DNA of 64,000 bases from Streptomyces sp. NBC_01267 (GTDB taxonomy: Bacteria; Actinomycetota; Actinomycetes; Streptomycetales; Streptomycetaceae). Position 1 is the stretch's first letter. The number at the start of each line of letters is the position of its first letter. Positions 1 through 64,000 of the stretch are shown one piece after another. Below the pieces are notes generated by a model that saw only the letters and a list, made by a program, of their open reading frames with translations, was not told the origin of the DNA and made no database searches. The DNA is taken from the NCBI RefSeq assembly GCF_036241575.1, contig NZ_CP108455.1, positions 1,998,501 through 2,062,500 of the forward strand. Direction: 5' to 3'. The position numbers were made by a program, and so were the translations under genes.

Positions 1-404
1 AGATAGAACTCGATCTCCGGGTGGGTGTAGAAGGTGAAGCCCAGGTCGGACGTCTTGGCGAGGATCCGCTTCAGTACGTAGCGGGGGTCGGCGAAGGACG
101 GGGAGCCGTCCGGCATCAGGATGTCGCAGAACATCCGGGCGGTGCCCGGGGCCTCCGCGCGCCAGGGCAGGATCTGGAAGGTGCTGGGGTCGGGCTTGGC
201 GATCATGTCGGACTCGTAGACCCGGGCGAAGCCCTCGATGGCGGAGCCGTCGAAGCCGATGCCCTCGTCGAAGGCCTGCTCCAGCTCGGCGGGGGCCACG
301 GCGACCGACTTCAGGAAGCCGAGTACATCGGTGAACCACAGCCGCACGAAGCGGATGTCGCGCTCCTCCAGCGTCCGGAGCACAAATTCCTGCTGCTTGT
401 CCAT
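1..404 (-). CDS. glnA: Glutamine synthetase, N-terminal part (cut by window edge)
   Basis: Partial gene running off the left edge; about 134 N-terminal residues are visible. Glutamine synthetase condenses glutamate and ammonia at the expense of ATP. The reading frame starts MDKQQEFVLRTLEERDIRFV, continues through a type I beta-grasp domain (LWFTDVLGFLKSV, EGIGFDGSAIEGF) and enters the catalytic domain (MFCDILMPDG, PRYVLKRIL, ending near EIEFYLF). These are hallmark GSI-type segments. The ATG at 404 is preceded only by a weak purine stretch. Streptomyces carry several GlnA paralogues and the C-terminal adenylylation region lies outside the window, so which paralogue this is cannot be decided. 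Confidence 0.95.
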   Translation of the reverse strand, partial: MDKQQEFVLRTLEERDIRFVRLWFTDVLGFLKSVAVAPAELEQAFDEGIGFDGSAIEGFARVYESDMIAKPDPSTFQILPWRAEAPGTARMFCDILMPDGSPSFADPRYVLKRILAKTSDLGFTFYTHPEIEFY

Positions 405-779
405 ATGTACCGCCCTACCCATCCTTGCTGGTCAGCCACCTGCTCCCACGCCTCCGGAGACACCGGGGCTCATGAGCATCCCACCACACGATTTCCGGCA
501 TGTTGCGAACCTTCGTCCGAACATCTCACCCTGTTCAGGCGTACCGCGGACTCCATTGTGGGTCACGCCGAGGCGGTGAACGAGTCAGGGGCGCGGGCCT
601 CCCCGGCGGGCCTCGCCGCCACCGGCGTTCCGGGGACCGCGGTCGCTCCGCAGCCGCGCACTGCCATGCCGTGCGCCCCACCACTACCATCTGCGCGAGG
701 GGGCCCCGTAGCGCATCCGGCGGGCACGGCGGCCTTCCTGACCCGGCCCGTCTCCGCCCGTATCCAGAAGGACTGACCG
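405..779. other. Gene-free divergent intergenic region
   Basis: This 375-bp stretch separates glnA on the minus strand from the DUF3105 gene on the plus strand, so it must hold both promoters. The open frames in it are short, not gene-like in composition and overlap each other. No clear GlnR box (GTNAC and GAAAC half-sites at the usual spacing) was found. An AGAAGGA ribosome-binding sequence sits at its right end before the ATG at 780. Confidence 0.6.
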
Positions 780-1451
780 ATGGCTTCGACCGAGAGTCCG
801 AAGAACGATCGCAGGGCCCGAATAGAGGAGATGCGCCGCGCCCAGAAGTCACGTGAGCGCCGCATCCGCACCGTCGCGATCGTGGTGGCCGCGGTCGCCG
901 TGGCGGGTCTGATCGGGTTCGGCACCTACGCCCTCAGTAACCGGTCCGACGACAAGGCCTCCACCGCCGCCGACAGCAAGTCGGACGCCGCGACGACCGC
1001 GGGGCCGATCAAGGGCGAGCGGGACTGGGACGTGAAGAAGCTGGGCCGTAAGCACGTCACCACGGCGGTCACGTACCCGATGAAGCCGCCGGTGGGCGGG
1101 GACCACGACCAGGTCTGGCTGAATTGCAACGGCAACGTCTACACCAAGGCGGTCCCCGACCGGAACGCCGTGCACGCGCTGGAGCACGGCTCCGTCTGGG
1201 TCACCTACACCGACAAGGCGCCCGCGGCCGATGTGAAGAAGCTCGGCGCCAAGGTCTCCACGACCCCCTACTCCCTGATGAGTCCGTACCCGGGCCAGGC
1301 CGGGGCGATCATGCTCAGCGCCTGGGGCAAGCAGCTGACGGTGAACGGCGCCGACGACCCGAGGGTGAACGAGTTCTTCACCAAGTACGTGCAGGGCCCG
1401 CAGACGCCGGAGCCCGGCGCGGCCTGCACGGGCGGGCTGGACGCACAGTGA
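780..1451 (+). CDS. DUF3105 membrane-anchored protein
   Basis: 223 residues. A basic N-terminus (residues 1-28, many Arg/Lys) is followed by one membrane segment (about 32-52, VAIVVAAVAVAGLIGFGTYAL), so it is a type II membrane-anchored protein with an extracytoplasmic domain. The domain holds the family landmarks PVGGDHDQVW, a cysteine in LNCNGNVY, ALEHGSVWVTY, a methionine-containing SLMSPYPGQ and a final CTGG. His, Met and Cys residues at these conserved places suggest metal binding, but the function is not established. The ATG is preceded by AGAAGGA. Its stop overlaps the GTG start of the DUF305 gene, so the two are translationally coupled. Confidence 0.85.
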   Translation: MASTESPKNDRRARIEEMRRAQKSRERRIRTVAIVVAAVAVAGLIGFGTYALSNRSDDKASTAADSKSDAATTAGPIKGERDWDVKKLGRKHVTTAVTYPMKPPVGGDHDQVWLNCNGNVYTKAVPDRNAVHALEHGSVWVTYTDKAPAADVKKLGAKVSTTPYSLMSPYPGQAGAIMLSAWGKQLTVNGADDPRVNEFFTKYVQGPQTPEPGAACTGGLDAQ

Positions 1452-2116
1452 GCCGGAGCACCCGGCTGCTGGCGGTCGCCGCCGTCGTCCTCGCGCTGCT
1501 CTGCGCGGCTGCGGCCACCATGGCGTTCACCACCGGCGGCCCGGACCCGTCCGCGGCCCGCGCGTCCGCCGTCCGCACGCCCACCGCCGACTCCGCGGAC
1601 GCGGGGTTCGCCCGCGACATGTCGGTGCATCACCAGCAGGCCGTGGAGATGTCGTTCATCGTCCGGGACCGCACGGAGAACGCGGACGTGCGCCGTCTCG
1701 CGTACGACATCGCCAACACCCAGGCCAACCAGCGCGGGATGATGACGGGCTGGCTGAACCTCTGGGGGCTGCCGGTCACCGACGCGGCCAGGCTGCCGAT
1801 GCAGTGGATGGGAATGGCCCAGGAGCCGTCCACCGACGGGGCGTTGATGCCGGGCATGGCGACCAGGGCGCAGCTCGACACCCTGCGCGGGCTGAGCGGC
1901 AAGCAGGCGGAGATCCGCTACCTCCAGCTGATGACGGCCCATCACCAGGGCGGTATCCACATGGCGGAGGGCTGTGTGCAGCTCTGCAAGGTCGGTACGG
2001 AGCGGAAGCTCGCCCAGGGAATGGTCGCCGCCCAGCAGTCGGAGGTGCAGCTCATGGCCGATCTGCTGAAGGAAAGGGGCGCTTCGGCAACATCGGGATC
2101 AACTGACCACTCATGA
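1448..2116 (+). CDS. DUF305 secreted or anchored protein
   Basis: About 222 residues. The GTG start overlaps the upstream TGA in a GTGA, indicating coupling to the DUF3105 gene. The N-terminus (RLLAVAAVVLALLCAAAATM) is a signal peptide or anchor. The DUF305 domain follows with its paired motifs HHQQAVEMS near residue 60 and HHQGGIHMAE near 170, and many methionines on the helices between. The family is ferritin-like in predicted fold; the cyanobacterial copper-binding protein CopM carries DUF305 domains, which makes periplasmic copper binding a reasonable but unproven idea here. A multicopper oxidase gene lies 2.8 kb downstream. Confidence 0.88.
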   Translation: MSRSTRLLAVAAVVLALLCAAAATMAFTTGGPDPSAARASAVRTPTADSADAGFARDMSVHHQQAVEMSFIVRDRTENADVRRLAYDIANTQANQRGMMTGWLNLWGLPVTDAARLPMQWMGMAQEPSTDGALMPGMATRAQLDTLRGLSGKQAEIRYLQLMTAHHQGGIHMAEGCVQLCKVGTERKLAQGMVAAQQSEVQLMADLLKERGASATSGSTDHS

Positions 2117-2225
2117 CCCTTCCTTGGTCTCTTCTTGGTCATCGCATGCCCCTGGCATGAGCCGTTCATCGGGCAAGGTGTGGCGTACACGCGTACCTGC
2201 GACGAACCGCAACACAGGGGGTTCC

Positions 2226-4175
2226 ATGAGATCCAGCCGCTCGAAGATACGCGCCGGTCTGAGCGTGGCAGCGACACTGCCGCTGCTCGCCGGCGCGTTG
2301 GCTCTGTCCGTACCCAGCGCCAACGCCGACTCCGGTCCGGGCAGTCGCCACACGCTCCAGGGCACCAGGCCCCAGTGGGCGAAGTCCTCGGCCGACCGCG
2401 GCGCCGCCGCCGGATCCGCCCAGGTGAACGCCCGGGTCTATCTGGCCGGCCGGGACGCGCAGGGCCTGACGGCGTACGCCCAGCAGGTGTCGGACCCGCA
2501 GTCCGCCTCGTACGGCAAGTACCTGACCGCGAAGCAGGCGCAGGCCCGCTTCGGCGCGACGCCGGAGCAGATCAAGCAGGTCACCGCCTGGCTGAAGTCC
2601 GCCGGGCTCACGGTCACCGGGTCGAACCAGCACTACGTCTCGGTCAGCGGCGACGTCAGCGCGGCCGAGAAGGCGTTCTCGACCAAGCTGCACAACTACC
2701 GCAAGGGCAACAAGACCTACCGGGCCCCGACGGCCGCGGCCTCCGCGCCCGCGTCGCTGGGCGGCGCCGTGCTGACGGTCGTCGGCCTCGACAACGCCCC
2801 GCACAAGGTCAAGCACGACGACACGCTGCCGCCGCCGGACGCGGTCTTCAAGAACGCCGGGCCGTTCTCGACGTACTTCGGCTCCAACGTCAACAAGAAG
2901 CTGCCGAGCGCCGGCGGGGTCCAGGCCCCGTACGCGATCAAGGGCTACACCGGCAAGCAGCTGCGCTCCGCCTACGGCGCGGGCGACAAGAACGGCAAGG
3001 GCGTCACGGTCGCCATCACCGACGCCTACGCCTCGCCGTACATCGCCGCGGACGCGAGCAAGTACGCGAAGAGCAACGGCGACGGCGCGTACGCCAAGGG
3101 CCAGCTCCAGCAGGTCCTACCGGACGCCTACACGGACGTCGACGAGTGCGGCGCGGCGGGCTGGTACGGCGAGGAGACCCTCGACGTCGAGGCCGTGCAC
3201 GCGGTGGCGCCCAAGGCCGACATCCGGTACGTCGGCGCCGCGTCCTGCAACGACGACGCGCTGCTCGACTCCCTGAACAAGATCGTCGACAGTCGGCTCG
3301 CCGACATCGTCTCCAACTCGTGGGGCGACATCGAGGCCAACGAGACCCCGGCCGTCGCAGCCGCGTACGACCAGGTCTTCCAGATGGGCGCGATCGAGGG
3401 CATCGGCTTCTACTTCTCCTCCGGTGACAACGGCGACGAGGTCGCGCACACCGGCACGAAGCAGGTCGACACCCCGGCCAACTCCGCCTGGGTCACCGCC
3501 GTCGGCGGTACCGCGCTGGCCGTGGGCAAGGGTGACAAGTACCAGTGGGAGACCGGCTGGGGCACGGTGAAGTCCAACCTCGCCGCCGACGGCAACAGCT
3601 GGGCCGGGTACCCGGGCGCCTACACGAGCGGCGCGGGCGGCGGCACCAGCAGGACCGTGGCGCAGCCGTACTACCAGCGCAACGTGGTGCCCAAGACCCT
3701 CTCGCGGGCCAACGGCGGCAACCCCATGCGCACGGTGCCGGACATCTCGGCGGTCGCCGACCCCAACACCGGCTTCCTGGTGGGCCAGACGCAGACCTTC
3801 CCCGACGGCTCGCAGCAGTACAGCGAGTACCGCATCGGCGGCACCTCGCTTGCGGCCCCGGTTCTCGCCGGTGTCCAGGCGCTGGCACAGCAGGCGCGGC
3901 ACGGTGTCCCGATCGGCTTCGCGAACCCGTCGATCTACGACCGCTTCGGCTCGAAGGTCTACCACGACGTCACCGACCACCCGCTGGGCAAGAACCGTGA
4001 CCTCGCGGTCGTCCGGGTGGACTTCGCGAACTCGATCGACGCGTCCGGTGGTCTGCTGACCTCGCTGCGCGGTCTGGGCGACGACGCCTCGCTGGAGGCG
4101 ACGAAGGGCTACGACGTCGTCACCGGTGTCGGTTCGCCGGCCGCCGGTTACGTGAACTCGTACCGGCTGAAGTGA
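2226..4175 (+). CDS. Secreted S53 (sedolisin/kumamolisin) peptidase with pro-domain
   Basis: 649 residues from the ATG at 2226, which has a good CAGGGGG ribosome-binding site; the frame is open further upstream but that part is not protein-like. The order is signal peptide (residues about 1-38, ending SVPSANADS), activation pro-domain (about 60-200, with SYGKYLT and the FSTKLHNY region) and the S53 catalytic domain. The catalytic Glu and Asp lie in GWYGEETLDVEAVHAVAP, the oxyanion Asp region in FSSGDNGDE, and the nucleophile Ser in GGTSLAAPVLAG. The family comprises acid-active serine-carboxyl endopeptidases. It stands alone on its strand between the DUF305 and DUF6153 genes. Confidence 0.93.
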   Translation: MRSSRSKIRAGLSVAATLPLLAGALALSVPSANADSGPGSRHTLQGTRPQWAKSSADRGAAAGSAQVNARVYLAGRDAQGLTAYAQQVSDPQSASYGKYLTAKQAQARFGATPEQIKQVTAWLKSAGLTVTGSNQHYVSVSGDVSAAEKAFSTKLHNYRKGNKTYRAPTAAASAPASLGGAVLTVVGLDNAPHKVKHDDTLPPPDAVFKNAGPFSTYFGSNVNKKLPSAGGVQAPYAIKGYTGKQLRSAYGAGDKNGKGVTVAITDAYASPYIAADASKYAKSNGDGAYAKGQLQQVLPDAYTDVDECGAAGWYGEETLDVEAVHAVAPKADIRYVGAASCNDDALLDSLNKIVDSRLADIVSNSWGDIEANETPAVAAAYDQVFQMGAIEGIGFYFSSGDNGDEVAHTGTKQVDTPANSAWVTAVGGTALAVGKGDKYQWETGWGTVKSNLAADGNSWAGYPGAYTSGAGGGTSRTVAQPYYQRNVVPKTLSRANGGNPMRTVPDISAVADPNTGFLVGQTQTFPDGSQQYSEYRIGGTSLAAPVLAGVQALAQQARHGVPIGFANPSIYDRFGSKVYHDVTDHPLGKNRDLAVVRVDFANSIDASGGLLTSLRGLGDDASLEATKGYDVVTGVGSPAAGYVNSYRLK

Positions 4176-4237
4176 CAAGCGGAAGCATCAAGCTGACGTA
4201 ACCGCCCGGAGCAGTCACTCCTGCCTCTCGTGCGGAC

Positions 4238-4280
4238 GCCACCCTGCCCCCTCCCGTATACCGGGCGGGGGTAGGGTGGC
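4238..4280 (+). promoter_or_regulatory. G/C-tract inverted repeat before the DUF6153 gene
   Basis: The arms GCCACCCTGCCCCC (4238-4251) and GGGGGTAGGGTGGC (4267-4280) pair along 14 bp with one G-T pair. The element may end S53 transcription. It also overlaps GTATAC at 4255-4260, a plausible -10, and reads TACC-GGGCGGG-GGTA at its centre. Actinobacterial CsoR operators are C-tract/G-tract inverted repeats of this general kind, and the next two genes look copper-related, so a copper-repressor site is a reasonable inference. It has not been matched to a binding-site model. Confidence 0.45.
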
Positions 4281-4283
4281 CGC

Positions 4284-4814
4284 ATGACGGCGACCGGGCG
4301 GAGCACCAGGGGCGGACAGCTGTTGCTGTTCGCCGCTCTGCTGTTCGGGATCGTCATGATGCACACGGTGGGCCACCCGGCACAGGACGGGGCGCCGATG
4401 ACCGGGACGGTCATGGCCGGGGCCGGGATGCCCGAAGTCCGGGCGGACGGGGCCCGGATGCCTGAAGCCCGGATGCCTGAAGCCCGGATGCCTGAAGTCC
4501 GGATGCCCGAGGCCCACCCGGCGGCGGCTCCTGAGATGGCTCCGGCGGCGGCGCACCCGCCGACCGCACCGGTCCCGCACGCGGCGCCCGTGCGTGCACA
4601 TCGGCAGCACACCGAACACGCCCCTCACCAGCCCCTGATGGACCCCATGTCGGTCTGTCTGGCCGTCCTGGTGGCCTGGGCCGCCGCGCTGTTGCTGCGC
4701 CACCCGGCGGGCCGTCCGGCCGCGGTGGCCGCCACCCCGCTGCTGCGGGCCCTGTGGCCGAACCCGCCGCCGCTCGCCCCTCCCCTCGGCAGACTGTCGG
4801 TCCTGCGCAGATAA
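4284..4814 (+). CDS. DUF6153-like Met/His-rich membrane protein
   Basis: 176 residues. An N-terminal membrane segment (about 11-28, LLLFAALLFGIVMMHTV) leads into a Met-, His- and Pro-rich extracytoplasmic stretch (about 45-115) containing four MPEAR-type pentapeptides. A second membrane segment (about 120-138, SVCLAVLVAWAAALLLRH) precedes a basic Pro-rich tail. The layout resembles the DUF6153 family. Clustered Met and His are typical of copper-handling envelope proteins, and a multicopper oxidase gene follows 71 bp later on the same strand, so joint expression is likely. No enzymatic motif is visible. Confidence 0.7.
   Translation: MTATGRSTRGGQLLLFAALLFGIVMMHTVGHPAQDGAPMTGTVMAGAGMPEVRADGARMPEARMPEARMPEVRMPEAHPAAAPEMAPAAAHPPTAPVPHAAPVRAHRQHTEHAPHQPLMDPMSVCLAVLVAWAAALLLRHPAGRPAAVAATPLLRALWPNPPPLAPPLGRLSVLRR
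4455..4514 (+). repeat. 15-bp tandem repeat x4 in the DUF6153 gene
   Basis: Four head-to-tail copies of CGGATGCCTGAAGCC (4455, 4470, 4485, 4500). The third and fourth copies carry one and a few changes. Each copy encodes one RMPEA/V pentapeptide. Confidence 0.9.
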
Positions 4815-4885
4815 GAGCGCACGAGCTGTAGACGCACCCCTTCACGCTCGTTCCACCGACTTTCCTCACGAGGTGCAGTTCAGTC

Positions 4886-6538
4886 ATGCGCATTCACCAC
4901 CCCTCACGCCGTTCCGTGCTCGGCGCGTCGCTCGCGGTCGCGGGCACCGGACTCCTGGCGGCGTGCTCGTCGTCGCCGGACGGCCACCACCATTCCGGCT
5001 CGGACTCCGGCTCCGGCTCGGACTCCGGCTCGGACTCCGGCTCCGCTGCCGGGCGGAAGATCCGGCTCACCGCCGCGCGGGCCTCGCTCGACCTCGGCGG
5101 CGGCCGGACCGTCAGCTCCTGGGCGTACGGGGACCGGCTGCCCGGCAAGGAGATCCGCGCCACCGCGGGCGAGACCCTCGCCGTCACCGTCGCCAATCAT
5201 CTGCCGCAGTCCACTTCGCTGCACTGGCACGGCATCGCCCTGCCCAACGCCATGGACGGCGTACCGGGACTGACCCAGCGGGCCGTCAAACCGGGCGCGG
5301 ACTTCACGTACCGGTTCGCAGTTCCCGACCCGGGGACGTACTGGTTCCATCCGCACTCCGGCGTACAGCAGGACCGGGGGCTGTACGCCCCGCTGATCGT
5401 CGACGACCCCAGGGAGCCCCTCGCCTACGACAAGGAGTGGGTGGTGATCCTCGACGACTGGGTCGACGGGGTCGGCGGCTCGACACCGGACGCGGTACTG
5501 GCGGAGCTGCGGGGTGGCATGGGCCCGTCGCCCGAGAAGGACGGCCCGGACCACAGCAGTGGCAGCGGCAGCGGTCACGACGGCCACGACATGGGCGACA
5601 TGGGCGGGATGGATGGCATGGACGGGATGGAGGGAATGGGAGGCAGGGCCGGCACGGCCACGGGCGCATCGCCCGGCCCCTCCCCGTCCGCCTCGCACCG
5701 CACGCCGTCCCGGATGCTCATGGGTGCCACCAGCCCCCTGCTCGGCGGCGACGCGGGCGATGTCGCGTATCCGTACTACCTGGTCAACGGCCGTACCGCG
5801 CAGGACCCTTCGGTCTTCACGGCCGAGCCCGGCGACCGCATCCGGCTGCGCATCATCAACGCCGGTGGTGACACCGCCTTCCGGATCGCACTCGGCGGCC
5901 ACCGGCTGACGGTGACCCACACGGACGGCTACCCGGTCCGGCACACCACGACCGACGCGCTGCTGCTGGGCATGGGTGAGCGGTACGACGTCCTGGTCAC
6001 CGCGGGCGACGGCGCGTTCCCGCTGACCGCGCTGGCCGAGGGCAAGGGCGCCGCGGCCCTCGCGGTGCTGCGCACCTCCGGCGGTGCGGCGCCCACCGCG
6101 TCCGTACGGCCGAAGGAGCTGTCCGGGAAGCTGGTCACCGCCGACCGGCTGGAGGCAGCCGAATCGGTGGCCCTGGCACACCGCACCCCCGACCGGACGG
6201 TGCGGCTGCGGCTGACCGGCGGGATGGCGGCGTACGACTGGGGCTTCGACGGCAAGCCGTACGCCCCGGACCGGCGGCACCCGGTCCGCAAGGGTGAGCG
6301 GGTGCGGCTGGTCTTCAGCAACCCCACCGGGATGTGGCACCCGCTGCATCTGCACGGGCACACCTTCGCGCTCACCACGCGGCCCGGCGGCGCCCGCAAG
6401 GACACCGCGATCGTGCTGCCGAAGGGCACGCTGAGCGTCGACTTCGACGCGGACAACCCGGGGCTGTGGATGATCCACTGCCACAACGTCTACCACGCGG
6501 AGGCGGGCATGATGACGGTGCTCGGCTACCAGGACTGA
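4886..6538 (+). CDS. Tat-exported multicopper oxidase lipoprotein
   Basis: 550 residues. The N-terminus SRRSVLGASLAVAGTGLLAAC combines a twin-arginine signal with a lipobox, so the protein should be exported folded and lipid-anchored. A His-rich and Ser-Asp-Gly repeat linker follows (about 32-55). All four copper motifs are present: HWHGIALPNAMDG (type 2/3), WFHPHSGVQ, HPLHLHGHTF and HCHNVYHAEAGMM (type 1/3). A Met/His-rich insert (GHDMGDMGGMDGMDG, about 230-252) recalls the Met-rich region of CueO-type cuprous oxidases. It probably oxidises Cu(I) or phenolic substrates at the cell surface. ACGAGGTG precedes the ATG, and a terminator lies downstream at 6609-6647. Confidence 0.93.
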   Translation: MRIHHPSRRSVLGASLAVAGTGLLAACSSSPDGHHHSGSDSGSGSDSGSDSGSAAGRKIRLTAARASLDLGGGRTVSSWAYGDRLPGKEIRATAGETLAVTVANHLPQSTSLHWHGIALPNAMDGVPGLTQRAVKPGADFTYRFAVPDPGTYWFHPHSGVQQDRGLYAPLIVDDPREPLAYDKEWVVILDDWVDGVGGSTPDAVLAELRGGMGPSPEKDGPDHSSGSGSGHDGHDMGDMGGMDGMDGMEGMGGRAGTATGASPGPSPSASHRTPSRMLMGATSPLLGGDAGDVAYPYYLVNGRTAQDPSVFTAEPGDRIRLRIINAGGDTAFRIALGGHRLTVTHTDGYPVRHTTTDALLLGMGERYDVLVTAGDGAFPLTALAEGKGAAALAVLRTSGGAAPTASVRPKELSGKLVTADRLEAAESVALAHRTPDRTVRLRLTGGMAAYDWGFDGKPYAPDRRHPVRKGERVRLVFSNPTGMWHPLHLHGHTFALTTRPGGARKDTAIVLPKGTLSVDFDADNPGLWMIHCHNVYHAEAGMMTVLGYQD

Positions 6539-6552
6539 CCCGTCCCGGGCAC

Positions 6553-6591
6553 GGTCCACGGGTGCGGTCCACCGGCACCGTCCACGGGTGC
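6553..6591 (+). repeat. 13-bp direct repeat x3
   Basis: Three adjacent 13-bp units (GGTCCACGGGTGC, GGTCCACCGGCAC, CGTCCACGGGTGC) directly after the multicopper oxidase gene. No coding role is seen. Confidence 0.7.
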
Positions 6592-6608
6592 GGTGGCCGC
6601 GGTACGGA

Positions 6609-6647
6609 AGCGTGCGCGGTACGGGCGAGTGACGTACCGCGCACGCT
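6609..6647 (+). terminator. Perfect 14-bp stem-loop after the multicopper oxidase gene
   Basis: AGCGTGCGCGGTAC (6609-6622) pairs perfectly with GTACCGCGCACGCT (6634-6647) across an 11-nt loop. There is no U-tract, as is common for Streptomyces terminators. It lies 70 bp after the oxidase stop and 42 bp before nadE. Confidence 0.7.
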
Positions 6648-6689
6648 CCCGCCAGGACATCGCGTCAGAGAGACGAATACACTGGGCCC

Positions 6690-8441
6690 GTGCCTCAACT
6701 ACGCCTCGCACTGAATCAGATCGACTCGACCGTCGGTGACCTCACCGGAAACGCCGAGGCGATCGTCCACTGGACCCGGCACTCCGTCGAGCAGGGCGCC
6801 CACCTGGTGGCGTTCCCCGAGATGGTGCTGACCGGCTACCCCGTCGAGGACCTCGCTCTGCGGTCGTCCTTCGTCGACGCGTCCCGGGCCGCGCTGCGCG
6901 CGCTCGCCACGCGGCTCTCCGGCGAAGGGTTCGGGGAGGTCCCCGTCGTCGTCGGCTACCTCGACCGCACCGAGCAGGCCCAGCCCCGCTACGGCCAGCC
7001 CGCGGGCGCGCCGCGCAACGCCGGGGCCGTGCTGCACCGCGGGGAGGTCGCACTGACCTTCTCCAAGCACCACCTGCCGAACTACGGCGTCTTCGACGAG
7101 TTCCGCTACTTCGTCCCCGGCGAGACCCTGCCGGTGATCCGGGTGCACGGCATCGACGTCGCGCTCGCCATCTGCGAGGACCTCTGGCAGGACGGCGGCC
7201 GGGTCCCGGCCACCCGGTCCGCCGGGGCCGGGCTGCTGCTCTCCATCAACGCGTCGCCGTACGAGCGGAACAAGGACGACCAGCGGCTGGAACTGGTCCG
7301 CAAGCGGGCCCAGGAGGCCGGCTGCACCACCGCGTACGTCGCGATGACCGGCGGCCAGGACGAGCTGGTCTTCGACGGCGACTCGATCGTCGTCGACAAG
7401 AACGGTGAAGTCGTCGCGCGCGCACCGCAGTTCACCGAGGGCTGTGTGGTCCTCGACCTGGAGCTGCCCGCCGCGGGTCCGGTCCCGGCCGGTGTGGTCG
7501 ACGACGGACTGCGGGTCGAGCACGTCACCCTCTCCGCCGAACCGCTCCCGGCGTACGGGACCGATGTCGCGGGCGGTTACGCGGACCGGCTGGACGACGA
7601 CGAGGAGCTGTACACCGCGCTGGTCGTCGGGCTGCGTGCGTACGCCGCGAAGAACGGCTTCGGCTCGGTCCTGATCGGGCTCTCCGGCGGGATCGACTCC
7701 GCGCTCGTCGCGGCCATCGCCTGCGACGCGCTCGGCGCGAAGAACGTGTACGGCGTCTCGATGCCGTCCAAGTACTCCTCGGACCACTCCCGGGGCGACG
7801 CGGCCGAACTGGCCCGCCGTACCGGGCTGAACTTCCGGACCGTGGAGATCGCGCCGATGTTCGACGCGTACATGGACTCGCTCTCCCTCACCGGTCTCGC
7901 CGAGGAGAACCTCCAGTCGCGGCTGCGCGGCACGACGCTGATGGCGATCTCCAACCAGGAGGGCCAGATCGTGCTCGCGCCGGGCAACAAGTCCGAGCTG
8001 GCGGTGGGCTATTCGACGCTCTACGGCGACTCGGTCGGCGCGTACGGGCCGATCAAGGACGTCTACAAGACGGCCATCTTCCGGCTCGCCGAGTGGCGCA
8101 ACCGGGCGGCGGCCGAGCGGGGCCAGACCCCGCCGATCCCGGAGAACTCGATCTCCAAGCCGCCCAGCGCCGAGCTGAGGCCCGGCCAGGTCGACACCGA
8201 CTCGCTGCCGGACTACGAGGTGCTCGACGCGATCCTGGCGATGTACGTCGACGCCGACCAGGGCCAGGACACCATCGTCGCGGCCGGGTTCGATCCGGAA
8301 CTGGTGGCGAAGACACTGCGGATGGTGGACACCGCGGAGTACAAGCGCCGTCAGTACCCGCCGGGCACCAAGATCTCGGCGAAGGGCTTCGGCAAGGACC
8401 GGCGGCTGCCGATCACGAACCGCTGGCGCGAGACGAGCTGA
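6690..8441 (+). CDS. nadE: Glutamine-dependent NAD(+) synthetase
   Basis: 583 residues, the usual length of two-domain NadE. It amidates nicotinic acid adenine dinucleotide to NAD with ATP, using ammonia released from glutamine. The N-terminal nitrilase-type glutaminase domain (1 to about 270) shows the Glu-Lys-Cys triad in FPEMVLTGYP, LTFSKHHLPNYGVFDE and LAICEDLWQ. The synthetase domain (about 300-583) carries the PP-loop LIGLSGGIDSALVA and ends with RLPITNRWRE. The start is GTG at 6690. The last 29 bp overlap the end of the convergent MFS gene. Confidence 0.97.
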   Translation: MPQLRLALNQIDSTVGDLTGNAEAIVHWTRHSVEQGAHLVAFPEMVLTGYPVEDLALRSSFVDASRAALRALATRLSGEGFGEVPVVVGYLDRTEQAQPRYGQPAGAPRNAGAVLHRGEVALTFSKHHLPNYGVFDEFRYFVPGETLPVIRVHGIDVALAICEDLWQDGGRVPATRSAGAGLLLSINASPYERNKDDQRLELVRKRAQEAGCTTAYVAMTGGQDELVFDGDSIVVDKNGEVVARAPQFTEGCVVLDLELPAAGPVPAGVVDDGLRVEHVTLSAEPLPAYGTDVAGGYADRLDDDEELYTALVVGLRAYAAKNGFGSVLIGLSGGIDSALVAAIACDALGAKNVYGVSMPSKYSSDHSRGDAAELARRTGLNFRTVEIAPMFDAYMDSLSLTGLAEENLQSRLRGTTLMAISNQEGQIVLAPGNKSELAVGYSTLYGDSVGAYGPIKDVYKTAIFRLAEWRNRAAAERGQTPPIPENSISKPPSAELRPGQVDTDSLPDYEVLDAILAMYVDADQGQDTIVAAGFDPELVAKTLRMVDTAEYKRRQYPPGTKISAKGFGKDRRLPITNRWRETS

Positions 8442-9636
8442 GCGCACGTTCCGTACGGGGGCCTTCCGCGACCACGCGGGAGGCCCCCTTCGGCGTACCG
8501 CGGTCCAGCAGGCCCGCGGTCACCGCGACGGCCAGTCCGATCACGGCGAGCGCCGCGCCCACCAGGGTCGGTGACATCCAGCCCCAGCCCGCCGCGATGG
8601 CGACGCCGCCGAGCCAGGCACCGCCCGCGTTGGCGAGGTTGAAGGCGGAGTGGTTGGAGGCGGAGGCCAGCGTCGGCGCGGAACTGGCCTTCTTCATCAC
8701 CAGCATCTGCAGCGGTGTCGTGGTCATGAAACCGACCGCGCCCAGGAGCACCACGCTGACCAGCGCGGCCCACTTCACATGGACCGTGAAGTCGAACGCG
8801 ACCAGGACGACGGCGAGCGCGCCCAGCGAGCCGTACACCGTGGGGCGCAGCGCCCGGTCGCTCAGCGGCCCCGCGGCCAGCGCGCCCAGCGTCATCCCGA
8901 TGCCGAAGAGGGCGAGCACCAGGGTCACCGAGGACTCGGAGAAACCCATGACCTCGGTGGTGATCGAGGCGAGGTAGCTGTAGACGGCGAAGACCCCGGC
9001 GAAGCCGAAGACCGCGGTGAGCAGCCCGAGGAGCACCTGGCGGTTGCCGAGGGCGCGTACCTCGTGGCGCAGGCCCTGTCCCGCGTCGACGGGGACGTAC
9101 GGGACGAGCCGGGCCAGTGCGGCCAGCGCCACCAGCCCGATCACACCGACCACGACGAAGGTGGCGCGCCAGCCGAGGTGCTGCCCGAGCAGGGTCGCGG
9201 CGGGTACGCCGACGATGTTGGCGATGGTCAGGCCGAGGAACATGGTGGCGACGGCACGGCCGCGCCTGCCCTCCTCGACCAGGCCGGAGGCGACGACCGC
9301 GCCGACCCCGAAGAACGCGCCGTGCGGCAGCCCGGCGAGTACCCGCCCGGCCAGCAGCCAGCCGAAGCCGGGGGCGAGGGCGGAGGCGAGGTTGCCGACG
9401 GTGAACAGCCCCATCAGGAGCAGCAGCATCCGCTTGCGCGGGACGCGGGAGCCGAGGGCGGTGAGGAGCGGGGCGCCGATGACGACGCCGATCGCGTAGG
9501 CGGAGACGAGGTAGCCCGCCGTGGGCACCGAGGTGCCCAGGTCGTCCGCGACGTTGGGCAGCAGGCCCATCATCACGAATTCGGTCGTGCCGATGCCGAA
9601 CGCGGAAATGGCCAGCGCGAGCAGGGCCAGGGGCAT
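8413..9636 (-). CDS. MFS exporter, DHA1 (AraJ/Cml-like) family
   Basis: 407 residues and 12 predicted membrane segments. The N-terminus LLALAISAFGIGTTEFVMMG and the loop motif GSRVPRKRMLLLLMG are typical of the DHA1 drug or sugar efflux group (AraJ, chloramphenicol-resistance type). It probably exports small hydrophobic molecules by proton antiport; the substrate is unknown. The 3' end overlaps nadE by 29 bp on the opposite strand. An inverted repeat about 62 bp upstream of its ATG (9698-9728) may be a repressor site. Confidence 0.9.
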   Translation of the reverse strand: MPLALLALAISAFGIGTTEFVMMGLLPNVADDLGTSVPTAGYLVSAYAIGVVIGAPLLTALGSRVPRKRMLLLLMGLFTVGNLASALAPGFGWLLAGRVLAGLPHGAFFGVGAVVASGLVEEGRRGRAVATMFLGLTIANIVGVPAATLLGQHLGWRATFVVVGVIGLVALAALARLVPYVPVDAGQGLRHEVRALGNRQVLLGLLTAVFGFAGVFAVYSYLASITTEVMGFSESSVTLVLALFGIGMTLGALAAGPLSDRALRPTVYGSLGALAVVLVAFDFTVHVKWAALVSVVLLGAVGFMTTTPLQMLVMKKASSAPTLASASNHSAFNLANAGGAWLGGVAIAAGWGWMSPTLVGAALAVIGLAVAVTAGLLDRGTPKGASRVVAEGPRTERALSSSRASGS

Positions 9637-9697
9637 GAAAGGGGGCCTTCTCTTCCGTGGGGGCGGGGAACGGGAGTCCTCAGCTTAAGTTCTCCCA

Positions 9698-9728
9698 CGG
9701 AACAAATTCTTTCAGCCGGGTTGTTCCG
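9698..9728 (-). promoter_or_regulatory. Inverted repeat upstream of the DHA1 exporter gene
   Basis: CGGAACAA (9698-9705) and TTGTTCCG (9721-9728) are perfect complements with a 15-bp spacer that includes the locally AT-rich AATTCTTT. The position is right for an operator or activator site of the exporter gene starting at 9636. No regulator gene adjoins it. Confidence 0.45.
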
Positions 9729-9788
9729 GCAGGTGAACGCCGCGTTACGTGACGCGTATCTCCCAGGCGCCCTCCCGCCGCCGCGCGG

Positions 9789-10814
9789 TCAGAGCTTCAG
9801 GCGTGCGGCGATCGGCAGATGGTCGCTGTCCGTCCTCGGCAGCGTCCACGAGGAGACCGGGTCGGCGCCCTTGACCATGATCTGGTCGATCCGGGCCATC
9901 GGGAACTTGGCCGGCCAGCTGAAACCGAAGCCGTTGCCCGCGGCGCCCTGGGCGGAGCGCATCTGCGCGGTGACGGCGTTCAGCGAGCGGTCGTTCATCG
10001 TGCCGTTGAGGTCGCCGAGCAGCACCACGTCGTGCAGCGGCTCCTTGGCGATGGCGTGCCCCAGCGCGTCGGCGCTCTCGTCGCGCTGGGAGGCGGTGAA
10101 CCCGGCGTCGATCTTGACCCGTACCGATGGGAGGTGGGCGACGTAGACCGCGACCTTTCCCTTGGGCGTGGCCACCGTCGAGCGCAGAGCGCGCACCCAG
10201 CCGAGCCGGATGTCGACCGGCTTGGTGTCGCTCATCGGGTACTTGCTCCACAGCCCGACCGTCCCCTGCACCGAGTGGTACGGGTAGGTGGCCGCCAGAG
10301 CGCTCACGTACGTCGAGACCTTGCCCGCGGCCAGTTCCTCCAGCGCGACCACGTCCGCGCCGGACGCGGCGACCTTCTTCGCGGTGCCCACCGGGTCGGG
10401 GTTCTGCGCGTTGACGTTGTGCGTGGCGACCACCAGGTCACCGCCGGTGCCCGACTTGTCGGTGAGCTGGCCGCCGAAGGCGTTGAACCAGACGATCACG
10501 GGCAGCAGGAGGGCGATCAGCGCGGTGGCGGAGCGGCGCAGCACGGCGAGGACGAGCAGTACCGGGACGCCCAGACCGAGCCAGGGCAGGAAGGTCTCGG
10601 TGAGGCTGCCGAGGTTGCCGACGGTGTTGGGGAGCTGCCCGTGGAAAAGCAGGACCAGCGTGAGCAGGACGGCCAGGACGGCGATGACGATGCCCCGCCG
10701 CCAGACACCCGGGTCTCCCCGCCAGCGTCCACCGAACAGGCGCCGGGCACCGGATCCCGGGTGCTCGGGCTCCGAGCTGCCTTGATCCGTGTCCGTGAAG
10801 TGCGCCTGCGCCAT
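9789..10814 (-). CDS. Endonuclease/exonuclease/phosphatase-family membrane protein
   Basis: 341 residues from the ATG at 10814 (MAQAHFTDTDQ); the frame is open further upstream but that part overlaps the TetR gene region and is not protein-like. A cytoplasmic N-terminus is followed by three membrane segments (about 42-60, 72-90, 95-112). An extracytoplasmic EEP domain follows with ATHNVNAQN, a catalytic Glu in VVALEELAAG, LLGDLNGTMND and the final SDHLPIAARL. Members are metal-dependent phosphodiesterases acting on nucleic acids or phospholipids; the extracellular placement favours a scavenging role. It stands alone. Confidence 0.88.
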   Translation of the reverse strand: MAQAHFTDTDQGSSEPEHPGSGARRLFGGRWRGDPGVWRRGIVIAVLAVLLTLVLLFHGQLPNTVGNLGSLTETFLPWLGLGVPVLLVLAVLRRSATALIALLLPVIVWFNAFGGQLTDKSGTGGDLVVATHNVNAQNPDPVGTAKKVAASGADVVALEELAAGKVSTYVSALAATYPYHSVQGTVGLWSKYPMSDTKPVDIRLGWVRALRSTVATPKGKVAVYVAHLPSVRVKIDAGFTASQRDESADALGHAIAKEPLHDVVLLGDLNGTMNDRSLNAVTAQMRSAQGAAGNGFGFSWPAKFPMARIDQIMVKGADPVSSWTLPRTDSDHLPIAARLKL

Positions 10815-10966
10815 ACCGTTGTCCTCGCTGCCTTGCCGTACACACCGTCCCGACCTGACCCTAGGCGATGGAACGGCACTTTCTCTGCCGTGCGGACACG
10901 GCCGTACGGTGACAAGGACGTGGCGGACGGCCCCCGGGGTTCCGGTTGTGACGGAACGCGCAAACT

Positions 10967-11686
10967 TCAGCCGGTCGGCTTCGCGTCCCCGGCCGGCCCC
11001 GTGCTCCCGGGCGACCCCGCACTCCCGGCCGAGCCCGTGCCACCGGGCGGCCTCAGCCCTTCCAGCACGGCGTCCACGATGCGCTCGGCAAGATCGTCTT
11101 CCAGTTCTCCGTCCGGCCGCAGCACGGAGCGCAGCAGCATCGGCCCGACGAACAGGTCGTTGATGAGTTCGGCCGTCACGTCCGAGCGGATCTCCCCCGA
11201 CTCGATCCCCCGGCTCACGATCTCCGCGCCCCTCCGCCGCCGGGCCTCGACCACCGTGTCGTGGTACGCCCTCCAGAGCGCCGGGTAGCCCTGCATCTCG
11301 GCGAAGACGTTGTACAGCAGGGCCGACGAACGCTTGGCGAGGCCGCGGCTGCGCAGCGATTCGAGCATCGCGATCAGGTCGTCGCGCACCGAGGTGCCCG
11401 GGAGCTCGGCGTCGACCGGCTCGATGTCCTTCAGCACATCGATGAAGAGCTCTTCCTTGCCCCTCCACCGGCGGTAGATGGTGGCCTTGCCGACACCCGC
11501 CGTACGGGCCACCCGCTCGATCGACACCTCGGCGAGCGGGGCGCCCTCCTCCAGCAGCTTCACCACGGCTTCGACGATCGACCGTTCGACCGCCTCGGAG
11601 CGGGGCCGGCCGCGCCGGTGCTCCGGTGGATGGTTCCGCTGTTCCGTCGGGGGCACACCCGCTCCGTCTCTCACCGCACCGCTCAC
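10967..11686 (-). CDS. TetR/AcrR-family repressor
   Basis: 239 residues. The N-terminal helix-turn-helix (about 30-75) reads SIERVARTAGVGKATIYRRW, a near-perfect TetR HTH, and is followed by a TetR_C-type ligand domain and a Gly/Ser/Pro-rich tail. It lies 30 bp downstream of the DHA2 exporter gene on the same strand, so both are probably one transcript. The natural target is the palindrome at 13347-13369 in front of that exporter, giving a ligand-induced efflux module. Confidence 0.92.
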   Translation of the reverse strand: MSGAVRDGAGVPPTEQRNHPPEHRRGRPRSEAVERSIVEAVVKLLEEGAPLAEVSIERVARTAGVGKATIYRRWRGKEELFIDVLKDIEPVDAELPGTSVRDDLIAMLESLRSRGLAKRSSALLYNVFAEMQGYPALWRAYHDTVVEARRRRGAEIVSRGIESGEIRSDVTAELINDLFVGPMLLRSVLRPDGELEDDLAERIVDAVLEGLRPPGGTGSAGSAGSPGSTGPAGDAKPTG

Positions 11687-11716
11687 CGCGTGCTGCTCGT
11701 CGTAGATCCTTGCCGG

Positions 11717-13324
11717 TCAGTCCCCGATTGTCGCTGATGCGGGCACGGCGTCGGCAGCGCCTTCGGTGGCGGTACCGGCCTTCGGCCTGCCCGGCAGGAA
11801 GAGCACCACCACGAGCGCGCCGAGCAGCGCGACACCGGCCGAGCCGAGGGCCGTCACCTGCATGGCGTGCAGGAAGGCGGTGTCCGCCTGGCTCGCGAGG
11901 TCCTTGCCCGCGGGTCCGAGCTTGGCCGCGATGCCCAGGGTCGCCTCGATCGACTCGCCCGCCGCCTTACGGGCGCCCGGCGGTACGGCGTCGAGGTGGT
12001 CCTCGATACGGCCGCGGTAGGCGGCGGAGAGCACGGAGCCCAGTACGGCGACGCCGAGGGCCCCGCCCACCTGCCGGAAGGTGTTGTTGATCGCCGAGCC
12101 GGAACCGGCCTTCTCCCGGGGCAGCGACTGCATGATCGAGACGGTGACCGGCGGCATGATGTGCGCCATCCCGGTGCCCATGACGAAGAAGACGACCTCC
12201 ATCGCCCAGATGGGGGTGTCGGTCCCGAAGAACGCGAAGCAGCCGAGCCCGGCGGCCACCAGCACCATGCCGGCCGTGCAGACGGCGCGGGCGCCGAAGC
12301 GCTGGACGACGAGCCTGGCCCGCGGCGAGAAGATCATCTGGGCCGCGGCGAGCGGCAGCAGCAGCACGCCGGACTCCAGCGCGCTGTAGCCGCGGACGCT
12401 CTGCATGTAGAAGGCGGAGAAGAAGGTGACCCCCATCAGCGCGAAGAAGACCAGCGCGATGGCGGCGACGGCGGCGGAGAACGCCGGGTTCTTGAAGTAC
12501 CTGACATCGATGGCCGGGTGGGCGCTGTGCTTCTCGTACACCACGAAGCCGATCAGCACCGCGAGGCCGCCGAGGGTCGTCAGCAGGACGGACGGCGCGG
12601 TGAAGTCGGCCAGTTCGCCGCCCCGGATGATGCCGTACACCAGCAGCACCAGACCGACGACGGAGAGCCCCACGCCCACCGGGTCGATGTGGCCGGGGTC
12701 GGGGTCCTTGGAGTCGGGGACCAGCAGCACCATGGCGATCAGGGCGACGATCACCACGGGGACGTTGACCAGGAAGACCGAGCCCCACCAGAAGTGTTCG
12801 AGGAGCACGCCGCCGGTGATCGGGCCGATGGCGATGGCCAGACCGACACCGCCCGCCCAGATCCCGATGGCCTTCGGCTGTTCGTCACGCTCGAAGACGT
12901 TCATCAGTACGGCGAGGGTGGCGGGCATCACGAAAGCCCCACCGAGGCCCATCACGGCCCGGAACGCGATGAGTTCGGCCGGTGAGGTGGAGACCGCCGC
13001 GAGCACCGAGCCGATACCGAAGACCGCGAGACCGAAGAGCAGGACCCGCTTGCGGCCGATCCGGTCGCCGAGCAGGCCCGCCGTGAAGAGCAGCCCGGCG
13101 AAGACCAGCGTGTAGGAGTTGATCGCCCATTCGAGCTGGCTCTGGGTGGCCCCGAGCCCGTCGGGCGCGGGGGCGGCGATCGTCTTGACCGCGACGTTGA
13201 GGATGGAGTTGTCGAGCACCACGATCAGCAGGCTCAGCATCAGCGCGGCCAGAATCGCCCAGCGGCGGCGGTGCACGGCTTCGGATATGCGGGGCGCGGC
13301 AGCCGGCCCCGTGGGATTGGTCAT
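11717..13324 (-). CDS. MFS drug exporter, DHA2 (EmrB/QacA) family
   Basis: 535 residues from the ATG at 13324 ([11 protein letters not shown]), with 14 predicted membrane segments as usual for DHA2. Segment 1 reads [17 protein letters not shown], the loop motif is [15 protein letters not shown], and the antiporter motif C region is [17 protein letters not shown]. It should expel hydrophobic drugs or a secondary metabolite by proton antiport. It is the first gene of a two-gene unit with the TetR gene at 10967-11686. The operator-like palindrome ends 23 bp before its ATG. Confidence 0.93.
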
Positions 13325-13346
13325 GTCGAACAGATTAGAACAGTTT

Positions 13347-13369
13347 CGATACGGCACCGTCTCGTATCG
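13347..13369 (-). promoter_or_regulatory. TetR-type operator palindrome of the DHA2 exporter
   Basis: CGATACG (13347-13353), nine bases, then CGTATCG (13363-13369): a 23-bp perfect-arm inverted repeat within the promoter region of the exporter gene. The length and symmetry suit a TetR-family dimer. The sequence around it (TTAGAACAGTTTCGATACG and TCGTATCGTAAAGATTTTA) is the AT-richest stretch nearby, fitting a promoter. Confidence 0.7.
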
Positions 13370-13499
13370 TAAAGATTTTACCCGGAGGTCCCGGAGGGAA
13401 CCAGCTGCCCACTTCCGTGGGACAGCCGTGCGATGCGACCATGGATGCGGTCCAGGGACGCCGTCAGGGCGCCTTGAGATGACGAACAGGAGCGTTGCG

Positions 13500-14396
13500 A
13501 TGACGCGCGCGTTGAACGACCCCCAGAACGATGCCCAGAGCCCGACCGCTCCCCGGCAGCAGTCCGACAGCAGCAAGGCGCTGTACGGCGGCAGGAGCAG
13601 CCGGCGCATCACCGTCCATGACATCTCCGGCGCCAAGGAGCGCGGCGAGAAGTGGCCCATGCTCACCGCGTACGACGCGATGACCGCCTCCGTCTTCGAC
13701 GAGGCGGGCATCCCGGTGATGCTCGTCGGCGACTCGATGGGCAACTGTCACCTCGGCTACGAGACCACTGTCCCGGTCACCCTCGACGAGATAACGATGC
13801 TCTCCGCCGCGGTCGTACGGGGCACCTCGCGTGCCCTGATCGTCGGCGACCTGCCGTTCGGCACGTACCAGGAGGGCCCGGTCCAGGCGCTGCGCAGCGC
13901 CATGCGGCTGGTGAAGGACGCGGGTGTGGGCGCGGTGAAGCTGGAGGGCGGCGAGCGCTCCCACCAGCAGATCGAGCTCCTCGTGCAGTCCGGTATCCCC
14001 GTCATGGGGCACATCGGGCTCACCCCGCAGTCGGTCAACTCCATGGGCTACCGGGTCCAGGGCCGCGGCGAGGAGGCCGCCCAGCAGATGCTGCGCGACG
14101 CCAAGGCCGTCCAGGACGCGGGCGCGTTCGCGGTCGTACTCGAACTCGTCCCGGCGGAGCTGGCCGCCGAGGTCACCCGCATCCTGCACATCCCGACGGT
14201 CGGTATCGGCGCCGGGCCCGAGTGCGACGCACAGGTCCTCGTCTACACCGACATGGTCGGACTGACCGGCGGCAAGGTGCCGCGCTTCACCAAGCAGTAC
14301 GCGGACCTGCGCCGGACCCTGGGTGACGCGGCGAGGGAGTTCGCCGACGAGGTCGTCGGCGGGACCTTCCCGCAGGAGGCGCACACCTTCCACTAG
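13500..14396 (+). CDS. panB: 3-methyl-2-oxobutanoate hydroxymethyltransferase
   Basis: 298 residues from the ATG at 13500, which has an AGGAG at 13487-13491; an ATG at 13479 is an alternative. The enzyme adds a hydroxymethyl group from methylene-tetrahydrofolate to alpha-ketoisovalerate, the first step of pantothenate synthesis. The (beta/alpha)8 barrel shows the metal-binding [13 protein letters not shown], the substrate-binding [17 protein letters not shown] and [16 protein letters not shown] Ser/Gln-rich N-terminal extension of about 35 residues is usual in actinomycetes. A strong terminator follows, so it is monocistronic. Confidence 0.97.
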
Positions 14397-14442
14397 GGTT
14401 TGGCAGGGTGACGGACAGCACCTGACCCACTGCCGCACACAC

Positions 14443-14479
14443 CGACAGCCCGCCGACATCCCCCATCGGCGGGCTGTCG
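14443..14479 (+). terminator. Perfect 14-bp stem-loop after panB
   Basis: CGACAGCCCGCCGA (14443-14456) and TCGGCGGGCTGTCG (14466-14479) pair perfectly around a nine-base loop, 46 bp after the panB stop. Confidence 0.8.
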
Positions 14480-14525
14480 GCACTCTGTCGGCGGATTGTC
14501 AGTGACGGCTGGTCTGATGTACGGC

Positions 14526-15548
14526 ATGACGCGAATCGACAGGAACCCCGGTAACGGCGCCCAAGCCGTACAGGTGCGGGGGCTGGTCAAGCACTACGGC
14601 GAGACCAAAGCTCTGGACGGCGTGGACCTCGATGTCCGCGAAGGCACCGTGCTCGGTGTGCTCGGCCCCAACGGCGCGGGCAAGACCACGCTCGTGCGGG
14701 TGCTCTCCACCCTGCTCCAGCCCGACTCGGGCAGCGCCACGGTGGCCGGGTACGACGTACTGACCCAGCCCCGGCAGCTGCGCCGGGTGATCGGCCTGAC
14801 CGGGCAGTACGCCTCGGTCGACGAGAAGCTCTCCGGCTGGGAGAACCTCTACATGATCGGCAGGCTGCTCGACCTGTCCCGCAAGGACGCCAGGCACCGC
14901 GCGGACGAGCTGCTGGAGCGGTTCTCGCTGACCGAGGCGTCCAAGAAGGCCGCGATGCACTACTCGGGCGGGATGCGCCGCAGGCTCGACCTGGCCGCTT
15001 CGATGATCGGCAGCCCGTCGGTGCTCTTCCTCGACGAGCCGACGACCGGCCTCGACCCCCGTACCCGCAACGAGGTCTGGGACGAGGTGCAGCGGATGGT
15101 CGCGGAGGGGGCGACCGTGCTCATCACCACCCAGTACATGGAGGAGGCCGAGCAGCTCGCCAACGAGCTGACGGTCATCGACAAGGGCAGGGTCATCGCC
15201 AACGGCAAGGTGAACGAGCTGAAGGCCAAGGTGGGCGGGCGCACCCTGCAGATCCAGCCGAGCGACCCCGGACAGCTGCCCGCCATGGCACGCGCCCTGG
15301 CCGAGGCCGGCCTCGACGGTGTCGCCGGATCCCAGGCGGTGCCCGACGAGGGCCTGCTCAACGTGCCGATCCTCAGCGACGAGCAACTGACCGCGGTGGT
15401 CGGCCTGCTGGCCTCGCGCGGCTTCGGCATCACCAACATCGGTACCCATCTGCCCAGCCTGGACGAGGTGTTCCTGGCCATCACCGGCCAGAAGCCGACG
15501 GACACGCAGGACGAGACGAACACGCTGAACCAGGAGGTCACGGTATGA
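14526..15548 (+). CDS. DrrA-like ABC exporter ATPase
   Basis: 340 residues from the ATG at 14526 (MTRIDRNPGNG); an in-frame ATG at 14517 is the alternative and neither has a strong ribosome-binding site. The ABC domain shows Walker A LGPNGAGKTTLVR, signature HYSGGMRRRLDLAA and Walker B VLFLDEPTTGLDP. The C-terminal part matches the daunorubicin-resistance (DrrA/CcmA) subgroup. It energises the permease encoded next, whose ATG overlaps its stop. Together they form a two-gene drug or lipid exporter. Confidence 0.93.
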   Translation: MTRIDRNPGNGAQAVQVRGLVKHYGETKALDGVDLDVREGTVLGVLGPNGAGKTTLVRVLSTLLQPDSGSATVAGYDVLTQPRQLRRVIGLTGQYASVDEKLSGWENLYMIGRLLDLSRKDARHRADELLERFSLTEASKKAAMHYSGGMRRRLDLAASMIGSPSVLFLDEPTTGLDPRTRNEVWDEVQRMVAEGATVLITTQYMEEAEQLANELTVIDKGRVIANGKVNELKAKVGGRTLQIQPSDPGQLPAMARALAEAGLDGVAGSQAVPDEGLLNVPILSDEQLTAVVGLLASRGFGITNIGTHLPSLDEVFLAITGQKPTDTQDETNTLNQEVTV

Positions 15549-16381
15549 GCACGGCAACGATCGAGAAGCCGGCGCCCGTCACCACGGCCGCGGCGAACTC
15601 CGAGGGCCGGATCGGGCTGCGGGGCAATCTCCGGCACATCGGAGCGCTGGCGCGGCGCAACGCGCTGCAGATCAAGGCGGACCCGGAGTCGATGTTCGAC
15701 GTCCTGCTGATGCCGATCATCTTCACCCTGCTGTTCGTGTTCGTCTTCGGCGGCGCCATCTCGGGCAAGGGCCACCAGACGCAGTACGTCGACTACGTCG
15801 TTCCCGGGCTGATGGCGATGATGGGCATGAACATCGCCATGGCCGTCGGCACCGGCGTCAACGACGACTTCAAGAAGGGGGTGATGGACCGGTTCCGCAG
15901 TATGCCCATCGCCCGGTCGTCCGTCCTCATCGCGAAGATCGTCGTGGAGATCGGCCGGATGCTGGTCGCCATCACGATCCTGCTGACCGTGGGCTTCATC
16001 CTGGGTCTCACCATCCACACCTCGGTGCTCTCGCTCTTCGCGGCGATCGGCCTCTCGCTGGTGTTCGGCGCCTCGCTGATGTGGATCTTCATCCTGCTCG
16101 GACTGACTTTGAAGACGGCGCAAGCCGTTCAGGGGATGGCCATGCTGGTCCTGATGCCGCTGCAGTTCGGTTCGTCGATCTTCGCCCCGCCCACCACGAT
16201 GCCCGGCTGGCTCCAGGCGTTCACCGACTACAACCCGCTCTCCAACCTCGCGGACGCGGCGCGGAACCTGGTGAACGGCGGACCGGTCGCCCACTCCGTG
16301 CTGATGACGCTCGGCTGGTCGGTGGCGATCACCGCGATCACCGCGCCGCTGGCGATCCGGAAGTTCCGCAAGAAGACCTGA
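15545..16381 (+). CDS. ABC-2 type exporter permease (DrrB-like)
   Basis: 278 residues with six predicted membrane segments and a long cytoplasmic N-terminus. Features include DVLLMPIIFTLLFVFVFGG for segment 1 and the conserved FKKGVMDRFRSMPIARSSVL between segments 2 and 3, diagnostic of the DrrB/ABC-2 group. The ATG overlaps the stop of the ATPase gene (ATGA), indicating coupled translation and a stoichiometric complex. The convergent AfsR-like gene ends 21 bp downstream. Confidence 0.93.
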   Translation: MSTATIEKPAPVTTAAANSEGRIGLRGNLRHIGALARRNALQIKADPESMFDVLLMPIIFTLLFVFVFGGAISGKGHQTQYVDYVVPGLMAMMGMNIAMAVGTGVNDDFKKGVMDRFRSMPIARSSVLIAKIVVEIGRMLVAITILLTVGFILGLTIHTSVLSLFAAIGLSLVFGASLMWIFILLGLTLKTAQAVQGMAMLVLMPLQFGSSIFAPPTTMPGWLQAFTDYNPLSNLADAARNLVNGGPVAHSVLMTLGWSVAITAITAPLAIRKFRKKT

Positions 16382-16402
16382 CGGTCACGGCACGGTTCCG
16401 GG

Positions 16403-19400
16403 TTACTCCCCGCGTCGCTCCACCAGGGCGGTGGCCTCCTCGATCGTGAGGCCGCCGCCCTCGGCGTACGCGGTGTCGAAACCCGCGTCCCCCAGGGCGG
16501 CGCGGGCCAGCGCCTCGGCCCGCTCCCGGTTCGCGCGCTCCAGGGGCGTCAGGAAGTGACCGGCCGGCAGCTGCGCGTCTGCCACCGCGAGCAGTTGCAC
16601 GGCCTCCCGGGCCCGGTCGGGTTCACCGGGGCCGGTCAACGCCCAGGCGTAGGTCGCCAGATGGGCGGCGGCCATCTGCGGCGCCACCATCTGCGACAAC
16701 GGGTCGCGGGTCCGCAGGTACGCCTCACGCGCCTTGCCGAGGGCGTCGCCGTACAGTCCCACCTCGTTGTCCAGCCAGGCGATGAGGCCGAGCACGAACC
16801 CTTCGAAGACGACCAGCGCTCCCGAACTGAACCGCTCCATCAGCAGGTCGAGTTCGGCCCGTGCCTCGTCGATCCGGCCGGTGCGGCCCAGCCACATCGC
16901 GATGTACATGCGGGCCAGCGGCCAGACCTCGTGGCCCGCGCCCGGCTGGCTGTCCTCTTCCAGGATCGACCGCAGGAGCACCTCGCCCTCCTCGCCCCGG
17001 CCGGACTCCACGAGGGTGCCGGCGTACCTCGCCCGCAACACCAACACCTGCCCCTGGGCGCCGAGTTGCTCGGCGTACACCAACGCGCTGTGGTAGTCCT
17101 CGCCCGCGCGCCGGAAGTCGCCCTGCCGCTCGCGTGCCTCTCCGCGCGCCGAGAGCGCTTCGGCCGCACCCCACATGTCGCCGATCCGCGTGAAGATCTT
17201 CAGCGACTCGTCGGCATCCTGGGTGGCGTCGCCCGCCCAGTCGCTCCGGTTGGCCAGGATGTTGGCCCGCATCTGGAGCGCCATGGCCAGCTCCCAGACG
17301 TAGCCGTAGTCCCGGCAGGCCCGGACGGTCTCGTCGAGGACGGCCTTCAGCCGCTCCGCGTCACCGGCGACCACGATCGCGAAGAACCAGAGCGAACCGG
17401 GCAGCCGGCAGGTCTGCGGCAGTCCGGGCCTGTAGGCCTGCGCGACCCGGCTCAGCCGGTCGACGCTCTCCGGTGTGGTCCAGTCGTCGAACTCCTGGTC
17501 CGCCGTGGTGAGGTGGATCAGCCGTACGCCGCGCCGTGCCTCTTCGAGGAGCTCGGGCCCCATGGGCGGTGGCGCGTCGGTGCACCGCTCGTGCAGCGGC
17601 GGCGCCTGGGCGACCGGGGCCTCGAACGGGTCGGGGCCGAGTGCGGCGGTCACCTCCGACCAGTGCCTGGCATCGGCCCGCAGATCGCGCATCTGCCAGA
17701 ACCAGGCCAGGGCGTGCACCAGGACCAGCGCCTCGTGTTCCGCCCGGGTGGCAACGGCGCGGCGCAGCGCGGTGCGCAGGTTCTCGTACTCGCGCTCCAG
17801 CAGGTCGATCGCCGCCCGCTGCCCGGGACCGCGCAGCCGGGCGTCGGCCAGCCGGGCCAACTCGCGGTAGTGGACGAGGTGCCGGTGCTCGGCCTCGGCG
17901 CGGTCACCGGCCTCGTCGAGCCGCTCGGCCGCGTACTCCCCCACGGTCTCCAGGAGGCGGTAGCGCATCTCGCCCTCGGCCGTGGGGGCGGCGACCACCA
18001 GGGACTTGTCGACCAGCGAACCCAGCCGGTCGAGCGCCTCGGGGCCGCAGACCTCCTCGGTGGCCGCGAGGCCGCAGCCACCGGCGAAGACGGAGAGCCT
18101 GCGCAGGACGGTGCGCTCCCCCTCGTCCAGCAGATCCCAGGACCAGTCGACGACCGCGCGCAGTGTCTGCTGGCGCGGCAGGATGGTCCGGGCGCCGCCG
18201 GTGAGCAGCCGGAAGCGGTCGTCGAGGCGGTCGGCGATCTGCCGCGGGGTGAGCATCCGCAGCCGGGCCGCGGCGAGTTCGATGGCGAGCGGCAGTCCGT
18301 CGAGGCGGCGGCAGATCTCGGCAGCGGCTGCCGGGTCGTCGTCGACGCGGAAGCCGGGGCGGGCGGCGGCGCCGCGCTCGGCCAACAGCCGCAGGGCGGA
18401 CGGCTGGGGCAGTGGCTCCAGCGGGCGTACGACTTCGCCGGGCACCCCGAGCGGCTCCCGGCTGGTCGCCAGGATGGTCAACTCGGGGCAGTGTGCGAGG
18501 AGTTCGTCGGCGAGCTCGGCAGCGGCCCCGATCACGTGCTCGCAGTTGTCGAGCAGCAGCAGCATCCGGCGGCGGGAGCAGTGCTCGGCCAGCCGGGCGA
18601 GCGGGTCGTCGGACTGCCGTTCGACGGCCCGTATCTCCTCGGCGCCCGCACCGCGCAGCACCGTCTGGCGGGCGCCGAGTGCGGTGAGTACGGCCTCCGG
18701 GACGGTCTCCGGGTCGTCCACCGGAGCCAGCTCGGCCAGCCACACCCCGTCGGGCCAGGTCCCGGCAGCGGCCTCGGCGGCCTCCTGCGACAGCCGGGTC
18801 TTCCCGGCCCCGCCGGGGCCGAGGAGCGTCACCAGCCGGGCCCGCCCGAGGTCGCCTCGGAGGGCGTCGATGTCGCTCTCGCGGCCGACGAAACTGGTGA
18901 GCCGGGCACGGAGGTTACCGGGGGGCCGTACGCCGACGGCCGGGGTGGCGGGCGCGTCCCCGCCGGGTCCGGACCGCTGCCGGACGGACTGCTGACCGGC
19001 GCTCGGGTGCTGGACGGTCGGCGGCTGAGCGGTCGAGGCTTGAGCGGTCGAGGTCCGGGCAGTCAGGTCCGGGGACGTCCGGTGGGCGGCCGGGTGCGGG
19101 GCGGCCGGGTGTGGGGCGGCCGGGTGTGGGGCGGCCGGCTGCGGCGCGAGCAATTCCGCGTGCAGCGACCGCAGTTCGGGCCCCGGATCGGCGCCGAGCC
19201 GGTCGGCGAGGTCACGCCGTACCTCCTCGTACGCGGCGAGCGCCTGCGCGGCCCGCCCGGCGTCCCGCAGCGCCCGGATCCGCAGCGCCTGCAAGGGTTC
19301 GTCGATCGGATGGCCGCCGCAGAGCGCGGCCAGCTCGGGCAGCGTCTCCTCGGCCCGCCCCAGCGCCAGCGCCGCGGTCAACGCGACCCGGCGGGCGTCC

Positions 19401-19858
19401 AGGTGCCGGGCCTCCCAGCGGGCCGCCTCGGCCGTGCGGTCCGGGAGGTCGGCGAGGACCGCGCCCCGCCACAGCGCCAGCGCGTCCGCCAGCAGGCCCG
19501 CGGCCTTCGCCGGGTCGCCCTCGTCCAGTGCTCTGGCGCCCTCCCCCGCGAGCCGGTCGAAGCGGTACAGGTCGACGTCGTCGGCCTCGGCGCAGAGCCG
19601 GTAGCCGCCGTCCACCGAGGCGACGGCGGAGTGCCCGAGGGTGCGCCGCAGCCGGGCGACGAGCGCCTGGAGCGCGCCGCTGGCATCGGCGGGCGGCTCA
19701 TCGCCCCACACCTCGTCGACGAGGACGCCGGAGGGCACGGTCCGGCCGACGCGCAGCGCCAGTACGGTGAGGAGCGCACGCAGCCGCGCCCCGCCGAGGG
19801 TGACGGCCGTGCCGTCGTCGCGGAGCGCCTGGGTGGTGGTGAGGATCCGATAGCGCAC
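16403..19858 (-). CDS. AfsR/SARP-type regulator: BTAD, NB-ARC ATPase and TPR-like C-terminus
   Basis: About 1151 residues from the GTG at 19858 (VRYRILTTTQAL), which has a GGAG nine bases upstream. The order is an OmpR-like winged helix (1-90, with LVDEVWGDEPPADAS), a BTAD domain (about 95-240, ending YEEVRRDLADRLGADPGPEL), a Pro-Ala-His repeat linker, an NB-ARC ATPase (about 315-600; P-loop LLGPGGAGKTRL, Walker B MLLLLDNCEHV, GLPLAIELAAARLR) and a long TPR-like helical region. Proteins of this class activate secondary metabolism or stress genes and integrate kinase and nucleotide signals. It is not beside a large biosynthetic cluster; its target is unknown. Confidence 0.93.
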   Translation of the reverse strand: MRYRILTTTQALRDDGTAVTLGGARLRALLTVLALRVGRTVPSGVLVDEVWGDEPPADASGALQALVARLRRTLGHSAVASVDGGYRLCAEADDVDLYRFDRLAGEGARALDEGDPAKAAGLLADALALWRGAVLADLPDRTAEAARWEARHLDARRVALTAALALGRAEETLPELAALCGGHPIDEPLQALRIRALRDAGRAAQALAAYEEVRRDLADRLGADPGPELRSLHAELLAPQPAAPHPAAPHPAAPHPAAHRTSPDLTARTSTAQASTAQPPTVQHPSAGQQSVRQRSGPGGDAPATPAVGVRPPGNLRARLTSFVGRESDIDALRGDLGRARLVTLLGPGGAGKTRLSQEAAEAAAGTWPDGVWLAELAPVDDPETVPEAVLTALGARQTVLRGAGAEEIRAVERQSDDPLARLAEHCSRRRMLLLLDNCEHVIGAAAELADELLAHCPELTILATSREPLGVPGEVVRPLEPLPQPSALRLLAERGAAARPGFRVDDDPAAAAEICRRLDGLPLAIELAAARLRMLTPRQIADRLDDRFRLLTGGARTILPRQQTLRAVVDWSWDLLDEGERTVLRRLSVFAGGCGLAATEEVCGPEALDRLGSLVDKSLVVAAPTAEGEMRYRLLETVGEYAAERLDEAGDRAEAEHRHLVHYRELARLADARLRGPGQRAAIDLLEREYENLRTALRRAVATRAEHEALVLVHALAWFWQMRDLRADARHWSEVTAALGPDPFEAPVAQAPPLHERCTDAPPPMGPELLEEARRGVRLIHLTTADQEFDDWTTPESVDRLSRVAQAYRPGLPQTCRLPGSLWFFAIVVAGDAERLKAVLDETVRACRDYGYVWELAMALQMRANILANRSDWAGDATQDADESLKIFTRIGDMWGAAEALSARGEARERQGDFRRAGEDYHSALVYAEQLGAQGQVLVLRARYAGTLVESGRGEEGEVLLRSILEEDSQPGAGHEVWPLARMYIAMWLGRTGRIDEARAELDLLMERFSSGALVVFEGFVLGLIAWLDNEVGLYGDALGKAREAYLRTRDPLSQMVAPQMAAAHLATYAWALTGPGEPDRAREAVQLLAVADAQLPAGHFLTPLERANRERAEALARAALGDAGFDTAYAEGGGLTIEEATALVERRGE
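19084..19143 (-). repeat. 15-bp tandem repeat x4 in the AfsR-like gene
   Basis: Four head-to-tail copies of GGGCGGCCGGGTGTG (plus-strand sense; 19084, 19099, 19114, 19129) with one or two changes. On the coding strand they encode AAPHP pentapeptides in the linker between the BTAD and NB-ARC domains. Confidence 0.9.
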
Positions 19859-20107
19859 GTGCCCATTCTCCGTTACGTCGCCCACGGCAGCCCGCCCGGT
19901 CTCTCCGGTCCGGCACTGCTCCCGGCATCCGGCCCGGCCGTATCGCCGGTCCCGCCGTCCTGGTACCGGTTCTGCCACACAGTCATGGGCCTACCCTGCA
20001 CGGAACTCCCCTCCGTCTGCGAGACGTTTACCGCGTGTCACCTGTACCGTCGGGCACTTCAGCACCGCCCCTCGCACTCGCGGCCCGACGCACCAGGAGC
20101 TCCGCCG

Positions 20108-20914
20108 ATGACCACCGCCCACACGCACCACAGCGAACGGCGGATCAGCCCCGTCTTCCTCGGCATCGTCGCCGTCATGGCGGCCACGGGCTGGGCCGTG
20201 TGGGCCGACTACGCGAAGGTTCCCGGGTTCGCCGTGTTCCTCTTCGTGACCTCCGCGTGGGTGGTCTCGCTCTGTCTGCACGAGTACGCGCACGCCCGCA
20301 GCGCCCTGCACAGCGGCGACATCTCGGTGGGCGCGAAGGGCTATCTCACCCTCAACCCGCTGAAGTACACGCACGCGGTGCTGTCCATCGTGCTGCCGCT
20401 GGTCTTCCTGATCCTGGGCGGCATCGGGCTGCCGGGTGGGGCGGTCTTCATCGAGCGGGGCCGGATCAGGGGACGCTGGCGGCACAGTCTGATCTCCGCC
20501 GCGGGCCCGCTGACGAACGTCCTGTTCGCGTTCGTCTGCACCGCCCCGTTCTGGCTGCACGCGCTGGACGGCGTCCCGCCGATGTTCCGCTACGCGCTGG
20601 GCTTCCTCGGGCTGCTCCAGTTCACCGCCGCGATCCTGAACTTCCTGCCCGTGCCGGGGCTCGACGGGTACGGCGTGATCGAGCCGTGGCTCTCGTACGG
20701 GATCCGCCGCCAGGTCGAGCCGTTCGGGCAGATCGGGCTGCTGGCGGTCTTCGCGCTGCTGTGGATCCCGTCGGTGAACCATGTGTTCTTCGACATGATC
20801 GACGCGATTCTGCGCGGTGTCGGGGTCAGCAACCAGGACTCTTACTGCGGTCAGCAGTTCTACCGGTTCTGGCTGGGCAAGCCGGACCCGTTCTTCTGCC
20901 CGACGGGGTCGTGA
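20108..20914 (+). CDS. Site-2 protease-type (M50) membrane metalloprotease
   Basis: 268 residues from the ATG at 20108, with AGGAGC just upstream; it is divergent from the AfsR-like gene. Six or so membrane segments. The zinc-binding HEYAH (residues 58-62) lies in segment 2, and the second motif NFLPVPGLDGYG (about 178-189) supplies the ligand Asp. These are the two defining M50 motifs. Family members cut transmembrane proteins such as anti-sigma factors. No PDZ domain is present. The C-terminus (FYRFWLGKPDPFFCPTGS) runs into a 17-bp tandem repeat. Confidence 0.9.
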   Translation: MTTAHTHHSERRISPVFLGIVAVMAATGWAVWADYAKVPGFAVFLFVTSAWVVSLCLHEYAHARSALHSGDISVGAKGYLTLNPLKYTHAVLSIVLPLVFLILGGIGLPGGAVFIERGRIRGRWRHSLISAAGPLTNVLFAFVCTAPFWLHALDGVPPMFRYALGFLGLLQFTAAILNFLPVPGLDGYGVIEPWLSYGIRRQVEPFGQIGLLAVFALLWIPSVNHVFFDMIDAILRGVGVSNQDSYCGQQFYRFWLGKPDPFFCPTGS

Positions 20915-20986
20915 AGCCGACGGGGTCGTGAAGCCGAAGGGGTCGTGAAGCCGAAGGGGTCGTGAAGTCGCCGGGGTCGTGGCGCC
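20902..20986 (+). repeat. 17-bp tandem repeat x5 over the M50 protease stop
   Basis: Five head-to-tail units of GACGGGGTCGTGAAGCC starting at 20902, 20919, 20936, 20953 and 20970, with drift in the last two. The first unit contains the protease stop codon (20912-20914), so the rest is untranslated. It may have grown by slippage. Confidence 0.9.
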
Positions 20987-21034
20987 GCCGCGTCCGGTCG
21001 GTTCGTCGGGCCGGCGTCGGGCCGACGTGCCCGG

Positions 21035-21226
21035 TCAGTCCGTGACGGGTGCGCCCGCGGCCTTGCCGACCCGGTCCTTGCGCAGGTAGTACCAGGCCAT
21101 GTTCGACGAGAGCCCGGCCAGCAGGACCCAGACGATCCCGATGAAATTGCCCTGGACGAAGGACACCACGGCCGCGATCACGGCGAGGGCACAGACGACG
21201 AGGGCGTACACAGCGAGGCGGGGCAT
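21035..21226 (-). CDS. Small two-helix membrane protein
   Basis: 63 residues. Two hydrophobic helices (about 4-24 LAVYALVVCALAVIAAVVSFV and 27-46 FIGIVWVLLAGLSSNMAWYY) are joined by a tight GN turn and followed by the basic tail LRKDRVGK. The compact layout and clean composition suggest a real, conserved small protein; function is unknown. A purine-rich AGGAGCCGACCCCC stretch precedes the ATG. It lies alone between the M50 gene (convergent) and the F420 oxidoreductase gene. Confidence 0.75.
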   Translation of the reverse strand: MPRLAVYALVVCALAVIAAVVSFVQGNFIGIVWVLLAGLSSNMAWYYLRKDRVGKAAGAPVTD

Positions 21227-21316
21227 GGGGGTCGGCTCCTGTCCGGAAGGTCAGTATCTGCTCCCGCCCAGTGTCCCCCATGCCCCCTTCGCACTCACAC
21301 GTCGGTCGGCCGCCGG

Positions 21317-22021
21317 TCACACATCGGTGATGCGCAGCCCCGCGTGTGCCTTGTAGCGGCGGTTGACGGAGATCAGGTTGGCCACCAGCGACTCGACCTG
21401 GTGGGCGTTGCGCAGCCGCCCGGCGAAGACCCCGCGCATCCCGGGAATCCGCCCGGCCAGGGCCTGCACGATCTCGACGTCGGCCCGCTCCTCACCCAGC
21501 ACCATCACATCGGTGTCGATCTCGGCGGTCTCCGGGTCCAGGAGCAGCACGGCGGACAAGTGGTGGAAGGCGGCGGCCACCCGCGAGTCCGGCAGCAGGG
21601 CGGCGGCCTGCTCGGCGGCGCTGCCCTCCTCGGGCTTCAGGGCGTACGCACCCTTCTTGTCGAAGCCGAGCGGGTTCACGCAGTCGACGACGAGCTTGCC
21701 GCTCAGTTCCTCCCGCAGCGACTCCAGTGTCTTGGCGTGCCCGTCCCACGGCACGGCCACGATCACCACGTCGCTACGGCTCGCGCAGTCGGCGTTGGCG
21801 GCGCCCTCGACGCCGAGCCCGAGCTCGTCGGCGGCGGTCTGCGCCCGCTCGGCGGCCCTGGACCCGATGATCACCCGCTGGCCCGCCCTGGCCAGCCGGT
21901 AGGCGAGCCCACGGCCCTGGTCGCCGGTCCCGCCGAGGACCCCGACGACCAGGTCTGACACGTCGGGGAGGTCCCAGGGGTCCTTGGCTGCGGGCTTCTG
22001 TGCACTGTCGGTAGAAGTCAT
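21317..22021 (-). CDS. npdG: NADPH-dependent F420 reductase
   Basis: 234 residues. It transfers hydride between NADPH and coenzyme F420, supplying reduced deazaflavin for F420-dependent enzymes. An N-terminal extension of about 25 residues precedes the Rossmann motif VGVLGGTGDQGRGLAYRLA and the NADP-phosphate-binding GSRAAERA. VIVAVPWDGH, VDCVNPLGFD and AFHHLSAVLL match the Fno/NpdG family. The C-terminus RNAHQVESLVANLISVNRRY is also typical. F420 is common in Streptomyces. Monocistronic as far as can be seen. Confidence 0.93.
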   Translation of the reverse strand: MTSTDSAQKPAAKDPWDLPDVSDLVVGVLGGTGDQGRGLAYRLARAGQRVIIGSRAAERAQTAADELGLGVEGAANADCASRSDVVIVAVPWDGHAKTLESLREELSGKLVVDCVNPLGFDKKGAYALKPEEGSAAEQAAALLPDSRVAAAFHHLSAVLLLDPETAEIDTDVMVLGEERADVEIVQALAGRIPGMRGVFAGRLRNAHQVESLVANLISVNRRYKAHAGLRITDV

Positions 22022-22118
22022 GGGCTGACCCTAGCTTCAGGCCCGACAGGACCAACAGATCCACCTGCCCCATGGTTGTCCGCTCCGCTCCCGCACGCCA
22101 CTGGCGCAGGCCCGTCCT

Positions 22119-22388
22119 TCACAGGTTGCGGTAGATGTCCCGGCGATTTCCGATCTTGATGACGAGAATGATCAGTTGCCCGTCATCGACCGTGTAGGCC
22201 ACGCGAAAGTCACCCACCCGCAAACGGTAGATGCCGTGCTGGTCGGTGAGCTTCTTGATGTCGGCATCAGCGCGGTAGGGATCGTCACCGAGGCGCGTCA
22301 GCGCCGCGAGAATGCGCATGGCGCCGGGCTGGTCGATACCACGCAGATCACGCCTGGCCCGCTCGGTGAAACGGAAGGTGTACTTCAC
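22119..22388 (-). CDS. RelE/ParE-superfamily toxin
   Basis: 89 residues. The N-terminus YTFRFTERARRDLRGID and the C-terminal core YRLRVGDFRVAYTVDDG...IGNRRDIYRNL are typical of RelE-type mRNA interferases, including the basic Arg residues and a late Tyr. It would cleave ribosome-bound mRNA when free of its partner. Its GTG start overlaps the antitoxin stop (GTGA), so antitoxin is made first and the two are coupled, the standard order for Phd/YefM-RelE modules. Confidence 0.92.
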   Translation of the reverse strand: MKYTFRFTERARRDLRGIDQPGAMRILAALTRLGDDPYRADADIKKLTDQHGIYRLRVGDFRVAYTVDDGQLIILVIKIGNRRDIYRNL

Positions 22389-22645
22389 GCGGCACCCTCG
22401 GCGCTGCCGAAGATGTCGGCGAGCACCTCGGCCATTCCCACAGTCGGCTCACCGAGGTGCTGCACGGCCTCCCGCGCGAGCAACTGATCCGCGGCGTCTT
22501 CAAGGGCGCTGTACGCCTCGAACGGGACGACGGCCGCGACGGGCACCCCGGCCCGGCTGATCACGGTAGGAGTGCCCTCCTGGGCGGCATCAAGGATCCG
22601 GGCGAGCTGGGCACGGGCTTCACGAACGGAGACGGATTCATCCAT
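22385..22645 (-). CDS. Phd/YefM-family antitoxin
   Basis: 86 residues from the ATG at 22645 (MDESVSVREARAQLARIL); a longer frame exists but would cover the operator. The N-terminal DNA-binding domain has the family pattern VSVREAR...LARILDAAQEGTPTVISRAGVPVAAVVPFEAY. The acidic C-terminal half would wrap and inhibit the RelE-like toxin encoded next. The protein should autorepress through the TGTACA-type palindrome eight bases upstream of its start. Confidence 0.92.
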   Translation of the reverse strand: MDESVSVREARAQLARILDAAQEGTPTVISRAGVPVAAVVPFEAYSALEDAADQLLAREAVQHLGEPTVGMAEVLADIFGSAEGAA

Positions 22646-22653
22646 GCGCCAAG

Positions 22654-22673
22654 TGTACGCGCTCGCGTGTACA
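22654..22673 (-). promoter_or_regulatory. YefM-type operator with TGTACA core
   Basis: TGTAC (22654-22658) and GTACA (22669-22673) form an inverted repeat around ten bases, and the right half is a full TGTACA hexamer inside GTGTACAC. E. coli YefM binds paired TGTACA hexamers, so this is a good candidate autoregulatory site. It ends eight bases before the antitoxin ATG. Confidence 0.7.
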
Positions 22674-22792
22674 CACTCCAGAACGTGAGAAGCCCTGTCG
22701 AGCGCCGGCATCTGGGAGATCCCACCTCCCGGACGGGTGATTCACCGCCAACTCGCCTTCTCGGCGCAGCGGATGCGGCAGGATCCCGCCCC

Positions 22793-23395
22793 ATGGATGC
22801 CGTACGCGTGGCGCTGCTGAGGGAAGTCCTGGCCGGGACGGAGTGGCCGCGGGCCACCCGGAGGTTCGCCGCCGCGCTGCGGTCGTCCGTCGTGCCGCAC
22901 GGCGGCGGGCTGTTGCTCGTGGGGACCGAGCAGTACGAGCCGTGGCACCTGGCCGCACATCTCGTCGACGAGGCCGCCTGGTCGGGGCTGCCCGAGCTGG
23001 CCCCCACGCTCGTACGCCACCGGGTCGAGGCCGGGGAGCCCGCGCACCTCTCCGTCGGGCTGGGGCGGATCGAGGCGGCCGGGCGGGGGGAGACGCTGCT
23101 CGTGGTGGCCCCGCGGTCGCCCGGCGAGGCGCTGCTGGAGCGGGTGCACGGTGCGCGGCGGGCCGGGGCGACCGTGCTGTCGCTCGACGGCGGGGACACC
23201 GAGGTCCGTGGGCTCGCCCACGAGACGCTCGCGGTGACCGAGGAGGACGAGGTCGATCTGGACACCGTGCAGCACCTGGTCAGCGCGGCGGCCGGGGAGA
23301 ACAGCCTGCCGGTGCAGCGCGGGACGTCGCGCTTCCGGGACCGGTTGTCGCGGCTGGCCGACCAGTTGACCGCGCCCCCGCCGAGCCGCTGGTAA
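22793..23395 (+). CDS. Conserved SIS-like hypothetical protein
   Basis: 200 residues from the ATG at 22793 (MDAVRVALLREVL). No signal peptide or membrane segment. An alternating pattern of hydrophobic strands and helices (GGGLLLVGTEQYEPWHLAAHL, ETLLVVAPRSPGEALLERV, GATVLSLDGGD, ETLAVTEEDEVDLDTVQHL) suggests a Rossmann-like or sugar-isomerase (SIS)-like fold, but the active-site residues are not recognisable. It is followed 42 bp later by an MFS exporter gene and may share its transcript. Function unknown. Confidence 0.7.
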   Translation: MDAVRVALLREVLAGTEWPRATRRFAAALRSSVVPHGGGLLLVGTEQYEPWHLAAHLVDEAAWSGLPELAPTLVRHRVEAGEPAHLSVGLGRIEAAGRGETLLVVAPRSPGEALLERVHGARRAGATVLSLDGGDTEVRGLAHETLAVTEEDEVDLDTVQHLVSAAAGENSLPVQRGTSRFRDRLSRLADQLTAPPPSRW

Positions 23396-23437
23396 TCGGG
23401 TTGCGCCCGGGAACCGCCGGCCCGAGCATGACCTTTC

Positions 23438-24733
23438 GTGGCTCCACGCATGCGGCTCGGCGCGATACTCCCCGATCTCACCCCCTGGCGCTCCTCCCGG
23501 GAGTTCCGGCTGCTCTGGGTACAGGGTCTGATCACCTTCTTCGGCAGTTCCATGGCGATGATCGCGCTGCCGCTCCAGATCAAGGACCTGACCGGTTCCC
23601 CGGCCGCGGTGGGGGCGATGGGGGCGGTCGAACTGGTGCCGCTGGTGGTCTTCGGGCTGTACGGCGGGGCGCTCGCCGACGCCGTCGACCGGCGCAGGGT
23701 CATCCTCGGCACCGAGGCCGGGCTCGGGCTGCTCGCCGTGCTGCTGCTGGCCAACTCCCTGTTCGGGCGGCCGATGCTGTGGCCGCTGTACGTCGTCGCC
23801 GCCGGGGTGTCGGCGCTCGCCGGACTCCAGCGTCCGGCACTGGACTCCCTGATGGCGCGGATCGTCCCGCACGACCAGCTCACCGCCGCCGCCGCGCTGA
23901 ACGCGCTGCGCTGGCAGACCGGTGCGATCGCGGGACCGGCGCTGGCGGGGGTGGTCGTCGCGTACGCCGGGTACCCCACCGCGTACGGCGTCACCGTGCT
24001 CGGTTTCGTCGTCTCGGTCGCGATGTGCACGCGGCTCTCCCCCGCCCCGCCGTCGCGCGACGCCGAAAAGCCCTCGCTGCGCGGCATCGCGGAGGGCGCG
24101 CGGTACGCGTGGAGCAGGCCGGTGCTGCTCGGGACGTACGCCGTCGACCTGGCCGCGATGTTCTTCGCCTACCCGAACACGATCTTCCCGTTCCTCGCCG
24201 ACGACCTGCACGCCGAGTGGGCCCTGGGGCTGATGTACGCGGCGGGGTCGGTGGGGTCCGTCCTGCTGAGCCTGACCAGCGGCTGGACCTCGCGGGTGCG
24301 GCGGCACGGGCTCTTCGTGGTGTTCGGGGCTGCCGGATGGGGTGCGGCGATGGTGGCGGCGGGCTGGTTCGCGAACGTCTGGCTGGTGCTGCTCTGCCTC
24401 GCCTTCGCGGGCGCGGGCGACATGCTCAGCGGGCTCGGCCGCTCCACGATCTGGAACCAGACCATCCCGGAGGAGCTGCGCGGCAGGCTCGCGGGCATCG
24501 AGGTGCTCTCGTACAGCGTCGGACCCCAGCTCGGCCAGGTGAGGGCCGGCGCGCTGGCCGGGTGGACCGGGACCAGGACCGCGGTCTGGAGCGGCGGGCT
24601 CGCGTGCGTCGCCTCGGTGGGGCTGCTCGCAGCCGTGCTCCCGAAGCTGGTCACGTACGACGCGACGACGGACGAGGACGCGCAGCTGCGCCGCGCTCAC
24701 AAGGAGGCGGCGACGGCTGCGGCGGTGGGCTGA
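23438..24733 (+). CDS. MFS transporter, EntS-like (DHA3) family
   Basis: 431 residues from a GTG at 23438; an ATG at 23450 (MRLGAILPDL) is an alternative. Twelve membrane segments. The start PWRSSREFRLLWVQGLITFFG, the segment GLYGGALADAVDRRRVILGTE (motif A) and LAGLQRPALDSLMARIV are typical of the EntS/macrolide-efflux group, which export siderophores or drugs. The stop codon directly abuts the stop of the convergent SPOR-like gene, with no base between. Substrate not predictable. Confidence 0.9.
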   Translation: MAPRMRLGAILPDLTPWRSSREFRLLWVQGLITFFGSSMAMIALPLQIKDLTGSPAAVGAMGAVELVPLVVFGLYGGALADAVDRRRVILGTEAGLGLLAVLLLANSLFGRPMLWPLYVVAAGVSALAGLQRPALDSLMARIVPHDQLTAAAALNALRWQTGAIAGPALAGVVVAYAGYPTAYGVTVLGFVVSVAMCTRLSPAPPSRDAEKPSLRGIAEGARYAWSRPVLLGTYAVDLAAMFFAYPNTIFPFLADDLHAEWALGLMYAAGSVGSVLLSLTSGWTSRVRRHGLFVVFGAAGWGAAMVAAGWFANVWLVLLCLAFAGAGDMLSGLGRSTIWNQTIPEELRGRLAGIEVLSYSVGPQLGQVRAGALAGWTGTRTAVWSGGLACVASVGLLAAVLPKLVTYDATTDEDAQLRRAHKEAATAAAVG

Positions 24734-24964
24734 TCAGGTCTCTTCGTCGGTGGCTTCGCCCTTGTCGTGCCACTTGGGGTCGGTCTCCCACTCCAGGTTG
24801 CGCTCGGCCGCCGTCTCCATGGCGTGCGTCGCCTCCTCGCGGGTGGCGTACGGACCGAAGCGGTCCTTCGCCGGGCACTCCGGCCCCTCTTCGACCTTTT
24901 TGTGCTGGATGCAGTAGTACCACTCGCCCGGCTTCGCTGCCGCACGCTTCTTGAACAAAGCCAT
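24734..24964 (-). CDS. Small SPOR-like conserved protein
   Basis: 76 residues from the ATG at 24964 ([11 protein letters not shown]), with GAGAGGAG upstream; an in-frame ATG 18 bp further upstream is less likely. The core [19 protein letters not shown] holds a C-x2-H...C set, and [18 protein letters not shown] resembles the end of a SPOR-type repeat. No export signal. A small cytoplasmic actinobacterial protein of unknown role; it is divergent from map with a 30-bp intergenic space, so the two promoters overlap. Confidence 0.75.
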
Positions 24965-24994
24965 GGTCGGCTCCTCTCTCATACACTCGCTGGC

Positions 24995-25852
24995 ATGTCT
25001 GGCCAGTCACTTCTCGTACCAGGGGAGCTCTCTCCCACCCGTTCCGTACCCGGAAACATCCGGCGTCCCGAGTACGTGGGCAAGCCCGCGCCGACGCCGT
25101 ACACCGGACCGGAAGTCCAGAACGCCGACACCGTGGAGCGGATGCGCGTCGCGGGCCGTATCGCCGCCCGGGCGATGGCGGAGGCCGCCAAGCACATCGT
25201 GCCCGGTGTGACGACGGACGAACTCGACCGGGTCGCCCATGAGTTCATGTGCGACCACGGGGCCTATCCGTCGACGCTCGGCTACCGCGGGTTCAAGAAG
25301 TCGCTCTGCACCTCGGTCAACGAAGTCATCTGTCACGGGATTCCGGATTCCACCGTGCTGCGGGACGGCGACATCGTGAATCTGGACGTCACCGCGTACA
25401 TCAACGGCGTGCACGGCGACAACAACGCCACCTACCTCTGCGGGGACGTCGACGAGGAGTCGCGGCTGCTGGTCGAGCGGACCCGGGAGTCCCTCGACCG
25501 CGCCGTCAAGGCGGTGAAGCCCGGCCGCCAGATCAACATCATCGGGCGGGTCATCGAGTCGTACGCGAAGCGCTTCGGCTACGGGGTCGTACGGGACTTC
25601 ACCGGTCACGGCATCAGCACCTCCTTCCACTCCGGGCTGATCGTCCCGCACTACGACAGCCCGTACGCGAAGGAACTGATCAAGCCGGGAATGACCTTCA
25701 CGATCGAGCCGATGCTCACGCTCGGGTCCCACGACTACGACATGTGGGACGACGGCTGGACGGTGGTCACCAAGGACCGGAAGCGGACCGCGCAGTTCGA
25801 GCACACGCTGGTGGTGACGGACACGGGGGCGGAGATCCTGACGCTCCCCTGA
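24995..25852 (+). CDS. map: Type I methionine aminopeptidase with N-terminal extension
   Basis: 285 residues from the ATG at 24995 ([10 protein letters not shown]). It removes the initiator methionine from nascent proteins. A 40-residue extension with the PEYVGK...[10 protein letters not shown] motif precedes the pita-bread domain, as in the long actinobacterial MetAP. The metal ligands are visible in [18 protein letters not shown] (two Asp), [14 protein letters not shown] (His), FTIEPML (Glu) and QFEHTLVVT (Glu). No ribosome-binding site is obvious, so translation may be leaderless. Streptomyces usually have a second map elsewhere. Confidence 0.95.
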
Positions 25853-25936
25853 CCGGACACCGGGGCCGCGCGCCGAGAGGTTACGTACGGGCGGGTACTG
25901 GGTAGCGTTTTACCGACAGGTCGTCGGGAACGTATT

Positions 25937-25956
25937 GACTTAGGTAAGCCTAAGTC
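25937..25956 (+). promoter_or_regulatory. Iron box (IdeR/DmdR type) of the heme oxygenase gene
   Basis: GACTTAGG-TAAG-CCTAAGTC is a 20-bp inverted repeat with perfect 8-bp arms. Its core TTAGGTAAGCCTAA resembles the actinobacterial iron box TTAGGTTAGGCTAACCTAA. It lies 50 bp before the heme oxygenase ATG, in a locally AT-rich stretch, where an iron-loaded DtxR-family repressor could block the promoter. Confidence 0.8.
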
Positions 25957-26006
25957 GGAGGATCTACTCAGGTTCCCCGCCCGCTCCGGCTCTCTGGAGG
26001 TCCGTC

Positions 26007-26654
26007 ATGGACGCCTTCTCGACGCTCATCCGCACCGCCTCGCACGAGCAGCACGCCGAGGCCCAGTCCCCGACGTTCATGAGGGACCTGTTGAACGGCC
26101 GGCTCGGGGTGGAGGCGTACGCGCGCTACACCGAGCAGCTGTGGTTCGTGTACCGGGCCCTGGAGGAGGGCGCGGAGAAGCTCGCGTCGGACCAGGTCGC
26201 CGGGCCGTTCATCCAGCCGGAGCTGATGCGTACGGCCGAGCTGGAGCGGGATCTGGCGCATCTGCGCGGCGACGGCTGGCGTGCGGGTGCGACGCCGCTG
26301 CCCGCCACCGCGGCGTACGCGGAGCGGGTGGCGCACTGCGCGAACGCCTGGCCCGCCGGGTACGTGGCGCACCACTACACCCGCTACCTCGGCGACCTCT
26401 CCGGCGGCCAGATCATCCGCGACACGGCGGAGAAGACCTGGGGCTTCGCGCGCAAGGGCGACGGTGTGCGGTTCTACGTCTTCGAGGAGATCCCCAACCC
26501 CGCCGCCTTCAAGCGGGGTTACCGGGACCTGCTGGACGCGGTGGACGCGGACGATCTGGAGAAGCGCCGGATCGTGGACGAGTGCAAGCGGGCCTTCGCG
26601 CTGAACATCCAGGTCTTCCGGGAGCTGGGGCAGGAGTTCCCGATCAGCGCGTAG
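26007..26654 (+). CDS. hmuO: Biliverdin-producing heme oxygenase
   Basis: 215 residues, the standard length. It opens heme with oxygen and electrons to biliverdin, CO and iron. The proximal heme-ligand His lies in IRTASHEQHAEAQ near the N-terminus, and the distal helix carries YLGDLSGGQIIRD with its glycine bend. A CTGGAGG ribosome-binding site lies ten bases before the ATG. The iron-box palindrome in its promoter implies iron-repressed expression. The hmu and htaA heme-uptake genes lie about 8 kb away, a shared physiological theme. Confidence 0.96.
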   Translation: MDAFSTLIRTASHEQHAEAQSPTFMRDLLNGRLGVEAYARYTEQLWFVYRALEEGAEKLASDQVAGPFIQPELMRTAELERDLAHLRGDGWRAGATPLPATAAYAERVAHCANAWPAGYVAHHYTRYLGDLSGGQIIRDTAEKTWGFARKGDGVRFYVFEEIPNPAAFKRGYRDLLDAVDADDLEKRRIVDECKRAFALNIQVFRELGQEFPISA

Positions 26655-26692
26655 GGCCTGTCCGGTCGGTCTTGTCGGGTCGGCCCGGGGCG

Positions 26693-28072
26693 TCAGCGGT
26701 CGGCATTCCGCTCCTTGACCAGCCGCCGGATCCGTTCGACCACCTCGGCGTCGGAGGGGGCTCGGCGCCCGGCCCCGACCTCGGCGGGGGCCCGGCCCGC
26801 ACCGGCCGCTCCGGGCCGGTCCTCGGTGAGGTCCGCGATCTGCGACACCGTACGGAAGTCGTACGCACGCTCCTCGTCGGCACCCGGCACGTTCTCGTAC
26901 GACTCGGGGGTGCTGAAGCCGATGGTCACGTCGATGGCCTTGGCGATCAGCCAGGTCGCGAGGAAGGAGAAGGTGGCGCAGGCCAGGATCGCGACGACCT
27001 GTTTGCCCAGCTGGTCCCACCCGCCGCCGTAGAACAGGCCCTTCCGGCCGCTGACCTGGGCGGTGGCGAAGAGGCCGACCATGAAGGTACCGGTGATGCC
27101 GCCCCAGCCGTGCACCCCGACCACGTCCAGGGTGTCGTCCACCCCGAAGCGGTACTTCAGGGTGATCGCGAAGGCACACACCACGCCGGCCACCAGCCCG
27201 GTCACCAGCGCGCCGACCGGTGAGATCTCACCGCAGGCCGGGGTGATGGCGACCATCCCGGCGACGGCGCCGGAACAGACACCGGTCATGGTCACCTGGC
27301 CGGCGCGCCACTTCTCCACCATCGGCCAGGTGATCAGCGCGCCCGCCGCGCCGAGCTGGGTGTTGATCAGGGCGGTCGCCGCCGCGCCCTGATCGGTGAG
27401 CGCCGAACCGGAGTTGAAGCCGAACCAGCCGAACCAGAGCAGTGCCAGGCCGAGCGCCACCAGCGGGACGTTGTTCGGCCTGAGCTCCAGCCTGCGGAAG
27501 TCCTTGCGGCCCCGGACCACCGTGGCCACCGCGAGACCGGCGAAGCCCGAGTTGATCTCGACGGGCAGCCCGCCCGCGAAGTCCAGTGCACCCAGGTGGT
27601 GCACCACCCAGCCCCGCGGGTCGAAGACCCAGTGCGCCAGTGGGGCGTAGACCACCAGCGTCCAGACGGCCGCGAACACCAGCCAGGCGGACATCCGGGC
27701 CCGGCCCGCGATCGAGCCGCTGATCAGGGCCACCGTGATGATGGCGAAGGCCATCTGGAAGGTGGCGAACACATAGGTGGGGATGTGACCGTGCAGGGTC
27801 TTGGGGCCGATGCCGTGCAGGAAGCCCTGCTGGGCGTCGCCGATCAGGCCGACGCCCCCGACGTCACCGGAGAAGGCCAGGCTGTAGCCCAGCGCGAACC
27901 AGACCACGCTGACCACACACAGGCAGGCGAAGCTCATCTTGAGCATCACCAGGACATGTTTGGTGCGGACCATCCCCCCGTAGAAGAAGGCGAGTCCCGG
28001 GGTCATCAGCAGCACCATCGCCGTGCTGGCGAGCAGCCAGGCGGTGTCGCCGGAATCGTAGCTGGGTGGCAT
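26693..28072 (-). CDS. amt: Ammonium channel, Amt family
   Basis: 459 residues with eleven predicted membrane segments. Diagnostic stretches are TPGLAFFYGGMVRTKHVL, AFATFQMAFAIITVAL-like segment FATFQMAFAIITVALISG, DFAGGLPVEINSGFAGLA and GAVAGMVAITPACG. A roughly 65-residue cytoplasmic tail is Glu/Arg-rich. It conducts ammonium/ammonia into the cell. It follows ureD by 49 bp on the same strand, so it looks like the last gene of the urea transporter and urease-accessory operon, which is logical because urea breakdown yields ammonium. Confidence 0.95.
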   Translation of the reverse strand: MPPSYDSGDTAWLLASTAMVLLMTPGLAFFYGGMVRTKHVLVMLKMSFACLCVVSVVWFALGYSLAFSGDVGGVGLIGDAQQGFLHGIGPKTLHGHIPTYVFATFQMAFAIITVALISGSIAGRARMSAWLVFAAVWTLVVYAPLAHWVFDPRGWVVHHLGALDFAGGLPVEINSGFAGLAVATVVRGRKDFRRLELRPNNVPLVALGLALLWFGWFGFNSGSALTDQGAAATALINTQLGAAGALITWPMVEKWRAGQVTMTGVCSGAVAGMVAITPACGEISPVGALVTGLVAGVVCAFAITLKYRFGVDDTLDVVGVHGWGGITGTFMVGLFATAQVSGRKGLFYGGGWDQLGKQVVAILACATFSFLATWLIAKAIDVTIGFSTPESYENVPGADEERAYDFRTVSQIADLTEDRPGAAGAGRAPAEVGAGRRAPSDAEVVERIRRLVKERNADR

Positions 28073-28121
28073 GGTTCCTCACTCTGTCCGGTGTCCGCGC
28101 CCTGGTCCGGCGCGGTGCGGG

Positions 28122-29117
28122 TCAGGAATGGCGCAGGTCGGGTGCGGGTGATCCGGTGAGCAGCCGGCGGGCGGCGTCCCAGGCCGCGTGCCGGGCGGCG
28201 GCCACGGCGGGCGCGTCGTCGCCCAGGATCCGGACCCAGGCTCCGCAGTCGTGCGGCAGCACGCTCACGCCGTGCAGCACGCCCCGGCCGTCGAGCGCGG
28301 TGTGCAGGGCATCGGCCACCACGGTCGCGGCGCACCGGCCGCTCACCACGAACAGCGAGCCCACACAGGCGTGTCCGGACAGCACGCCGGGACCGTTCAC
28401 ACCGTGCAGGTCGGGGCAGAACCGCATGGTGTCCAGGGCGAGGAGCCGCCCGTCGGGCCGCCGCACCTCCAGGTCGAGGCCGAGGACGTCGTAGACGTGG
28501 TGTTCACCGAGCGCGGGCCGTCCCGGGGTCACCGTCTCGCCGATCACCACGGTGGCGGTGGGGTCGGCGGTGATGACGGTGCGCTGGTAGAGCCGGGCGC
28601 CGCGGAACGGGATCAGCGGGTCCGGCAGGTACTCCAGGTACGCGTCGGGGCCCGCCCGGAGGTTGACCAGCCGGGTCGCGTAGTCGTGCTCCATCCGGTG
28701 GACCTCGGTCGCCGCCTGCGTGGTGAGGTGCGCCTCGGTCTCAGCGCCGCAGCAGACGTCGATGCGGTACCGGTCGGCCTGCACCATGCCGCCGCCGACG
28801 GACGTCATGGAGGTGAACGCCATCTTCGGCCGCAGCGGATCCACGTACAGCGGGTGCATGATCTGGAGCGGCGACTCCTCGTACCGGTGGACCAGTTCGG
28901 TCCGGCCCTGGAGCCGTTCGAAGCCCAGTTCCAGCAGGCCGATCCTTCCGGCCGAGCCTGCGGGGAGGGTGTCGGGAACGGATGCGTACCGGGCCACCTC
29001 CGCCGGGATCCGGCGCGGGGTGTGGTGCGCGGCGGAGAGGCGCGGCACCTGCCGGCCCGTCGCGGACCCCGGGCGGGTCCCGCCGGAGGTCTCGGGTTCC
29101 TGCGTGACCAGGGCCAT
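28122..29117 (-). CDS. ureD: Urease accessory protein UreD (UreH)
   Basis: 331 residues. UreD binds apo-urease and passes nickel from UreG/UreF to the active site. The family pattern is clear: LGFERLQGRTELVHRYEESPLQIMHPLY, the metal-route region VGGGMVQADRYRIDVCCGAETEAHLTTQAATEV, and YLPDPLIPFRGARLYQRTVI. An N-terminal extension of about 30 residues is less conserved. It is one base downstream of ureG. Its proper substrate, the urease ABC complex, is missing from the locus. Confidence 0.93.
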   Translation of the reverse strand: MALVTQEPETSGGTRPGSATGRQVPRLSAAHHTPRRIPAEVARYASVPDTLPAGSAGRIGLLELGFERLQGRTELVHRYEESPLQIMHPLYVDPLRPKMAFTSMTSVGGGMVQADRYRIDVCCGAETEAHLTTQAATEVHRMEHDYATRLVNLRAGPDAYLEYLPDPLIPFRGARLYQRTVITADPTATVVIGETVTPGRPALGEHHVYDVLGLDLEVRRPDGRLLALDTMRFCPDLHGVNGPGVLSGHACVGSLFVVSGRCAATVVADALHTALDGRGVLHGVSVLPHDCGAWVRILGDDAPAVAAARHAAWDAARRLLTGSPAPDLRHS

Positions 29118-29118
29118 C

Positions 29119-29739
29119 TCAGACCAGCACCTTGCGCCGTGACTCGATGAAGTCCAGTACGTCCGCCACGCCCTGCCCGGTCAGGCAGTCGGTGAGGATC
29201 ACCGGCAGGCCGTCCCGGACCCGGATCGCGTCGCCCTCCATGACGGCGAGGTCGGTCCGCACGTACTGCGCGATGTCGATCTTGTTGATCACCAGCAGGT
29301 CGGAGGTGGTGATGCCGGGGCCGCGCTTGCGGGGCATCTTCTCGCCCTCGGCCGTGTCCAGTACGAACATGAACATGTCCACCAGCGCCGGACTGAACGT
29401 CAGCGTCAGATTGTCGCCGCCGCTCTCGAAGAGCAGCGTGTCCACGTCCGGGAAGCGTTCGAGCAGTTCGGCTCCCGCGGCCAGATTCATCGTCGGGTCG
29501 TCGCGCACCGCCGTGTGCGGGCAGGCACCCGTCTCGACGCCGACCACCCGCTCGGGGTCGAGCACCCCCTCCAGCGTGCGGCGGACATGGATCGCGTCCT
29601 CCTGCGTGTAGATGTCGTTGGTGACCACCGCCGGAGTGCGACCGCGCTCGACGAGCAGCGGCACGAGGGCCTCGATCAGCGCGGTCTTCCCCGAGCCGAC
29701 CGGTCCCGCGATGCCCACCCTCAGCACCTTGTCGTCCAT
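29119..29739 (-). CDS. ureG: Urease accessory GTPase UreG
   Basis: 206 residues. UreG is a SIMIBI-class GTPase that carries nickel and drives its insertion. It shows the P-loop GIAGPVGSGKTALIEAL, VTNDIYTQEDA, the nickel-binding Cys-Pro-His in VETGACPHTAVRDDPTMN, and the guanine-specificity motif LLVINKIDIA. All key residues are intact. A 135-bp spacer containing five 15-bp repeats and a long hairpin separates it from ureF, which is unusual for this normally compact cluster. Confidence 0.96.
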   Translation of the reverse strand: MDDKVLRVGIAGPVGSGKTALIEALVPLLVERGRTPAVVTNDIYTQEDAIHVRRTLEGVLDPERVVGVETGACPHTAVRDDPTMNLAAGAELLERFPDVDTLLFESGGDNLTLTFSPALVDMFMFVLDTAEGEKMPRKRGPGITTSDLLVINKIDIAQYVRTDLAVMEGDAIRVRDGLPVILTDCLTGQGVADVLDFIESRRKVLV

Positions 29740-29774
29740 GGCGTTTCCTCTCCTCGGTCTGTGGATGCGCTGCT

Positions 29775-29849
29775 CTGCGGGTACGGGTTCTGCGGGTACG
29801 GGTTCCGTGGTTACGCTCTGTGGTTACGGGCTGTGTCGTTACGGGCTGT
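29775..29849 (-). repeat. 15-bp tandem repeat x5 between ureF and ureG
   Basis: Five 15-bp units (29775, 29790, 29805, 29820, 29835) such as CTGCGGGTACGGGTT and GTGGTTACGGGCTGT; the shared core is (T/G)ACGGG. The array is non-coding and directly joins the hairpin at 29845-29872. Confidence 0.8.
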
Positions 29850-29872
29850 GTGCGCGGGTCCGCGCACACAGC
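29845..29872 (-). terminator. Strong stem-loop just after ureF
   Basis: GCTGTGTGCGCGG (29845-29857) and CCGCGCACACAGC (29860-29872) are perfect 13-bp complements with only two bases between, two bases after the ureF stop. It could terminate or attenuate transcription from ureF into ureG, or protect the 3' end of the upstream message. Confidence 0.65.
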
Positions 29873-29874
29873 GG

Positions 29875-30600
29875 TCAGTTGGCGAACAGGCGTGCGTCGG
29901 AACGCTCATGGCGCCCCGACAGCGCGTCGGTGGTGGGAATGCAGCCACCCAGGTCGGCGAGTTCACGGCGGACGGCCGCCGCCGTCACCTCCTCGACCAC
30001 CGGGGCGGCCTCCCGCAGCAGTACCTGCGCCTTGCGGTGATCGGTGAGCCGCAGCCGCAGCGCCGCCCCGGCGAAGGCGGCACAGAAGGCGAACAGGTCC
30101 GTGGCCACCGCCTGTTGGCGGGGTACGCCCATACCGGCCTGGATCACCGCGGCGACCACGGCCTGGTTGCCGGGCGCCTCGCGGCGGGCCACCACGGCCG
30201 CGTACTCCTCGACGGCCTCGCTGGGAAACACCTGCCGGGCCAGGTCGAGCATCTGACGGCCGGTCCGGGTGGCCGCCACCCGGATCTCCCGGCTGAGCTT
30301 CGTGGCGTACAGCCGCTCGTCGACCTCGGCCACCTGCCCCCAGGACCGGTGCACCGCCGCGGTGTGCGCCAGGGCGAGCGCCGTGGCGTCGGACGGGCCG
30401 ATGCCGTGGTGCAGCAGGTCGGACAACAGCGGGGCCAGACCCTCGGGGTCGACCATGCCCGCCTGGGCGAACCCCTCCAGCCCGTGCGAGAGCGTGTAGA
30501 AGCCGCTGGGGAACGCCGAGTCGGTGAGCTGGAGACTGACCAGGAGCGAACTCAGCAGGGTGTTCGGCGGCGCGCTGTCGAGTATCACCGGGGCCGTCAT
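29875..30600 (-). CDS. ureF: Urease accessory protein UreF
   Basis: 241 residues. UreF gates GTP hydrolysis by UreG in the urease activation complex. The all-helical pattern is preserved: LLVSLQLTDSAFPSGFYTLSHGLEGF near the N-terminus, and VEDERL-like EVDERLYATKLSREIRVA and RTGRQML in the middle. Its ATG overlaps the stop of the 30-aa ureB/ureC remnant upstream (ATGA), so its translation is coupled to that remnant. The hairpin at 29845-29872 follows. Confidence 0.92.
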   Translation of the reverse strand: MTAPVILDSAPPNTLLSSLLVSLQLTDSAFPSGFYTLSHGLEGFAQAGMVDPEGLAPLLSDLLHHGIGPSDATALALAHTAAVHRSWGQVAEVDERLYATKLSREIRVAATRTGRQMLDLARQVFPSEAVEEYAAVVARREAPGNQAVVAAVIQAGMGVPRQQAVATDLFAFCAAFAGAALRLRLTDHRKAQVLLREAAPVVEEVTAAAVRRELADLGGCIPTTDALSGRHERSDARLFAN

Positions 30601-30689
30601 CGGACGAGGAAGAACAGCTGGTCGAGGGGCAGTCCGGCGTTGATCTCGACGGGATCGTCGCCGTACAGATATGTCGGCTGGCCTGCCAT
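30597..30689 (-). pseudogene. ureB-start/ureC-end fusion remnant (30 codons)
   Basis: The 30-codon frame begins MAGQPTYLYGDDPVEINAGLP, which resembles the N-terminus of urease beta subunits (a Tyr, an acidic turn, then INAGRP-like residues). It ends LPLDQLFFLVR, which resembles the last residues of urease alpha (LPMAQRYFLF-type). The simplest reading is a deletion from early ureB to the end of ureC, in frame. ACGAGGC precedes the ATG, and the stop overlaps the ureF start, as a normal ureC stop would. It cannot encode a working subunit. The match is from memory of the family; alignment is needed. Confidence 0.65.
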
Positions 30690-30732
30690 GGGTGCCTCGT
30701 TTCAGCAGCGGTGCGTCAGGGGGCTGGGGCGA

Positions 30733-31596
30733 TCAGGGGTGAAGGACGGCGGTGTGCAAGGGCCGGTCCGTGACGTGCGGGTGTGGATGTGCGTGCTCGT
30801 GGTCGAGGGCATGGTTGTGGTCGTCGTGATCGTCGTCGTGGCTGTGTGTGTGGCCGTGGTGCTGGGCCGACCCGGCGGCGATCCCGTCGTCGTGGGCCGC
30901 GAGCTTCCGCAGCGCCGCGCCGGTCCTGGTGGCGAGTACGGCCTCGACCGCAGCCCTCCCGAGCAGTGGGCCACCGCACAACACCTCGGTCTGGTGCGGG
31001 AGTTCCGGCAGGTGCGACAGGTCGGGCGGTCCCGGTGGCCCCGGCTCCACGAAGGATGCGGGAAGCACCCGGACCCGGGCGGCGCCGAGCCTGCGGCAGC
31101 GGTCGATGCCCTCGGCGGGTGAGGGGTCGCCGCCCGCCAGGGCGACCTCGACCAGCCCGTGCCGCCCGTACTGGCGTACCAGCCGGGCGACCCGGAACAG
31201 TTCGGCGTCCGCGTCCGGGTCCGCCGCGGGCGCCACGATCAGCAGGGCCGGTTCGGCCTCGGCCGGCGGGCTGTGTCCGGCCGCCGCGCGGAGCCAGCCG
31301 ATCAGGTGTTCCGTCGAGCCGAAGGGCTCGGTGAGCGCGATCCGGCCCGGGTGTTCGGCGGCGGGCCGGCGCAGCGTGCGCGCGGTGTCCGCGACGAGTT
31401 CGGGGTCGCGGCCGAGGGTCATCGGGACCACGCAGACCGGCCCGGGACCGGCCCGCAGCGCGCGGCCCACTGCGGCCTGGAGTTCCCGCCCCGGTGCGAC
31501 GGGAACGACGCCGCTGCCGGCCAGTACGCCGTCGAGGGCGCGGCCGAAGGCGGCCTCGTGGCCGCAGACCGCGATGACGGTGGGGAGCGCGGTCAC
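30733..31596 (-). CDS. CbiX/SirB-like metal chelatase or nickel chaperone with His-rich tail
   Basis: 287 residues. The body resembles the CbiX/sirohydrochlorin-chelatase fold: VIAVCGHEAAFGRALDGVL, CVVPMTLGRDPELVADTART, RIALTEPFGSTEHLIGWL, and a second half VARLVRQYGRHGLVEVALAGGDPSPAEGI. The tail (about 247-275) is extremely His/Asp-rich (HHGHTHSHDDDHDDHNH) and could hold several nickel or cobalt ions. The GTG start lies two bases after the stop of the ureA remnant, so translation is probably coupled. Its place inside a urease accessory operon favours nickel delivery; a tetrapyrrole role is the alternative. Confidence 0.72.
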   Translation of the reverse strand: MTALPTVIAVCGHEAAFGRALDGVLAGSGVVPVAPGRELQAAVGRALRAGPGPVCVVPMTLGRDPELVADTARTLRRPAAEHPGRIALTEPFGSTEHLIGWLRAAAGHSPPAEAEPALLIVAPAADPDADAELFRVARLVRQYGRHGLVEVALAGGDPSPAEGIDRCRRLGAARVRVLPASFVEPGPPGPPDLSHLPELPHQTEVLCGGPLLGRAAVEAVLATRTGAALRKLAAHDDGIAAGSAQHHGHTHSHDDDHDDHNHALDHEHAHPHPHVTDRPLHTAVLHP

Positions 31597-31598
31597 GG

Positions 31599-31685
31599 TC
31601 AGCCGCCGATCGGGGCGTGGCAGGAGACCAGGTCCGCGACGACGTGGACGAGCGGTTTGTCGATCTCACGGGGGGTCAGGTTCAT
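31599..31685 (-). pseudogene. ureA remnant: first and last codons only (28 codons)
   Basis: The 28-codon frame starts MNLTPREIDKPLVHVVADL, matching the start of urease gamma subunits (M-LTPRE-DKLL), and ends LVSCHAPIGG, matching their end (KLVTVHNPI-type). About 70 internal codons are missing, in frame. A perfect AAGGAGG lies nine bases before the ATG, and the stop is two bases before the next gene's GTG, so the shortened frame may survive as a translation leader for the CbiX-like gene. It cannot form a urease subunit. Confidence 0.78.
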
Positions 31686-31724
31686 GCGGGTTGTCCTCCT
31701 TGGGCAGGGCGCCCGGCTCGGGTG

Positions 31725-32684
31725 TCAGGCACGCCGCAACCGGGTCAGGCCGGGTACGGCGAGCAGCAGGAGCCAGGTGGTGAGGATGAACGGCCAGGTG
31801 AAGGTGTGGCCGCCGAACGGTTTGAAGAACGAGGTGAGGGAGGCCGTGAGGGCGCAGCTCAGCACGGCCCCGAACAGGGCGTAGCCGGTCTCCCAGGTGC
31901 CGTGTGCGAGGAAGGTGACCCCCAGCGCGATGGCGACGAGCACCGCGTTGTAGCCGTAGATGCCGTTGGCGATCACCGCTGCGGGGGCGCCGAACGCCCA
32001 GGCGACGACGATCCCGAGCACACTGCCCGCCACCGCGAACAGCCCCACGCGCACGCCCGCGAGGAAGAGTCCGGCGAGGATCAGCAGCCCGGAGTACCAG
32101 GTGTTGAGCAGGAAGATCTCGGCGACGTTGTTGAAGAAGGCGTGCCAGAGATCGTTCCAGGACAGCGCCCGGTCGCCGGTGGTGACGGTGGGCAGGGCCG
32201 CGGGGCTGCCCGTGTGCCAGAGCCGCGCGAAGGACGGCGCCCCGACGACCATGACGCCCGAGACGACGCAGAACGGAGCGGTCAGGCCGGTGAGCCCCCA
32301 GGTGGAGAACACGGTGGCCAGCGCGGCGGAGACCAGGGTGGCGGCTGCGGCGCCGAAGAGGGCCAGCAGCCAGGTCGAGAGGTGCATGCCGAGGAAGACC
32401 AGTACGGCGACTCCGGTGAGGCACCCGTTGAATCCGTGCAGCCCCTGGTGGATCGCGGTGCGGTCGGCGCCGAGCAGATAGGCGGTGACCGTGGCGACCA
32501 CGGTACCGAACAGTCCGAAGACCCCGGCCTGCCAGCTGTACGCGAAGAGCCCGGCCAGGATGAGCGCCCCGGTCAGCAGGTTGGTCTGCAGGACCACTTG
32601 GGCGAACCCGCGCAGCCCGGTCTCGGCCAGAGCCTGCGGAAGCTCGTCACTCGGATGGCGACCGTGTATTTCGGTGGTAGGCAC
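31725..32684 (-). CDS. Urea transporter (UT family)
   Basis: 319 residues with about ten membrane segments in two homologous halves. Each half carries the signature: IHQGLHGFNGCLTGVAVLVFLG in the first and IANGIYGYNAVLVAIALGVTFL in the second, with FNNVAEIFLLNTWYSGLLIL before the second pore half. These fit the SLC14/Yut-type urea channel family. It is the first gene of the minus-strand operon leading to the urease remnants and accessory genes. The GTG start at 32684 is near a 14-bp palindrome at 32712-32725. Confidence 0.93.
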   Translation of the reverse strand: MPTTEIHGRHPSDELPQALAETGLRGFAQVVLQTNLLTGALILAGLFAYSWQAGVFGLFGTVVATVTAYLLGADRTAIHQGLHGFNGCLTGVAVLVFLGMHLSTWLLALFGAAAATLVSAALATVFSTWGLTGLTAPFCVVSGVMVVGAPSFARLWHTGSPAALPTVTTGDRALSWNDLWHAFFNNVAEIFLLNTWYSGLLILAGLFLAGVRVGLFAVAGSVLGIVVAWAFGAPAAVIANGIYGYNAVLVAIALGVTFLAHGTWETGYALFGAVLSCALTASLTSFFKPFGGHTFTWPFILTTWLLLLAVPGLTRLRRA

Positions 32685-32711
32685 GGGAGTTGCCCCTGAA
32701 CGGAGTCGGCT

Positions 32712-32725
32712 GCGGCAGCTGCCGC
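32712..32725 (-). promoter_or_regulatory. Perfect 14-bp palindrome before the urea transporter gene
   Basis: GCGGCAGCTGCCGC is fully self-complementary and ends 27 bp before the GTG start of the urea transporter gene. It could be an operator of the operon; it does not resemble a GlnR or Nur consensus that could be recognised. Confidence 0.35.
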
Positions 32726-32808
32726 CCTTCCGACGCTACGAGAGCTCCGGGGATCCGCCACCGCAGGCGGCCCGATGGGGTGAGCACCCCCGGGCGGCCC
32801 GGGGCAGG

Positions 32809-33183
32809 TCAGCCGAACAGCGCCGTGGCGACGGCGGAGCCGAGAGCGGCTGCGCCGAGACCGGCCAGTACGGTGACGACGAGGTTCGTCACGGCCAGTG
32901 TCCGGGGGCGGCTCGCGGCCAGGGCGAGTGTCTCGTAGGAGAAGGTCGAGTAGGTACTCAGAGCGCCGCACAGGCCCGTCCCGAGCAGCAGTTGGGTGTC
33001 GTGCGAGGCGTGGCCGGACAGTACGGCTCCGGTGACGACGCCCAGGACGAGCGCGGCGGCCATGTTCGCGGTGAAGGTGCCCCAGGGAAACACCCCGTGG
33101 TAGCGGGTGTGGACCCAGCGGTCGGTGAGGTAGCGCAGCATCGCGCCGACGCAGGCGCCGACGGCCACCAGCAGCCAGGTCAC
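32809..33183 (-). CDS. crcB2: Fluoride channel subunit FluC (CrcB), downstream copy
   Basis: 124 residues with four membrane segments. FluC proteins form dual-topology dimers that export fluoride. The pore residues are present: the Asn in FTANMAAALVLG and the phenylalanine/threonine track GLCGALSTYSTFSYETL. Its ATG overlaps the stop of the DUF190 gene. Two different FluC genes in one operon, as here, usually mean a heterodimer with the two chains inserted in opposite orientation. Confidence 0.95.
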   Translation of the reverse strand: MTWLLVAVGACVGAMLRYLTDRWVHTRYHGVFPWGTFTANMAAALVLGVVTGAVLSGHASHDTQLLLGTGLCGALSTYSTFSYETLALAASRPRTLAVTNLVVTVLAGLGAAALGSAVATALFG

Positions 33184-33524
33184 CGTTCTTCGCCGTCCGT
33201 GAGGTGGAAGACCACCTCCACCTCGTCGAGCACCGCCAGGCCCTTCGCGATCACGTCGTCGAGGCGGGGCAGAAAGGCGCGGATGCGGTCGGGTTCGTCG
33301 ACGAGGATCACGGTCAGCGGCAGATCACCGCTCATCGAGAACAGCCGGGAGGTGTGGCGTACGCCGCTGGGCCCGAAGCCCTCCATGCCACGCAGTACGC
33401 TGCCGCCGGCCAGTCCCGCGGCCTGCGCCAGCCGCAGGATCTCCGCGTGCAGCGGACGGCTGTGCCAGGTGGCGCTCTCCGCGACGAAGACGGTCAGCCG
33501 CAGGGCGCTCTTGGTCCGGATCAT
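33180..33524 (-). CDS. DUF190 (PII-like fold) protein between the two fluC genes
   Basis: 114 residues. The pattern ALRLTVFVAESATWHSRPLHAEILRLAQAAGLAGGSVLRGMEGFG is diagnostic of DUF190, a small ferredoxin-like family related in fold to PII signalling proteins. DUF190 genes are very often placed beside crcB, so a regulatory or sensing role for the fluoride channel is likely but unproven. The stop overlaps the crcB2 start, giving coupled translation. Confidence 0.93.
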   Translation of the reverse strand: MIRTKSALRLTVFVAESATWHSRPLHAEILRLAQAAGLAGGSVLRGMEGFGPSGVRHTSRLFSMSGDLPLTVILVDEPDRIRAFLPRLDDVIAKGLAVLDEVEVVFHLTDGEER

Positions 33525-33555
33525 GGGTGCCTCCTGGTCATCGGTGCCGGCCTGG

Positions 33556-34041
33556 TCATCGGTGCCGTCCGGTCAGGGCTCGACGGGTGAGTCCGGTGGC
33601 CACCTGGACCGCCGCCATCGCGGCCACCGGGGTCACCAGGCCATAGACCAGGCCGGTCACGACGTGGCCGTCGGTGAGCAGCAGGTGGATGCCCACCTCG
33701 TAGGTGGAGAAGGTGGTGAATCCGCCGAGGATGCCGGTGCCGATGAAGGGACCGGCCAGCCGGTGCACCCGGCGCAACTCGCTGACGACCACCTTCAGTA
33801 CGCCCATCAGCGCGCAGCCGACCACGTTGATGACGAGCGTGGTGGTGGGGAAGGTACCGGCGGTGTGCGGCCAGACCAGATTCGCGCCGTGCCGGAGGAA
33901 GGCACCCAGCACACCGCCGAGACCGACGGACAGGAGGACGTCCCGGGGGCCGAGGGCGTGCCTGAGGTCCGCCGGGGCCGTGCTCCGGGTGCGGCCGGCC
34001 GCCCCGGGGGTGGACGCTGCCGCACCGGTGGGAGGAGCCAT
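33556..34041 (-). CDS. crcB1: Fluoride channel subunit FluC (CrcB), upstream copy
   Basis: 161 residues from the ATG at 34041 (MAPPTGAAAST). An Ala/Thr/Gly-rich cytoplasmic extension of about 30 residues precedes four membrane segments. The FluC motifs are LVINVVGCALMG and GTGILGGFTTFSTYEVG. First gene of the crcB1-DUF190-crcB2 unit. No recognisable crcB-motif fluoride riboswitch was seen in the 165 bp upstream. Confidence 0.94.
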   Translation of the reverse strand: MAPPTGAAASTPGAAGRTRSTAPADLRHALGPRDVLLSVGLGGVLGAFLRHGANLVWPHTAGTFPTTTLVINVVGCALMGVLKVVVSELRRVHRLAGPFIGTGILGGFTTFSTYEVGIHLLLTDGHVVTGLVYGLVTPVAAMAAVQVATGLTRRALTGRHR

Positions 34042-34146
34042 CGTGTTCCGATCGTGGTCAGGGGGCCGTGGCCGCCCGCACGTGCCGCGGCCGTGGGCCG
34101 CGGGTCTCCTCTCGGAACCTAGACGCTGGTACGGAGGCCGGCCACC

Positions 34147-34171
34147 GGTGCGGGTGCGGCCCGCCCGCACC
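34147..34171 (-). terminator. GC-rich inverted repeat after the first HtaA gene
   Basis: GGTGCGGG (34147-34154) and CCCGCACC (34164-34171) can pair around nine bases, about 35 bp past the stop of the minus-strand HtaA gene. A modest terminator candidate in a generally repetitive GC-rich stretch. Confidence 0.4.
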
Positions 34172-34206
34172 GTGCCCGCCCGCACCGCGCCGGAGGGCCG
34201 GTCGTG

Positions 34207-35706
34207 TCAGACGTTCGTGCGGCGCCTGCGGGCCACGGTCACCAGGGCCGCGCCGATCGCGGCGACCGCACCCGACGCACCGAGGAGGGCGCCGGCCGGG
34301 ACGTCCGAGCCGGTGGAGGCGAGTGCGCCGGTGTCCGTTCCGCCGACGGAACCGCCCGCCGGGCCACCCACCGAGCCGCCGCCCGTGGTGGACCCGGAGC
34401 CCGAGCCGCCGGTGGTGCCTCCCGTGGTGCCGGTACCTCCCGTGGTGGAGCCGCCGGGGAGCCGCGCGTCGTCGCTCAGGGCGAGCGCCACCGTCACCGG
34501 GTCGATGGCGTCACCCGCCTTGTAGAGGGAGCCCGTGGTGTCGTTGGCGAACTGGGCCGCGCCGTCCGCCGTGAAGACTGCCGGGACGCTCTTCAGCTGG
34601 ACCACGTCGTTCTTGGCCGTGTAGTCGGCCCCGGACAGGTCGAGCGAGGCGAAGTCGACGTCCTCGTCGGTGCCCTTGGGCGTGGTGACGTCCGCGCGCA
34701 GGGTGCCCTTGGCGCCCTTGGCGACGAGGTGGATGTCCGAGAGTGCGATGTCGAGTCCGTGCGCGGCGTAGTGGAACCGCACGCTGCCGTCGAAGGCGGC
34801 TTTCAGCGTCTGCTGCCCGCTGTTCAGGTCGGCCTGCGCGAGCGGGAAGTCGAATCCGTCCGCGTTCTTCTTCGCACCGGCGGCCGTGCTGATCTCGCCG
34901 CCGCTGAGGATGTACGTACGGAAGGACGCCTTGACGCCCCAGGAGAGCGTGCCGTCGGAGACCTGGCCGGTCGTCCCGGCCGGCTTGGTGGAGCTCTCGG
35001 CGGGAGTGGGCTGCCCGGTCGGCGGGTCGGTGGGCCTGCCGGTCGGGCCGTCCGTCGGGCCGGTGGACGGGGCGGTGCTGGGGTCGGTGCTCGGCTGGGC
35101 GGTGGGCTCCGTGGGCGCCCCGAACTCCAGGCGCACCGTGACGGGATCGCCCTCCGCCCCGGCGTACGACGCCGAGCCCAGCACGTCCCCCGCCTCCTCG
35201 GTGAGGGTCGCGGGCAGGTCCTCCATCGAGGCGCCGGTCGCCTTCACGTCGGCGAGCGGCACGTCCTGCTCGGTCGCGCCGTCCTTGGTGACGTCGGCGG
35301 TGATCCGCTGGGCGCCGCTGTCGAACCGCAGGTCGGACAGGGTCACTTCGAAGCCGTGGCCCTTGGGCGGCGCGGGCGAGAAGAAGGTGACGCTGCCGTC
35401 GAACGCGGCCTTGACCGTGTGTGCCCCGGGGTCGTACGCACCCTGCGCGCCGCCGAACTCGAAGCTTCCGTCGTCGTTGCGTACGGCGCCGTCCGCGGTT
35501 CTGATCTCCCCTGCGGCCCAACTGGTGACGTAATTGCGGTAGGAAGCCTTGATGCCCCAGTCCAGCGTGCCCCCGGTGATCTTCAGCGGCTCCTTGGGCG
35601 GGCCGTCCGCGGCGAGCGCGGGCAGGGCGAAGGCGGTCGCGCCCAGTGCGGTCACGGTGGCGACGGCGGCTGCGACGGATATCTGACGGCGACGGGTAAC
35701 GGCCAT
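34207..35706 (-). CDS. Cell-wall HtaA heme-binding protein, two HtaA domains, LAxTG sorting signal
   Basis: 499 residues from the ATG at 35706, with AAGGAGAC upstream. A signal peptide (about 1-33, ending ALPALAA) is followed by two HtaA domains (about 45-200 and 245-410), each opening with the signature (T/D)GTLxWGxKASxRxY. These domains bind heme in Corynebacterium HtaA. A Pro/Thr linker joins them, and a Gly/Ser/Thr-rich stalk leads to LASTG, a membrane helix and RRRR. LAxTG is the motif used by class E sortases of Streptomyces, so wall anchoring is expected. It follows the second HtaA gene and is probably co-regulated by the iron box at 37174. Confidence 0.93.
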   Translation of the reverse strand: MAVTRRRQISVAAAVATVTALGATAFALPALAADGPPKEPLKITGGTLDWGIKASYRNYVTSWAAGEIRTADGAVRNDDGSFEFGGAQGAYDPGAHTVKAAFDGSVTFFSPAPPKGHGFEVTLSDLRFDSGAQRITADVTKDGATEQDVPLADVKATGASMEDLPATLTEEAGDVLGSASYAGAEGDPVTVRLEFGAPTEPTAQPSTDPSTAPSTGPTDGPTGRPTDPPTGQPTPAESSTKPAGTTGQVSDGTLSWGVKASFRTYILSGGEISTAAGAKKNADGFDFPLAQADLNSGQQTLKAAFDGSVRFHYAAHGLDIALSDIHLVAKGAKGTLRADVTTPKGTDEDVDFASLDLSGADYTAKNDVVQLKSVPAVFTADGAAQFANDTTGSLYKAGDAIDPVTVALALSDDARLPGGSTTGGTGTTGGTTGGSGSGSTTGGGSVGGPAGGSVGGTDTGALASTGSDVPAGALLGASGAVAAIGAALVTVARRRRTNV

Positions 35707-35741
35707 GATCGGGTGTCTCCTTGACAAGGGGGTGAGGTACA

Positions 35742-35764
35742 GGTGGGTGGGTGGGTGGGTGGGG
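35742..35764 (+). repeat. G-rich (GGGT)n run between the two HtaA genes
   Basis: Five consecutive GGGT units ending in GGGG, on the non-template side of the HtaA operon. The run meets the simple rule for a G-quadruplex (four or more G3 tracts with one-base loops). It sits just before the ribosome-binding site of the downstream HtaA gene. Confidence 0.75.
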
Positions 35765-35768
35765 ACGA

Positions 35769-37148
35769 TCAGTGCTGCCGGGCGGCGCGACGCCGGAGGG
35801 CCACGAAGATGCCGAGTGCGGCCACGCCGAGGACGCCCGCGCCGATGCCGACGTAGGTCCCGGTGCGGCTGTCCGTGGAGGCCGCGGTGGGCGCGGGGGC
35901 CGCCGCCCCGGTCCGCGGTGCGGGCGTGGGGGCGGCGCCCGGTTCGCTGCCCAGGTCCGGGAGGGCGGGCAGCTCGGCCTTCTTGTCGATGGCCACGGCC
36001 AGCGAGACCGGGTCCATGTCGGTGCCCGCCCGGTACATCGAGCCGAAGAGTTCCGCGCCGCCCCCGGTGAGTTTCGCGGGCGCCTCGTCGAGGGCGATCA
36101 GGCCGTCCTTCACGGTGAGTTGCTTCGCTTCGAAGGTGACCACGGGCCTATCCGCGGAGAGGAGCGTGCCCTTGCCGTCCTCGATCCTGACGGCCAACGC
36201 GGTGAGTTCCACGTCCAGTCGGTCCCCGGTGAAGCGGACCGTGCCGGCGAAGTGCGCGTCGAGCGTCTTCTTCTTCTCGTCGTAGGTGCCCTTGCCCTGG
36301 GGGAAGCGGAAGAGCGCGCCGCCGTCCTGGGCCCCTCCGGACAGGGTCCACCTGCCCTTGGCGATGTCCCCGGTGACGTACTCACGGAAGGTGCGGCGTA
36401 CGCCCCAGTCCACGGCGGCATCCCGGATGGGACCCGCCACGCTGTCCCTCTCCGCGTCGGTCTTCTTCCCGCCCGGCTTCTCCGCTGCCGGTTTCTCCGT
36501 GGCCTTCTCCTGCTGCTGCGCGGGCCGGATCATATCGGCCGAGAGGCTGACCGGGTCGAGCGCCGTACCGGCCGTGTAGTACCCGGCGAAGGCCGTGGCG
36601 CCCTGTGACGTGAGCGTCGCGGGGACGGAGTCGAGGGCGACGGGGCTGCCGCCGCCCCTCATGTCGATGCCGGAGAGGCCGAGTGCGGCGAGCGGGACCT
36701 GGGTCGATGTGGTGACCCGTCCGGTGCTCCTGGACTTGCTGACCATGTCGGCGAAGAGCGTGCCCCGGCCTCCGGAGATCCGGACGGTGGGCCTGCTGAT
36801 GGTGAGGTCGAGTTCATGGCTGCCGTCCGCCTTCCGGTGACCGGTGAAACGGACACCGCCGGAGAACCCGGCGCTGAAGCTGCCGCTGTCCGGGTCGTAC
36901 GAACCGGTCGCCGAATGGAAGCGGAACTGGCTGCCTCCGACCGTGGCGGCCCCGCCCAGCAGCCCCCAACTCCCCTTGGCCACCGGGCCGGTGACGTAGC
37001 TCTGGAAGGACGACTTGATCCCCCAGTCGAGCCGGCCGCCCTGCACCGTGCGGCTCGCCGCCTGAGCGGTGTACGCCGGGAGCAGTGCTCCCAGCAGGCC
37101 CGCGAGCAGTACGACGACGAGCGCGCGGACGGGTCTGAACGACAGCAT
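35769..37148 (-). CDS. Membrane-anchored HtaA heme-binding protein, two HtaA domains
   Basis: 459 residues. A signal peptide (about 1-31, ending AYTAQAA) is followed by two HtaA domains (about 36-200 and 235-390) opening with GGRLDWGIKSSFQSYVTG and VDWGVRRTFREYVTG. A Lys/Glu-rich linker lies between. The C-terminal Ala/Pro stalk leads to one membrane helix (YVGIGAGVLGVAALGIFVAL) and a basic tail but no LAxTG motif, so it should stay in the membrane while its neighbour goes to the wall. First gene of the minus-strand HtaA pair, directly behind the iron box and divergent from hmuT. Confidence 0.92.
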   Translation of the reverse strand: MLSFRPVRALVVVLLAGLLGALLPAYTAQAASRTVQGGRLDWGIKSSFQSYVTGPVAKGSWGLLGGAATVGGSQFRFHSATGSYDPDSGSFSAGFSGGVRFTGHRKADGSHELDLTISRPTVRISGGRGTLFADMVSKSRSTGRVTTSTQVPLAALGLSGIDMRGGGSPVALDSVPATLTSQGATAFAGYYTAGTALDPVSLSADMIRPAQQQEKATEKPAAEKPGGKKTDAERDSVAGPIRDAAVDWGVRRTFREYVTGDIAKGRWTLSGGAQDGGALFRFPQGKGTYDEKKKTLDAHFAGTVRFTGDRLDVELTALAVRIEDGKGTLLSADRPVVTFEAKQLTVKDGLIALDEAPAKLTGGGAELFGSMYRAGTDMDPVSLAVAIDKKAELPALPDLGSEPGAAPTPAPRTGAAAPAPTAASTDSRTGTYVGIGAGVLGVAALGIFVALRRRAARQH

Positions 37149-37173
37149 GGAATCCCCCCGGAGGGCTGGTGAC

Positions 37174-37192
37174 TAAGGTAAGGCTAACCTAA
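37174..37192. promoter_or_regulatory. Iron box between the HtaA and hmuTUV operons
   Basis: TAAGGTAAGGCTAACCTAA differs from the actinobacterial iron-box consensus TTAGGTTAGGCTAACCTAA at only a few left-arm positions. It lies 25 bp before the HtaA gene start and 72 bp before the hmuT start, so one bound DtxR-family repressor could control both divergent operons. Confidence 0.88.
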
Positions 37193-37263
37193 GCTATCCC
37201 TGATCCGGTCCGGAACCCCTCCGCCCCGGCACGCTCAACCGAACGACAAGGACGGTGCCTTCG

Positions 37264-38301
37264 GTGCGCACACCCCGGCTGGCCGGTGCCCTTCTCTCCG
37301 CGCTCGCCCTCGCGCTGGCAGCGACCGGCTGCGGCACGGACCCCGCGTCCGGCGGGAGGACCGCGGGAAGCGGAGCCGCCGGGCCCGCGACCGGCGCCCC
37401 GGCCGACCGGGTCGAACCACTGGCCGCCACGCCACGACCCCGGCTGCCCGTGTCCGTGGGCTCCGCCGACGGCAAGCGGGTGACGGTCACTTCGGCCGAC
37501 CGCGTCGTTCCGCTGACCGGCGGTCTCAGCGAGATCGTCTTCACGCTCGGCCTCGGCAAGCACGTCGTCGCCCGCGACATCACCACCACCTTCGAGCAGG
37601 CGGCGAAGCTGCCCGTGGTCACCCGCGCGCACGACGTCTCGGCAGAGAGCGTGCTCTCACTGAAGCCGACCCTGGTCCTGGCGGACACCACGACCGGACC
37701 CGCCGAGGCCATCGGCCAGCTACGGGACGCGGGCATCCCGCTCGTCGTCATCGACCCGGCGAAGGGCCTGGACGACGTCGACCGCCGTATCGACGCGGTG
37801 GCCTCGGCGCTCGGCGTACCGGACGCGGGGACCGCGCTGAAGCAGCGCACCGACGACCGGCTCGCCGCCGTACGGAAGTCCGTCCCCGCGCCGGAGGACG
37901 GGCGGAAGGACGGGCAGAGGCCTCGGGTCGCCTTCCTCTATCTACGCGGAACGGCCTCCGTCTACCTGCTCGGCGGCCGTGATTCCGGGGCGAGTTCGCT
38001 CCTGGAGGCAGCCGGCGCGATCGACGCGGGCAAGGCTTCGGGGCTGACGAAGGACTTCACCGCGATCACCAGCGAGGCGCTGGCCAAAGCCGCGCCGGAC
38101 GTGATCCTGGTGATGACCAAGGGGCTCGAATCGGTCGGCGGGACCGACGGCCTGGTGAAGATCCCCGGCGTCGCCGAGACCCCGGCCGGAATGGACCGCC
38201 GGGTCGTCTCGATCGACGACGGGGTGCTGCTGAACTACGGCCCGCGCACCGATCAGGTACTGGCGTCCCTGGTCCGGCAGTTGTACGCGGACGGGAAGTG
38301 A
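37264..38301 (+). CDS. hmuT: Heme ABC transporter substrate-binding lipoprotein
   Basis: 345 residues from the GTG at 37264, chosen because AAGGACGG sits eight bases before it; a GTG nine bases upstream is too close to that site. The signal ends in the lipobox LAATGCG. The mature part is a class III (TroA/BtuF-like) binding protein: RVVPLTGGLSEIVFTLGLG, VLSLKPTLVLAD, VAFLYLRGTASVYLLGG and TSEALAKAAPDVILVMTKG. It would take heme from the HtaA proteins and give it to HmuUV. Its stop overlaps the hmuU GTG. Confidence 0.94.
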   Translation: MRTPRLAGALLSALALALAATGCGTDPASGGRTAGSGAAGPATGAPADRVEPLAATPRPRLPVSVGSADGKRVTVTSADRVVPLTGGLSEIVFTLGLGKHVVARDITTTFEQAAKLPVVTRAHDVSAESVLSLKPTLVLADTTTGPAEAIGQLRDAGIPLVVIDPAKGLDDVDRRIDAVASALGVPDAGTALKQRTDDRLAAVRKSVPAPEDGRKDGQRPRVAFLYLRGTASVYLLGGRDSGASSLLEAAGAIDAGKASGLTKDFTAITSEALAKAAPDVILVMTKGLESVGGTDGLVKIPGVAETPAGMDRRVVSIDDGVLLNYGPRTDQVLASLVRQLYADGK

Positions 38302-39512
38302 ATCCGATGCCCCAGTCACCTCCGGACACCTCAGCAACTCCCGTACGCACCGGAGGCGTTGCGGACCCGGCCGCACCGCCGCCCGCCGGAGCGCCACCTT
38401 CCGGAGAACCGCCTTCCGGAGATTCACCTTCCGGAGAGTCGCCTTCCGGAGAGTCGCCTTCCGGAGAGTCGGCGGTACGACGCCGTCCGTCCTCCGCGGT
38501 CCTCCTCACCGCCGCCCTGCTCGCCGTGCTCCTGCTGCTGTGCCTGGTGTCGGCCGGTGTCGGCGCGTACCACATCCCGCTCGGGGACGTCCTCGCCTCG
38601 GCGCGGCACCGGGCCGGGATCGGCGGCGCCCCGCTGGACCGGGTCGGGGAGAGCGTCCTGTGGAACGTACGGCTGCCCCGGGTGGTCCTCGCGCTGCTCG
38701 TCGGCGGGTCGCTCGGCTGCGCGGGGGCGCTGATGCAGGGCGTGTTCGGCAATCCGCTCGCCGAACCGGGTGTCATCGGCATCTCGTCGGGCGCGGCCGT
38801 CGGCGCGGTCGGGTCCCTCGCGCTCGGGCTGAGCTTCTTCGGCAACTGGACGGTGACGGTCTGCGCGTTCGCCGCCGGGCTGGTGACCGTACTGCTCGTG
38901 TACGCGCTCTCCCGTTCGGGCGGGCGGACCGAGGTCGTCACGCTGATCCTCACCGGGATCGCGGTGAACGCCTTCGCCGGGGCCCTGATCGGGCTCTTCC
39001 TCTTCTTCGCGGACAACGCCCAGGTCACCCAGATCACCTTCTGGCAGCTGGGTTCGCTCTCCCAGGCGACCTGGCCGAAGGTGCTGGCCGTCCTGCCGTG
39101 CGCGCTGCTCGGCCTCACGGTCGCGCCGTTCTACGCCCGGAAGCTGGACCTGCTGGCCCTGGGTGAACGGCCCGCCCGCCACCTCGGGGTGGACGTCGAG
39201 CGGCTGCGGATCGTACTGGTGCTGATCGTGGCGCTGCTCACGGCAGCCGCGGTGGCGGTGGCGGGGATCATCACGTTCGTCGGCCTGCTGGTCCCGCACC
39301 TGCTGCGGATGGCGAACGGTCCCGGGCACAGATTCCTGGTTCCGGGCAGTGCGGTGGGCGGGGCGGTGATCCTGGTGGCGGGTGATCTCGCGGCCCGTAC
39401 GGTGGCCGCGCCCGCGGAGTTGCCGCTCGGTGTGCTGACCGCGCTGTTCGGAAGCCCGTTCTTCTTCTGGCTGCTGCGGAGGACGCGGCGGCGGCAGGGC
39501 GGGTGGGCGTGA
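38298..39512 (+). CDS. hmuU: Heme ABC transporter permease (FecCD family)
   Basis: 404 residues from the GTG at 38298 that overlaps the hmuT stop; an ATG at 38307 is an alternative. A Pro/Ser/Gly/Glu-rich cytoplasmic N-terminus with five PSGES-type repeats (residues about 34-58) is unusual for FecCD permeases. About ten membrane segments follow with typical text: LPRVVLALLVGGSLGCAGALMQG, NPLAEPGVIGISSGAAVGA, GIITFVGLLVPHLLRMANG and LPLGVLTALFGSPFFFWLL. The gap to hmuV (289 bp) holds a G-rich repeat. Confidence 0.94.
   Translation: MNPMPQSPPDTSATPVRTGGVADPAAPPPAGAPPSGEPPSGDSPSGESPSGESPSGESAVRRRPSSAVLLTAALLAVLLLLCLVSAGVGAYHIPLGDVLASARHRAGIGGAPLDRVGESVLWNVRLPRVVLALLVGGSLGCAGALMQGVFGNPLAEPGVIGISSGAAVGAVGSLALGLSFFGNWTVTVCAFAAGLVTVLLVYALSRSGGRTEVVTLILTGIAVNAFAGALIGLFLFFADNAQVTQITFWQLGSLSQATWPKVLAVLPCALLGLTVAPFYARKLDLLALGERPARHLGVDVERLRIVLVLIVALLTAAAVAVAGIITFVGLLVPHLLRMANGPGHRFLVPGSAVGGAVILVAGDLAARTVAAPAELPLGVLTALFGSPFFFWLLRRTRRRQGGWA
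38397..38471 (+). repeat. 15-bp tandem repeat x5 in the 5' end of hmuU
   Basis: Units of CCTTCCGGAGAGTCG at 38397, 38412, 38427, 38442 and 38457; the last three are identical. They encode the PSGES repeats of the HmuU N-terminus. Confidence 0.93.
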
Positions 39513-39540
39513 CGGGGGGGCGGATGGGCTTGACGGGGTG

Positions 39541-39588
39541 CGGGGGTGCGGGGGTGCGGGGGTGCGGGGGTGCGGGGGTGCGGGGGTG
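39541..39588 (+). repeat. 8-bp G-rich tandem repeat x6 between hmuU and hmuV
   Basis: Six perfect CGGGGGTG units. Each has a five-G run, so the non-template strand can form a G-quadruplex. It lies in the 289-bp hmuU-hmuV gap, which otherwise shows no gene. Confidence 0.9.
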
Positions 39589-39801
39589 CGCCTGCGGCGG
39601 GCTGTTCCCCGCCCCGCCCCTTCCCGAACCCGGGGCTCCGCCCGGGACCCCGCTCCTCGATCGCCGGAGGGGCTTGAAACAAGAAAGCAGGCGTCACCGG
39701 ACGGCTGGAAAACCTGCGTCACCAGGCGGGCCTGAAGTCCCGAAGCCCGCCAGGGACTTGGTCTTCGAGCCCCGATACAACAGACAGGCGAGGCAACCGA
39801 A

Positions 39802-40647
39802 ATGCTCACCCACCTCTTCCGCCCCCGCCCCCGCGGACTCCCCGGGCCCGTCCCGCCCGGAACCCCCTTCGCCGAGGCCGACCGGCTCCATCTGGAGCTC
39901 GGCGGGCGGCGGGTCCTCACCGGTATCGACCTCACCGTCCGATCCGGCGAACTCCTTGCCCTCGTCGGGCCCAACGGGGCGGGAAAATCCACCCTGCTGG
40001 CCGCCCTCGCAGCTGATCTCCCGGCTACCCGAGGGGAGGTACGGATCGACGGGCGACCGGTCGGCAGTTGGCCCGCCGCCGAACTCGCCCTGCGGCGCGC
40101 CGTACTGCCCCAGTCCGCGGCCCTCTCCTTCCCGTTCCCGGTCGAGGAGGTCGTACGGATGGGCCGCGCCCCCTGGGCGGGAACGGACCGCGAGGACGAC
40201 GACGAGCGGATCGTCGCCGAGGCCATGGCCGCCACCGAAGTGGCCGGATTCGCCACGCGGCCCTTCCCCGCGCTCTCCGGCGGCGAACGCGCCCGGGTCG
40301 CCCTCGCCAGAGTGCTCGCACAGCAGGCCCCGCTCCTGCTGCTCGACGAACCGACCGCCGCACTCGACCTGCGGCACCAGGAACTCGTCCTGCGGGTCTG
40401 CCGCGAACGGGCCGCCGCCGGGTGCGCGGTCGTCGTCGTACTGCACGATCTCGGGCTGGCAGCTGCGTACGCGGACCGGGGCGCCGTCCTGCACGACGGG
40501 CGGATCGCCGTCGAGGGGCCGCCCGCGGAGGTGTTCACCGGGGAGTTGCTGAGCCGGGTGTACCGGCAGCCCGTCGAGGTGCTGGCACATCCCCGGACCG
40601 GGGCGCCACTGGTGATTCCGGAACGGCCGCCGCTGACCACGGCTTGA
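39802..40647 (+). CDS. hmuV: Heme ABC transporter ATPase
   Basis: 281 residues. Walker A LVGPNGAGKSTLLAAL, Q-loop region VLPQSAALSFPFPVEEVV, signature LSGGERARVALARVLAQ, Walker B LLLLDEPTAALDL and the switch His in VVLHDLGLAAAYADR are all intact. The FPFPVEEVVRMGR stretch is typical of HmuV/FecE-type heme and siderophore ATPases. It completes the HmuTUV importer. Spacing from hmuU is wide, so it may also have its own promoter; none is obvious. Confidence 0.95.
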   Translation: MLTHLFRPRPRGLPGPVPPGTPFAEADRLHLELGGRRVLTGIDLTVRSGELLALVGPNGAGKSTLLAALAADLPATRGEVRIDGRPVGSWPAAELALRRAVLPQSAALSFPFPVEEVVRMGRAPWAGTDREDDDERIVAEAMAATEVAGFATRPFPALSGGERARVALARVLAQQAPLLLLDEPTAALDLRHQELVLRVCRERAAAGCAVVVVLHDLGLAAAYADRGAVLHDGRIAVEGPPAEVFTGELLSRVYRQPVEVLAHPRTGAPLVIPERPPLTTA

Positions 40648-40784
40648 GCGGGAGCCGAGGCGGGTGTGATGCGATCGAGGCCGAGTCCAGGACCGGGTCC
40701 ACGGCCAGATCCGGACCGGTCCGTGGCCGGGCCCGTGGCAGGGTCACCGGAATGAGACCTGAATCACGACACAACTGGGTATCA

Positions 40785-40820
40785 GTGAGGTAAGCCTCGG
40801 TTAAGTTAGGGCTGCCTCAC
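40785..40820 (+). promoter_or_regulatory. Compound iron-box site upstream of efeO
   Basis: An outer inverted repeat GTGAGG (40785-40790)...CCTCAC (40815-40820) encloses two overlapping degenerate iron boxes: TGAGGTAAGCCTCGGTTAA (40786-40804) and TTAAGTTAGGGCTGCCTCA (40801-40819). Each matches the 19-bp consensus at about two thirds of positions. It ends 28 bp before the efeO ATG. Confidence 0.65.
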
Positions 40821-40848
40821 TCGACCATTCACCCAGCGTGGAGCCCGA

Positions 40849-41994
40849 ATGCGACCCGTCCGTCTTTCCGTCGTCACCGCCATCACGGCCGTGGCCGCCC
40901 TGACCGCCGTCACGGGCTGCGCCGAGAAGAGCGACGCCAAGGCCGGTGCCGGCGGCGCCGTCGAGGTCACGGCCGACGACTCCTCGTGCAAGGTGTCCAA
41001 GACCGAGTTCCCGGCCGGACACGTGCAGTTCGACGTGGAGAACAAGGGCTCCAAGGTCACCGAGGTGTACCTCCTCTTCCCCGACGACCGCATCGTCGCC
41101 GAGCGCGAGAACATCGGCCCCGGTCTGAAGCAGACGCTGACGGCCGAGGTGAAGGCCGGTTCGTACGAGCTGGCCTGCAAGCCCGGCATGAAGGGCCACG
41201 GCATCCGTCAGAAGGTCACCGTGACCGGCGGCACGGCCGTCAAGCGCGACCCGAAGCTGGACGCCGCCGTCGCCGCGTACCGCACGTACGCGCAGGAGCA
41301 GGCCGACGAGACGCTGCCGAAGGCCAAGGCGTTCACCGACGCCATCCGCAAGGGCGACCTGGAGGCGGCCAAGAAGGCGTACGCCCCCTCGCGCCTCGGC
41401 TGGGAGCGCACCGAGCCGGTCGCGGAGTCCTTCGGTGACATCGACCCGAAGACCGACACCCGCGTGAACGACCTGGAGAAGGGCCAGAAGTGGACCGGCT
41501 GGCACCGGCTGGAGAAGGCGCTCTGGCAGGACAAGAAGATCGGCGCCACCGAGAAGGCCCTCGCCACCGAGCTGGACACCGACCTGACCGACTGGCAGAA
41601 GCGGGTCGGCACCGCGGTCATCACCCCGACCTCGATGGCCAACGGCGCCAAGGAACTCCTCGACGAGGTCGCCACCGGGAAGATCACCGGTGAGGAGGAC
41701 CGCTACAGCCACACCGACCTGGTCGACTTCAAGGGCAACGTCGAGGGCGCACAGAAGGCGTACGAGCTGCTGAAGCCGGTCGCCTCCGTGAACCAGCCCG
41801 CGCTGACCAAGGACCTGGACAAGCAGTTCGCCGCGCTGAACACGCTGCTCGACGGCTACCGCACGGACAAGACCTCGTACGACTTCACGTCGTACGACAA
41901 GGTCTCCGAGGCGGACCGCAAGAAGCTGTCGGACGCCGTCAACGCGCTCGCCGAGCCGCTGTCGAGGCTCGCCGCGGCCGTGGTCACGAAGTAA
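40849..41994 (+). CDS. efeO: Iron uptake system periplasmic protein EfeO
   Basis: 381 residues. A lipoprotein signal (TAVTGCAEKSD) is followed by an N-terminal cupredoxin domain (about 35-125) and a C-terminal peptidase-M75-like domain (about 140-381). The M75 iron motif HxxE is seen in GWHRLEKALWQ. EfeO binds and perhaps oxidises ferrous iron before the EfeU channel. The iron-box region precedes it. The order efeO-efeB-efeU is one of the known arrangements of this operon. Confidence 0.95.
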   Translation: MRPVRLSVVTAITAVAALTAVTGCAEKSDAKAGAGGAVEVTADDSSCKVSKTEFPAGHVQFDVENKGSKVTEVYLLFPDDRIVAERENIGPGLKQTLTAEVKAGSYELACKPGMKGHGIRQKVTVTGGTAVKRDPKLDAAVAAYRTYAQEQADETLPKAKAFTDAIRKGDLEAAKKAYAPSRLGWERTEPVAESFGDIDPKTDTRVNDLEKGQKWTGWHRLEKALWQDKKIGATEKALATELDTDLTDWQKRVGTAVITPTSMANGAKELLDEVATGKITGEEDRYSHTDLVDFKGNVEGAQKAYELLKPVASVNQPALTKDLDKQFAALNTLLDGYRTDKTSYDFTSYDKVSEADRKKLSDAVNALAEPLSRLAAAVVTK

Positions 41995-42036
41995 CGCCGG
42001 ACAGAGACAGCGGTCGGACAGAGACAGGAGACCCTG

Positions 42037-43284
42037 ATGGCTGACGAGACCAACCCCGGTTCCCCGTCCCGGCGTTCCCTGATCGGCTGGGGCGGCGCGG
42101 GGCTCGCTCTCGGCGCGGTCGCCGCCGGTGGCGGTGTCGCCGCGCTGCGCACCGGTGACGACACGGCCCCGGTCGCCGAGAGCAGTACGGCCGTACCCTT
42201 CCACGGTGCGCACCAGGCCGGTATCGCCACCGCCGTCCAGGACCGGCTGCACTTCGCGTCCTTCGACGTGACGACCGAGGACCGCGCCGAACTGATCCAG
42301 CTGCTGAAGGACTGGACGAAGGCGGCGGCCCTGATGGCCCAGGGGCACCCGGTCGGCGACGGCGCGTACGGCGGTCAGCCGGAGGCCCCGCCGGACGACA
42401 CCGGTGAGGCGCTCGGGCTGAAGCCGTCCCGGCTGACGCTGACCATCGGCTTCGGCCCCGGCCTGTTCAGGAAGGGCCGTTTCGGTCTGGAGGACAAGCG
42501 GCCCGACGCGCTGGTCGACCTGCCGAAGTTCCCCGGCGACAACCTCGAGGCGACGCGCAGCGGTGGCGACCTGTGCGTCCAGGCCTGCGCGGACGACCCG
42601 CAGGTGGCGGTGCACGCGATCCGCAACCTGGCCAGGATCGGCTTCGGGAAGATAGCCATCCGCTGGTCGCAGCTGGGCTTCGGCAAGACCTCGTCGACCA
42701 CGCCGGACGCCCAGACCCCGCGCAACATGATGGGCTTCAAGGACGGCACCCGGAACATCTCGGGCACCGACCCGGCCGCGCTCGACCAGCACGTCTGGGT
42801 GTCCGGGAAGGACGGTCCGGACTGGATGACCGGCGGCTCGTACCTGGTCGCCCGCCGGATCCGGATGCACATCGAGACCTGGGACCGCGCCTCGCTCCAG
42901 GAGCAGGAGGACGTCTTCGGCCGTGACAAGGGCGAGGGCGCGCCGGTCGGCAAGGCGAAGGAGCGGGACGAGCCGTTCCTGAAGGCCATGCTGCCCACCT
43001 CGCACGTACGGCTGGCCCACCCGGACAGCAACCACGGCATACGGATCCTGCGCCGGGGCTACTCCTTCACCGACGGTACGGACGGTCTGGGGCGGCTGGA
43101 CGCCGGGCTGTTCTTCCTGGCGTACCAGCGGGACGCCCGCAAGGGGTTCATCCCGATCCAGCAGGGGCTGGCGCGGCACGACGCGCTCAACGAGTACATC
43201 CAGCACGTCGGTTCGGCGCATTTCGCCGTCCCGCCGGGCGTCCGTGACAAGAACGACTGGTGGGGCCGTGCGCTCTTCTCCTAG
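42037..43284 (+). CDS. efeB: Dye-decolourising peroxidase / deferrochelatase EfeB
   Basis: 415 residues. A Tat signal (SRRSLIGWGGAGLALGAVAAG) implies export with heme bound. The DyP signature GFKDGTRNISG (GxxDG) carries the catalytic Asp. The proximal heme His lies in TSHVRLAHPDSN, followed by GIRILRRGYSF with the conserved Arg. Family members oxidise Fe(II) or release iron from heme and feed the EfeU channel. AGACAGGAGA lies shortly upstream of the ATG; the gap to efeO is 42 bp. Confidence 0.96.
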   Translation: MADETNPGSPSRRSLIGWGGAGLALGAVAAGGGVAALRTGDDTAPVAESSTAVPFHGAHQAGIATAVQDRLHFASFDVTTEDRAELIQLLKDWTKAAALMAQGHPVGDGAYGGQPEAPPDDTGEALGLKPSRLTLTIGFGPGLFRKGRFGLEDKRPDALVDLPKFPGDNLEATRSGGDLCVQACADDPQVAVHAIRNLARIGFGKIAIRWSQLGFGKTSSTTPDAQTPRNMMGFKDGTRNISGTDPAALDQHVWVSGKDGPDWMTGGSYLVARRIRMHIETWDRASLQEQEDVFGRDKGEGAPVGKAKERDEPFLKAMLPTSHVRLAHPDSNHGIRILRRGYSFTDGTDGLGRLDAGLFFLAYQRDARKGFIPIQQGLARHDALNEYIQHVGSAHFAVPPGVRDKNDWWGRALFS

Positions 43285-43362
43285 GACCCGTCCCGGCCCG
43301 TGCTGCTCCTGCGGTGTCCGTCGTTCTCGTAATCCGGTTCCTGCAACCAGAAAGGACCCGAC

Positions 43363-44322
43363 GTGTTCGGCAACTATCTGATCGGTCTGCGCGAGGGGCT
43401 CGAAGCGAGCCTGGTCGTGTGCATTCTCATCGCCTACCTCGTCAAGACGGAGCGGCGTGACGCGCTGCGGCCCATCTGGATCGGTATCTCCACCGCGATC
43501 GTGGTGGCGCTCGCGTTCGGCTTCGCGCTCGAATTCGGCTCGCAGGAGCTGACGTTCAAGGCTCAGGAAGCGCTCGGCGGTTCGCTGTCGATCGTCGCGG
43601 TCGCGCTCGTGACCTGGATGGTCTTCTGGATGCGGCGCACCGCGCGCCACCTCAAGTCCGAACTCCACGGCAAGCTGGACTCCGCGCTGCGGATGGGTAC
43701 GGGCGCGCTCGTCGCGACCGCCTTCCTCGCCGTGGGCCGGGAGGGCCTGGAGACCGCGCTGTTCATCTGGTCCTCGGTGCACACCTCGACCAACGGCAGC
43801 CAGGAGCCGATGATCGGCGCGCTGCTCGGCATCCTCACGGCGGTCGTCCTCGGCTGGCTGTTCTACCGGGGTGCGGTCCGGATCAACCTGTCGAAGTTCT
43901 TCACCTGGACCGGCGGGATGCTGGTGATCGTGGCCGCGGGCGTGCTCGCGTACGGCGTCCACGACCTCCAGGAGGCCGACTTCCTCCCCGGCATCGGGAG
44001 CCTCGCGTTCGACATCAGCTCGGCCGTTCCGCCGGACAGCTGGTACGGCACGCTGCTGAAGGGCGTGTTCAACTTCCAGCCGGACCCGACCGTGGTCCAG
44101 GCAACGGTATGGGTGCTCTACCTGGTCCCCACGCTCGCATTTTTCTTCGCCCCGGTAGGGTTCGCGAAGTCGGTGGGGTCGAGGGAGCAGAAGGCAACTC
44201 ATGAGCAGGCTGGGGCGGCTGACGGCGGTTCTCGCGACGGTGGCAGTGATGTCGCTGACGGCGAGCGGGTGCATGACGGTGCACGGGGAGCTGGAAGTCG
44301 TACCGTCAGCGACGAAGGCTGA
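43363..44322 (+). CDS. efeU: Ferrous/ferric iron permease EfeU (FTR1 family)
   Basis: 319 residues with seven membrane segments. The two REGLE iron-binding motifs are present: LIGLREGLEASLVVCIL in segment 1 and AVGREGLETALFIW in segment 4. The conserved part ends around residue 275 (FFFAPVGFAKSVG). The last 40 or so residues (Gly/Asp/Ser-rich) are simply the other-frame reading of the start of the next gene, which overlaps by 122 bp, so the tail may be non-functional or the stop may have shifted. Confidence 0.93.
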   Translation: MFGNYLIGLREGLEASLVVCILIAYLVKTERRDALRPIWIGISTAIVVALAFGFALEFGSQELTFKAQEALGGSLSIVAVALVTWMVFWMRRTARHLKSELHGKLDSALRMGTGALVATAFLAVGREGLETALFIWSSVHTSTNGSQEPMIGALLGILTAVVLGWLFYRGAVRINLSKFFTWTGGMLVIVAAGVLAYGVHDLQEADFLPGIGSLAFDISSAVPPDSWYGTLLKGVFNFQPDPTVVQATVWVLYLVPTLAFFFAPVGFAKSVGSREQKATHEQAGAADGGSRDGGSDVADGERVHDGARGAGSRTVSDEG

Positions 44323-45163
44323 GGCCGCCCAGGCACTCGCCGCGTTCACCGACGCGTACAACAAGGCGGACAAGGCGTACGACCCGGCTCTCGACGAGGG
44401 CCGGGTCACGGGTTCGCTCGGTGCGATCAACCAGGCGGGGCTGAAGGCGCGGCACATCACCACCCCGGCCGGGAACGCCCAGCACTCGGACATGACGCTG
44501 TCCGACGCGAAGTTCCTCATACCGAAGAAGGCCGGGTGGCCGCGGTGGTTCGTCGCCGACACCGACTCCAACCGGGACCGGAACAACCGCTGGCTGGTGG
44601 TCTTCGTGAAGAACGCGGCGGGCCAGCCGTGGCGGGCCGCCTATCTGTCGGTCGTCGCCCCGTCGGCGCTCCCCGCCTTCGTCACGGACAAGGACGGCTG
44701 GGCCGAGCCGGTGGAGCCGGCCGGTCACTCGCTGGCGGTGGCCCCGAAGGATCTGAGCGCGCAGTACGCCTCGTATCTGCAGAGCGGGAAACCGGCGCAC
44801 TTCGCCCCCGGGCCGAACACCAGCCTCTGGCGGGCCGCGCGGGAGAAGAACGCGAATCTGCCGACGCTCTCCACGCAGTACGTCGACCGGCCGCTCACCG
44901 ACGGCGACTACCGGCCGCTCGGGCTGGCCACGCGGGACGGCGGGGCGCTGGTCTTCTTCTCCACCCGGCACTTCGAGCAGCAGACCGCGGCGAAGGGTCT
45001 GCACCTGACGGTCCCGGCGGACGTGAAGGCGCTGACGACCGGTGACGCGAGGACCACGATCACCAAGGAACGCGTGGCCGGTGAGGTCGCGCTGGTCCCC
45101 GCCGAGGGACAGGTGAACGTGCTCAACCGCTTGCAGGGCCTGACGGCCGCGAAGGGCTCGTAG
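44201..45163 (+). CDS. Lipoprotein of unknown function behind EfeUOB
   Basis: 320 residues from the ATG at 44201 (MSRLGRLTAVL), with GAGGGAGCAG upstream. The signal ends in the lipobox LTASGCMTVHG. The mature part is mixed alpha/beta with no motif I recognise (FTDAYNKADKAYDPALDEGR, RWLVVFVKNAAGQPWRAAYLSV, VDRPLTDGDYRPL). It starts inside efeU in another frame, so it is almost certainly in the same transcript and translationally linked. An accessory role in iron uptake or an unrelated envelope role are both possible. Confidence 0.8.
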   Translation: MSRLGRLTAVLATVAVMSLTASGCMTVHGELEVVPSATKAEAAQALAAFTDAYNKADKAYDPALDEGRVTGSLGAINQAGLKARHITTPAGNAQHSDMTLSDAKFLIPKKAGWPRWFVADTDSNRDRNNRWLVVFVKNAAGQPWRAAYLSVVAPSALPAFVTDKDGWAEPVEPAGHSLAVAPKDLSAQYASYLQSGKPAHFAPGPNTSLWRAAREKNANLPTLSTQYVDRPLTDGDYRPLGLATRDGGALVFFSTRHFEQQTAAKGLHLTVPADVKALTTGDARTTITKERVAGEVALVPAEGQVNVLNRLQGLTAAKGS

Positions 45164-45182
45164 GCGGTTCCCCCGCTGTTCC

Positions 45183-45222
45183 CCGCCTGTTCCCCGGCCG
45201 TCGTCCGGACGGGGAACGGCGG
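45183..45222 (+). terminator. Stem-loop after the efe operon
   Basis: CCGCC-T-GTTCCCCG and CGGGGAAC-GGCGG (cores 45189-45196 and 45210-45217) pair with a single bulged T around 13 bases, 20 bp after the lipoprotein stop. It lies between convergent genes and could serve both directions. Confidence 0.65.
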
Positions 45223-45244
45223 GTGTCTGCCGGCGGCCGCCTGC

Positions 45245-45976
45245 TCAGCGGCCGAGCGGCCAGGCCACCGCGTGCGCGTCCTGATCGTCCTCGTCCGCGA
45301 AGCGCGCGCAGGCGTCGGTGAGCGTCTCCAGGAGGGTCAGCGGGTCCGGCAGCGGATGTTCGAGCCCACGGACCCAGTCCACGCTCGCCTCACCGGGCAG
45401 CCGGGCGGGCGGTACGAGCACGTAGCTGCCGCGGCAGTGCCAGCGCAGCCCCGGGTGCTCGTCCATCGTCTCGGGGTGGCAGTCCAGCTCGCACGGCCAC
45501 CACTCGTCCTCGTCCTCGGGCGTGCCACGGGTGGCGGTGAAGAAGAGCATCCGGTCGCTGCCCGACTGGGCGACGGGCCCCACTTCGATGCCCTCGGCCA
45601 GCAGCCGCTCCAAAGCACTGCGTCCCGCGTCGAGCGGGACGTCGAGTACGTCGAGGACCATGCCGGTCGCGGTGATGAAGTTCGCATCGGGCTGGTTGCG
45701 GACCCAGCGCTCGACCTGGGCGCGGTCGGTGGTCGACTGCGTCTGCCAGGCGAAGGAGAGGGGGTGCCTGGCCGGGGTGGGACAGCCCACGCGGTCGCAG
45801 GAACACCGGTAACCGATGGGGTGGGCGGCGGGCGAGAGCGGCAGTCCGGCTGCGGCGGCAGCGAGCAGAAGCGTCTCGCGGAGGTGGTGGTCGTCGGGGG
45901 ACTCCTTGGGACGGCGGCGCAGCCACTGGGACATCCTGCTCGCTGTGCCGCGATCCCGGCCGGACTCTGTTCCCAT
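45245..45976 (-). CDS. Stand-alone Prim-Pol (bifunctional primase/polymerase N-terminal) protein
   Basis: 243 residues. The frame resembles the Streptomyces proteins annotated with the Prim-Pol N-terminal domain: LLLAAAAAGLPLSPAAHPIG, a Cys cluster in YRCSCDRVGCPTPARHPLSFAW, QVERWVRNQPDANFITATG, and a late VLVPPARLPGEASVDWVRG. The catalytic Asp pair of true archaeo-eukaryotic primases is not clear (DVLDVPLDAG is the nearest), and no helicase part follows. Many Streptomyces carry such single-domain copies; their role is unknown. Confidence 0.72.
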   Translation of the reverse strand: MGTESGRDRGTASRMSQWLRRRPKESPDDHHLRETLLLAAAAAGLPLSPAAHPIGYRCSCDRVGCPTPARHPLSFAWQTQSTTDRAQVERWVRNQPDANFITATGMVLDVLDVPLDAGRSALERLLAEGIEVGPVAQSGSDRMLFFTATRGTPEDEDEWWPCELDCHPETMDEHPGLRWHCRGSYVLVPPARLPGEASVDWVRGLEHPLPDPLTLLETLTDACARFADEDDQDAHAVAWPLGR

Positions 45977-46066
45977 CTATCCCCTCACCTCACCACTACC
46001 CCCACGTACCCTCCATGCTGCCACCATCCTGCGCCCCGGGTGACCACATATGCCTTCCCGGGTGCC

Positions 46067-46786
46067 TCAGGGGCTGTCGGGACGGGCACCGATTCCGCGC
46101 AGGACCTGGTCCACGCAGGTGTCCGCGAAGGCATGGGTGAGCGGGGCGGTGCGCAGGAGCCAGCGGTGGGTGAGCGGTCCCACCAGCATCTCCACGGCCA
46201 CCCGGATGTCCACGCCCGGGTCGACCTGCCCGGCCAGGACAGCGGCCCGCAGCCGCTCCTCGTACAGCGCGAGGGAGGGTTCGAGCAGTTCGCGGGTGAA
46301 CTTCCGGCCGAGTTCCGGATCGGTGGCGCCCGCCGCGGTCAGCGCGCGGGTGGGCGCCTCGTACTTCTCGTCGGTGAACTGGTCGACGGTGAGCCGCAGC
46401 ACGTGCTTCAGATCGGCGGCGACGTCCCCGGTGTCGGGGAAGCCGGTCCACTCGCCCTCGGCCGCCGCGTCCTCGAAGAGCGCGGTGGAGGCGTCGAGCA
46501 GTACGGCCGCCCTCGACGGCCACCAGCGGTAGATCGTCTGCTTGCCGACCCCCGCGCGGGCGGCGATGGCCTCGATCGTCAGCCTGTCGTAGCCGACCTC
46601 ACCGACCAGGGCGAGCGCCGCGTCGAGGATCGCGCGGCGCGAGCGCTCGCTGCGGCGGTTGGCGTTCGGCGCCTTGCGGGACACCGGGTCGGCGGACGGT
46701 GCCGCGGAGGACGGCTGCGCAGGTGAAGGCTGTACGGGAGTCGGCTGCGCGGAGGGCGGCTGCGCGGGGGTCGGGGAATCGGCCAT
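46067..46786 (-). CDS. TetR-family regulator with Pro/Gln-rich N-terminus
   Basis: 239 residues from the ATG at 46786 (MADSPTPAQPPS). Residues 1-35 are Pro/Ala/Gln/Ser repeats from a 15-bp array. The HTH (about 45-90) reads LTIEAIAARAGVGKQTIYRWW, followed by a TetR_C_11-like ligand domain (SLALYEERLRAAVLAGQVDPGVD). It is divergent from the DDAH-like gene across 204 bp that include CGTATCGTCTCGG, a possible half-operator. Target and ligand unknown. Confidence 0.9.
   Translation of the reverse strand: MADSPTPAQPPSAQPTPVQPSPAQPSSAAPSADPVSRKAPNANRRSERSRRAILDAALALVGEVGYDRLTIEAIAARAGVGKQTIYRWWPSRAAVLLDASTALFEDAAAEGEWTGFPDTGDVAADLKHVLRLTVDQFTDEKYEAPTRALTAAGATDPELGRKFTRELLEPSLALYEERLRAAVLAGQVDPGVDIRVAVEMLVGPLTHRWLLRTAPLTHAFADTCVDQVLRGIGARPDSP
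46713..46772 (-). repeat. 15-bp tandem repeat x4 in the TetR gene
   Basis: Four 15-bp units (46713, 46728, 46743, 46758), such as GGCTGCGCGGAGGGC in plus-strand sense. They encode the (P/S)xQPx repeats at the TetR N-terminus. Confidence 0.85.
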
Positions 46787-46990
46787 GGACCGGAATCTAA
46801 CACCGGTGGAGTCGACACGTATCGTCTCGGTTTGCCTGGACTGTGCCCGGCCGGTCACGGTTCCGGCCACCGGCGCGGCCACGGTGGGTGAACCACCCGA
46901 TCGGTGCACAGCGCGCGGGCCCCGCAGAGCGGACCATGGGCAGCAACCGGCTGCGCACCCGCAGCCCATGTCCGCCGTGAGGAGCCCTCA

Positions 46991-47806
46991 TTGCCTCGTG
47001 ACGCCCGACCCCGGCGCTATCTGATGTGCCCACCGGCACACTTCAGGGTGACGTACTCCATCAACCCGTGGATGGACCCTTCGAAACCGGTCGACCTGCC
47101 GCTCGCCCTCGCCCAGTGGGAGGACCTGCGGGACCGCTACCGCTCGCTCGGCCATACCGTCGAGCTGCTCGATCCCCGCCCCGAGCTGCCCGACATGGTC
47201 TTCGCCGCCAACGGCGCCACCGTGGTCGACGACCGGGTGCTCGGCGCCCGCTTCGCCCATGCCGAACGGGCCGGGGAGGCCGAGGCGCATCTGGCGTGGT
47301 TCCACGCGCACGGCTTCACGGACATCCACCTGCCCGCCCATGTCAACGAGGGCGAGGGGGACTTCGCCGTCACCGCGTCCTTCGTGCTCGCCGGACGGGG
47401 CTTCCGCTCCAGCCCGCTGTCGCACGACGAGGCCCAGGAGTTCTTCGGCCGCCCGGTGATCGGCCTCGATCTCGTCGACCCCCGCTACTACCACCTGGAC
47501 ACCGCGCTGAGCGTCCTGGACGACACGGCCGACGAGATCATGTACTACCCGGACGCCTTCTCCCCCGGCAGCCGCTCCGTACTGGCCAGACTCTTCCCCG
47601 ACGCGCTGATCGCCACCCCGGAGGACGCCGGGGCGCTGGGTCTCAACGCGGTGAGCGACGGCCGCCATGTGCTGCTGCCGCAGGCCGCTGTCGGGCTGTT
47701 CGGGCCGCTGCGGGCGCGCGGGTTCGAGCCGCTGGGGATGGATCTGGGCGAGCTGCTCAAGGGCGGCGGCAGCGTCAAGTGCTGTACGCAGGAGCTGCGT
47801 CCGTAG
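46991..47806 (+). CDS. ddaH: Dimethylargininase/amidinotransferase-family hydrolase (DDAH-like)
   Basis: 271 residues from a TTG at 46991, chosen because GTGAGGAGC is placed ideally five bases upstream; the next in-frame ATG (47024) would remove MCPP-flanking conserved residues. The five-bladed propeller family is evident: FRVTYSINPWMD, PELPDMVFAANGATV, HVNEGEGDFAVT (substrate Glu/Asp), YYHLDTALSVLDD (catalytic His) and the catalytic Cys in GGSVKCCTQELRP. It hydrolyses methylated arginine or arginine to citrulline. It is not next to arginine-pathway genes. Confidence 0.88.
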   Translation: MPRDARPRRYLMCPPAHFRVTYSINPWMDPSKPVDLPLALAQWEDLRDRYRSLGHTVELLDPRPELPDMVFAANGATVVDDRVLGARFAHAERAGEAEAHLAWFHAHGFTDIHLPAHVNEGEGDFAVTASFVLAGRGFRSSPLSHDEAQEFFGRPVIGLDLVDPRYYHLDTALSVLDDTADEIMYYPDAFSPGSRSVLARLFPDALIATPEDAGALGLNAVSDGRHVLLPQAAVGLFGPLRARGFEPLGMDLGELLKGGGSVKCCTQELRP

Positions 47807-47852
47807 CCGGTCGGGAACCGGGCCGGGTGTACGGGTCACGCGTGAGCGGTCG

Positions 47853-47927
47853 CGCGTGACCCGTTACGGCACGGGCCGTTACCGCATGACCCGTTACCGC
47901 GTGGGCAGTTACCGCACGGGCCGTTAC
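47853..47927 (-). repeat. 15-bp tandem repeat x5 after the DDAH gene
   Basis: Units at 47853, 47868, 47883, 47898 and 47913, all ending GTTAC (for example CGCATGACCCGTTAC). The array is non-coding except that its last bases contain the stop codon of the Rsm22-like gene on the minus strand. Confidence 0.9.
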
Positions 47928-48931
47928 GCGTCGGGCGGCCAGGCGTCGCCCCACGCCGTGTCCCGTGCCGCGCGGTAGAGGTCGCCGTGGCGCTTGGACA
48001 CCGTCTCGCGGACGAGGTCCCCGGCGTCCGTGCACAGCTCCAGCTGGACGAGGCCCTTGCGGATCTGCGGTTTGCGTACGACTCGGGCGGGGACCGTCGC
48101 CACGTCACCGCGGAAGGCCGCGACGTAGCTGAACTTCTCGTCCTCGTACGGAAGGGAGCCGCCCTTGATCCGTCGGTGCAGCGAGGAGCGGGTGACCCGC
48201 GCCGAGAAGTGGCACCAGTCCGTGCCGCGCTCGATGGGGCAGGCGTCGCTGTGCGGGCAGGGTGCCGCGGTCCGCATCCCCGCCGCGGTCAGCCGGTCGC
48301 GGGCCGCCATGATCCGCAGATAGCCGTCGGGGGTGCCCGGTTCGACGATCACGACGGCCGTGGCCGCGGCAGCCGCCGCGTCCACCACGGCGGTGCGGTC
48401 GGCCACGGTCAGCTCGCCGAGGACGTACGAGACGGTGACCAGATCGGTGCTCTCCAGGCTGAGCGCCGAGCCGATCCGTGAGCGCCGCCACTCGGCGCCG
48501 CGCAGAGCGGGCGAGCCCGACTCCGCGGCCAGTTCACGGCCGAGCGCGAGTGCGGGCTCCGCCCAGTCGAGCACGGTGGTACGGCGGGTCTCGCCGTCCT
48601 CCGTGTCCTGCCAGGCCCCGGCCACCGCCCAGCTCGCCGCCCCGGTACCGCCGCCGATGTCGGTGTGGGTGGCGGGCACCCACTCCGGAACCGCGGCCCG
48701 GAAGGCGTCGAGCGCGGACCGTACCGCCTCGAAGGTCGCGGGCATCCGGTACGCGGCGTACGCGGCGACGTCCGAACGGTCCCGCAGGACCGGGGCGTCG
48801 GTGGGGGTGGTCCCCCGGTAGTTGGCGATCAGCCGCTCGACGGCCTGTGCGGCCTGTTTGGGCGGCAGCCCGTCGAGAAGTCCGGCAAGGGCACTGCGCA
48901 GGGCTTCCGCGGTGGGGAGGGAGTCGTTCAC
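47924..48931 (-). CDS. Rsm22-like SAM-dependent methyltransferase
   Basis: 335 residues. The N-terminal helices (LPPKQAAQAVERLIANYRG, AAYAAYRMPATFEAVRSAL) and the SAM-binding THTDIGGGTGAASWAV match the small ribosomal subunit Rsm22 family. A Cys-rich segment (CPHSDACPIERGTDWCHF) is the iron-sulphur or zinc-binding element of these proteins. The yeast relative acts on the mitochondrial small ribosomal subunit; the bacterial substrate is not known. The stop lies within a 15-bp tandem array. Confidence 0.88.
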   Translation of the reverse strand: MNDSLPTAEALRSALAGLLDGLPPKQAAQAVERLIANYRGTTPTDAPVLRDRSDVAAYAAYRMPATFEAVRSALDAFRAAVPEWVPATHTDIGGGTGAASWAVAGAWQDTEDGETRRTTVLDWAEPALALGRELAAESGSPALRGAEWRRSRIGSALSLESTDLVTVSYVLGELTVADRTAVVDAAAAAATAVVIVEPGTPDGYLRIMAARDRLTAAGMRTAAPCPHSDACPIERGTDWCHFSARVTRSSLHRRIKGGSLPYEDEKFSYVAAFRGDVATVPARVVRKPQIRKGLVQLELCTDAGDLVRETVSKRHGDLYRAARDTAWGDAWPPDA

Positions 48932-48970
48932 CGGAGGAGTTTAGACCGACCGTCGCGGAGGAGGCCGCCT

Positions 48971-48997
48971 CGGACCGGGAGCCCTCTCCCTGGTCCG
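48971..48997 (-). terminator. Stem-loop downstream of the ketosynthase operon
   Basis: CGGACCGGGAG (48971-48981) pairs with CTCCCTGGTCCG (48986-48997) with one bulged base and a four-base loop. It lies 30 bp after the last gene of the operon. A longer-range repeat TAGACCGACC/GGTCGGTCTA (48942-48951, 49021-49030) frames it. Confidence 0.6.
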
Positions 48998-49027
48998 GCC
49001 TGATCCGGGCGGAAGGCCCGGGTCGGT

Positions 49028-50254
49028 CTACGCCCTCCGGAAGGCGAGCACCGCGTTGTGCCCGCCGAATCCGAACGAGTGGCTGACCGCGCGCGACACC
49101 CGCGTACGGCGGGGCTGTTTGGTGACGCAGTCGATGCCGAACTCCGGCGCCGGGGCCGCCAGGTTGGCGACCGGCGGCACGAGCCCGTGCTGGATGGTCA
49201 GGACGGTCAGGGCGGCTTCGATGGCGCCCGCCGCCCCCATGCAGTGACCCAGCACACCCTTGGGCGCGGTCACCGGAGGCCGGTGCGGATAGACCCGGGC
49301 GATCAGCCCGGCCTCGGTGGCGTCGTTGAGCGGGGTCGAGGTGCCGTGGGCGTTGACGTGATCGACGTCCGTGGCGTCCCAGCCCGCGTCCCGCAGCGCC
49401 GCCTCGGCAGCGGCCACGGCGACGGCACCGTCCGGGCGCGGGCTGGTGGGGTGGTACGCATCGGTGGTGGCACCGGCCCCGGCCAGCAGCGCCCGCGGCA
49501 CGGCGCCCCGGGCCCGTGCGGCGGATTCGCGTTCCAGGACCATCACCGCCGCGCCCTCCCCCATGACCAGCCCGCGCCGGTCGGCGGCGAAGGGGCGGCT
49601 GACCGCGTCCGGTTCCTCGCCCGCTCGCAGCGCCCCGGCCCCCGACCGGGCGAAACCGGTCATCGCGAGCCGGTCGATGATCGATTCGGTGGCCCCGGCG
49701 ACGGCGATGTCGCACTGTTCGGTGACCAGCAGGTCACGGGCCACGGAGAGTGCGGTGGCCCCGGACGAGCAGGCCGTGCCGGGCGCCAGGCTCGGCCCGG
49801 ACGCCCGCAGCCGGATGGCGACCTCGGCAGCCGGCATGTTGGCGATGGTGAGCAGGGTGCCCAGCGGTGAGGTGGAATCGGGGCCGCGCCGCTCCAGGAC
49901 GAGCGACTGCTCGTACAGTCCGGTCGAACCGGCGCTGCTGGTCCCGATGATCACGGCCACCCGCGATCCGTCCCAGGTCGCCGGGGAGAGACCGGCGTCG
50001 GCGACGGCCTCCCTCGCAGCGAGGATCGCGAGTCTGACGAAGCGCCCCATGCGGTAGGCGGTACGGCCGCCGACGGCGTCCGCCAGGTCGATTCCGGTGA
50101 CCGGGCAGGCGAAGTCGATGAGACAGCCGTCCAGTTCGGGAAGGACACGCGCCGTGGAGCGGCCCGCGCACACCCCCCGCCAGGTGGCTTCCGTGTCGTT
50201 GCCGGCCGGGGTGATCATGCCCAGGCCGGTGATGGCGACGGGAGAGCGACTCAT
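49028..50254 (-). CDS. FabF-like ketosynthase 1 of the KS-ACP operon
   Basis: 408 residues. It should carry out decarboxylative condensation of malonyl-ACP with an acyl chain. All catalytic residues are intact: Cys162 in GTACSSGATALS, His303 in VNAHGTSTPLND, Lys332 in PKGVLGHCMGAAG and His337 in the same motif. It is therefore not a chain-length factor lacking the Cys. The C-terminus SHSFGFGGHNAVLAFRR is also conserved. The ATG overlaps the ACP stop (ATGA). It is clearly paralogous to the second KS of this operon, sharing long stretches such as HGTSTPLNDA. Confidence 0.94.
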   Translation of the reverse strand: MSRSPVAITGLGMITPAGNDTEATWRGVCAGRSTARVLPELDGCLIDFACPVTGIDLADAVGGRTAYRMGRFVRLAILAAREAVADAGLSPATWDGSRVAVIIGTSSAGSTGLYEQSLVLERRGPDSTSPLGTLLTIANMPAAEVAIRLRASGPSLAPGTACSSGATALSVARDLLVTEQCDIAVAGATESIIDRLAMTGFARSGAGALRAGEEPDAVSRPFAADRRGLVMGEGAAVMVLERESAARARGAVPRALLAGAGATTDAYHPTSPRPDGAVAVAAAEAALRDAGWDATDVDHVNAHGTSTPLNDATEAGLIARVYPHRPPVTAPKGVLGHCMGAAGAIEAALTVLTIQHGLVPPVANLAAPAPEFGIDCVTKQPRRTRVSRAVSHSFGFGGHNAVLAFRRA

Positions 50255-50496
50255 CGGGAGGCGACCGCGGTGGAATCGTTCAGGAACTCGGTGATCCGGC
50301 CGAGCGTGGCGCCCTTGTACGCCGAGTCGGTGTCGGCGTCGACACCGAGGGTCTCCTTGACGATGACGCCCAGTTCGGCGACCGCGAGGGAGTCCATCTC
50401 CAGGTCGTCCATGGTGGCCTCGGGGCGCAGTTCACCGGCGGGGACCTTGAAGGTGTTGGTCAGGACGTCGACGAGGGTCGGGTGCAGCTCGGGCAT
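50251..50496 (-). CDS. Acyl carrier protein of the ketosynthase operon
   Basis: 81 residues. The phosphopantetheine Ser36 lies in MDSLAVAEL, with helix I LVDVLTNTFKVPAGEL and the acidic helix II following. The motif DSLAVAEL rather than the fatty-acid type DSLDTVEL suggests a specialised carrier protein. The ATG has GGAGAAC upstream. A TTGACA sequence about 60 bp upstream may give this gene and KS1 an extra promoter. Its stop overlaps the KS1 start, so both are made together. Confidence 0.94.
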   Translation of the reverse strand: MPELHPTLVDVLTNTFKVPAGELRPEATMDDLEMDSLAVAELGVIVKETLGVDADTDSAYKGATLGRITEFLNDSTAVASR

Positions 50497-50546
50497 GGTG
50501 TTCTCCTCGGTGCGTAGCGTTCGAAATGATGACGGAACGCGGGCTA

Positions 50547-50561
50547 TTGACGTCCTGTCAA
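50547..50561 (-). promoter_or_regulatory. TTGAC-N5-GTCAA palindrome before the ACP gene
   Basis: TTGAC (50547-50551) and GTCAA (50557-50561) form a small palindrome in the only sizeable gap inside the operon. Read on the minus strand it gives TTGACA, a possible -35 element. A matching -10 is not obvious. Confidence 0.35.
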
Positions 50562-50580
50562 CGTCCGGATGATCTTCCGG

Positions 50581-50730
50581 TTACGCAGTGAGGGAAGGTT
50601 TTTTCAGTTCTCCGGAGGCACTCCGCACCTGCTCGGGAGGGGTTCCGGAGGGGTGACGGAAGAGCAGCGAGAGAACATGTCCGGTGCCCCAGTACGCGAG
50701 CAGGACGACCCGCAGGAACAGCCGGCTCAC
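50581..50730 (-). CDS. 49-residue membrane protein in the ketosynthase operon
   Basis: The frame opens with a GTG that overlaps the acyl-CoA dehydrogenase stop in a GTGA, and ends at the TAA at 50581. It encodes 49 residues: one hydrophobic helix (RLFLRVVLLAYWGTGHVLSL, about 3-22) followed by a short polar tail (FRHPSGTPPEQVRSASGELK). The exact four-base overlap and protein-like hydrophobic profile argue for a real gene. It may anchor the biosynthetic enzymes to the membrane; no homologue can be named. Confidence 0.65.
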   Translation of the reverse strand: MSRLFLRVVLLAYWGTGHVLSLLFRHPSGTPPEQVRSASGELKKPSLTA

Positions 50731-52592
50731 TTCGACTCCCCCGTACCGGACCGGTGCCACGGCCCCTGGGGATCGTCGTACGCCGCCAGATACCCGGCGC
50801 CCGCGATGGGCACATCGGCCAGCCACTCCTCCGGCAGGTCGAACGCCTCGGTCAGCGGCCCCGCCACCGAGGCGATCCGCGCGGCGAGCCGGTCCACCTC
50901 GACGGGCAGCTCGCTGATGTGCCGGCCTTCCAGAAATCCCTCGTTCAGCAGATCGCCGGTGTTGCCCGCGATGCGTTCCAGCGCGAACAGCCGCCCCAGC
51001 CCGGACAGCCGCTCCCGGGCGGCCGAGCCGGGCGGCAGGGCCGCCACCGCTTCGGTCACCGCCTCGACGGCCCGCAACTGGGCGTGCGCGGTGGCCGCTT
51101 TCAGGGCTGCGGTGGCGCCCGCGTTCCACCGGCCGAGGGCGTCACCGGGCGGCGCCTCACGCATCCGCGCGCGGGCCCGGCCGAGTTGGACGGCCTCGAC
51201 GGCGGCGAGCAGATCGCGCAGGAAGGCGAGGTCGGTGAGTTCGCGTCCCGCGGGGGCCGCCGCCGGGCGCGGCGGGTGCTGGCCCGACACCATCTCGGCC
51301 GCCGCCTTGGCGTGGATGGCGAGGTTGTCGCCCTCGGCGGTGATCGTCCCCTCGATCCCGGTGACGAACGCGGCGAGCCCGTTGTTCTCCAACAGGCCCT
51401 GGGCGCCGCACCGTTCACGGCATTCGGCGATGACGGTACGCGCCTCCCAGGTGATCCACGCCTTGGCCACCGCGACCAGCCGCTCGGCCGCCGCCCTGTT
51501 GCTCTCGTCGTGGTCCGTCCAGGTCCGCTGGACCGTGCGGTGCAGCAGCGTCATCGCGTACGCGGTGGCCAGCGCGGACGCCAGCGGGGCGTGGTGGCTG
51601 CGATGGGCCGTCACCGGCACCCGCTCGGCGGCCCGTACCCCGGCGATGATCCGGTGCGAGCCGTAGCGTACGGCCACCGCCAGCGCCGCCCGTACGGAGC
51701 CCACCGCGCAGGCGCTCATGCTGAGCTTCCCCGCGGTGACCCGGCCGATCGACAGCAGGAACCGCCTGCGCCGGTTGGCCACGTCACTGCTGAAGACGCC
51801 CTCGCCGTCGAGGCGGCCCTGTGGTCCGGCGAGAAGCGCGGAGCGCGGGACGAAGACGTCGCCGAAGGAGGTGACGCAGTGGTCGACGACGCTGCCCATG
51901 CGCCGGGGCAGCAGCCTGATCCGTACGCCGGGCAGCGGTCCGGTGGCGTCGGTCAGCGGGGTCAGGAACAGGAAGGCCCCCAGGTCCCGGCCGTCGAGCA
52001 GCAGCCGCGCCGCGACCACACCGCTCTTGGGGCCGCCCGCCGTACTGGTGTTGGGCATGAACTTCTGCGCGCCCGCGTGCGGCGTGCGCAGCAGGAAGCC
52101 GTCCGCCGCCCGGTCGTACGTGGCGGTCGTCTCCAGCGCCGCGGCGTCGTTGCCGTGGGCGAGCTCCGTGCACAGGAAGGTCCCGACCCGCGACAGGTCG
52201 GCGAACTCCGACAGATCGCGCCCCGCGTCGCCGTCGTGGTCCAGCAGGCTGCCGAGGAAGAGGTTGTAGTGGATGCCCGCGACGGTGGCCAGCGCGGTGT
52301 CGACCGGGCTGATCCACTCGTGCAGGTTCGCCAGGGCCACCGGGTCGGCGGCCAGCCGGAAGGCGCTGTCCAGCGTGGAGTCGAGGGTGCGCAGCCGCTC
52401 GTACGCCAGTCCCAGCTGTTCCTCGGGCGTCAGTCCGGCACGGCGCCGGAAGGGCCCGGTGGTGAGCAGTCTGCGCCAGTGGCCGTGGGTGGCCCGGTGG
52501 TCGTCGCCGAACAGGACCCGGACGAGTTCGCCCCGTACGGCGGCCTCCCCGGCGGTCCCCGTCTCCCGCTCCACGGTGTTGTTCACCGTCAT
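50727..52592 (-). CDS. Acyl-CoA dehydrogenase/oxidase-family flavoenzyme
   Basis: 621 residues, longer than simple acyl-CoA dehydrogenases (about 380) and close to acyl-CoA oxidases. The middle domain has ALETTATYDRAADGFLL and KFMPNTSTAGG; the C-terminal helical half has the recognisable catalytic region ENNGLAAFVTGIEGTITAEGDN, with the acidic residue in IEG. It should introduce an alpha-beta double bond into an acyl chain bound to CoA or ACP, using FAD. The ATG lies three bases after the KS2 stop, and its stop overlaps the 49-aa gene. In this locus it would desaturate the growing chain. Confidence 0.88.
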   Translation of the reverse strand: MTVNNTVERETGTAGEAAVRGELVRVLFGDDHRATHGHWRRLLTTGPFRRRAGLTPEEQLGLAYERLRTLDSTLDSAFRLAADPVALANLHEWISPVDTALATVAGIHYNLFLGSLLDHDGDAGRDLSEFADLSRVGTFLCTELAHGNDAAALETTATYDRAADGFLLRTPHAGAQKFMPNTSTAGGPKSGVVAARLLLDGRDLGAFLFLTPLTDATGPLPGVRIRLLPRRMGSVVDHCVTSFGDVFVPRSALLAGPQGRLDGEGVFSSDVANRRRRFLLSIGRVTAGKLSMSACAVGSVRAALAVAVRYGSHRIIAGVRAAERVPVTAHRSHHAPLASALATAYAMTLLHRTVQRTWTDHDESNRAAAERLVAVAKAWITWEARTVIAECRERCGAQGLLENNGLAAFVTGIEGTITAEGDNLAIHAKAAAEMVSGQHPPRPAAAPAGRELTDLAFLRDLLAAVEAVQLGRARARMREAPPGDALGRWNAGATAALKAATAHAQLRAVEAVTEAVAALPPGSAARERLSGLGRLFALERIAGNTGDLLNEGFLEGRHISELPVEVDRLAARIASVAGPLTEAFDLPEEWLADVPIAGAGYLAAYDDPQGPWHRSGTGESK

Positions 52593-52595
52593 GTC

Positions 52596-53819
52596 TCACG
52601 CTCCGCGCTGGAAGGCCAGCACCACGTTGTGCCCGCCGAAGCCGAAGGAGTGGCTGACGGCCGTCTCCACGTGCTCCGGGCGCGCCTGCTTGGTCACACA
52701 GTTCAGGTCGAATTCGACGGCCGGGGCGTCGAGGTTGCCGACCGGCGGGATGAGGCCGGTCTCCAGGGTCAGTACGGTCAGCGCGGCCTCGATGGCGCCC
52801 GCGGCGGCGAGCGAGTGCCCCAGGACTCCCTTCGCCGAGGTCACCGACGGCCAGTGCGGGAAGACCCGGGTGATCACCGCTGCTTCCATCGCGTCGTTGA
52901 GCGGGGTGGAGGTGCCGTGCGCGTTGACGTGCCCGATGTCGTACGGGCTCCAGTCCGCCTCCCGCAGGGCCGCCGCCACCGCGGCCCGCGCGCAGCGGCC
53001 CTGCGGGTCGGGGGCGGTCGGGTGGTGGGCGTCGGTGGTGGCGCCCACCCCGGTGAGCAGGGCACGCGCGCGCTGTCCCCGGGCCGCCGCGTCGGCGGCC
53101 CGCTCCAGCACCAGTACCCCGGCGCCCTCCGCCATGACGAACCCGTCCCGGTCCCCGGCGAACGGACGGGACGCCGCTCCGGGGTCCTCGGTACGCCGCG
53201 AGAGCGCCCCCAGCTGTGTGAACCCGGACACCACCAGCGGCTGGAGCACCGATTCGGCGCCGCCGGCCACCACCACGTCGCACTGCCCGGACGCCAGCAG
53301 GTCGCGGGCGACGGCGATGGCCGTGGCGCCCGAGGCGCAGGCGGTGGCGGGGGCCAGGCTGGGGCCGTGGGCCCGGAGTGCGATGGCCACCTCGCCCGCC
53401 GCCGCGTTCGGGATCATCATCGGGACCAGCAGCGGGGAGACCGACTCCGGGCCCGTGGTGTGCAGCTTCAGCACGTTGTCGGTGAGTACGGAGACCCCGC
53501 CGACGCCGACGCCGATGATCACTCCCACCCGGCTGCCGTCCCAGCTCGCCGGGTCGAGTCCGGCGTCCGCGACGGCCTGCCGCGCGGCGATCAGCGCCAG
53601 CTTGACGAACCGGTGCATGCGCCAGGTCCGGCGCCCGCCCACCAGCGCGTCCACGTCGGCGTCGACCGGGCAGGCGAAGTCCACGGGCAGGCCGTGGAGT
53701 TCGGGCAGGCGGCGGGCGGTGGGCAGGCCCGCGCACACCTGCTCCCAGGTGGTGTGCGTGTCCGCCCCGGCCGGGGTGATCATCCCCAAGCCGGTCACGG
53801 CGATCTCGGGTGTCGTCAT
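52596..53819 (-). CDS. FabF-like ketosynthase 2 of the KS-ACP operon
   Basis: 407 residues from the ATG at 53819 (MTTPEIAVTGLGMITPAGAD), which overlaps the KAS III stop. The catalytic set is complete: Cys161 in ATACASGATAIAV, His301 in VNAHGTSTPLND, Lys330 in SAKGVLGHSLAAAG and His335. Like KS1, it is an active-type ketosynthase, not a chain-length factor. Two intact KS enzymes with one ACP suggest either a heterodimer or two separate elongation steps. The frame is open further upstream only as a shadow of the KAS III gene. Confidence 0.94.
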   Translation of the reverse strand: MTTPEIAVTGLGMITPAGADTHTTWEQVCAGLPTARRLPELHGLPVDFACPVDADVDALVGGRRTWRMHRFVKLALIAARQAVADAGLDPASWDGSRVGVIIGVGVGGVSVLTDNVLKLHTTGPESVSPLLVPMMIPNAAAGEVAIALRAHGPSLAPATACASGATAIAVARDLLASGQCDVVVAGGAESVLQPLVVSGFTQLGALSRRTEDPGAASRPFAGDRDGFVMAEGAGVLVLERAADAAARGQRARALLTGVGATTDAHHPTAPDPQGRCARAAVAAALREADWSPYDIGHVNAHGTSTPLNDAMEAAVITRVFPHWPSVTSAKGVLGHSLAAAGAIEAALTVLTLETGLIPPVGNLDAPAVEFDLNCVTKQARPEHVETAVSHSFGFGGHNVVLAFQRGA

Positions 53820-54910
53820 GAGAGCTCCTCGGAGAGTGCCGCCACGGCGGACGGCGTGGAGGTGGTACGGGAAGCGGCGGGCGGGGCGGAAGCCGTACGG
53901 GAGGCGGCCCGGCGCGTGCCGGGCGCGTCGGAACCGGCCCAGCGCAGGGCGGCCGACCCCCAGGTCAGCCCGCCGCCGAAGGCGGTCAGCAGCACCCGGT
54001 CGCCGGACCGCAGGACGCCCCGGGCGTCGGCGTCGGCCAGCGCGAGCGGAAGGGAGGCCGCGCCGGTGTTCCCGACCCGGTCCAGATGGGTCACGCACCG
54101 CGCCGGATCGATCCCCACCCGCTCGGCGACCGCGCTCAGGATCCGGGCGTTGGCCTGGTGCGGTACGAAGTGGTCGACCTGGTCCGGCTCCCAGCCCACC
54201 TTCGCGAGCAGCGCCCGGCACGAGCCGGTCATCCGCTCGACGGCGTGCTGGTACACCGGCCCGCCGCGCATACGGAAGTAGCCGTCGCCCGGTCCGTGGG
54301 GCGCCGCGGACGCCCGCGCCCGGGAACCGCCGCCGGCCACGGTGATCAGGTCGTACCCGGTGCCGTCACTGCCCAGGTCGAAGCCGAGCAGTTCGCCGGG
54401 GGCCCCGGCGGGCCCCGCCGCGACCAGGGCGGCGCCCGCGCCGTCGCCGAAGACGACGCCGGGCCCGCGGTCGTCGGGGTCCAGCCAGGTGGAGTACGTG
54501 TCGGCCCCGGCCAGCAGGACGCGCCCGGCGACCCCCGCGGCCACCAGGCCCTGCGCGTAGGCCAGTCCGTAGACGAATCCGCTGCACACCGCCGACACGT
54601 CGACGGCGGCGACCGTGCCGAGGCCCAGGCGGGCGGCGACGGCGGGCGCGGTGGCCGGGCAGGGGTGGTCCGGGGTGGCGGTCGCCAGGACGAGCGCGTC
54701 GACCTCGGGGTGGCCGGTGCGCTCCAGGAGCCGCCGGGCCGCCTCGTAGGCGAGGTCGCCGGTGGACACACCGGGACCGGCCCGGTGGCGGGCCCCGATG
54801 CCGGTCCTGGTCCGTACCCAGGCGTCGTCCACGCCCCAGTGCGTGGGTAAGTCGTCGTTCGTCACCCGCTGCGGTGGCACCCACCCGGCCACCGACTCCA
54901 CGAGAGCCAT
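53816..54910 (-). CDS. 3-oxoacyl-ACP synthase III (FabH-like) starter enzyme
   Basis: 364 residues from the ATG at 54910 (MALVESVAGWVP), with an AGGGGGG just upstream. It would start chains by condensing an acyl-CoA with malonyl-ACP. The triad is intact: Cys109 in VSAVCSGFVYGLAYA, His251 in FVPHQANARIL and Asn281 in GNTGAASLPLALA. A Ser/Thr/Ala/Pro-rich tail of about 35 residues after ALRWAGSD is not usual for FabH. It is the first gene of the six-gene operon and defines its starter unit. Confidence 0.94.
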   Translation of the reverse strand: MALVESVAGWVPPQRVTNDDLPTHWGVDDAWVRTRTGIGARHRAGPGVSTGDLAYEAARRLLERTGHPEVDALVLATATPDHPCPATAPAVAARLGLGTVAAVDVSAVCSGFVYGLAYAQGLVAAGVAGRVLLAGADTYSTWLDPDDRGPGVVFGDGAGAALVAAGPAGAPGELLGFDLGSDGTGYDLITVAGGGSRARASAAPHGPGDGYFRMRGGPVYQHAVERMTGSCRALLAKVGWEPDQVDHFVPHQANARILSAVAERVGIDPARCVTHLDRVGNTGAASLPLALADADARGVLRSGDRVLLTAFGGGLTWGSAALRWAGSDAPGTRRAASRTASAPPAASRTTSTPSAVAALSEELS

Positions 54911-55053
54911 CTGTTCCCCCCTCGTCATTCGATGTCTGCGGCAGCAGAACGGCATCCGAGGGGGAAGGGTTTCGCAGCAGGGGGCCGAACGGGTGGGCTC
55001 GGTTCATATGTTCGAAGTGCAGACCCGCACCGCGATGACCTGCGAAGGTATGC

Positions 55054-56331
55054 CTATGGCAGTTGCGGTGCCGCCGGGGCCATGCGCTGCCACGGCCGGC
55101 ACAGCGCCAGGAAGCAGATTGCCGCGCTCACCGCGCACACCAGCTGCACCACGGCCATCGGCACGGCCGTCGCGTCGCCCGCGATGCCGACGAGCGGGGA
55201 CGCCACCCCGCCGAGCAGGAACGTCGACGTGCCGAGCAGCGCCGATGCCGAACCGGCGGCGTGCGGCGTACGCATCAGGGCCTGCGCGTTGGTGTTCGGC
55301 ATCGCGAGCCCCATCGCCGACATCAGGACGAAGAGAGCAGCCGCGACCGGGAAGAGACCGACGTGGCCGAAGACCCCGGACGTCATCAGCAGCAGCGCCG
55401 TGGCGGCGAGCGCGATGACGGTCAGCCCGAAGCCGAGCGCCTTGTCCAGGCTGACCCGGCCGACCAGCAGCTTGCCGTTGATCTGGCCGACCGCGACCAG
55501 CCCGACGGAGTTGATCCCGAAGAGCAGGCTGAAGGTCTGGGGCGATGCGCCGTAGATGTCCTGGATCACGAAGGGCGAGGCCGAGACGTACGCGAAGAGC
55601 GCCCCGAAGGCGAACCCGCCGGCCAGCAGATAGCCGGTGAAGACCCGGTCGGCGAGCAGCGAGCGCATCGTCCGCAGCGCGTGCCCGATGCCGCCGGTGT
55701 GCCGCCGCTCGGGCGGCAGCGTCTCGTGCAGCCACTTCCACACCACGAGGGTCAGCAGCGCGCCGACGACGGTGAGCACGACGAACACCCCGCGCCAGTC
55801 GGTGATCTGGAGGATCTGGCCGCCGATGAGCGGGGCGACGATCGGGGCGGCCCCGGAGATCAGCATCAGGGTGGAGAAGAACCGGGCCATCTCCATGCCG
55901 TCGTACAGATCGCGCACCACGGCACGGGCGATGACGACGCCCGCGGAGCCGGCCAGCCCCTGCAACAGCCGGAAGGTGATGAGCAGTCCGACGCTGGGCG
56001 CGAAGGCGCAGACGGCGGTGGCGGCGACGTAGACGACCATGCCGATGAGCAGCGGACGGCGGCGCCCCCACTTGTCACTCATCGGGCCGATGACGAGCTG
56101 GCCGAGCGCCATGCCGATCAGACAGGCGGTGAGGGACAGCTGGACGGTGGCGGCGGGTGAGTGCAGCGCGTCCGTGACCTCGGGCAGCGCGGGGAGGTAC
56201 ATGTCCATCGACAGCGCGGGCAGCGCGGTGAGCCCGCCGAGGACGAGGGTGACCAGGATTCCGGCGGTACGGGCGACGGCAGGGGCAGGGTGCCCGGTGC
56301 GTATGTGGTCCGGGGCAGAGGTCTTCGGCAT
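55054..56331 (-). CDS. Bcr/CflA-family MFS multidrug exporter
   Basis: 425 residues with 12 membrane segments. The start LVLGGLTALPALSMDMYLPALPEV, motif A GPMSDKWGRRRPLLIGMV and LLQGLAGSAGVVIARAVVRDLYDG are diagnostic of the Bcr/CflA group. It lies 143 bp upstream of the KAS III gene on the same strand. It could therefore export the product of the ketosynthase operon, although the gap leaves room for a separate promoter. Confidence 0.92.
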   Translation of the reverse strand: MPKTSAPDHIRTGHPAPAVARTAGILVTLVLGGLTALPALSMDMYLPALPEVTDALHSPAATVQLSLTACLIGMALGQLVIGPMSDKWGRRRPLLIGMVVYVAATAVCAFAPSVGLLITFRLLQGLAGSAGVVIARAVVRDLYDGMEMARFFSTLMLISGAAPIVAPLIGGQILQITDWRGVFVVLTVVGALLTLVVWKWLHETLPPERRHTGGIGHALRTMRSLLADRVFTGYLLAGGFAFGALFAYVSASPFVIQDIYGASPQTFSLLFGINSVGLVAVGQINGKLLVGRVSLDKALGFGLTVIALAATALLLMTSGVFGHVGLFPVAAALFVLMSAMGLAMPNTNAQALMRTPHAAGSASALLGTSTFLLGGVASPLVGIAGDATAVPMAVVQLVCAVSAAICFLALCRPWQRMAPAAPQLP

Positions 56332-56440
56332 GGCCTCTATGCTCTCAGCTCAGACCGTGTGGTAATGACGATTCAGGCCGACCGGCAGTCGGGGAGCGGG
56401 CGCCGCTACCCGGCTGCCGGTCGGTCCTGTGGAGGCCGGA

Positions 56441-57439
56441 ATGGACAGAACCGTGCGCTGGGGCATCATCGCGACGGGTGGCATAGCCGCCACTTTCACC
56501 GCTGACCTGCAGGAGCTGCCGGGCGCGGAGGTGGTCGCGGTGGCCTCCCGCGCGCTCGCTCCGGCGAAGGAGTTCGCCGGACGCTTCGGCATTCCCCGGG
56601 CGTACGGCAGCTGGGACGAGCTGGCGGCCGACGAGGACGTCGATGTGGTGTACGTCGCCACCCCGCACTCCGCGCACCGGGCCGCCGCCGGGCTCTGCCT
56701 GGAGGCGGGCCGCGGGGTGCTGTGCGAGAAGGCGTTCACGCTGAACGCGCGGGAGGCGGGCGAACTGGTGGGCCTCGCCCGTTCCCGCGGCAGCTTCCTG
56801 ATGGAAGCCATGTGGATGTACTGCAACCCGCTCGTCCGGCGGCTGGTGGAGCTCGTACGGGACGGGGCGATCGGCGAGATCCGCACCGTCCAGGCCGACT
56901 TCGGACTGGAGGGACCGTTCGACGCGGGCCACCGGCTGCGCGACCCGGCCCAGGGCGGCGGCGCGCTGCTCGACCTCGGGGTCTACCCGGTGTCCTTCGC
57001 CCAGCTGCTGCTCGGCGAGCCCGACCGGGTGGCGGCGCACGCGCTGCTCTCGCCGGAGGGCGTGGATCTGAACACCGGGATGCTGCTCGGCTGGGACAGC
57101 GGGGCGAGCGCGCTGCTGAGCTGCTCGGTGACCGCGGACACCCCGCGGACGGCCGCGGTGACGGGCACGGCGGGCCGGATCGAGTTCCCGCCCGGCTTCT
57201 TCTACCCGGAGCGGTTCGTGCTGCACCGGGTGGGCCGGGAGCCCGAGGAGTTCACCCTCGGGCAGGCCGGGAGCGGGCTGCACGGCATGCAGTACGAGGC
57301 CGCCGAGGTGATGCGTGCCCTGCGCGCGGGTGAGACCGAGTCCCCGCTGGTACCGCTCGACGGCACGCTCGCGGTGATGCGGACCCTCGACGCGGTACGG
57401 GACCGTATCGGCGTCCGCTACCCGGTGGACCTGTCGTAA
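56441..57439 (+). CDS. Gfo/Idh/MocA-family oxidoreductase
   Basis: 332 residues from the ATG at 56441, with GGAGG at 56431-56435; the GTG 12 bases upstream is part of that site. An NAD(P)-binding Rossmann domain ([52 protein letters not shown]) leads to the catalytic [14 protein letters not shown] and the substrate domain with [12 protein letters not shown]. The subgroup includes trans-dihydrodiol and sugar dehydrogenases; the substrate cannot be told. It is followed 11 bp later by an SDR gene. Confidence 0.92.
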
Positions 57440-57450
57440 CCTGCGCCCTC

Positions 57451-58236
57451 ATGAGCACCATGAGCACACCCACGGACCCGCCCCCGCGCACATCCCGCAG
57501 GACGGCGGTGGTGACCGGCGCGGGCTCGGGGATCGGCCGCAGCGTCGCGCTGACCCTGGCGGAGGCGGGCTGGTCGGTGGCGCTGGCCGGCCGCCGTACG
57601 GAGAAACTGGCCGAGACGGCGTCACTGACCGGCGGCGAGACCCTGCCGGTCCGCACGGACGTCTCGTCGCCGGACGAGGTGACCGCCCTGTTCGCGGAGG
57701 TACGGGACCGCTGGGGCCACCTGGACCTGCTCTTCAACAACGCGGGCATCTCGGGCCCCGGCGGGGTGCCGGTCGAGGACCTTCCGTACGCGGCGTGGCA
57801 GAAGGTGGTCGACACCAACCTGACGGGGTCGTTCCTGTGCGCGCAGGCGGCGTTCCGGCTGATGAAGGAGCAGCAGCCGCAGGGCGGCCGGATCATCAAC
57901 AACGGCTCGATCTCGGCGCACACACCGCGCCCGGACTCGATCGCGTACACGGCGACGAAGCACGCCCTGACGGGCCTGACGAAGTCCCTTTCGCTGGACG
58001 GCCGTCCGTACCGCATCGCCTGCGGGCAGATCGACATCGGCAACGCGGCGACCGAGATGACGGAGCGGATGCGGCAGGGGATCCGCCAGGCGAACGGGGA
58101 ACTGGCGGTGGAGCCGGTGATGGCGGCGGCGGACGTGGCGAGGACGGTGCTGCACATGGCGGAGCTGCCGCTGGAGGCGAACGTGCAGTTCGCGACGGTG
58201 CTGGCCACGACCATGCCGTACGTGGGGCGCGGCTGA
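57451..58236 (+). CDS. Short-chain dehydrogenase/reductase
   Basis: 261 residues. The classical SDR parts are present: cofactor motif [30 protein letters not shown], and the catalytic Ser-Tyr-Lys set in [21 protein letters not shown]. An Arg in LAGRRTEKL suggests NADP preference. It probably reduces a ketone or oxidises an alcohol; the substrate is unknown. Close spacing to the Gfo/Idh gene suggests a shared transcript and perhaps a linked pathway. A second ATG nine bases on (MSTPTDP) is an alternative start. Confidence 0.93.
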
Positions 58237-58281
58237 CGCGGGGGCGCCCGGCATGACGGCGCGCCGTGGCAGGGTGCCGTC

Positions 58282-58641
58282 ATGGACGAACACGCCTGGA
58301 CGACCGTCACCCGACTCCACGCCTGGCTGGAGGAGTCCGCCACCCGGCCGCCCCGCGAGGAGACGCTGCTCCGGGTGCTGAAACTCTCCGAGGAGGTCGG
58401 GGAGGTGGCGCAGGCCGTCATCGGCGCCACCGGCCAGAACCCGCGCAAGGGGCGGTCGCACAGCTGGCAGGACGTGGAGGCCGAGCTGTGCGACGTGATC
58501 GTGACGGCGATGGTGGCGCTGCGCACGCTGACCCCGGACGCGGCCGGGGTCTTCGCCGCCCATGTGCAACGGGTCGCGGACCGTTCCCTCGGCGGTGCCG
58601 CGCCGCCGTCCCCCGACCCCGCCTCCGACACCCGGGAATGA
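58282..58641 (+). CDS. MazG-like nucleotide pyrophosphohydrolase
   Basis: 119 residues. The metal-binding motifs of all-alpha NTP pyrophosphatases are clear: LKLSEEVGEVAQAVIG (EExxE) and VEAELCDVIVTAMVAL (ExxD). Such enzymes remove non-canonical or excess nucleoside triphosphates. A 25-residue Pro/Ser-rich tail follows the domain. It lies 45 bp after the SDR gene and 27 bp before the PhzF gene on the same strand. Confidence 0.9.
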   Translation: MDEHAWTTVTRLHAWLEESATRPPREETLLRVLKLSEEVGEVAQAVIGATGQNPRKGRSHSWQDVEAELCDVIVTAMVALRTLTPDAAGVFAAHVQRVADRSLGGAAPPSPDPASDTRE

Positions 58642-58668
58642 CCACGGAGCGGCGGAAGTTACGTCGAC

Positions 58669-59544
58669 ATGACACCACTTCCCCGCCCCGAGATCCTCCG
58701 CTACACCGCCTTCTCCGCCGACCCCGCCGGGGGCAATCCCGCCGGGGTCGTCCTGGACGCCGCGGGGCTCGGCACCGCGGAGCAGCTCGCCATCGCCGCG
58801 GAGCTCGGGTACAGCGAGACCGCGTTCCTGACCGCGCCGCCGGAGGGGCTCGGCGGGGAGCCCGGCCGGGCGTACACCGTGCGGTACTTCAGCCCCCGGG
58901 CCGAGGTGCCCTTCTGCGGGCACGCCACCATCGCCACGGCCGTCGCCTTCGCGGAACGGCACGGCCCCGGCGACCTGCTCCTCGCCACCCGGGCGGGTAC
59001 GGTCCCGGTCGCCGTGACCGAGCGGGACGGGGTGCTGCGGGCGACGCTGACAAGCGTGGCGCCCGCCGTCCTCGACGTGACGGCGGAGGACGTGGCCGAG
59101 GCACTCGCCGCTCTCGGCTGGTCCGCCGCCGACCTGGACCCGGCGCTCGCGCCCCGGATCGCGTACGCGGGAGCCCGCCATCTGGTGCTGGCGGCAGCGA
59201 CCCGGTCCCGGCTGGCGGACCTGTCGTACGACTTCGACCGGCTGGCCGCGTTCATGCGCGGCCTGGACCTCACCACGCTCCAACTGGTGTGGCGCGAGTC
59301 GGAGTCCGTCTTCCACGTCCGCGACCCGTTCCCGGTGGGCGGGGTGGTGGAGGACCCGGCGACGGGGGCCGCTGCCGCCGCGTTCGGCGCGTACGCACGG
59401 GAGTTGGGCCTGGTCGCGGCGGATGCGGTCCTCACCCTGCACCAGGGCGCGGACCTCGGCCGCCCCGGCGAGCTGACCGTCGAACTGCGCGCGGGTGACG
59501 AGCGGGTGCGGGTGAGCGGCACGGGCGCCCGGATCGCGGACTGA
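58669..59544 (+). CDS. PhzF-family isomerase/epimerase
   Basis: 291 residues. The two-domain diaminopimelate-epimerase fold is indicated by YTAFSADPAGGNPAGVVLDA, the general base region LGYSETAFL (Glu) and YFSPRAEVPFCGHATIATA, and the second-half GVVEDPATGAAAAAFGAYA. In phenazine producers PhzF isomerises dihydro-hydroxyanthranilate; most relatives act elsewhere, and no phenazine cluster is present here. Last gene of the short plus-strand run starting at 56441. Confidence 0.93.
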   Translation: MTPLPRPEILRYTAFSADPAGGNPAGVVLDAAGLGTAEQLAIAAELGYSETAFLTAPPEGLGGEPGRAYTVRYFSPRAEVPFCGHATIATAVAFAERHGPGDLLLATRAGTVPVAVTERDGVLRATLTSVAPAVLDVTAEDVAEALAALGWSAADLDPALAPRIAYAGARHLVLAAATRSRLADLSYDFDRLAAFMRGLDLTTLQLVWRESESVFHVRDPFPVGGVVEDPATGAAAAAFGAYARELGLVAADAVLTLHQGADLGRPGELTVELRAGDERVRVSGTGARIAD

Positions 59545-59631
59545 ACCCCCCGGCGGCCGGCCACTGCCCGCCGCCGGTCCGGCCGATCGCGGTGGCGCCG
59601 GTCCGGCCGATGGCCGGTGTCACCGTCCGCG

Positions 59632-60783
59632 TCAGTGCTTGCGCCTGCGGCGGGGACGCCGGTTGCGCAGGGCCACCGTGCCGACCGCGAGCAGCGCGGC
59701 CACTCCCCCGCCCGCTCCGAGCAGCGGCCAGGAGCTGCTGTCGCCCGTCCCGCTGCCGCCGGACACCGCGGCCCGCGCGGCCCGCGGACCCGCGGCCGGG
59801 GAGGCGGTCCTGAGGCCGCCGCCCTCGCTGAGCGGGTCGACGAGCGTACCGACGGGGGTCACCTTGTCCACCGCCCTGAACCCCCAGTCCAGCAGGGCCG
59901 AGGTCTCCTTGTACACCGCGTCGTAGCCGACCGCCGGGTGCATGACGGTGACCAGCAGAGTGCGGCCCTCGCGGGTGGCGGCTCCGGTGAAGGTGTTGCC
60001 CGCGTGCGTGGTGTAGCCGTTCTTGACGCCGATCATCCCGGCGTACGTGCCGAGCAGCCGGTCGGTGTTCTGGATCTGGAACTTCTTGCCTCCCCGGCCG
60101 GGGAATTCGGCGACGCGGGTGGCGCAGTAGCCCCGGAAGTCGGTGTTCCTGAGCCCGTGCCTGGCGAACAGCGACAGGTCGTACGCGGACGACAGCTGCC
60201 CGGGGTGGTCGTAGCCGTCGGGGCTGACCACATGTGTGTCGAGGGCCTGGAGGTCCACGGCTTTCGCGGCCATCTCACCGACCGTGCCGGCCACACCGCC
60301 GTTCATGGAACTCAGCACATGGACGGCGTCGTTGCCGGAACGCAGGAAGACCCCCTGCCACAACTGGTCGACGGTGTACGTGGTTCCGGCCTCGACGCCC
60401 ACGAGGCTGCTGCCCGCCGGAATCCCCGCCAGATCGGCGGCGGTCACCTTGTGCTTCTGCGCCTTGTCGAACTTGGGGAGCACGGTGTCGGCGAAGAGCA
60501 TCTTCAGCGTGGAGGCGGGCGGCAGCGGCCGGTGGGGCCGGTAGGCGGCCAGCACCTCACCGCTGTCGTAGTCCGCGACGAGCCACGACTGAGCGGCGGC
60601 GCGCGGCAACGCGGGCGCACCGGCGCGGCGTCTGACCTGTATCCCGTCGAGGCCCAGCCGCTCACCGCCGATCACGGTGGCGGCCGAGGCCGGGGTGGCC
60701 CCGGAGACGAGAAGCGCGGCGGGCACGGCAGCGGCGGCGAGGCCGAGCACTGCGCGCCGGGAGTGCGAAGCGTTGCTGGTCAC
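59632..60783 (-). CDS. D-alanyl-D-alanine carboxypeptidase (S11), Tat-signal, C-terminal anchor
   Basis: 383 residues from a GTG at 60783 (MTSNASHSRRAVLG), which places the signal at the very N-terminus; a GTG at 60873 with GGTGGA upstream would add 30 residues and cannot be excluded. TACGAT just before 60783 could be a -10 for a leaderless message. The penicillin-binding motifs are PASTLKMLF (SxxK), LRSGNDAVH (SxN) and GVKNGYTTHAG, where the usual KTG is KNG, as in several actinobacterial relatives. A C-terminal helix (PLLGAGGGVAALLAVGTVAL) and the basic RRPRRRRKH anchor it. It trims cell-wall stem peptides. Confidence 0.92.
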   Translation of the reverse strand: MTSNASHSRRAVLGLAAAAVPAALLVSGATPASAATVIGGERLGLDGIQVRRRAGAPALPRAAAQSWLVADYDSGEVLAAYRPHRPLPPASTLKMLFADTVLPKFDKAQKHKVTAADLAGIPAGSSLVGVEAGTTYTVDQLWQGVFLRSGNDAVHVLSSMNGGVAGTVGEMAAKAVDLQALDTHVVSPDGYDHPGQLSSAYDLSLFARHGLRNTDFRGYCATRVAEFPGRGGKKFQIQNTDRLLGTYAGMIGVKNGYTTHAGNTFTGAATREGRTLLVTVMHPAVGYDAVYKETSALLDWGFRAVDKVTPVGTLVDPLSEGGGLRTASPAAGPRAARAAVSGGSGTGDSSSWPLLGAGGGVAALLAVGTVALRNRRPRRRRKH

Positions 60784-60973
60784 TGAGGGATCGTACGAAC
60801 CTGAGCGGCGGGCGGGTGCGGCGGGGCCGGTCTCACCCCTCGCACGGGTGCTGTTCCTGTGCGTGTCCGTCACCGGATCCACCCGAACGCATGTCGCCCT
60901 TGTCCGAGTACATGCCTGTATTGCGGGTAAGTAACCCATGTGGGGGCGAGAATCCAGCGCCCGGAGGTGTCTT

Positions 60974-61162
60974 ATGAGCACCACCTATGAGAAGGACGAC
61001 TTCTACTCACGCGACAGGTCGCCCAACGCGACCATGCCGGAGGACCGCCCCCGTGGAGGCGGACCGAGAGCGCCACTGAAACACCGCGGGCCGCTGACCG
61101 TGGTCCTGATGACCGCGGCCATCATCCTGCTGATCATCGTGGGAGTCGCGCTCTTCCCGTGA
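60974..61162 (+). CDS. Small single-pass membrane protein
   Basis: 62 residues from the ATG at 60974, with CGGAGGTG upstream. A polar N-terminus with acidic and basic residues (TTYEKDDFYSRDRSPNATMP) and a Pro/Gly/Arg stretch lead to a C-terminal membrane helix (LTVVLMTAAIILLIIVGVALF), a tail-anchored layout. The clean ribosome-binding site supports a real gene. Function unknown. It is divergent from the carboxypeptidase gene. Confidence 0.75.
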   Translation: MSTTYEKDDFYSRDRSPNATMPEDRPRGGGPRAPLKHRGPLTVVLMTAAIILLIIVGVALFP

Positions 61163-61244
61163 CCGAAGCGTCTTCCCGTGACCGAAGCGACGCCGACCGT
61201 GCCGGCACCCTGACACCCGACGCGGTCGGCGTCGTGCGCTGCCG

Positions 61245-62393
61245 CTAGGGCACCCGGTGCGGGGCGCGGCGGACGGCGAGGACCGCCAGGTCGTCCTGTT
61301 GGGACCCGGCGGTGAAGGCACTCACGTCGTCGACGAGTGAACCGATGAGTTGGCCTGCGGTGATGTCGACGCGCCCGGTCAGGCGCGTTTCCAGCGGATA
61401 GAACGCGCCCTCGGGCGATCGGGCCTCGGTCAGACCGTCGGTGCACAGCAGCAGCGTGGCCCCGGTGGGGAACGGGAACCACTCCACCGTGCGCGGCTCG
61501 TCGACCAGGCTCGCCAGACCGAGCGGCACATGCTCGGTCCCCGCGGCGACGGCCGTGACCGCTCCGTCGTGCAGCAGGTAGGGCGGGATGTGCCCACAGG
61601 TGACGACCTGGGTCTCGGTGCTCTTGTCCACGCCCAGGACGAGCGCGGTGACGAACCGTTCCGGCTCGCCGCGCTGTGCCGCGTAGTCGTTGTGGCGGAC
61701 GACTGCCGCTTCGAGCGCGTCGATGAGCAGGGTCATCGTCGGCTCGCGGTGGGCGGCCTCGCGGAAGGCACCCACGACATCGATGGCCATGCCGATGGCG
61801 GGCAGCCCCTTCCCCTGGACGTCGCCGATCAGCACCCGGGTGCCCCAAGGGGTGGCTGCCACGTCGTAGATGTCGCCGCCGACGAGCTTGTCCTGCTGCA
61901 GCGGCTCGTAGACACCGTCCACGAGGACGTCGTCGGTGAGCAGCGGCAGGGGCCGCAGGATCTGCCGCTGCATCGCGGCTGCGGTCGAGCGCAGCCGCAC
62001 CAGCGCCGCCTCGCGCGTGAGGCGAATCCGGGAGCTGTAGACGGCCAGCGCACCGAAGCCGATGGCGAACAGCGCCAGGATCACCCGGTCGACGAAACGC
62101 TCCTCGGACCGGATGAACACCGGCACGATGACGAAGGCTGTCACCCAGGCGGAGACCAGGGCCGTCTGGCGCGGGCTGCACAGCGCGGCGGCGAACGCCG
62201 GCAGGAACACCAGCAGGCCGAGAAGGAAGACCGCGGCTCCGGTCAGCAGGACAAGGGTGACCGCCACCGCTGTCGTGGCCACCGTCGCCCAGACGACATT
62301 GCGGGTGGAAGGCGTGCGAATGGCGGTGTCTTCGTCGCTGCGGTCCGCCAGGTCGGGTGCCGAGCGCAGTGCCGCACGCAACGAACGGAACAT
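61245..62393 (-). CDS. Membrane PP2C/SpoIIE-type serine phosphatase
   Basis: 382 residues from the ATG at 62393 (MFRSLRAALRSAP), with GGAGG eight bases upstream. Three or four N-terminal membrane segments (about 36-115) precede a PPM phosphatase domain (about 160-382). Its metal ligands lie in LVGGDIYDVAATPWG, LIGDVQGKGLPAIGMA, LLLCTDGLTEARS and QQDDLAVLAVRR. Such proteins dephosphorylate anti-sigma-factor antagonists in partner-switching pathways, often responding to envelope signals. No partner gene is in the window. Confidence 0.93.
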   Translation of the reverse strand: MFRSLRAALRSAPDLADRSDEDTAIRTPSTRNVVWATVATTAVAVTLVLLTGAAVFLLGLLVFLPAFAAALCSPRQTALVSAWVTAFVIVPVFIRSEERFVDRVILALFAIGFGALAVYSSRIRLTREAALVRLRSTAAAMQRQILRPLPLLTDDVLVDGVYEPLQQDKLVGGDIYDVAATPWGTRVLIGDVQGKGLPAIGMAIDVVGAFREAAHREPTMTLLIDALEAAVVRHNDYAAQRGEPERFVTALVLGVDKSTETQVVTCGHIPPYLLHDGAVTAVAAGTEHVPLGLASLVDEPRTVEWFPFPTGATLLLCTDGLTEARSPEGAFYPLETRLTGRVDITAGQLIGSLVDDVSAFTAGSQQDDLAVLAVRRAPHRVP

Positions 62394-62574
62394 GCGGGCA
62401 TCCTCCAGCGGCACTTGTGGTCGGGCTGGTGCGAGTGCCGCACGCGGCGGCAGACAGGCGGCCTCGATCATTCACGTCGGCCAGGGACCCGGCGGGAGGC
62501 TGGCCGCTGCCGTGCTGAAGTGCGCCCGTACGAGTGGCGACGCGCGGAGCGGGCACGCGGTTCGCCGACTTCGA

Positions 62575-62618
62575 CGACGAGGGCACGACGAGGGCACGAC
62601 GAGGGCACGACGAGGGCC
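62575..62618 (-). repeat. 11-bp tandem repeat x4
   Basis: Four CGACGAGGGCA units (62575, 62586, 62597, 62608; the last ends in CC) between the phosphatase and peptidase genes, running into the terminator stem. Confidence 0.88.
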
Positions 62619-62653
62619 GGGCGGTCCCCCTGGTACGGGGGACCGCCCGGCCC
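62614..62653 (-). terminator. Perfect 17-bp stem-loop after the peptidase gene
   Basis: GGGCCGGGCGGTCCCCC (62614-62630) and GGGGGACCGCCCGGCCC (62637-62653) pair perfectly around a six-base loop, 33 bp after the peptidase stop. The strongest hairpin in the window. Confidence 0.88.
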
Positions 62654-62685
62654 GGCTGTGTCGTTACCGTGCGCGTGCTGTGTGG

Positions 62686-64000
62686 TTACCGGACGTCGTA
62701 GGCGCGGGTGATCGTCTGGCTGACCGCGTTCTTGTTCGAGTCCGTGAAGGTGGTCTTCAGCGTGACCTGCTTACCGGCGGCGCCGGTGTGGTCGAGGACG
62801 GCCGTCCACTTGCCGTTCTTCTGCTCGGTCGGCGCCTGGGTCCAGGTGGTGCCGCCGTCGTAGGAGTAGGACAGCGAGGCCGCGGTGATCGTGCCCGGGG
62901 TGTACCCGGCGTGGCCCTCGACCGACAGGCCGACCTTGATGCCGCTCTTCGCGGGCAGCGTGTTCATGCCGTCCACCGGCAGGTCGTAGTCCGGGAAGAG
63001 GATCGGCAGACCGCGGGAGTAGACGTCCGACTCCAGGTGGGAGCGGAAACTCCAGGTGGTGGTGACACCGGTGGAGCGCAGCCAGTTCCGGTCCGAGGAC
63101 GGAATCTTTTCCAGGTTCTGAGTGAGCTCGTACGCGGAGTCCTCGGCCGGAACCGTGAACGCGTCGTACGGGTATTCGCTGGTGGCGATCTGCTCACCGT
63201 TGCGCTTCAGCACCAGGTTGCCGAGGTCGCCGAACCCCGCGCCGCCGGACCAGTGGTCACCGGAGGCGTCGAGCCAGAGCGCGCTCTGGAAGCCGATCTG
63301 CTCGCCCTGCCGTTCGGCGGCCAGCACCGGCTTGCCGTCCGTGTCGCGCGGCGCCGCCGGGCGCAGGAGACCGTGGTACCACTCCTCGGAGCGCCGGTCC
63401 CCGGCACGGTAGGTGCGGTTCTGATCGTTCATGAACGCGGCGAAGGGGAAGCTGGTCATCGCGCCGTGGGACCAGACGTCGTCGCCGGTCGTGTAGTAGG
63501 CGGTACGGGTACCGGGCACATGGACCGGGTTGAACACGCCCACCGCGATGGCGGTGCTCCTGTCCCAGACGGGAAGGACGTACAGCGCGTCGATGTAGTC
63601 GGCCTCCGCGCCGAGGGCGTTCCACTTCTCCGTGACCTGGGCCAGCTTGGAGTCCTTCACCTGGTACACGTGGTCGGACTGCAGCGGGCCCTGCGTCGGG
63701 AACGTGAGGTTGTAGACGTAGGACGAGCCGTTCTGGGAACCGGTCGCGCGCCAGGTGGGCCGGAACTCGAAGTAGCCCTTCTTCGCGCGCCCGTCGACGG
63801 AGGCGTAGAACTTCTGCACGGCGCTGCCGGCCGACAGCGATCCGCTCAGCTCCCAGGCGTTGTCCCAGGTGCGGGCGTAGCTGAGGCTGGTGGTGTTCAG
63901 CGTCGAGGGGCGGTCGGTGTGCACACTCAGCCGGTGGGCCTTGCGCGCGTCGAGGACGACGGTGGTGTCCCCGGTGATCCGCAGCTGCGGGCGCCCGAGG
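62686..64000 (-). CDS. Large secreted S8-type (subtilase) protein, C-terminal part
   Basis: The frame runs off the right edge; about 438 C-terminal residues are visible and no catalytic motif is among them. The text RPQLRITGDTTVVLDARKAH and the following beta-rich domains (KKGYFEFRPTWRATG, HGLLRPAAPRDTDGKPVL, ASLSYSYDGGTTWTQAP near the end) resemble the C-terminal half of large Streptomyces secreted subtilases. The last 100 residues form a fibronectin- or immunoglobulin-like fold. No anchor is seen, so it should be released. Assignment as a peptidase rests on remembered similarity of this C-terminal region. Confidence 0.68.
   Translation of the reverse strand, partial: LGRPQLRITGDTTVVLDARKAHRLSVHTDRPSTLNTTSLSYARTWDNAWELSGSLSAGSAVQKFYASVDGRAKKGYFEFRPTWRATGSQNGSSYVYNLTFPTQGPLQSDHVYQVKDSKLAQVTEKWNALGAEADYIDALYVLPVWDRSTAIAVGVFNPVHVPGTRTAYYTTGDDVWSHGAMTSFPFAAFMNDQNRTYRAGDRRSEEWYHGLLRPAAPRDTDGKPVLAAERQGEQIGFQSALWLDASGDHWSGGAGFGDLGNLVLKRNGEQIATSEYPYDAFTVPAEDSAYELTQNLEKIPSSDRNWLRSTGVTTTWSFRSHLESDVYSRGLPILFPDYDLPVDGMNTLPAKSGIKVGLSVEGHAGYTPGTITAASLSYSYDGGTTWTQAPTEQKNGKWTAVLDHTGAAGKQVTLKTTFTDSNKNAVSQTITRAYDVR

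Follow-up and report, generated by a model that had tools for sequence, protein, structure and literature searches.

We analysed a window of 64,000 nucleotides from Streptomyces sp. NBC_01267 and found a urease accessory operon in which the structural genes survive as two short in-frame stubs, one made of the start and end of ureA and the other of the start of ureB and the end of ureC. Comparison with a second genome of the species shows that the deletions that formed the stubs are natural and older than the split of the two sequenced strains. Judging from the sequence comparisons reported here, we consider it rather probable that this is an orphan operon for urea transport and urease maturation that acts in trans, and that its stubs would serve as coupling leaders.

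Layout of the operon and its two stubs

The operon is encoded on the minus strand in the order UT, 28-codon frame, CbiX-like gene, 30-codon frame, ureF, ureG, ureD and amt. Its first gene, the urea transporter gene UT (31725..32684), matches Pfam PF03253 with 293.9 bits, and the ammonium transporter gene amt (26693..28072), which closes the conserved gene order, is recognized by both Pfam and NCBIfam. The accessory set of UreF (29875..30600; Pfam, 115.1 bits), UreG (29119..29739; NCBIfam TIGR00101 above cut-off and a Pfam cobW/UreG match) and UreD (28122..29117; Pfam, 164.3 bits) matches its family profiles in open frames. The CbiX-like gene (30733..31596) is also open, and its Pfam CbiX match is weak with 24.9 bits (cut-off 22). 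These matches and open frames agree with the sequence-only reading, which had described the six genes as intact.

The CbiX-like protein ends in a His-rich tail with 15 His among the last 50 residues, a count that ranges from 2 to 19 in 42 relatives. Given this tail and the position of its gene between ureA and ureB, the protein may serve to store or deliver nickel. Two CrcB fluoride-exporter genes are located just upstream of the operon (32809-33183 and 33556-34185), and CrcB matches were also seen beside UT in two other loci, L040 and L042. A strict pattern of what we take to be the GlnR consensus revealed no GlnR box near UT; the pattern matched once in the window, at 50642, against a chance expectation of 0.96.

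The first stub (31599..31685, 28 codons, minus strand) joins UreA codons 1-19 to the last 9 codons in frame. In alignments with intact clusters, residues 1-19 of its product match the UreA start and residues 19-27 or 28 the UreA end, and the Pfam urease gamma profile gave a sub-threshold match of 14.4 bits (cut-off 23.9) over profile positions 1-20. At the deletion junction (31628..31629), 73 codons, or 219 bp, are missing relative to the 101-codon genes of relatives. The second stub (30597..30689, 30 codons, minus strand), for which no Pfam match was found, fuses UreB codons 1-19 to the last codons of UreC; residues 1-19 align to the UreB start and residues 20-28 to the UreC end of intact clusters. 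Its junction (30632..30633) lacks approximately 2.19 kb compared with the closest related locus, L132, and the ureB start and ureC stop lie about 2.1-2.3 kb apart in the five intact loci that were measured. Both frames had been proposed, from the letters alone, to be start-plus-end remnants of urease subunits, and the alignments confirm this, with 73 of 101 codons lost in frame from ureA and about 2.2 kb lost between the UreB start and the UreC end. An intact alpha subunit is absent from the locus, where only the last ureC codons are left and none of the whole-genome PF00449 matches falls within the window. Likewise, an intact gamma subunit is absent, with 28 of 101 codons left and none of the whole-genome PF00547 matches in the window.

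Comparison of the deletion endpoints with intact clusters for short direct repeats yielded only a few shared letters. The two sides of the UreA joint have CT in common when compared with L132, and CTGG when L079 or L087 is the reference, and the UreB-UreC joint, where the missing stretch runs from ureB codon 19 to the last codons of ureC, shows about 1 nt common to both sides in L132. Since the joints share so little when compared with present-day relatives, repeat-mediated deletion is unsupported, and long direct repeats were discarded as a cause. The second stub ends in FLVR-stop, one codon more than the relatives, which mostly end in FLA-stop or FLV-stop. As ureB and ureC occupy different frames in 40 of 42 relatives, a fusion of the two would not be in frame by default. 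The chance of both deletions being in frame is 1 in 9.

The predicted Shine-Dalgarno pairing to the 16S tail amounts to -11.2 kcal/mol for the UreA stub and -7.8 kcal/mol for the UreB/UreC stub. For ureF the energy is +0.3 against a random background median of -3.9, so that no such site is predicted, and the CbiX-like gene, with -5.3, has a weak one that ranks between the stubs and ureF. The good ribosome-binding sites that had been ascribed to the stubs thus hold for both of them. UreF, behind the second stub, does not have one and rests on an ATGA (30597..30600) that combines this stub's stop with the ureF start, with no Shine-Dalgarno sequence upstream. The GTG of the CbiX-like gene begins 2 nt after the UreA-stub stop. 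Among relatives, the nearest candidate cbiX start is located -4 to +5 nt from the ureA stop in 45 of 46, and in 22 of 42 the nearest candidate ureF start has a 4-nt overlap with the ureC stop. If a leader ORF is defined by a stop that overlaps a downstream start without its own ribosome-binding site, the second stub qualifies as a leader for UreF, and the CbiX-like gene is a weaker case. Because ureF combines the lack of a Shine-Dalgarno sequence with the ATGA overlap, an in-frame stub is probably needed for its translation, and a deletion that shifted the frame would presumably impair the expression of ureF.

Intact relatives and a second genome of the species

The loci of relatives were gathered by a scan with the CbiX-like protein, which gave six loci, and then by genome searches. 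CbiX-like matches at E <= 1e-30 were obtained in 28 of 392 genus genomes. CbiX-like and UreA matches occur together in 51 fetched loci, repeats included, all of which have a full UreA and 46 a full UreC, while the other five run off their contigs. The sequence-only reading depended on intact clusters existing somewhere in the lineage, and the full UreA in all 51 attests to them. After removal of repeats, we retained 46 other distinct loci, no two of them sharing identical UreA DNA; this panel includes the second cbiX-type cluster of the window's own genome. A full UreA of 101 codons is present in 46/46 and a full UreC of 574 codons in all 42 that were reached, the remaining four running off their contigs.

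In the relatives that carry urease, the CbiX-like gene sits between ureA and ureB. The window keeps the gene order and orientation of this cluster type, UT-ureA-cbiX-ureBC-ureFGD-amt. It is like the UT-ureA-cbiX-ureB-ureC-ureF-ureG-ureD(-amt) clusters of Streptomyces, Kitasatospora and Streptacidiphilus in order, in start/stop spacings and in its homologous accessory genes, and differs in having stubs where these have full ureA and ureC. The cluster ends vary: among the 46 full-UreC loci (repeats included), the fetched stretch has no UT match in 6 and no amt match in 12. The closest locus, L132 (genome G605), compares with the window at 89% for UreG, 77% for Amt, 71% for UreF and 67% for UreD and has intact UreA, UreB and UreC; this nearest intact cluster apparently belongs to Streptacidiphilus. 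In a search with the CbiX-like protein, the best 120 of 388 matches beyond the species' own cluster (99%) all lie at <=61%. CbiX-like homologues at 42-47% were also observed in L102-L105 and L107-L116 (genus g3), with no urease gene found in the fetched stretch.

A genome marked as conspecific, G397, carries the entire region (L077), and both of its stubs are letter-for-letter identical to those of the window. The main alignment of 15.8 kb contains 36 substitutions and 5 gap openings, all outside the stubs. UreF, UreG and UreD are free of substitutions; UT has 2, both silent (0 amino-acid differences), the CbiX-like gene 5 (2 amino-acid changes) and Amt 7 (3 changes). All kept frames are open in both copies. 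Between ureG and ureF, 15 bp of the window (29791-29805) are missing in G397, in a stretch that looks repetitive. The CbiX-like protein cluster has 5 member sequences, and because its representative differs from the window protein, a further CbiX-like allele exists.

To describe the conservation of the kept genes, we took the positions that are identical in all other loci and scored the window for changes. It is changed at 2 of 49 such invariant positions in UT, 1 of 46 in the CbiX-like protein, 2 of 73 in UreF, 0 of 102 in UreG, 5 of 72 in UreD and 2 of 159 in Amt. For UreD the window is the most changed among 42 loci. For UT and UreF it ranks second, with means of 0.31 and 0.40 in the other loci and 6 changes in each protein in the intact sister L132. 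The UreA stub is changed at 3 of 16 invariant positions (L11P, Y14H, D24A) and the UreB/UreC stub at 0 of 10. Compared with the six kept genes together, where 489 of 501 positions held and 12 changed, the difference is significant for the UreA stub (Fisher p=0.009) and weaker for both stubs pooled (3/26, p=0.033). Since the UreA stub has changed while the kept genes are conserved, its deletion is probably not brand new.

In relative-rate comparisons with L132, the window is slower in UT with three of four outgroups (p<0.05), slower in UreG with one of five and faster in UreD with two of five. In a panel without L132, the window is changed at 6/64 positions in UT, 8/90 in UreF and 9/84 in UreD, each the highest value. 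On a fixed tree without L132, it branches deeply and alone, and its tip is the longest for five of six genes, Amt included, so that depth, not acceleration of a single gene, is the simplest cause. The relaxation of UT and UreF that this panel suggested was largely removed once the sister L132 was added, and the UreD signal stayed. Overall, no kept gene has a broken frame; UreG, the CbiX-like gene and Amt are unrelaxed, UT and UreF lie slightly above the other loci but below L132, and UreD is the most changed.

Other ureases of the genome and orphan accessory sets

Whole-genome profile searches resulted in four strong UreC matches and a weak one of 23.8 bits (PF00449), and in four full UreA genes and one weak match (PF00547). 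The search for a second ureABC was thus successful, with UreA and UreC at four other loci of the same genome. At C1:5.43 Mb (L037, G000:C1:5427000-5445000) the order is ureA-cbiX-ureB-ureC-ureF-ureG-ureD, with no UT or amt match in 18 kb. The locus at C1:7.68 Mb reads UT-ureABC-ureFGD, that at C1:2.34 Mb has ureABC together with ureF, ureG and a UreD match, and that at C1:5.74 Mb has a fused ureAB and ureC, with no accessory match in 16 kb. Three of these loci have a UreD match of their own. In G397 we likewise found four strong UreC matches, with scores close to those in the window's genome, and the weak one.

Across the 46 full-UreC loci (repeats included), UT and amt are both unmatched in the fetched stretches only at C1:5.43 Mb and in L078, the conspecific counterpart of that cluster. 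Having neither UT nor amt, L037 and L078 present a mirror image of the window's loss. With strict patterns of what we take to be the urease motifs, 3 of 6 went unmatched in the UreC encoded at 2.34 Mb and 4 of 6 in that at 5.74 Mb. These misses do not represent lost ligands, as the alignment shows that the presumed metal-ligand positions are kept in all four UreC proteins. The genome has three UT genes and two Amt genes in total, the third urea transporter gene (G000:C1:3248274-3249155) lying approximately 12 kb from the weak UreC-profile match at 3261396.

A UreD search in 121 genus genomes gave 137 matches in 105 of them. Among the matches listed, 121 of 137 have UreC within 8 kb; the 16 with no listed UreC at <=8 kb are those of the window, G131, G046, G014 and 12 others, and both G046 and G014 are split assemblies with listed UreC on other contigs. 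Judged by the UreC matches listed, the 121 genomes hold at least one other clear orphan UreD set, in G131, which is another species. Within the 18 kb of this locus (L146, G131:C1:6598000-6616000), UT, ureA, cbiX, ureB and ureC are all unmatched; the ureF match does not begin before residue 87, ureG is without an internal piece, and ureD and amt are left. It is like the window in that the structural genes are gone and UreD and Amt are left. Unlike the window, which keeps all of these in open frames, it has lost UT, cbiX and parts of ureF and ureG. By its gene content L146 shows advanced decay of this cluster type, a state that the window does not resemble.

Among known systems, the silent urease of Yersinia pestis has a broken accessory gene and its structural genes remain. 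There, too, an operon is inactivated by the loss of one part, and the window is the opposite case, with the structural genes lost. Published accounts describe genomes with several urease loci, some of them lacking part of the set, and the window's genome is alike in this. They also describe an ure(AB)C type with structural genes and no accessory genes, of which the window is the reverse. In the portions of the literature that were available, we found no report of ureABC stubs inside a kept accessory operon.

Origin and possible role of the stub-bearing operon

The relatives and the second strain show that the operon was once a complete UT-ureA-cbiX-ureB-ureC-ureF-ureG-ureD-amt operon and lost its catalytic genes through two separate internal in-frame deletions before both strains parted. 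With predicted ribosome-binding sites of their own, and with stops that lie 2 nt ahead of the cbiX start or overlap the ureF start, the stubs may act as short translated leaders that pass ribosomes to cbiX and ureF. The kept genes would serve the uptake of urea, the transport of ammonium and, in trans, the nickel loading of the paralogous ureases left in the same cell, and the likeliest client would be the cbiX-type cluster at C1:5.43 Mb, with no UT or amt in its fetched stretch. We propose only tentatively that the operon might be a dedicated unit for import and maturation in trans that shares labour with this cluster, with the translation of the stubs, not their sequence, being selected. The points that count against trans service with the stubs as leaders are the 1-in-9 chance, the unchanged second stub with the pooled p=0.033, the fast UreD, the second rank of UT and UreF, the high counts and long tips in the panel without L132 and the weak Shine-Dalgarno site that the CbiX-like gene has of its own. 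In addition, trans service is not needed, because UreD matches are also present at three of the other urease loci.

The locus could also be at an early stage of neutral decay, as a fifth urease locus that is redundant and dying, with deletions that are in frame by luck and other genes that are not yet broken. The four other urease loci do make it redundant, both deletions would be in frame by chance once in nine cases, UreD has changed somewhat fast, the window is second among the loci in changes at invariant positions of UT and UreF, and L146 shows such a cluster in advanced decay in another species. However, UreG (0/102), the CbiX-like protein (1/46) and UreF (2/73) have changed little compared with the UreA stub (3/16), the intact sister L132 exceeds the window in both UT and UreF (6 changes each), and every kept frame is open in the window and in the conspecific copy. 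We therefore regard neutral decay as rather doubtful. A switch of UreF, UreG, UreD and the CbiX-like protein to some other nickel enzyme in place of urease, as had been suggested, would fit a full maturation set without its own target and a UreD that is faster than its sister with two of five outgroups. Yet four ureases remain, one of them in a stretch of 16 kb that yielded no accessory gene, and UT and Amt are kept alongside and point to urea, which makes such a switch quite improbable.

The start-plus-end, in-frame shape of the stubs resembles a bench deletion, and the sequence-only reading had weighed a laboratory-made strain or an assembly error against selection for downstream expression. 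Both artefacts are extremely unlikely and were set aside, because both stubs are unchanged in a second genome that can be told apart by 36 substitutions and 5 gap openings in the 15.8 kb alignment. The UreA stub has, moreover, diverged at positions that are invariant in 46 relatives. What stands of the earlier account is that the two clean deletions are natural, and selection for downstream expression appears likely.

As an orphan operon with stubs as coupling leaders, the locus would be a natural example of an operon from which two catalytic blocks were cut while the signals for the downstream frames were kept. It would allow a direct test of how strongly translational coupling limits the loss of genes from operons. 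The locus would also represent a natural separation of urease maturation from urease, and may be useful for studying the interchangeability of UreD, UreF and UreG among coexisting ureases.
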